Source of the DNA: an uncultured Pseudomonadota bacterium
GTDB taxonomy: Bacteria; Pseudomonadota; Gammaproteobacteria; Burkholderiales; Usitatibacteraceae
Assembly (NCBI GenBank): GCA_946885905.1
Contig: CAMPHL010000011.1
Location: 1 to 16,034 of the forward strand
Direction: 5' to 3'
DNA: 16,034 nt
This document shows positions 1 through 16,034 of this stretch, one piece after another (position 1 is the first letter of the stretch; each line of letters begins with the position of its first letter). Below the pieces are notes generated by a model that saw only the letters and a program-made list of their open reading frames with translations, was not told the DNA's origin and searched no databases. The position numbers and the translations under genes were made by a program.

Positions 1-17
1 TGCGCGTGCTGGCATGA
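1..17 (+). CDS. 3' end of an upstream coding region (partial)
   Basis: Only the last four codons, reading R-V-L-A, and a TGA at 15-17 are visible. The stop overlaps the ATG at 14 in an ATGA junction, the same coupling seen at the following gene borders. DUF6691 proteins are commonly encoded directly after a YeeE/YedE partner subunit, so that is the likely identity, but nothing in these few bases proves it. Confidence 0.4.
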
Positions 18-427
18 AAGCCGCCAATGCCTGGACGCTTGCCGCGGGAATGCTTTTCGGGTTCGGGCTGGCCCTGTCCACGATGATCCGGCCCGAAGTG
101 GTGCTCGACTTCCTGCGCGGCGCCGACATGGGATTGCTCCTCGTCCTGGGCAGCGCCGTCGTCGTCACCTTCCTCGCGTACCGGCTCGCGCCGCGCTTCA
201 TGCGCCGCCCCTTCGCGGCGGAAGCGTTCCTTGCGCATCCCTCCGATCTGTCCGCCCGGACGCTGGGCGGAGCGGCCCTCTTCGGGGTAGGGTGGGGCCT
301 TTCCGGCGTCTGTCCCGGCCCCGCCATGGCCGGGCTGGGCGCGGGAAACTGGGCGCTCGGCATCGCGCTGGTCGCGATGGTGGCCGGCGCCTGGTTCCAG
401 GGCCGGTTCTTCGGAGACGCTCGATGA
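14..427 (+). CDS. DUF6691 / YeeE-YedE family inner-membrane protein
   Basis: A 137-residue, very hydrophobic protein with about four membrane segments (roughly residues 7-27, 36-56, 82-102 and 108-130). Two family-type signatures are visible: G-F-G-L-A-L-S-T-M near the N terminus, and G-W-G-L-S-G-V-C-P-G-P-A around Cys100. The YeeE/YedE (sulphur transport) family is known for conserved membrane-embedded cysteines that bind thiosulfate or sulphide-like ligands, and Cys100 sits in the matching motif. Proteins of this size normally act as the second half of a split YeeE pair, consistent with an upstream gene ending at base 17. It opens the visible part of a coupled operon. Family assignment is confident; the transported sulphur species is inference. 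Confidence 0.85.
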   Translation: MKAANAWTLAAGMLFGFGLALSTMIRPEVVLDFLRGADMGLLLVLGSAVVVTFLAYRLAPRFMRRPFAAEAFLAHPSDLSARTLGGAALFGVGWGLSGVCPGPAMAGLGAGNWALGIALVAMVAGAWFQGRFFGDAR

Positions 428-867
428 AATCTTGCCTTGCGTTGCTGCTCGCATGCGGCCTGGCCGCCGTGGGCGAGGCGCGCGCCTATTGCATCCAGAA
501 CGAGCTCGGCAATCGCGACGTCTTCGTCGAGCAGGACGAACTGAAGGACAAGCTGCGCGAGGATCGCATGCTGCGCCTCCTGCTCAAGCCCGGCCAGAAG
601 GAATGCTGCCGCAACCTCGCGTGCAATCCCGGCGGCCGCAGCGAATCCACCGTCGAGCTCCACGTGACGGTGCTGGGCGAGCCCGAATACAAATGCGCGC
701 CCGAGAAGGTGGAGACCGTCAAGATCACCGGCGACGGCCTCATGCGCATCCAGCGCAATCCCTACAAGAGCCAGCTCTCTCCCTATATCGTCCGCATCCG
801 CAGCGGCCAGAAGGACCTCACCGGCCCGCGCGGCGTCACCTGCCTCGAGAAGAAAGGAAAACAATGA
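424..867 (+). CDS. Hypothetical exported cysteine-rich protein
   Basis: A 147-residue protein that I do not recognise. The chosen ATG overlaps the preceding stop (ATGA) and begins a clear Sec signal: Met-Lys, a hydrophobic core to about residue 17, and likely cleavage after A-R-A (residue 21). The mature part has six cysteines (23, 61, 62, 67, 91 and 140), an even number compatible with three disulfides, including an E-C-C-R-N-L-A-C cluster. The body is hydrophilic with alternating beta-type stretches, suggesting a small periplasmic or secreted beta-rich domain. No catalytic motif is visible. It lies between a membrane sulphur-transport-like protein and a solute-binding protein in the same operon, so a periplasmic role is likely, but no function can be assigned. 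Confidence 0.8.
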   Translation: MKSCLALLLACGLAAVGEARAYCIQNELGNRDVFVEQDELKDKLREDRMLRLLLKPGQKECCRNLACNPGGRSESTVELHVTVLGEPEYKCAPEKVETVKITGDGLMRIQRNPYKSQLSPYIVRIRSGQKDLTGPRGVTCLEKKGKQ

Positions 868-1835
868 AACGCCGTAGCTTCGCCCTCGCAGCCCTCGCCG
901 CCGTGCTGCTGCCCGCCGCCGCCGTCGCGCAGACCGCCTACCCCGAGCGCACCATCACCATGATCGTGCCGTTCCCGCCCGGCGGCGTGGCCGACATCAC
1001 CGCACGGCCCGTCGCAGCGGCGATGACCAACTACCTGAAGCAGACCGTTGTCGTCGAGAACAAGGCCGGCGCCGGCGGCGGCGTGGGCATGCAGCACGTG
1101 GCGCGCGCCAAGCCCGACGGCTACACGATCCTGCTCGCGCTCTCGTCGATCTCGATCATTCCCGAGGCCGACAAGGTCCTTGGCCGCGACCAGATGTACC
1201 AGTTGAACCAGCTCGTGCCGATCGCGCGCTTCACCGCCGACCCCACGGTCTTTGCGGTGCGCGCCGACGCGCCGTGGCAGTCGGTAAAGGATTTCGTCGA
1301 ATCCGCGAAGAAGGCCCCGGGCTCGATCCCGTACGGCTCCTCCGGCAACTACGGCACGATGCACGTGCCGATGGAGATGTTCAACGCGTCGGCGGGGACG
1401 AAGACCCTGCACGTGCCCTTCACCGGCGCCGGCCCGGCGATCACCGCGCTCCTCGGCGGCCAGGTGCAGGCCCTTTCGACCGGCCCGTCCTCGATCATGG
1501 GCCACTACAAGGCGGGCAAGGTGCGCGTGCTGGCGACGTGGGGCGAATCGCGTCACCCGGCGCTGCCCGACGAGCCGACTCTGAAGGAGCTGGGATACGA
1601 CGCGCAGTTCTCGCAGTGGACGGGCCTGTTCGTGCCCGCGGGCACACCCGAGCCGGTGATCGCGAAGCTGCGCGAGGCCGCGCGCGCCGCGCTCGAAGAT
1701 CCCATGTTCAAGGCCGCGCTCGCGCAGGTGGAGACGCCGGTCCAATACCTCGACCAGCCGCAGTTCAAGTCCTTCTGGGACAACGACGCGCGCAAGCTCG
1801 CCGACGTGGTGAAGAAGATCGGCAAGATCGAATGA
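864..1835 (+). CDS. Tripartite tricarboxylate transporter (Bug/TctC family) substrate-binding protein
   Basis: 323 residues with a textbook signal peptide (M-K-R-R, hydrophobic core, A-V-A cleavage near residue 22). Mature-protein hallmarks of the Bug/TctC family follow: Y-P-E-R-T-I-T-M-I-V-P-F-P-P-G-G near the N terminus, a V-V-V-E-N-K-A-G-A-G-G-G segment, P-D-G-Y-T-I-L-L, a P-Y-G-S-S-G-N-Y-G-T ligand-loop region, and a late L-F-V-P-A-G-T-P. Length is typical. These periplasmic proteins capture carboxylates and related small organics, either for TctAB membrane subunits or as signalling receptors. No TctA or TctB is encoded here, so it is an orphan, as is common in Betaproteobacteria. It is joined to both neighbours by 4-base ATGA overlaps. 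The ligand cannot be read from sequence. Confidence 0.93.
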   Translation: MKRRSFALAALAAVLLPAAAVAQTAYPERTITMIVPFPPGGVADITARPVAAAMTNYLKQTVVVENKAGAGGGVGMQHVARAKPDGYTILLALSSISIIPEADKVLGRDQMYQLNQLVPIARFTADPTVFAVRADAPWQSVKDFVESAKKAPGSIPYGSSGNYGTMHVPMEMFNASAGTKTLHVPFTGAGPAITALLGGQVQALSTGPSSIMGHYKAGKVRVLATWGESRHPALPDEPTLKELGYDAQFSQWTGLFVPAGTPEPVIAKLREAARAALEDPMFKAALAQVETPVQYLDQPQFKSFWDNDARKLADVVKKIGKIE

Positions 1836-3598
1836 GGGCCGCGCTCCTCGCGGCCGCGCTCCTCCTTCCGATCCCAGCGGCTGCCGCGGAGCCCGCCCGC
1901 GATCCAGCGCTGCACGCCCTCTTCGACCGCGAGTTCAGGCGCGGCCTCGACGAGTTCCCCGAACGCGCCACGTTCCTCGGCATCGAAGGCTACGACGAGC
2001 GCCTGGCCGACCGATCGCCCTCCGCCGTCGCGCGCCGCAAGGCCCACGCCCGCGAGCTCGTGGGGGAGCTCGAGCGCTTCGACCCCGCCAGGCTCTCGGC
2101 GCAGGATCGGATCTCGCGCGAGGTGGCGCTGTACAACGCGCGCCTGGACGTCGAGGAGAACGCGATCTACGGCGACTTGCCGTTCTCCGTCACCGACTCC
2201 TTCATGCCGGTTTCCTCGACGGGCGGCCCCCACTCGGGCCTGGTGAACCTCGCCAAGGCGACGCGCTTCCGCACCGAGCGTGATTACGAGAACTACCTGA
2301 AGCGGCTCGACGCGGTGCCGCGCCTGATCGAGCAGCACATCGCCACGATGCGCGCGGGCATGAAGAGCGGATGGATGCCGCCGGCCGAAGCGATGACGAA
2401 GGCGGCCGCGCAATTCGCGCTCTTCGCGGCCGCCGACGCGAAGGCCACTCCGCTCTGGCGTCCGTTCGCGGAATTCCCGCGCGACGTCCCCGAGGCGAGG
2501 CGCGCTCGCCTCGCGCAACGCGGCGAGGAGGCGCTCTCGAAGAAGGTGCACCCGGCGTTCGCCGAGTTGAAGCGGTTCGTCGAATCGGAGTACCTGCCGC
2601 TCGCCCGCAAGCCGCTCGGCGCCATCACGCTGCCCGGCGGCGAGCGCTACTACGACGTGCGCGTGCGGCGCAACACGACCACGACGCTCAAGGCCGAGGA
2701 GATCCACCGGATCGGGTTGGCCGAGGTGGCGCGCATCCGCGCGGAAATGGACAAGGTGATCGCATCCACCGGCCACAAGGGCACGTTCGCCGAGTTCGTG
2801 CAGTTCGTGAACAGCGACCCGCGCTTCTTCTTCGCTTCCGCCGCCGAGCGCCTCGCCGCCTACCGCGACATCGCCAAGCGGGCGGACGCGGAACTGCCGA
2901 GGCTCTTCGCGGAGCTGCCCCGCGCGCCCTACGGCATACGGCCGATGGAAGCCTACGAGGGCGACAACGCGGACAACTATTCGCGCCCCGCCATCGACGG
3001 CAGCCGCGCCGGGTTCTTCAACGCCAACGTGAACAACCTCAAGGACCGGCCCTCCTACGAGATGGAGGCCGTGCTGCTGCACGAGACCGTGCCCGGCCAC
3101 CACCTGCAGATCGCGCGCCAGCAGGAGCTCAAGGACCTGCCGCTCTTCCGGCGCTCGAGCGGCTACGTCGCGTACAGCGAGGGATGGGGCCTGTACGCCG
3201 AGACCCTGGGCTACGAGATGGGCTTCTACAAGGATCCCTACATGCATTTCGGCGCGCTCTGGGCCGAGGCGATGCGCGCATGCCGCCTGGTGATCGACAC
3301 CGGCATCCACACCAAGGGCTGGGGCCGCGAGCAATCGATCCGCTACATGATGGACAACGCGGGCCTCAAGCCCGGGTTCGCCACCTCGGAGATCGACCGC
3401 TACATCAACACGCCCGGGCAGGCGCTGGGCTACAAGATCGGCGAGCTGCGGATCAAGGCGATGCGGGCGAAAGCCCGCGAGGCGCTGGGCGAGCGCTTCG
3501 ACCTGCGCCGCTTCCACAACGCCGTGCTGGACGACGGGCCCCTGCCCCTCACCGTGCTCGAATCCAGGATCGACGAATGGATCGACAAGCAGCGCTGA
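1832..3598 (+). CDS. DUF885 family exported putative zinc metallopeptidase, copy 1
   Basis: 588 residues, starting at an ATG that overlaps the previous stop. A short signal peptide is evident (M-R-A-A-L-L-A-A-A-L-L-L-P, cleavage near A-A-A-E). The C-terminal half carries the DUF885 zinc-site signature HETVPGHH (His417, Glu418, Gly422, His423, His424), followed by A-Y-S-E-G-W with Glu450 as a plausible third ligand. Other family markers are P-Y-G-I-R-P-M-E-A-Y, G-S-R-A-G-F-F, and a late I-D-R-Y-I-N-T-P-G-Q-A-L-G-Y-K-I-G. DUF885 members are regarded as zinc-dependent, gluzincin-like peptidases, usually lipoproteins or periplasmic proteins; specificity is unknown. A full-length paralogue follows directly, so this is a tandem duplication. 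This copy retains a segment around residues 203-234 (P-L-W-R-P-F and onward) that the second copy lacks. Confidence 0.92.
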   Translation: MRAALLAAALLLPIPAAAAEPARDPALHALFDREFRRGLDEFPERATFLGIEGYDERLADRSPSAVARRKAHARELVGELERFDPARLSAQDRISREVALYNARLDVEENAIYGDLPFSVTDSFMPVSSTGGPHSGLVNLAKATRFRTERDYENYLKRLDAVPRLIEQHIATMRAGMKSGWMPPAEAMTKAAAQFALFAAADAKATPLWRPFAEFPRDVPEARRARLAQRGEEALSKKVHPAFAELKRFVESEYLPLARKPLGAITLPGGERYYDVRVRRNTTTTLKAEEIHRIGLAEVARIRAEMDKVIASTGHKGTFAEFVQFVNSDPRFFFASAAERLAAYRDIAKRADAELPRLFAELPRAPYGIRPMEAYEGDNADNYSRPAIDGSRAGFFNANVNNLKDRPSYEMEAVLLHETVPGHHLQIARQQELKDLPLFRRSSGYVAYSEGWGLYAETLGYEMGFYKDPYMHFGALWAEAMRACRLVIDTGIHTKGWGREQSIRYMMDNAGLKPGFATSEIDRYINTPGQALGYKIGELRIKAMRAKAREALGERFDLRRFHNAVLDDGPLPLTVLESRIDEWIDKQR

Positions 3599-5295
3599 GG
3601 CGGTTCCGGCTCGTTCTCTTGGCTGCGTGGGCGGCCGGGACATTGGCCGCCGCGGCGGCGGAGCCGGGGCGCAACGCCGAGCTGCACGCGCTCTTCGAAC
3701 GCGAGTTCATGAACTCCGTCGAGGAAGCGCCCGAGCTCGGGACCTACCTGGGCCTCGACGGCTACGACGCCCGGGTGACCGACCTCTCGCCCGAGGCGAT
3801 CGCGCGCCGCAACGCGCGCGTGGCGAAGGTGAAGGCCGAGATCGCCCGCTTCGACCCGAAGGCGCTCAACCGCCAGGACCGGATTTCGATCGAGGTGTTC
3901 GTCGAGCGCCTCGAGCGCTCCGAGCGCGAGCTCTCCTTCTACGAGGGGCTGCCCTTCGGACCGTCCGACGGATGGTCGCGCGTGTCCTCCATGGGCGGCC
4001 CGCAATTCACGCTCCCGTTCATCGTTCGCGCCACGCGCTTTCGCGGCCTGGCCGACTACGAGAACTACCTGAAGCGCCTCGAGGCCCTGCCGCGGCAGCT
4101 CTCGCAGGAAATGGACCTCATGCGCGCCGGCATGAAATCGGGCTGGATGCCGCCGCGCGAGGCGATGCAGCGGGTGCCCGCGATGCTGGAGACTTTCGCC
4201 GCGGCGAGCCGCAAGGTCCTCGGGCAGGGCGTGCATCCAGCCTTCGCGGCGCTCAAGCGCTTCATGGAAGCCGAGTACATCCCCGCATGCCGCGACAAGC
4301 TGGCGGCCTCGACGCTTCCGGGCGGGCCGGCGTACTACGGCCACCTCATGCGCTCGCAGACGACCACCGCGTTGAACGCGCAAGAGGTGCACGCGCTGGG
4401 GTTGAAGGAGGTTGCGCGCATCCGCGCGGCGATGGACGAGGTGATCGCGACAACGGGCTTCAAGGGCACGTTCGCGGAGTTCAACGCCTTCATCTACAAG
4501 GACAAGCGGTTCTTCTTCGGCAAGCCCGAGGAGCGCCTGCGCGCCTACCGCGACATCGCCAAGCGCGCGGACGCCGAGCTGCCGAAGCTCTTCGCGGAGC
4601 TCCCGCGCATGCCCTACGGCATCCGCGCGATGGAAGCCTACGAGGGCGACAACTCCGATTACTACTCGGGTCCGGCGCTCGACGGCTCGCGCGCCGGGTT
4701 CTTCTCGGCCAACGTGAACAAGCTCGAGAACCGGCCCTCGTGGGAGATGGAGGCGACGCTCCTGCACGAAGCGGTGCCCGGCCACCACCTGCAGATCGCA
4801 CGCGCGCTGGAGCTGGGGGACCTGCCGCGGTTTCGGCGGGCCGGCGGATTCACCGCGTATTCGGAAGGCTGGGCGCTCTACGCCGAGAGCCTGGGCTTCG
4901 ACATGGGCTTCTACAAGGACCCGTACCAGCACTTCGGGCGCCTGGTGCTCGAGATGCTGCGCGCAGTCCGGCTGGTGATCGATACCGGCATCCATGCGAA
5001 AGGCTGGACGCGGGAGCGATCGATCGCGTATTTCGTCGACAACGGCGCGGGCGGGCGCGATTACGCCGAGGCGGAGGTCGACCGCTACATCGTATTGCCG
5101 GGCCAGGCGCTGGCGTACAAGATCGGCGAGCTGCGCATCCGCGCGCTGCGCGAAAAAACCCGCTCCGCGCTGGGCGGGCGCTTCGACTTGCGCCGCTTCC
5201 ATAATGTGGTGCTGGACGACGGCGCCCTGCCGCTCGACGTGCTCGAGCGGCGCGTCGACGAGTGGATCAACAACGAGAAAGGACGCAAATCGTGA
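3577..5295 (+). CDS. DUF885 family exported putative zinc metallopeptidase, copy 2
   Basis: 572 residues, clearly paralogous to the preceding gene along its whole length. The ATG at 3577 lies 22 bases inside the upstream gene. It is the only upstream ATG giving a sensible N terminus: a basic stretch (M-D-R-Q-A-A-L-R-R-F-R) followed by a hydrophobic signal core and an A-A-A-A-E-P cleavage region. The zinc motif HEAVPGHH is intact (His397, Glu398, His403, His404), with A-Y-S-E-G-W supplying Glu430. Compared with copy 1, a block of roughly 25-30 residues in the middle is absent: after F-A-A-A-S-R-K-V-L it goes straight to V-H-P-A-F. Since catalytic residues are kept, both copies may be active with different specificity. 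Translational coupling suggests matched expression. Confidence 0.91.
   Translation: MDRQAALRRFRLVLLAAWAAGTLAAAAAEPGRNAELHALFEREFMNSVEEAPELGTYLGLDGYDARVTDLSPEAIARRNARVAKVKAEIARFDPKALNRQDRISIEVFVERLERSERELSFYEGLPFGPSDGWSRVSSMGGPQFTLPFIVRATRFRGLADYENYLKRLEALPRQLSQEMDLMRAGMKSGWMPPREAMQRVPAMLETFAAASRKVLGQGVHPAFAALKRFMEAEYIPACRDKLAASTLPGGPAYYGHLMRSQTTTALNAQEVHALGLKEVARIRAAMDEVIATTGFKGTFAEFNAFIYKDKRFFFGKPEERLRAYRDIAKRADAELPKLFAELPRMPYGIRAMEAYEGDNSDYYSGPALDGSRAGFFSANVNKLENRPSWEMEATLLHEAVPGHHLQIARALELGDLPRFRRAGGFTAYSEGWALYAESLGFDMGFYKDPYQHFGRLVLEMLRAVRLVIDTGIHAKGWTRERSIAYFVDNGAGGRDYAEAEVDRYIVLPGQALAYKIGELRIRALREKTRSALGGRFDLRRFHNVVLDDGALPLDVLERRVDEWINNEKGRKS
5275..5283 (+). promoter_or_regulatory. Ribosome binding site deciding a GTG start
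   Basis: GAGAAAGGA lies 8 bases before the GTG at 5292, a good Shine-Dalgarno placement. An in-frame ATG at 5262 would add ten mostly polar residues ahead of the signal peptide and lies before this site. The site therefore favours GTG 5292, which also gives a GTGA overlap with the previous stop. Confidence 0.65.
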
Positions 5296-6185
5296 AACAG
5301 CTCCTCGCCATCGCCGCTTTCGCGCTCGCCGCGCTTCCCGCGCCGGCACAGCAGTACTTCTCCAAGGTCGAGATCAAGGCCACGAAGCTCACCGGCACCA
5401 CGTACATGCTCACCGGCGCGGGCGGCAACATCGGCCTCTCGGCCGGCGAGGACGCGGTGTTCGTGATCGACGACCAGTTCGCGCCGCTCACGCCGAGGAT
5501 CCTGGCGGCCATCGCCGCGATCACGCCCAAGCCGGTGAAGTTCGTGTTGAACACCCACTGGCACTTCGACCACACGGGCGGCAACGAGAACCTCGGCAAG
5601 GCCGGCGCGATCATCGTGGCGCACCAGAAAGTGCGCAAGCGCATGAGCACCGACGAGGTGATCGTATTCATCAACATGAAGACCAGGCCCGACCCGAAGG
5701 AGGCGCTGCCGGTGCTCACGTTCTCGGCCGACATGACCTTCCACATCAACGGCGAGGAAGTGCGCGCGATCCACATGCCCAATGCCCACACCGACGGCGA
5801 CTCGGTCGTGCACTTCACCGGCTCGGACGTCGTGCACATGGGCGACATCTACTTCAACGGGTTCTATCCGTTCATCGATGCCGAAAGCGGCGGTTCGGCC
5901 GACGGCGTGGTCGCCGCCTGCGACAAGGTGCTCGCGTTCGTCACCGACAAGACCAGGATCATCCCGGGGCACGGGCCGCTTTCGAACGCCGCCGAGCTCA
6001 AGGCCTACCGCGATGTCGTCGCGACCGTCTCCTCGCGCGTGAAGGCGCTCGTGGCCCAGGGCAGGACGCTGGAGGAGATCAAGGCCGCGGGCGTTTCGAA
6101 GGAGTTCGACGAGAAATGGGGCAAGGGCTTCATCAAGTCCGAGCGCTTCGCCGAGATGCTCGCCCGCCCCTTGCTGAAGCGTTGA
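5292..6185 (+). CDS. Exported metallo-beta-lactamase-fold hydrolase
   Basis: 297 residues from a GTG start that overlaps the upstream TGA. The start is followed by a short signal peptide (K-Q-L-L-A-I-A-A-F-A-L-A-A-L-P-A-P-A, cleavage near A-Q-Q). The MBL zinc site is complete: HWHFDH at residues 89-94, His166 in N-A-H-T-D-G-D, Asp185 in H-M-G-D, and His227 in I-P-G-H-G-P. This di-zinc arrangement occurs in glyoxalase II-like, B3-lactamase-like and many uncharacterised hydrolases. Nothing visible singles out beta-lactam hydrolysis, so a general MBL-fold hydrolase is the safe call. It is the last gene of the coupled operon; about 106 bases with a new promoter follow. Substrate unknown. Confidence 0.92.
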   Translation: MKQLLAIAAFALAALPAPAQQYFSKVEIKATKLTGTTYMLTGAGGNIGLSAGEDAVFVIDDQFAPLTPRILAAIAAITPKPVKFVLNTHWHFDHTGGNENLGKAGAIIVAHQKVRKRMSTDEVIVFINMKTRPDPKEALPVLTFSADMTFHINGEEVRAIHMPNAHTDGDSVVHFTGSDVVHMGDIYFNGFYPFIDAESGGSADGVVAACDKVLAFVTDKTRIIPGHGPLSNAAELKAYRDVVATVSSRVKALVAQGRTLEEIKAAGVSKEFDEKWGKGFIKSERFAEMLARPLLKR

Positions 6186-6242
6186 CGAGGGCCCTCTGTA
6201 GGAGGAGGCCTACGTTGCGCCTGTAAGATCGTGAAGCCGGCC

Positions 6243-6258
6243 TGTGACGTGGGTCATA
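6243..6258 (+). promoter_or_regulatory. CRP/FNR-like activator dyad, centred at -41.5
   Basis: TGTGAC-GTGG-GTCATA is a 16-base near-palindrome with arms TGAC/GTCA and one outer mismatch. Its centre is at 6250.5. If transcription starts at the A of ATG 6292, as the -10 predicts, that is exactly -41.5, the canonical class II position for CRP/FNR-type activators. The identity of the regulator is inference. Confidence 0.5.
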
Positions 6259-6279
6259 GCGACCTCGCGGGCGCAGGCC

Positions 6280-6291
6280 TAGATTGGGTTC
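6280..6291 (+). promoter_or_regulatory. -10 element and leaderless start for the GGDEF gene
   Basis: TAGATT at 6280-6285 is a good -10 hexamer. Six bases separate it from ATG 6292, so the predicted transcript starts at or next to the initiation codon. There is no purine-rich Shine-Dalgarno ahead of the ATG (the preceding bases are GATTGGGTTC), which agrees with leaderless translation. No convincing -35 is present, as expected of a class II activated promoter. Confidence 0.5.
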
Positions 6292-7452
6292 ATGGTCGAC
6301 ATCTTCACCCTTCTCGCCCTCCTCGCCGCCGCGGACGCAGCGCTTGCGGTCGCGATATGGTTTGGAACGGGGGGCCGCCGCAACGGTGTCGTGCAGTGGT
6401 CCGGGTCACTCGCCGCGCGCGCGATCGCGCTCACGCTGCTGCTTGGCGCGGCCCAGCCGCAGGCGGGGGGGATCGCGCTGGGCGCGGGCCTGCTCGCGTT
6501 GTCCGTGACGTTGCAGGCCGCGGCGCTGCTCGCCTTCGCCGGCCGGCAGCTGCCCTCCTGGGTTCATACCACCGCCCTGGCGGCTATCGCGGTTCCCATC
6601 CAGATGCTCGCCAGCGACCCCGCGCCCGCGATGCTCTTCGGCGGCGTCATGCTGGGCGTGCTGCTCGCGCTGACCGCCGGGCTGGCGTGGCAGGTCGTGG
6701 GAGATGTGGTCGACCGCGCCCGCAAGCTGATGGTGGGCGCGCTCGGGCTCGCCGCGCTCATGCTGGCGTGGCGTGGAATCTCCGCCGTCTTCGTGGCCGA
6801 GCCGGCCCGGGTGCTGCTCACGCCTTCCGGCGCCTCGGCCGTCCTGGTCGTCGCGGGGATCGCGGCGTTGCTTGCTTCCAGCTTCGCGTTCCTCCTGCTG
6901 CACCAGTCGCGTGCGCAGGCCGAAGCGACGCGGCTCGCGACCACCGATCCGCTGACCGGCGCCTACAACCGGCGCACGTTCCACGAGCTCGCCGAGCGGG
7001 AGATGTCGCGCGCCCGCCGCGCCAGCCAGCCGCTGTCGATCATCATGCTGGACGTGGACCACCTGCGCCGCCTGAACGACGACTACGGCCACCGGGCCGG
7101 GGACGAGGTGCTGCAACGCATCGCGGACCTCGTGCGCACCGCGCTTCGCAAGGAGGACATGCTGGTGCGCTTCGGCGGCGAGCAGTTCCTCGTGATCCTG
7201 CCGGAGGTCTCCGGCCCCGGCGCCGTCGTGGTCGCCGGCCGCATTCGTCGCGCGGTGTCAGACACCACGATCGAAGCCGCGGGCCACGCCCTCCAGGTCA
7301 CCGTGAGCCTGGGCGTCGCCGCCCGCCTCGACGAAGGCCCGGAGAGCGTGGACGGCCTCGTCGCCCGCGCCGAGTCCGCCCTGGCGCTCGCCAAGCAGCG
7401 TGGCCGCAACCGCGTGGTCGCGCTTTCGCTCGGGAGGTCAATCGCAGCGTAG
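6292..7452 (+). CDS. Membrane-anchored GGDEF domain protein (putative diguanylate cyclase, GGEQF variant)
   Basis: 386 residues. The N-terminal ~205 residues form about six or seven hydrophobic helices, a probable membrane sensor of no family I recognise. The GGDEF domain begins near D-P-L-T-G-A-Y-N-R-R. The metal-site Asp254 (D-V-D-H-L) and the N-D-D-Y-G-H-R-A-G-D-E-V-L segment are present. The signature reads G-G-E-Q-F at 295-299 rather than GG(D/E)EF, so the fourth acidic residue is Gln298. An RxxD inhibitory-site motif (Arg286 to Asp289) lies five residues before it, as in feedback-inhibited cyclases. It may be a weak cyclase, a c-di-GMP-binding regulator or still active. The gene stands alone behind its own promoter and ends just before a palindromic terminator-like repeat. 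Confidence 0.9.
   Translation: MVDIFTLLALLAAADAALAVAIWFGTGGRRNGVVQWSGSLAARAIALTLLLGAAQPQAGGIALGAGLLALSVTLQAAALLAFAGRQLPSWVHTTALAAIAVPIQMLASDPAPAMLFGGVMLGVLLALTAGLAWQVVGDVVDRARKLMVGALGLAALMLAWRGISAVFVAEPARVLLTPSGASAVLVVAGIAALLASSFAFLLLHQSRAQAEATRLATTDPLTGAYNRRTFHELAEREMSRARRASQPLSIIMLDVDHLRRLNDDYGHRAGDEVLQRIADLVRTALRKEDMLVRFGGEQFLVILPEVSGPGAVVVAGRIRRAVSDTTIEAAGHALQVTVSLGVAARLDEGPESVDGLVARAESALALAKQRGRNRVVALSLGRSIAA
7254..7266. repeat. Intragenic copy of the 13-bp palindrome
   Basis: GGTGTCAGACACC occurs exactly inside the GGDEF coding sequence, read as codons for V-S-D-T. It is identical in core, on the opposite strand, to the intergenic copies at 7460 and 7499, but lacks their A/T-rich flanks. 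Confidence 0.7.
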
Positions 7453-7453
7453 T

Positions 7454-7478
7454 AAAAATGGTGTCTGACACCGTTTTT
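7454..7478 (+). terminator. Palindromic repeat copy 1, likely bidirectional terminator
   Basis: The core GGTGTCTGACACC (7460-7472) is flanked by five A on the left and five T on the right. This makes a long stem ending in a T tract, one base after the GGDEF stop codon. The geometry fits a rho-independent terminator, on either strand. It is also one member of the repeat family described at 7499, 14372 and 14412. Confidence 0.6.
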
Positions 7479-7480
7479 CG

Positions 7481-7495
7481 TTTCGCTAGGCGAAA
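7481..7495. repeat. Small hairpin between the paired palindromes
   Basis: TTTCGC-TAG-GCGAAA is a perfect 6-base stem with a 3-base loop, placed between the two 13-mers. The whole 7454-7515 block thus forms three successive hairpins, resembling a composite REP/BIME-type unit. Confidence 0.55.
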
Positions 7496-7498
7496 ATG

Positions 7499-7511
7499 GG
7501 TGTCTGACACC
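7499..7511. repeat. Palindromic repeat copy 2
   Basis: An exact GGTGTCTGACACC with A/T-rich flanks (AAAATG before, ATTT after), centred 39 bp from copy 1. It ends six bases before the ATG of the S41-like gene and so occupies the place where its ribosome binding site would be expected. Confidence 0.75.
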
Positions 7512-7517
7512 ATTTGC

Positions 7518-8741
7518 ATGAAGCCTGCAGCCTTCCTCCTCGCGTTCATCTTCGCCCTCCCGGTGCGGGCGGAGCTCACCGAGCGCCAACGCCTCGAGGA
7601 CTTCGATGTCTTGTGGTCGGCGATCGATGGCGGCTATGCGTACTTCGGCGCCGGGCGGGCGGAGTGGAAGCGGGTGCGCGACGCTTTGAGGGGAAAGGCC
7701 AAGGCGGCCCGCACGCGCTCCGACTTCGTGGCGGTGCTCGAGGGCGCGCTGCAGAGGCTGCGCGACGACAGCGTATGGATTTCCGAGCGCTCGACCGGGT
7801 CGGCGCGGCGCGTGCCGTCGGAAACGGACATCTGGGCGGCGTGGCGCGGCGATGCCGCGGTGATCGAGGCGGTGCGTACTTACGGGGAAGCGGATGTGGC
7901 CGGCGTGCGACCCGGCCACGTCGTCCGCAGCATCGCCGGGCTGCCGGCGCCGGTTGCGGTACGCGATCGTGTGGGCAAGGCCGAGAAGGGCGCCGAGGCG
8001 AGGAACTGGGCCCTGCGGCACGCACTCGCAGGCCCCCCGCAAGGAATCCTCAAGCTGGAAATCGCGGAGGCCCGGGGCCCGAAGGCCTTCGAGGTCGAGC
8101 GCGCGCCACCCCACGCCCCGAACGGCATGCCGCTCATCGCACGGCGCATCGGCGAAAAGCGCGACATCGGCTACATGCGCCTCAAGGCCTCGCTCCCGGA
8201 TGCGGCGCTGCCCGGCGCCTTCGAAGGCGCGATGCAATACCTTGGGGCCACGCGCGCGATGATCCTCGACCTGCGCGACATGACGGGTCCATTCGAAAAC
8301 GCCGGCCGGGCACGCGCCATGACGCTCGCCATCCTGCAACGCTTCGCGAAGCGGCCCGGCCCCTGGCAGGTGCGCGAGTCGAAAGCCGGGGAACGCACCG
8401 CCGATGCGATCGCGCCGAAGGCCGGCGCCTACCCCTCGCCACTGGTGGTGCTCGTGGACCGCTGGACCGCCGGGGAAGGAGAGGCGCTCGCCGCAGGGCT
8501 GCGGGCCGTGGGCGGCGCCCGCTTCGTGGGCACGCCCATGGCCGGGTTGCACGGAGAGCCGCGCGAGGTGCGCCTTCCCCACAGTGCGATCGCGGTGCGC
8601 TTTCCCGGCGAACGGGCCCTGCTCCCCGACGGGACGCCGCGCGAGGCGCTCAAGCCCGACGTGCCGGTCGACCTCGCGGCGCCGCAGGGCGGCCCGGGCG
8701 ACCCGATCCTCTACCAGGGACTGCGTCTGCTGGAGAAATAG
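7518..8741 (+). CDS. Exported S41 peptidase-like protein lacking the catalytic serine
   Basis: 407 residues from ATG 7518, which begins a clean signal peptide (M-K-P-A-A-F-L-L-A-F-I-F-A-L-P-V-R-A). Another in-frame ATG at 7458 lies inside the palindromic repeat and would add 20 repeat-encoded residues; I prefer 7518, though neither has a good Shine-Dalgarno. Overall layout matches S41 (tail-specific protease) family proteins: N-terminal helical part, a PDZ-like stretch around V-R-P-G-H-V-V-R-S-I-A-G, then the S41 core (D-I-G-Y-M-R-L, M-I-L-D-L-R-D, V-V-L-V-D-R-W-T, V-G-T-P-M-A-G). At the nucleophile, where relatives read T-x-S-x-x-E, this protein has T-A-G-E-G-E with Gly319. It is probably a non-catalytic pseudo-peptidase or has altered chemistry. 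The gene ends one base from the convergent thioesterase stop. Confidence 0.85.
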   Translation: MKPAAFLLAFIFALPVRAELTERQRLEDFDVLWSAIDGGYAYFGAGRAEWKRVRDALRGKAKAARTRSDFVAVLEGALQRLRDDSVWISERSTGSARRVPSETDIWAAWRGDAAVIEAVRTYGEADVAGVRPGHVVRSIAGLPAPVAVRDRVGKAEKGAEARNWALRHALAGPPQGILKLEIAEARGPKAFEVERAPPHAPNGMPLIARRIGEKRDIGYMRLKASLPDAALPGAFEGAMQYLGATRAMILDLRDMTGPFENAGRARAMTLAILQRFAKRPGPWQVRESKAGERTADAIAPKAGAYPSPLVVLVDRWTAGEGEALAAGLRAVGGARFVGTPMAGLHGEPREVRLPHSAIAVRFPGERALLPDGTPREALKPDVPVDLAAPQGGPGDPILYQGLRLLEK

Positions 8742-8742
8742 G

Positions 8743-9156
8743 TCAGGCTTCGCCGGAAGCGAGCTTGTCCTGCACCCGCTTGTCGAAACGCGCGACGTTC
8801 ACCACCACCCGCTCGTGCGTGCCTTGCCCGATGAGCTCGCGCTCGTCGTGCGCGGCCACCTTGAGGTACACCGTTCGCCCTTCCACACGCACCACCTCGG
8901 CCGTGGCACGCACACGCATGCCAACCGGGGTCGCGGCGACATGCGTGATGTCGAGGTGGGTCCCCAGGCTCTGGTGCTCCTCGGGCAGCGACTGCTCGAT
9001 CGCGGCCAGTGCCGCCGCCTCGATCAGGTTGATCATGACCGGAGTGGCGAGCACGCGGATGCGCCCGGAGCCCACGCGCGGCGCGGTGTGCTGCTCGCCG
9101 ACCACGAGCTCGGCGGTGCCGGCCAATCCGGCCGGAAGGGACAGGACGAGAGCCAT
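8743..9156 (-). CDS. FlK-like hotdog-fold thioesterase
   Basis: 137 residues, minus strand, starting at ATG 9156-9154. The sequence matches the single-domain thioesterase family that includes fluoroacetyl-CoA thioesterase FlK: A-T-P-V-M-I-N-L-I-E-A-A followed by L-G-T-H-L-D-I-T-H-V-A-A-T-P-V-G. Thr38, Glu46 and His72 have the same spacing as the FlK triad Thr42/Glu50/His76 (8 and 26 residues). The family hydrolyses small acyl-CoA esters; most members act on substrates other than fluoroacetyl-CoA, so the fluorine link should not be assumed. It is divergent from the kinase gene, with only 24 bases between start codons, and convergent with the S41-like gene. No Shine-Dalgarno is visible and the transcript leader must be very short. 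Confidence 0.9.
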   Translation of the reverse strand: MALVLSLPAGLAGTAELVVGEQHTAPRVGSGRIRVLATPVMINLIEAAALAAIEQSLPEEHQSLGTHLDITHVAATPVGMRVRATAEVVRVEGRTVYLKVAAHDERELIGQGTHERVVVNVARFDKRVQDKLASGEA

Positions 9157-9180
9157 GCGGACAGTGTATATATTTCCGTC
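9157..9180. promoter_or_regulatory. Divergent, apparently leaderless promoter pair
   Basis: The 24 bases between two outward start codons contain a single A/T-rich core, GTATATATTT. On the + strand TATATT (9169-9174) sits six bases before ATG 9181. On the minus strand an overlapping TATATA or TATACA sits 8-10 bases before ATG 9156. Neither gene has room for a Shine-Dalgarno, and none is seen. Any -35 or regulator site must lie inside the opposite gene. Confidence 0.5.
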
Positions 9181-11103
9181 ATGACGCCCGCCGAATTGCG
9201 ATCGGAAACCACGCCCGACAGCCTGGCGCTGGACGCCGCGCGGCGCGCGCTGGAGGACATGAGCCGCCGTGCGCGGATGCTCATCGATACGGCCAACGAC
9301 GCCGTCGTCACGATCGATGCGGCAAGCATCATCATCGACTGGAACCGCACCGCCGAGCGCATGTTCGGCTGGCCGCGCGAGGAAGCCGTCGGGCGCGTGA
9401 TCACCGACCTCATCGTGCCGCCGCAGCATCGCGAGGCGCACCACCGCGGGATGTCACGCTTCCTAGCCAGCCGGGAGCCCGGAATCCTCAACCGCCGCGT
9501 CGAGATCACGGCGCTCGATCGCCTGGGGCGCGAATTCGACATCGAGCTGTCGGTCTGGCCGGTCGAAACGGGGACGACCTACACCTTCAGCGCCTTCATC
9601 CGCGACATCTCCGAGCGCCGGCGCGCCGAGGCGGCGTTGCGCGCGAGCGAGGAGAAGTACCGCCTCGTGGTGGAGAACGCCTACGAAGGCATCGTGGTGA
9701 GCCAGGACGGGATGCTCAAGTACGCCAACCCGCGCGCGCTCGCCCTCACCGACCGCACCCTCGAGCAGGCGATGACCACGCCCTTCATCGAGATGGTCCA
9801 CCCCGAGGACCGGGCGCGCGTCTACGGCAACTACGTGAGGCGCCTGCGCGGCGAAGAGGTCGAGCCCACGTACGTGTTCCGCGCCCTTTCGGCCAGGGGC
9901 ACGGTGCGCTCGCTGCAGATCAACGCCGTGACGATCGAATGGGAAGGCAGGCCCGCGACGCTCAACTTCCTCACCGACGTGACCAGGCAGGTCGCGCTGC
10001 AGGACCATCTCGCCCAGACCCTCTCGGAGCGCGAGGCCATCCTCGAGACGACGGCGGTCGGCATCATGTTCATCCAGGCCGGCCGCATCAAGTGGGCCAA
10101 CGACGCGCTCGAGCAGTCGATGCTCGGCTGGAGCGACGGCGAGATCATCGGCAAGACGGGCGAGGTCGCCTTCGCCGACCACGCCGACTGGTCGCGCTTC
10201 CTGAAGGAGTGCATCCCCGAGCTCGAGTCGACCGGCACCTATTCCGGCGACTGGCACGTGCGCCGCAAGGACGGCTCGGGCTGGTGGTGCCACATGTCGG
10301 CCAAGGCCCTGAACCCCGCGGACCTGGGCGCCGGCACGATGTGGTTCTTCCTCGATGTCTCGGGACGCAAGCGTGCCGAGGAGGAGGTGCGGCGCGCGCT
10401 CTCGCGCGAGCGCGAGCTTTCGGAGCTGAAGACCCGATTCATGTCGATGACCTCGCATGAATTCAAGACGCCGCTCGCGGCGATCCTCTCCTCGGTCGAG
10501 CTGCTGGAGGACTTCGGCGACCTGCCCGAGGCCGAGCGCCGCGAGCTGATCCGCATCGTGAAGGCCTCGATCGCGAAGATGACCGGGATGATCGACCAGG
10601 TCATGCTGATCGGCCGGGCGGAGTCCGACCGCCTCGAGTTCCGGCCCGCCCCCGCCGACCCGGCGGCGCTCGCCATGCAGATCGCCCGCGAAACGCAGCA
10701 CGCGCTGGAGAACCGGTGTCCCGTGCAGGTGCGCGTAAAGGGCGTCCCGGGCGAATGCATGCTGGATGCGAAACTGCTTTCGCACGTGCTCGGCAACCTC
10801 CTCACGAACGCGATCAAGTACTCGAACGCGGGAACGCCCGTGGAGCTGGAGCTCGAATCGCGTCCCGGGTCGCTCACTTTCCTCGTGATCGACCGTGGCA
10901 TCGGCATCCCGCCCGAGGACCAGCCGCGCCTGTTCGAAAGCTTCCACCGCGCGCGCAACGTGGGCAACGTCGAGGGCACCGGCCTCGGGCTCACGATCGT
11001 GCGGCAATGCGTCCTGCTGCATCGCGGCACGGTCGACTTCGAGAGCGTGCCCGGGAAGGGCTCGGTGTTCATCGTGTGCATTCCCGTGGAGCCGGTGCCG
11101 TGA
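9181..11103 (+). CDS. Soluble PAS-PAS-PAS sensor histidine kinase
   Basis: 640 residues with no signal peptide or membrane helix, so a cytoplasmic sensor. Three PAS domains are seen at about 33-150 (ending R-D-I-S-E-R-R-R-A-E), 156-270 (ending L-T-D-V-T-R-Q) and 285-400 (ending L-D-V-S-G-R-K-R-A-E). HisKA follows with phospho-acceptor His426 in S-H-E-F-K-T-P-L. The HATPase domain has N-L-L-T-N-A-I-K-Y, D-R-G-I-G-I-P (Asp571) and G-T-G-L-G-L (599-604). All catalytic boxes are intact. The gene overlaps the response-regulator gene by GTGA, so the two form a pair. PAS ligand or cofactor (haem, flavin or other) cannot be read; the target globin suggests a redox, oxygen or NO cue, which is inference. 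Confidence 0.95.
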   Translation: MTPAELRSETTPDSLALDAARRALEDMSRRARMLIDTANDAVVTIDAASIIIDWNRTAERMFGWPREEAVGRVITDLIVPPQHREAHHRGMSRFLASREPGILNRRVEITALDRLGREFDIELSVWPVETGTTYTFSAFIRDISERRRAEAALRASEEKYRLVVENAYEGIVVSQDGMLKYANPRALALTDRTLEQAMTTPFIEMVHPEDRARVYGNYVRRLRGEEVEPTYVFRALSARGTVRSLQINAVTIEWEGRPATLNFLTDVTRQVALQDHLAQTLSEREAILETTAVGIMFIQAGRIKWANDALEQSMLGWSDGEIIGKTGEVAFADHADWSRFLKECIPELESTGTYSGDWHVRRKDGSGWWCHMSAKALNPADLGAGTMWFFLDVSGRKRAEEEVRRALSRERELSELKTRFMSMTSHEFKTPLAAILSSVELLEDFGDLPEAERRELIRIVKASIAKMTGMIDQVMLIGRAESDRLEFRPAPADPAALAMQIARETQHALENRCPVQVRVKGVPGECMLDAKLLSHVLGNLLTNAIKYSNAGTPVELELESRPGSLTFLVIDRGIGIPPEDQPRLFESFHRARNVGNVEGTGLGLTIVRQCVLLHRGTVDFESVPGKGSVFIVCIPVEPVP

Positions 11104-12446
11104 CGGCCATCCCCGCGCCGCGCCGCATCCTGGTGGTCGACGACGACGCGGCGCTGCTTCGCCTGCTGTCGCTGCGCCTGCAGAAGGAGGGTTTCGCGGT
11201 CACGGAAGCCGCGAGCGGCGAGGCGGCGCTGGCGAGGCTCGCCACCCTGGTTCCGGATCTGGTGATCACCGACATGCGCATGGGCGGGATGGATGGGCTC
11301 GCGCTCTTCCAGGCGGTGAACCGCAAGCACCCGGCGCTCCCCGTCATCATCCTCACGGCCCACGGCAACATCCCCGATGCCGTCACGGCGACGCGCAAGG
11401 GCGTATTCAGCTACCTCACCAAGCCCTTCGAGGCGCGCTCGCTGATGATCGAAGTGGAGCGCGCGCTGGCGCTCGCGGGGCCCGCGGCGGGGCAGGCCGA
11501 GGACGATTGGCGCCTGGGCATCGTGACGCGCAGCCCGGTGCTGGAACGCGTGCTCGCCGAGGCGCGCATGGTCGCGGCGAACGATGCCGCCGTGCTCATC
11601 GGGGGCGAAAGCGGGACCGGCAAGGAGCTTCTCGCCCGCGCGATCCACGAGGCGAGCCCGCGTCGCGACGCTCCCTTCGTGGCGGTGAACTGCGGCGCGA
11701 TCCCCGAGGCGCTGCTCGAAAGCGAGCTCTTCGGCCACGTGAAGGGCGCGTTCACCGGCGCGCTTCGCGACCACAAGGGCCTCTTCCAGGCCGCGCAAGC
11801 CGGCACGCTCTTCCTGGACGAAATCGGCGACATGGCCTTGCCGCTGCAAGTGAAGCTGTTGCGCGTGCTGCAGGAGCGCGAGATCCGGCCGGTGGGTTCG
11901 GCGCAGTCGATCAAGATAGACGTGCGCGTGATCTCGGCCACGCACCGGGACCTGCGAGCCGAGACCGCGGCCGGCCGCTTCCGCGAAGACCTCTATTACC
12001 GGCTGAACGTGGTCGGGCTGGCGCTGCCGTCGCTCGCGGCGCGGCGCGAGGACATCGCGCTGCTCGCGAACCACTTCCTCGCCATGCTCGCCGCGCGCTA
12101 CGGCAAGGGCACGGCGTCGTTCGCACCCGAGGCGATGCAGCGCCTCGTGGGCGGCGCCTGGAAGGGCAACGTACGCGAGCTGCAGAACGTGGTGGAGAAA
12201 TGCGTGGCGCTTTGTCCCACGTCCGTGATCCCGGCCTCGCTCGTCGACCGCGCCATGGAGGGCCCGACCGACGACATGGCCTCCTTCGACGAGGCGCGCC
12301 GCGCGTTCGAGCTCGAATACCTCACCCAGTTGCTGCGCATGACCAGCGGCAACGTCACCCAGGCTGCGCGCATGGCCAAGCGCAACCGCAGCGACTTCTA
12401 TTCGCTCCTCGGCCGCCACCAGCTCGATCCCGCCTCCTTCAAGTAG
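11100..12446 (+). CDS. NtrC-family sigma-54-dependent response regulator
   Basis: 448 residues from a GTG that overlaps the kinase stop. Receiver domain 9-120: acidic pocket D14-D15-D16, phospho-acceptor Asp58 (V-I-T-D-M-R-M), I-L-T-A-H-G, and Lys108 in Y-L-T-K-P-F. AAA+ domain about 143-370: Walker A G-E-S-G-T-G-K (169-175), the sigma-54 contact loop GAFTGA at 216-221, and Walker B L-F-L-D-E (Asp240). A Fis-type helix-turn-helix occupies the last ~45 residues (G-N-V-T-Q-A-A-R-M-A-K-R-N-R-S-D-F-Y). The architecture resembles GlrR/QseF-type activators. The intact GAFTGA predicts genuine activation of sigma-54 promoters, and the first such promoter begins 154 bases beyond the stop codon. Confidence 0.96.
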   Translation: MTAIPAPRRILVVDDDAALLRLLSLRLQKEGFAVTEAASGEAALARLATLVPDLVITDMRMGGMDGLALFQAVNRKHPALPVIILTAHGNIPDAVTATRKGVFSYLTKPFEARSLMIEVERALALAGPAAGQAEDDWRLGIVTRSPVLERVLAEARMVAANDAAVLIGGESGTGKELLARAIHEASPRRDAPFVAVNCGAIPEALLESELFGHVKGAFTGALRDHKGLFQAAQAGTLFLDEIGDMALPLQVKLLRVLQEREIRPVGSAQSIKIDVRVISATHRDLRAETAAGRFREDLYYRLNVVGLALPSLAARREDIALLANHFLAMLAARYGKGTASFAPEAMQRLVGGAWKGNVRELQNVVEKCVALCPTSVIPASLVDRAMEGPTDDMASFDEARRAFELEYLTQLLRMTSGNVTQAARMAKRNRSDFYSLLGRHQLDPASFK

Positions 12447-12448
12447 CT

Positions 12449-12464
12449 GTTGGCATTTGCGGAC
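12449..12464. promoter_or_regulatory. Putative upstream activating site 1 (imperfect dyad)
   Basis: GTTGGCATTTGCGGAC begins two bases after the regulator's stop codon. It matches the perfect dyad at 12517 in 12 of 16 positions and keeps the same arm spacing. Its centre lies about 169 bases before the predicted sigma-54 start site, within the usual enhancer range for NtrC-type activators. Confidence 0.45.
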
Positions 12465-12516
12465 ACCCTCGAAGGCCTTGCGCGTCAGGCACTTGCGATC
12501 GCCTGCGTGCGGGGGC

Positions 12517-12532
12517 GTTGGCGTTCGCCAAC
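12517..12532. promoter_or_regulatory. Putative upstream activating site 2 (perfect dyad)
   Basis: GTTGGCG-TT-CGCCAAC is a perfect 7-base inverted repeat. It extends outward as GGG/CCC after one mismatched pair. The centre is about 101 bases upstream of the predicted sigma-54 start. Fis-type HTH regulators bind dyads of this size, so it is the best candidate binding site for the adjacent regulator. It could alternatively be a hairpin in RNA, but it lacks a T tract. Confidence 0.55.
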
Positions 12533-12599
12533 ACCCGCGGCCGCGGTGGCCTCCACCGCTTTCCGGCTAAGCCTTTGATCGTCCTCAAGTAACGCCCAT

Positions 12600-12615
12600 T
12601 GGCACGGCCGTTGCG
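12600..12615 (+). promoter_or_regulatory. Sigma-54 (-24/-12) promoter
   Basis: TGGCACG-GCCG-TTGCG matches the sigma-54 consensus TGGCACG-rNNN-TTGCW at every fixed position except the final W. The GG and GC are 12 bases apart, as required. The predicted start is near 12626, leaving a 26-base leader with an AGGGAG ribosome site before ATG 12652. The adjacent gene encodes a sigma-54 activator with two candidate sites upstream, which strengthens the call. Confidence 0.85.
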
Positions 12616-12651
12616 ATGTACAGCGCGTCCATAAGCCAGGGAGCCGTTCAG

Positions 12652-12846
12652 ATGAGCACACAGAACCCACAGGAAGCCTTCTTCAACTGGCTCGGCCAGG
12701 CGCTCGCCCGTGCATTCGACGCGGTGCGCGGTCCCGACAGCGACGTGCATTACCTGACGGGCGCCACGGACCACGCCGACCTCGAGCGGCGGCTGCGCGT
12801 GCTGCAACGCGGCGCCGGCACAGCCCTCTCGCAACTCACGTACTGA
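12652..12846 (+). CDS. DUF3563 family small protein
   Basis: 64 residues. The ATG at 12652 is preceded by CAGGGAG at good spacing. The in-frame ATG at 12616 overlaps the edge of the sigma-54 -12 element and precedes the predicted transcription start, so it is excluded. The C-terminal half, Y-L-T-G-A-T-D-H-A-D-L-E-R-R-L-R-V-L, is the DUF3563 signature found in short betaproteobacterial proteins. There is no signal peptide; an aromatic, mildly amphipathic N terminus (F-F-N-W-L-G-Q-A-L-A-R-A-F) precedes a charged helix. Function is unknown for the family. It is the first gene after the sigma-54 promoter and 29 bases before the globin, so probably co-transcribed with it. Confidence 0.85.
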   Translation: MSTQNPQEAFFNWLGQALARAFDAVRGPDSDVHYLTGATDHADLERRLRVLQRGAGTALSQLTY

Positions 12847-12875
12847 TCGACAACGACAACCAAGGAACGACGACC

Positions 12876-13304
12876 ATGACGCCGCAGCAGATCGCCCTCG
12901 TGCAGGACAGCTTCCGCAAGGTGATGCCCATCGCCGATACCGCCGCCGCGATGTTCTACGCGCGCCTCTTCGAGCTCGACCCCTCCCTGCGCCAGCTTTT
13001 CAAGGGCGAGCTGCGCAAGCAGGGGATGATGCTCATGAGCATGATCGGGAGCGCCGTGCGTGGCCTCACCGACCCGAACGCGCTGGTGCCGGTCCTGCAT
13101 GCGCTCGGCCGGCGCCACGCCGGCTACGGCGTCGAGGACGCGCATTACACGACGGTAGCCGCGGCGCTGCTCTGGACGCTCGAGCAGGGGCTGGGCGACG
13201 CGTTCACGCCCGAGACGCGCGAGGCATGGATCTGCGCCTACTCGCTGATGTCCTCGGTGATGCAGCAGGGCGGCCACGAGATGCCGGTGCTGGCCGCGGC
13301 GTAA
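12876..13304 (+). CDS. Bacterial globin family protein
   Basis: 142 residues forming a single globin domain with no flavin reductase domain attached. Visible landmarks are Q-D-S-F-R-K-V at the A helix, F-Y-A-R-L-F-E-L-D-P-S-L-R-Q-L-F with the CD1-type Phe42, and L-G-R-R-H-A-G-Y-G-V carrying the proximal His81 expected to bind haem. Length fits single-domain haemoglobins or so-called hemin-receptor globins. Such proteins bind O2 or NO and may take part in NO detoxification or sensing; which applies here is not readable. AAGGA nine bases upstream supports the start. The gene lies behind the DUF3563 gene under the sigma-54 promoter, giving it a regulated role. Confidence 0.93.
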   Translation: MTPQQIALVQDSFRKVMPIADTAAAMFYARLFELDPSLRQLFKGELRKQGMMLMSMIGSAVRGLTDPNALVPVLHALGRRHAGYGVEDAHYTTVAAALLWTLEQGLGDAFTPETREAWICAYSLMSSVMQQGGHEMPVLAAA

Positions 13305-13354
13305 TTTGTAAACGCGCGGGCGGGTGCCGTCAGGCGTCCGCCTACGTGCCCATG

Positions 13355-13374
13355 CGGCGCGCAACACCGCGCCG
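13355..13374. other. GC-rich hairpin in the globin-thioredoxin gap
   Basis: CGGCGCG-CAACAC-CGCGCCG is a perfect 7-base stem with a 6-base loop in the 120-base gap. There is no T tract, so it is not a classical intrinsic terminator; it may slow polymerase or protect the globin mRNA 3' end. Nothing else beyond a ribosome site is recognised in this gap. Confidence 0.4.
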
Positions 13375-13424
13375 AGGCTGAACTTCGATTCGGGAGCTGC
13401 ATCGTACGGGGAGGAATCCCGGCG

Positions 13425-14270
13425 ATGATCGATACCAGCCTGCCCACGTTCGAGCGCGACGTCATCGAAGCTTCCCAGGAAGTCCCGGTGCTGCTCGACT
13501 TCTGGGCTCCCTGGTGCGAGCCCTGCCACGAGATGGGGCCGGTGCTCGAGCGCCTCGAGCGCGAGTACGGCGGCCGCTTCCAGCTCGTGAAGGCCAACGC
13601 CGACGACAACGCGGAGCTGCTCGCCTCCTTCGGGCTCGAATCGCTCCCGCACGTGGTCGCCTTCGTGGGCGGCAACGCGGTGGCGCAGTTCGCCGGGGCC
13701 CAGCCCGAATTCTTCCTGCGCGCCTTCGTCGAGCGCCTGATCCCCGACCCGGCCGGACTCGAGCACCGCTGCGCGCGCAACGCGCTCACCCTGGGGCAGG
13801 AAGCCATCGCCGAAAGCCATTTGCGAACCGCGCTCGCGCTCGATCCGTCGAGCGACGCGGCACGCCTGGACTTCGTCGGGCTGCTGCTCAATCGAGGCGA
13901 CGTGGTTGGCGCGCGGGCCCACTTCGGACTCCTCTCTTCCAACGCACAGGCGTGCGCGGCCTATGGCACCACGCGCGAGCGGCTCGAGACTGCCGAGCTC
14001 GCGGCGCTGCTGCCCCCGCCCGAGCACCTCGAGCGACGCATCGAATTCGACGGGAACGACCTGCAGGCGCGCTCGGAGCTCGCCGAGCTGATGATCGCCC
14101 AGGGCGACTTCGAGCCGGCGATGGAGCAGTTGCTTGAAATCGCGCGGCGCGACCGCAGCTTCAGGGAAGACGTCGGGCGGCGCAGGCTGCTCGAGGTCTT
14201 CGAGCTCGCCGCTGCCTATCCCGAGCTGGTTTCGGAATACCGCGCGCGGCTCTCGGCGGTGATCTTCTGA
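13425..14270 (+). CDS. Thioredoxin-TPR protein, CnoX/YbbN-like
   Basis: 281 residues. A thioredoxin domain at about 1-110 has the active site W-C-E-P-C (Trp30 to Cys34) and cis-Pro75 (S-L-P-H-V). It is followed by a helical TPR-like region with repeats around L-G-Q-E-A-I-A-E-S-H-L-R-T-A-L-A-L-D-P and S-E-L-A-E-L-M-I-A-Q-G-D-F-E-P-A-M-E-Q-L. This is the CnoX (YbbN) architecture: a redox-linked holdase that hands clients to GroEL/DnaK. Both active-site cysteines are present, unlike E. coli YbbN (SxxC). The central residue is Glu rather than Gly. GGGGAGGA nine bases upstream fixes the ATG. No signal peptide, so cytoplasmic. Confidence 0.93.
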   Translation: MIDTSLPTFERDVIEASQEVPVLLDFWAPWCEPCHEMGPVLERLEREYGGRFQLVKANADDNAELLASFGLESLPHVVAFVGGNAVAQFAGAQPEFFLRAFVERLIPDPAGLEHRCARNALTLGQEAIAESHLRTALALDPSSDAARLDFVGLLLNRGDVVGARAHFGLLSSNAQACAAYGTTRERLETAELAALLPPPEHLERRIEFDGNDLQARSELAELMIAQGDFEPAMEQLLEIARRDRSFREDVGRRRLLEVFELAAAYPELVSEYRARLSAVIF

Positions 14271-14294
14271 CGGTTCCGCACCCGACGCCGTCCT

Positions 14295-14315
14295 GTCCGG
14301 AGAATCTTCCGGGAC
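14295..14315 (+). terminator. Weak candidate terminator after the thioredoxin-TPR gene
   Basis: GTCCGGA and TTCCGGGAC form a stem of about seven pairs with one bulged G around a short AT-rich loop, followed by a broken T-rich stretch (CCTTTAACTCCTTT). Position, 25 bases after the stop codon, is right; the T tract is poor. Confidence 0.35.
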
Positions 14316-14371
14316 GCCTTTAACTCCTTTGGGGGCGTGGAGGGCAGGCCGGCGCCCGGGGTCGGAAAAAT

Positions 14372-14384
14372 GGTGTCAGACACC
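14372..14384. repeat. Palindromic repeat copy 3
   Basis: GGTGTCAGACACC, with A-rich left flank (GGAAAAAT). It is the first of the second pair in the window; the next copy is centred 40 bp away. Between them a weak CTGG...CCAG stem occupies the same place as the hairpin in the first pair. Confidence 0.75.
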
Positions 14385-14411
14385 CTGGCTGCCCATCCAG
14401 TCTGGAAAAAT

Positions 14412-14424
14412 GGTGTCTGACACC
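14412..14424. repeat. Palindromic repeat copy 4
   Basis: GGTGTCTGACACC inside a longer, nearly perfect inverted repeat reaching from about 14404 to 14431 (GGAAAAAT left, ATTTTCC right). A run of six C and the TTG start of mnmC follow within 17 bases of the core. Confidence 0.78.
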
Positions 14425-14440
14425 ATTTTCCGTACCCCCC

Positions 14441-16034
14441 TTGGTCACCGTCAGCACCGCAACGCTCGAACGTTCCCCCGACGGCACCCCCTTTTCGGCC
14501 GAGTTCGGCGACGTCTACCACTCGGCGCAGGGCGGCCTCGCGCAGGCGAGGCAGGTATTCCTCGGGGGCAACCTATTGCCCGAGCGCTGGCGCGGCCGCG
14601 ATGCCTTCGTCGTGCTCGAGACGGGTTTCGGTCTCGGGCTGAATTTCCTCGCCACGTGGGATGCGTGGCGGGCGGATGCGGGGAAACCCAAGCGGCTGCA
14701 CTTTGTATCGGTGGAGTCGCGTCCCTTCCGCCGCGACGACCTCGCCGCGGCGCTGCGGCCCTTCGCCGAATTGGCGCCGCTCGCCCAAGAGCTCGTCGGC
14801 GCATGGCCGCCCGCCATCGCGGGCTTCCACCGCCTGCACTTCGACTCGGGCCGCGTGATCCTCACGCTGCTGCTGGGCGATGCGCAGGAGCTCCTGCCCC
14901 AGCTCGAGGCCCGTGCCGACGCGCTTTACCTCGACGGTTTCTCCCCGGCCCGCAACCCGCAGCTCTGGTCGCCGCAGGTCGTGCGCGAGCTGGCGCGGAT
15001 CGCCGCGCCGGGGGCCACGCTCGCGACCTGGACCGTGGCGGGGGGCGTGCGCGCTGCCCTGGGAGATGCCGGCTTCACGGTGGAAAAGCGCCCGGGCTTC
15101 GCGTCGAAGCGCGAAATGCTCGCGGGCCGTCGCACGGGCGAGGCCACGCAGGTTCGATCGCAGCGCCGCGCGGTGATCGTCGGCGCGGGCCTCGCCGGCA
15201 CCCTCGCGGCGGAGCGGCTCGCGGCGCGCGAATGGGATGTGGAGATCATCGACGCACGCCCGGCACGCAGCGCTGCCGCCATCGGCCTCGTGCGTCCGAT
15301 CGCGAACATCCGCGACGCGGTGAACGCGCGCCTCTCGCGCGCGGCATTCCTCTATGCGCTGCAGCATTTCCGCGCGATGCAGGCCGAAGGCCTCGACCTG
15401 CGATGGAACCGCTGCGGCGTGCTTCAGGTCGCTGCCGATGACGAGGAAGCGCGCCGGTTCGAGGCGATCGCGAGCTCGCAGGGCTATCCGCGGGAGTTCC
15501 TGCGCTACGTGGATGGGCCCGAGGCGGAATCGATCGCAAAGCGCGCCACACGCCGGGGCGGGTGGTGGTTCGAGAGCGGGGCCGTCGTGGCGCCCGAGGA
15601 CCTCGCGATCGCAAGCTTCGCGCGCAGCGGCGCACGGGTCCGGCGCACGCCGGGCAGGGCGGTCGAGCGCATCGAGCGTGAGGCGCGCGCATGGCGCGCG
15701 CTCGACGCGGACGGCCGCGTGATCGCGGAGGCGCCGGTGCTGATCCTCGCCAACGCGGCCGATGCGAAACGCCTGCTGCCTCAAGCGCGGCTCTCGCTCT
15801 CGGCCGTGCGAGGCCAGGTGACCTACCTGCCACCGGGCGCGAAGCCGGCGCTCGACGTGGTCGTAAGCGGGACCGGTTACGTCGCGCCCTTTCCGGACGG
15901 CGGACACTGCATCGGCGCCAGCTACGCCCACGACGATCCCGACGCGAGCGTGCGCCTGGCCGACCACCGTGGAAATCTCGAGCGCGCCGAGGCGATGCTT
16001 CCCGGTGTCACCGCGGGCCTCGACCCCGCCTCCC
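14441..16034 (+). CDS. mnmC: Bifunctional tRNA modification enzyme MnmC (5' part, runs off window)
   Basis: 531 codons are visible and still open at the edge; the family is usually about 620-660 residues. MnmC finishes the wobble-uridine mnm5(s2)U34 modification of tRNA: its C-terminal FAD domain removes the carboxymethyl group and its N-terminal domain methylates the amine with SAM. N-terminal markers are D-G-T-P-F-S-A-E-F-G-D-V-Y-H-S, the SAM loop E-T-G-F-G-L-G-L-N-F and L-Y-L-D-G-F-S-P-A-R-N-P-Q-L-W. The FAD part starts at V-I-V-G-A-G-L-A-G-T-L-A-A-E-R-L. The start is unusual: after an in-frame stop at 14321 the only ATG/GTG/TTG before the conserved part is TTG 14441. It has no obvious Shine-Dalgarno and lies directly behind a palindromic repeat. 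Confidence 0.92.
   Translation, partial: MVTVSTATLERSPDGTPFSAEFGDVYHSAQGGLAQARQVFLGGNLLPERWRGRDAFVVLETGFGLGLNFLATWDAWRADAGKPKRLHFVSVESRPFRRDDLAAALRPFAELAPLAQELVGAWPPAIAGFHRLHFDSGRVILTLLLGDAQELLPQLEARADALYLDGFSPARNPQLWSPQVVRELARIAAPGATLATWTVAGGVRAALGDAGFTVEKRPGFASKREMLAGRRTGEATQVRSQRRAVIVGAGLAGTLAAERLAAREWDVEIIDARPARSAAAIGLVRPIANIRDAVNARLSRAAFLYALQHFRAMQAEGLDLRWNRCGVLQVAADDEEARRFEAIASSQGYPREFLRYVDGPEAESIAKRATRRGGWWFESGAVVAPEDLAIASFARSGARVRRTPGRAVERIEREARAWRALDADGRVIAEAPVLILANAADAKRLLPQARLSLSAVRGQVTYLPPGAKPALDVVVSGTGYVAPFPDGGHCIGASYAHDDPDASVRLADHRGNLERAEAMLPGVTAGLDPAS

Follow-up and report, generated by a model that had tools for sequence, protein, structure and literature searches.

Organisation of the locus

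The window, by which we mean the whole stretch of 16,034 nt analysed here, contains on its forward strand a gene for a histidine kinase of 640 amino acids (9181-11103), in which Pfam identifies three PAS stretches, a HisKA and a HATPase domain and whose start codon was assigned by reading the frame. The end of this gene (11103) overlaps the start of the next one (11100-12446, forward strand), which encodes a QseF/GlrR-like sigma-54 response regulator with receiver, AAA+ and helix-turn-helix parts, as judged from Pfam, NCBIfam and motifs in the translation. The regulator gene ends 153 bp before a predicted sigma-54 promoter of the -24/-12 type (TGGCACGGCCGTTGCG, 12600-12615, forward strand), and the intervening region harbours two enhancer-like palindromes and an IHF-like site. 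Behind the promoter, an ORF for a DUF3563-like small protein of 64 aa (12652-12846) and, after a gap of 29 bp, one for a single-domain globin of 142 aa (12876-13304) are located on the same strand, and a thioredoxin/TPR gene starts at 13425, after the globin. The original prediction, according to which small protein and globin are driven by a sigma-54 promoter, left out the regulator, the PAS histidine kinase, the palindromes and the IHF-like site. Further downstream, at 14358-14438, the window carries two copies of GGAAAAATGGTGTC[AT]GACACC, which are 40 bp apart, as well as a 27-nt inverted repeat (89% complementary) ahead of the next gene.

A rare exact match to the -24/-12 core

Positions 12600-12614 of the forward strand (TGGCACGGCCGTTGC) agree with all 11 fixed bases of TGGCACG-N4-TTGC (11/11), and the GG and the GC within this core are 10 bp apart. 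The exact core is present as a single copy when both strands of the window are considered, and it appeared in only 5 of 200 dinucleotide shuffles (mean 0.03), so that the claim of a correctly spaced -24/-12 element was borne out. The longer sigma-54 consensus has an A or T directly after TTGC; against it the promoter scores 11/12, with a G at 12615 instead, and the base following TTGC is variable in relatives too. Since matches with up to two mismatches were not above expectation in the window (5 observed vs 7.3 expected), only the exact match is meaningful. If the C of TTGC is set at -12, the predicted transcription start is 12626, which results in a predicted leader of 26 nt with an AGGGAG (12638-12643) preceding the ATG at 12652; a start near 12626 and a short leader with a ribosome site had also been given in the original prediction. 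A pattern scan of 12440-13440 detected neither a sigma-70 promoter nor a terminator pattern.

Paired enhancer-like sites and an IHF-like site

The distal enhancer-like site (TGTTGGCATTTGCGGACA, 12448-12465, forward strand) is an exact TGT-N12-ACA centred at about -169, and the proximal one (CGTTGGCGTTCGCCAACA, 12516-12533, forward strand) has one mismatch to this pattern and is centred at about -101. Both are direct repeats of each other, 68 bp apart, between the regulator gene and the promoter. Counted over the window only, palindromes differing at one position from TGTY-N10-RACA were not above chance (9 vs 7.3 expected), and the case for an enhancer therefore rests on the pairing of the sites, their position and their recurrence in relatives. 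The IHF-like site is located on the reverse strand at 12568-12580 (GATCAAAGGCTTA) and differs at one position from WATCAANNNNTTR, the IHF consensus used for comparison; such sites are enriched at this place in relatives (see below). According to the available excerpts of the respective papers, QseF of E. coli binds TGTN12ACA, aided by IHF (PMC6075780), and its site is also written as TGTCN10GACA (PMC8745638).

A QseF/GlrR-like regulator and a PAS kinase

Pfam assigns a receiver and a sigma-54 AAA+ domain to the regulator, and a GAFTGA motif and a helix region (RNRSDFY) were read in its translation. Its best NCBIfam match is GlrR with 614 bits, which is below the cut-off of 763. Two other identities were rejected: the PEP-CTERM regulator PrsR (359 bits vs a cut-off of 503) and NorR, which is ruled out by the site pattern.

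The kinase is not of the QseE/GlrK kind according to NCBIfam. The closest PDB match of its first PAS is FixL (73 bits), in whose PAS domain a His binds haem and an Arg gates O2. In the first PAS of the window kinase, a His stands opposite the FixL His in the alignment, and a Val occupies the position of the FixL Arg. As read from the translations, this His is kept in the kinase of G102, the only relative in which the same gene order was detected, and a FixL-like PAS was not seen in the kinase of genome G035.

The layout recurs downstream of related regulators

We searched 399 genomes with the regulator, all from the order of the betaproteobacterial metagenome-assembled genome G001, which we took to be Burkholderiales, and obtained a match at an E-value of 1e-100 or better in 161 of them. 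The families of G102, G035 and G001 are represented by 5, 1 and 4 genomes, respectively. For the comparison we used the best-scoring 90 regulator matches, which are related to one another and hence not independent. A -24/-12 element (at least 10/12, GG and GC kept) was present up to 500 bp downstream of 70 of these 90 regulators, compared to a mean of 2.44 (maximum 8) in fifty dinucleotide shuffles of the regions. An element together with an exact TGT-N12-ACA upstream of it was found in 47 regions (shuffle mean 0.08, maximum 1), and at least two sites with up to one mismatch each preceded the promoter in 52 (shuffle mean 0.22, maximum 2). The corresponding numbers for promoter, exact site and at least two sites were 2, 0 and 0 on the reverse strand and 4, 0 and 1 in a control stretch at 700-1216 bp. 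No such promoter was found in the remaining 20 regions, a few of which are on short contigs.

When sites were defined more strictly and the window was included, 64 of 91 regions had a promoter and a site and 47 had at least two sites, which were spaced 64-68 bp apart in 38 of these 47 loci. In 39 of the 64 regions, the stretch from site to promoter contained an IHF-like site with up to one mismatch (letter shuffles 5.9, maximum 13), and in 10 of the 64 a perfect one (letter shuffles 0.27, maximum 2). Conservation in a relative with the same synteny, on which the promoter claim had been made to depend, could be confirmed in G102, where TGGCACAGGCGTTGCT is accompanied by two enhancer sites that are nearly identical. 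Taken together, the adjoining regulator gene, the paired enhancer-like sites, the IHF-like site and the recurring layout strongly support the prediction that transcription from this promoter proceeds via sigma-54, and we regard it as very probable that the promoter is genuine and activated by the neighbouring regulator.

A matched change of recognition helix and half-site

Seven regulators, including that of the window, share the helix motif RNRS[DE]FY (S-type) and form one clade with a support of 100/99 in a tree of 88 sequences (L103, L114 and L131 of the 91 were left out), in which the S-type members are well separated (end branches of 0.67 for L052 and 0.52 for the window). The half-site GTTGG, a pattern picked after inspection of the data, is located downstream of 7/7 S-type regulators vs 1 of the 84 other regions (L130); in the regions without an S-type regulator, GTCGC, GTCGG and GTCTCC are frequent. 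Because the S-type regulators represent one clade and thus one origin, the data show a single joint change of helix and site. Both helix types are present in genomes G035, G088, G123 and G346.

We also searched G102, G035, G088 and G162 for S-type sites, which matched many places with one mismatch, and opened 26 loci. A promoter (at least 9/12) followed the site in 6 of the 26, and in five of these the region adjoins the regulator of G102, G035 or G162. The remaining S-type palindrome (L231, G088:C45:72065-72082) is located away from the regulator, and a -24/-12 element (11/12) lies 75 bp further on, ahead of an ORF that resembles an exported protein; L231 is possibly a second target.

Genes behind the promoter vary among relatives

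The genes behind the promoter differ among relatives and include envelope-type proteins, glycine-zipper-like and BON/EF-hand-like proteins (names assigned by reading, with homology support), small proteins, candidate small RNAs and globins. In seven loci (L086, L094, L095, L107, L115 and L125 in genomes G368, G342, G393, G313, G254 and G027, and L263 in G157), a conserved GAGTGCGCCTTGYGGGGCAG was observed just after the sigma-54 promoter, with a hairpin and a T-run behind it. The 20-mer occurs once each in 7 of the 399 genomes, 234-304 bp after a GlrR-like regulator, with six of the seven loci having supplied the pattern. Rfam gave no match in six of the candidate loci. The candidate looks like a glmY-like sigma-54 small RNA outside the Enterobacteria. 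An Rfam match was likewise absent from the window and from 13 related loci, and glmY was thus not seen beside the locus of the window.

The small protein of the window matches DUF3563 (PF12086) with 22.5 bits, which is below the gathering cut-off of 26.9. A homologue search returned 29 matches, of which 28 were close, located on metagenome contigs, and the last one distant, and all 28 homologues match DUF3563 at an E-value of 0.01 (best 6e-07). The DUF3563 label is thus only partly supported for the window protein, and we refer to it as DUF3563-like. Further searches yielded 8 distant loci in viral contigs and 12 in genome contigs and no close relative. The predicted fold comprises three helices (mean pLDDT 79), and a Foldseek search with it gave 7 matches at E-values up to 10 and none at 0.001 or better. 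The DUF3563 protein of G102, which is 37% identical to the small protein of the window across 57 columns, passes the Pfam cut-off (27.9 vs 26.9 bits). DUF3563-like proteins are also encoded on contigs of a viral collection (L001-L008, IMG/VR), as read at 5010-5200 of L002, where the protein has YLGQATDHADLERRL. A scan upstream of DUF3563-like genes across genomes, as had been suggested earlier, rules out sigma-54 control as a general trait of this family: among 36 such loci (8 from viral contigs; L032 with almost no upstream DNA), the promoter together with sites was found only in G102, and L028 has a lone promoter-like match. The family name DUF3563 was absent from the literature searched.

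The globin label could be confirmed, since PF00042 is matched with 59.3 bits (gathering cut-off 22). The protein resembles the solved bacterial single-domain globins 3wfw, 3s1i and 3ubc in the PDB, and its H81, Y28 and Q49 align with identical residues in all three; we take H81 to be the proximal His and Y28 and Q49 to be the distal Tyr and Gln. A flavohaemoglobin is ruled out, because Pfam matches the globin domain only and the protein is without a FAD/NAD reductase domain.

Globins behind the promoter were detected by phmmer in 3 of 91 regions, i.e. in the window, in G102 and, more weakly, in G035. G102 shows the order promoter, DUF3563 protein, another small ORF that has no Pfam match, and globin, the latter being 57% identical to that of the window; two other globin-bearing genomes of its 5-genome family are without the promoter. 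The globin-like protein of G035 (L133, 7817-8239), which follows the same kind of promoter, is 32% identical to the window globin. It has no aligned proximal His, distal Tyr and Gln and no Pfam hit at an E-value of 0.001, and may be a globin fold that does not bind haem normally. Due to this loss of the haem residues it counts little here. A small protein of the DUF3563 type together with a globin is thus found behind the promoter in two lineages only, so that the suggested link between both stands as a functional clue, but not as an established partnership.

Nor is this globin family generally linked to sigma-54: the family matches 36 places in 35 of the 399 genomes, and among the 30 places opened, the promoter with paired sites was seen only in G102. 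L145 and L150 have promoter-like matches of 10 or 11/12 without well-placed sites, and in L154, L156 and L163 a 10/12 match is located 838 bp upstream, with loose one-mismatch sites at other spacings. FNR-like sites were also considered before the other globins and rejected, with only scattered two-mismatch matches found.

Discussion

Sequence and comparison establish the predicted promoter, the paired sites, the IHF-like site, the recurring spacing and the match between helix and half-site. Our preferred explanation, which we consider highly probable, is that the neighbouring kinase-regulator pair drives the sigma-54 promoter for the small protein and the globin via the palindromes and IHF. 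The kinase would phosphorylate the adjoining QseF/GlrR-like regulator, which would bind the palindromes at 12448-12465 and 12516-12533, while IHF would bend the DNA between these and the promoter. The ATPase of the regulator would then open the sigma-54 RNA polymerase at 12600-12615, and a transcript beginning near 12626 would carry the small protein and the globin together. The central claim of the original prediction, a sigma-54 promoter for these two genes, is thus supported by the regulator, the sites, the IHF-like site and the relatives.

The genes downstream vary widely and globins are rare (3/91 regions, one of them degenerate), as one would expect if the small protein or the leader were the main product and the globin came mostly from another promoter or from weak read-through. 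We regard this as rather improbable, since the gap between the ORFs is only 29 bp, no terminator or sigma-70 pattern was seen, and a globin follows the DUF3563 gene in G102 too. The neighbouring regulator, the binding of which is predicted, could be incidental and another sigma-54 activator of the cell could drive the promoter; yet the sites, their spacing and the helix/half-site match track this regulator family, and in the 26 loci opened, the S-type sites with a well-placed promoter in G102, G035 and G162 adjoin the regulator, which makes a different activator unlikely. Least credible is a chance resemblance without a sigma-54 promoter: weak consensus matches are common in GC-rich DNA (the 5 vs 7.3 expected with up to two mismatches), but the exact match is rare, its distance from the paired sites recurs, and the element is present in 70/90 relatives.

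An addition to our preferred explanation, rather than an alternative to it, is that the kinase senses O2 or NO by a haem-binding FixL-like PAS and that the operon is a gas response. The FixL match of the first PAS, its aligned His, the retention of this His in G102 and a globin as output point in this direction, but a Val replaces the FixL Arg, no such PAS was seen in the G035 kinase, and such a His also occurs in PAS domains without haem. We therefore regard the addition as tentative; O2 or NO as the signal would be a guess, as would O2 scavenging or NO removal as the role of the globin. Equally speculative is the following evolutionary reading: a branch of the QseF/GlrR type would have been duplicated, its helix changing from RNRT to RNRS and its sites from GTCGC to GTTGG, and in some lineages its target would have shifted from envelope genes or small RNAs to an operon for a gas-binding globin. 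O2 or NO would then be sensed by a soluble kinase with a FixL-like PAS, and the DUF3563-like protein would serve the same response.

Among the closest known systems is QseE/QseF (GlrK/GlrR)-glmY of the Enterobacteria, which shares with the locus the regulator architecture and TGT-N12-ACA sites upstream of a sigma-54 promoter. As described for it (PMC6075780, PMC8745638), IHF assists there, corresponding to the IHF-like site here, and the target is near the regulator gene. Unlike in QseE/QseF, the GlrR score is under the cut-off, the kinase is a PAS kinase, the half-sites read GTTGG, and a small protein plus globin downstream of the regulator make up the target. NorR/FhpR controls the flavohaemoglobin genes hmp/fhp and is similar in that a sigma-54 activator is located beside a target with a globin domain, which removes NO in that case (PMC1274295). 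NorR sites are GT-N7-AC, however, and the present system has a receiver domain, a kinase and a globin without reductase domain. To our knowledge, NorR is not a two-component regulator. NmpR/NmpS/NmpT/NmpU of Myxococcus xanthus governs an oxygen-use regulon including a hemerythrin and reportedly likewise employs an NtrC-like regulator and two sites before a sigma-54 promoter, together with a haem-dependent kinase (PMC11841059). It differs from the locus by a phosphorelay of several proteins, a protoglobin sensor and GCGCA-N5-TGCGC sites. With FixL/FixJ the locus has in common the PAS kinase, the first PAS of which is closest to FixL in the PDB, and it differs by the Val in place of the FixL Arg; we know of no evidence that FixJ is a sigma-54 activator.

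With NorR/FhpR and NmpR as precedents, the control of gas-binding proteins by sigma-54 is in itself no novelty, and QseF-like activators are listed as a class in a 2011 survey (PMC3162934). The literature searched on GlrR, on globin with sigma-54 and on betaproteobacterial QseF, seen in part and with subscription papers mostly outside its scope, held no description of this system. Compared with the QseF/GlrR kind, what is new here is the target operon together with the specificity of the sites.

The QseF/GlrR type of enhancer is known from Enterobacteria, and these results indicate that it is also common in the betaproteobacterial order studied here, where its layout represents a regulator-linked cassette in which the genes behind the promoter change. 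One set of loci apparently carries a sigma-54 small RNA that has not been described, and the DUF3563-like protein is given a testable regulatory setting. Paralogues of the same genome that differ in helix and, correspondingly, in half-site provide a clean case for how such systems stay apart.
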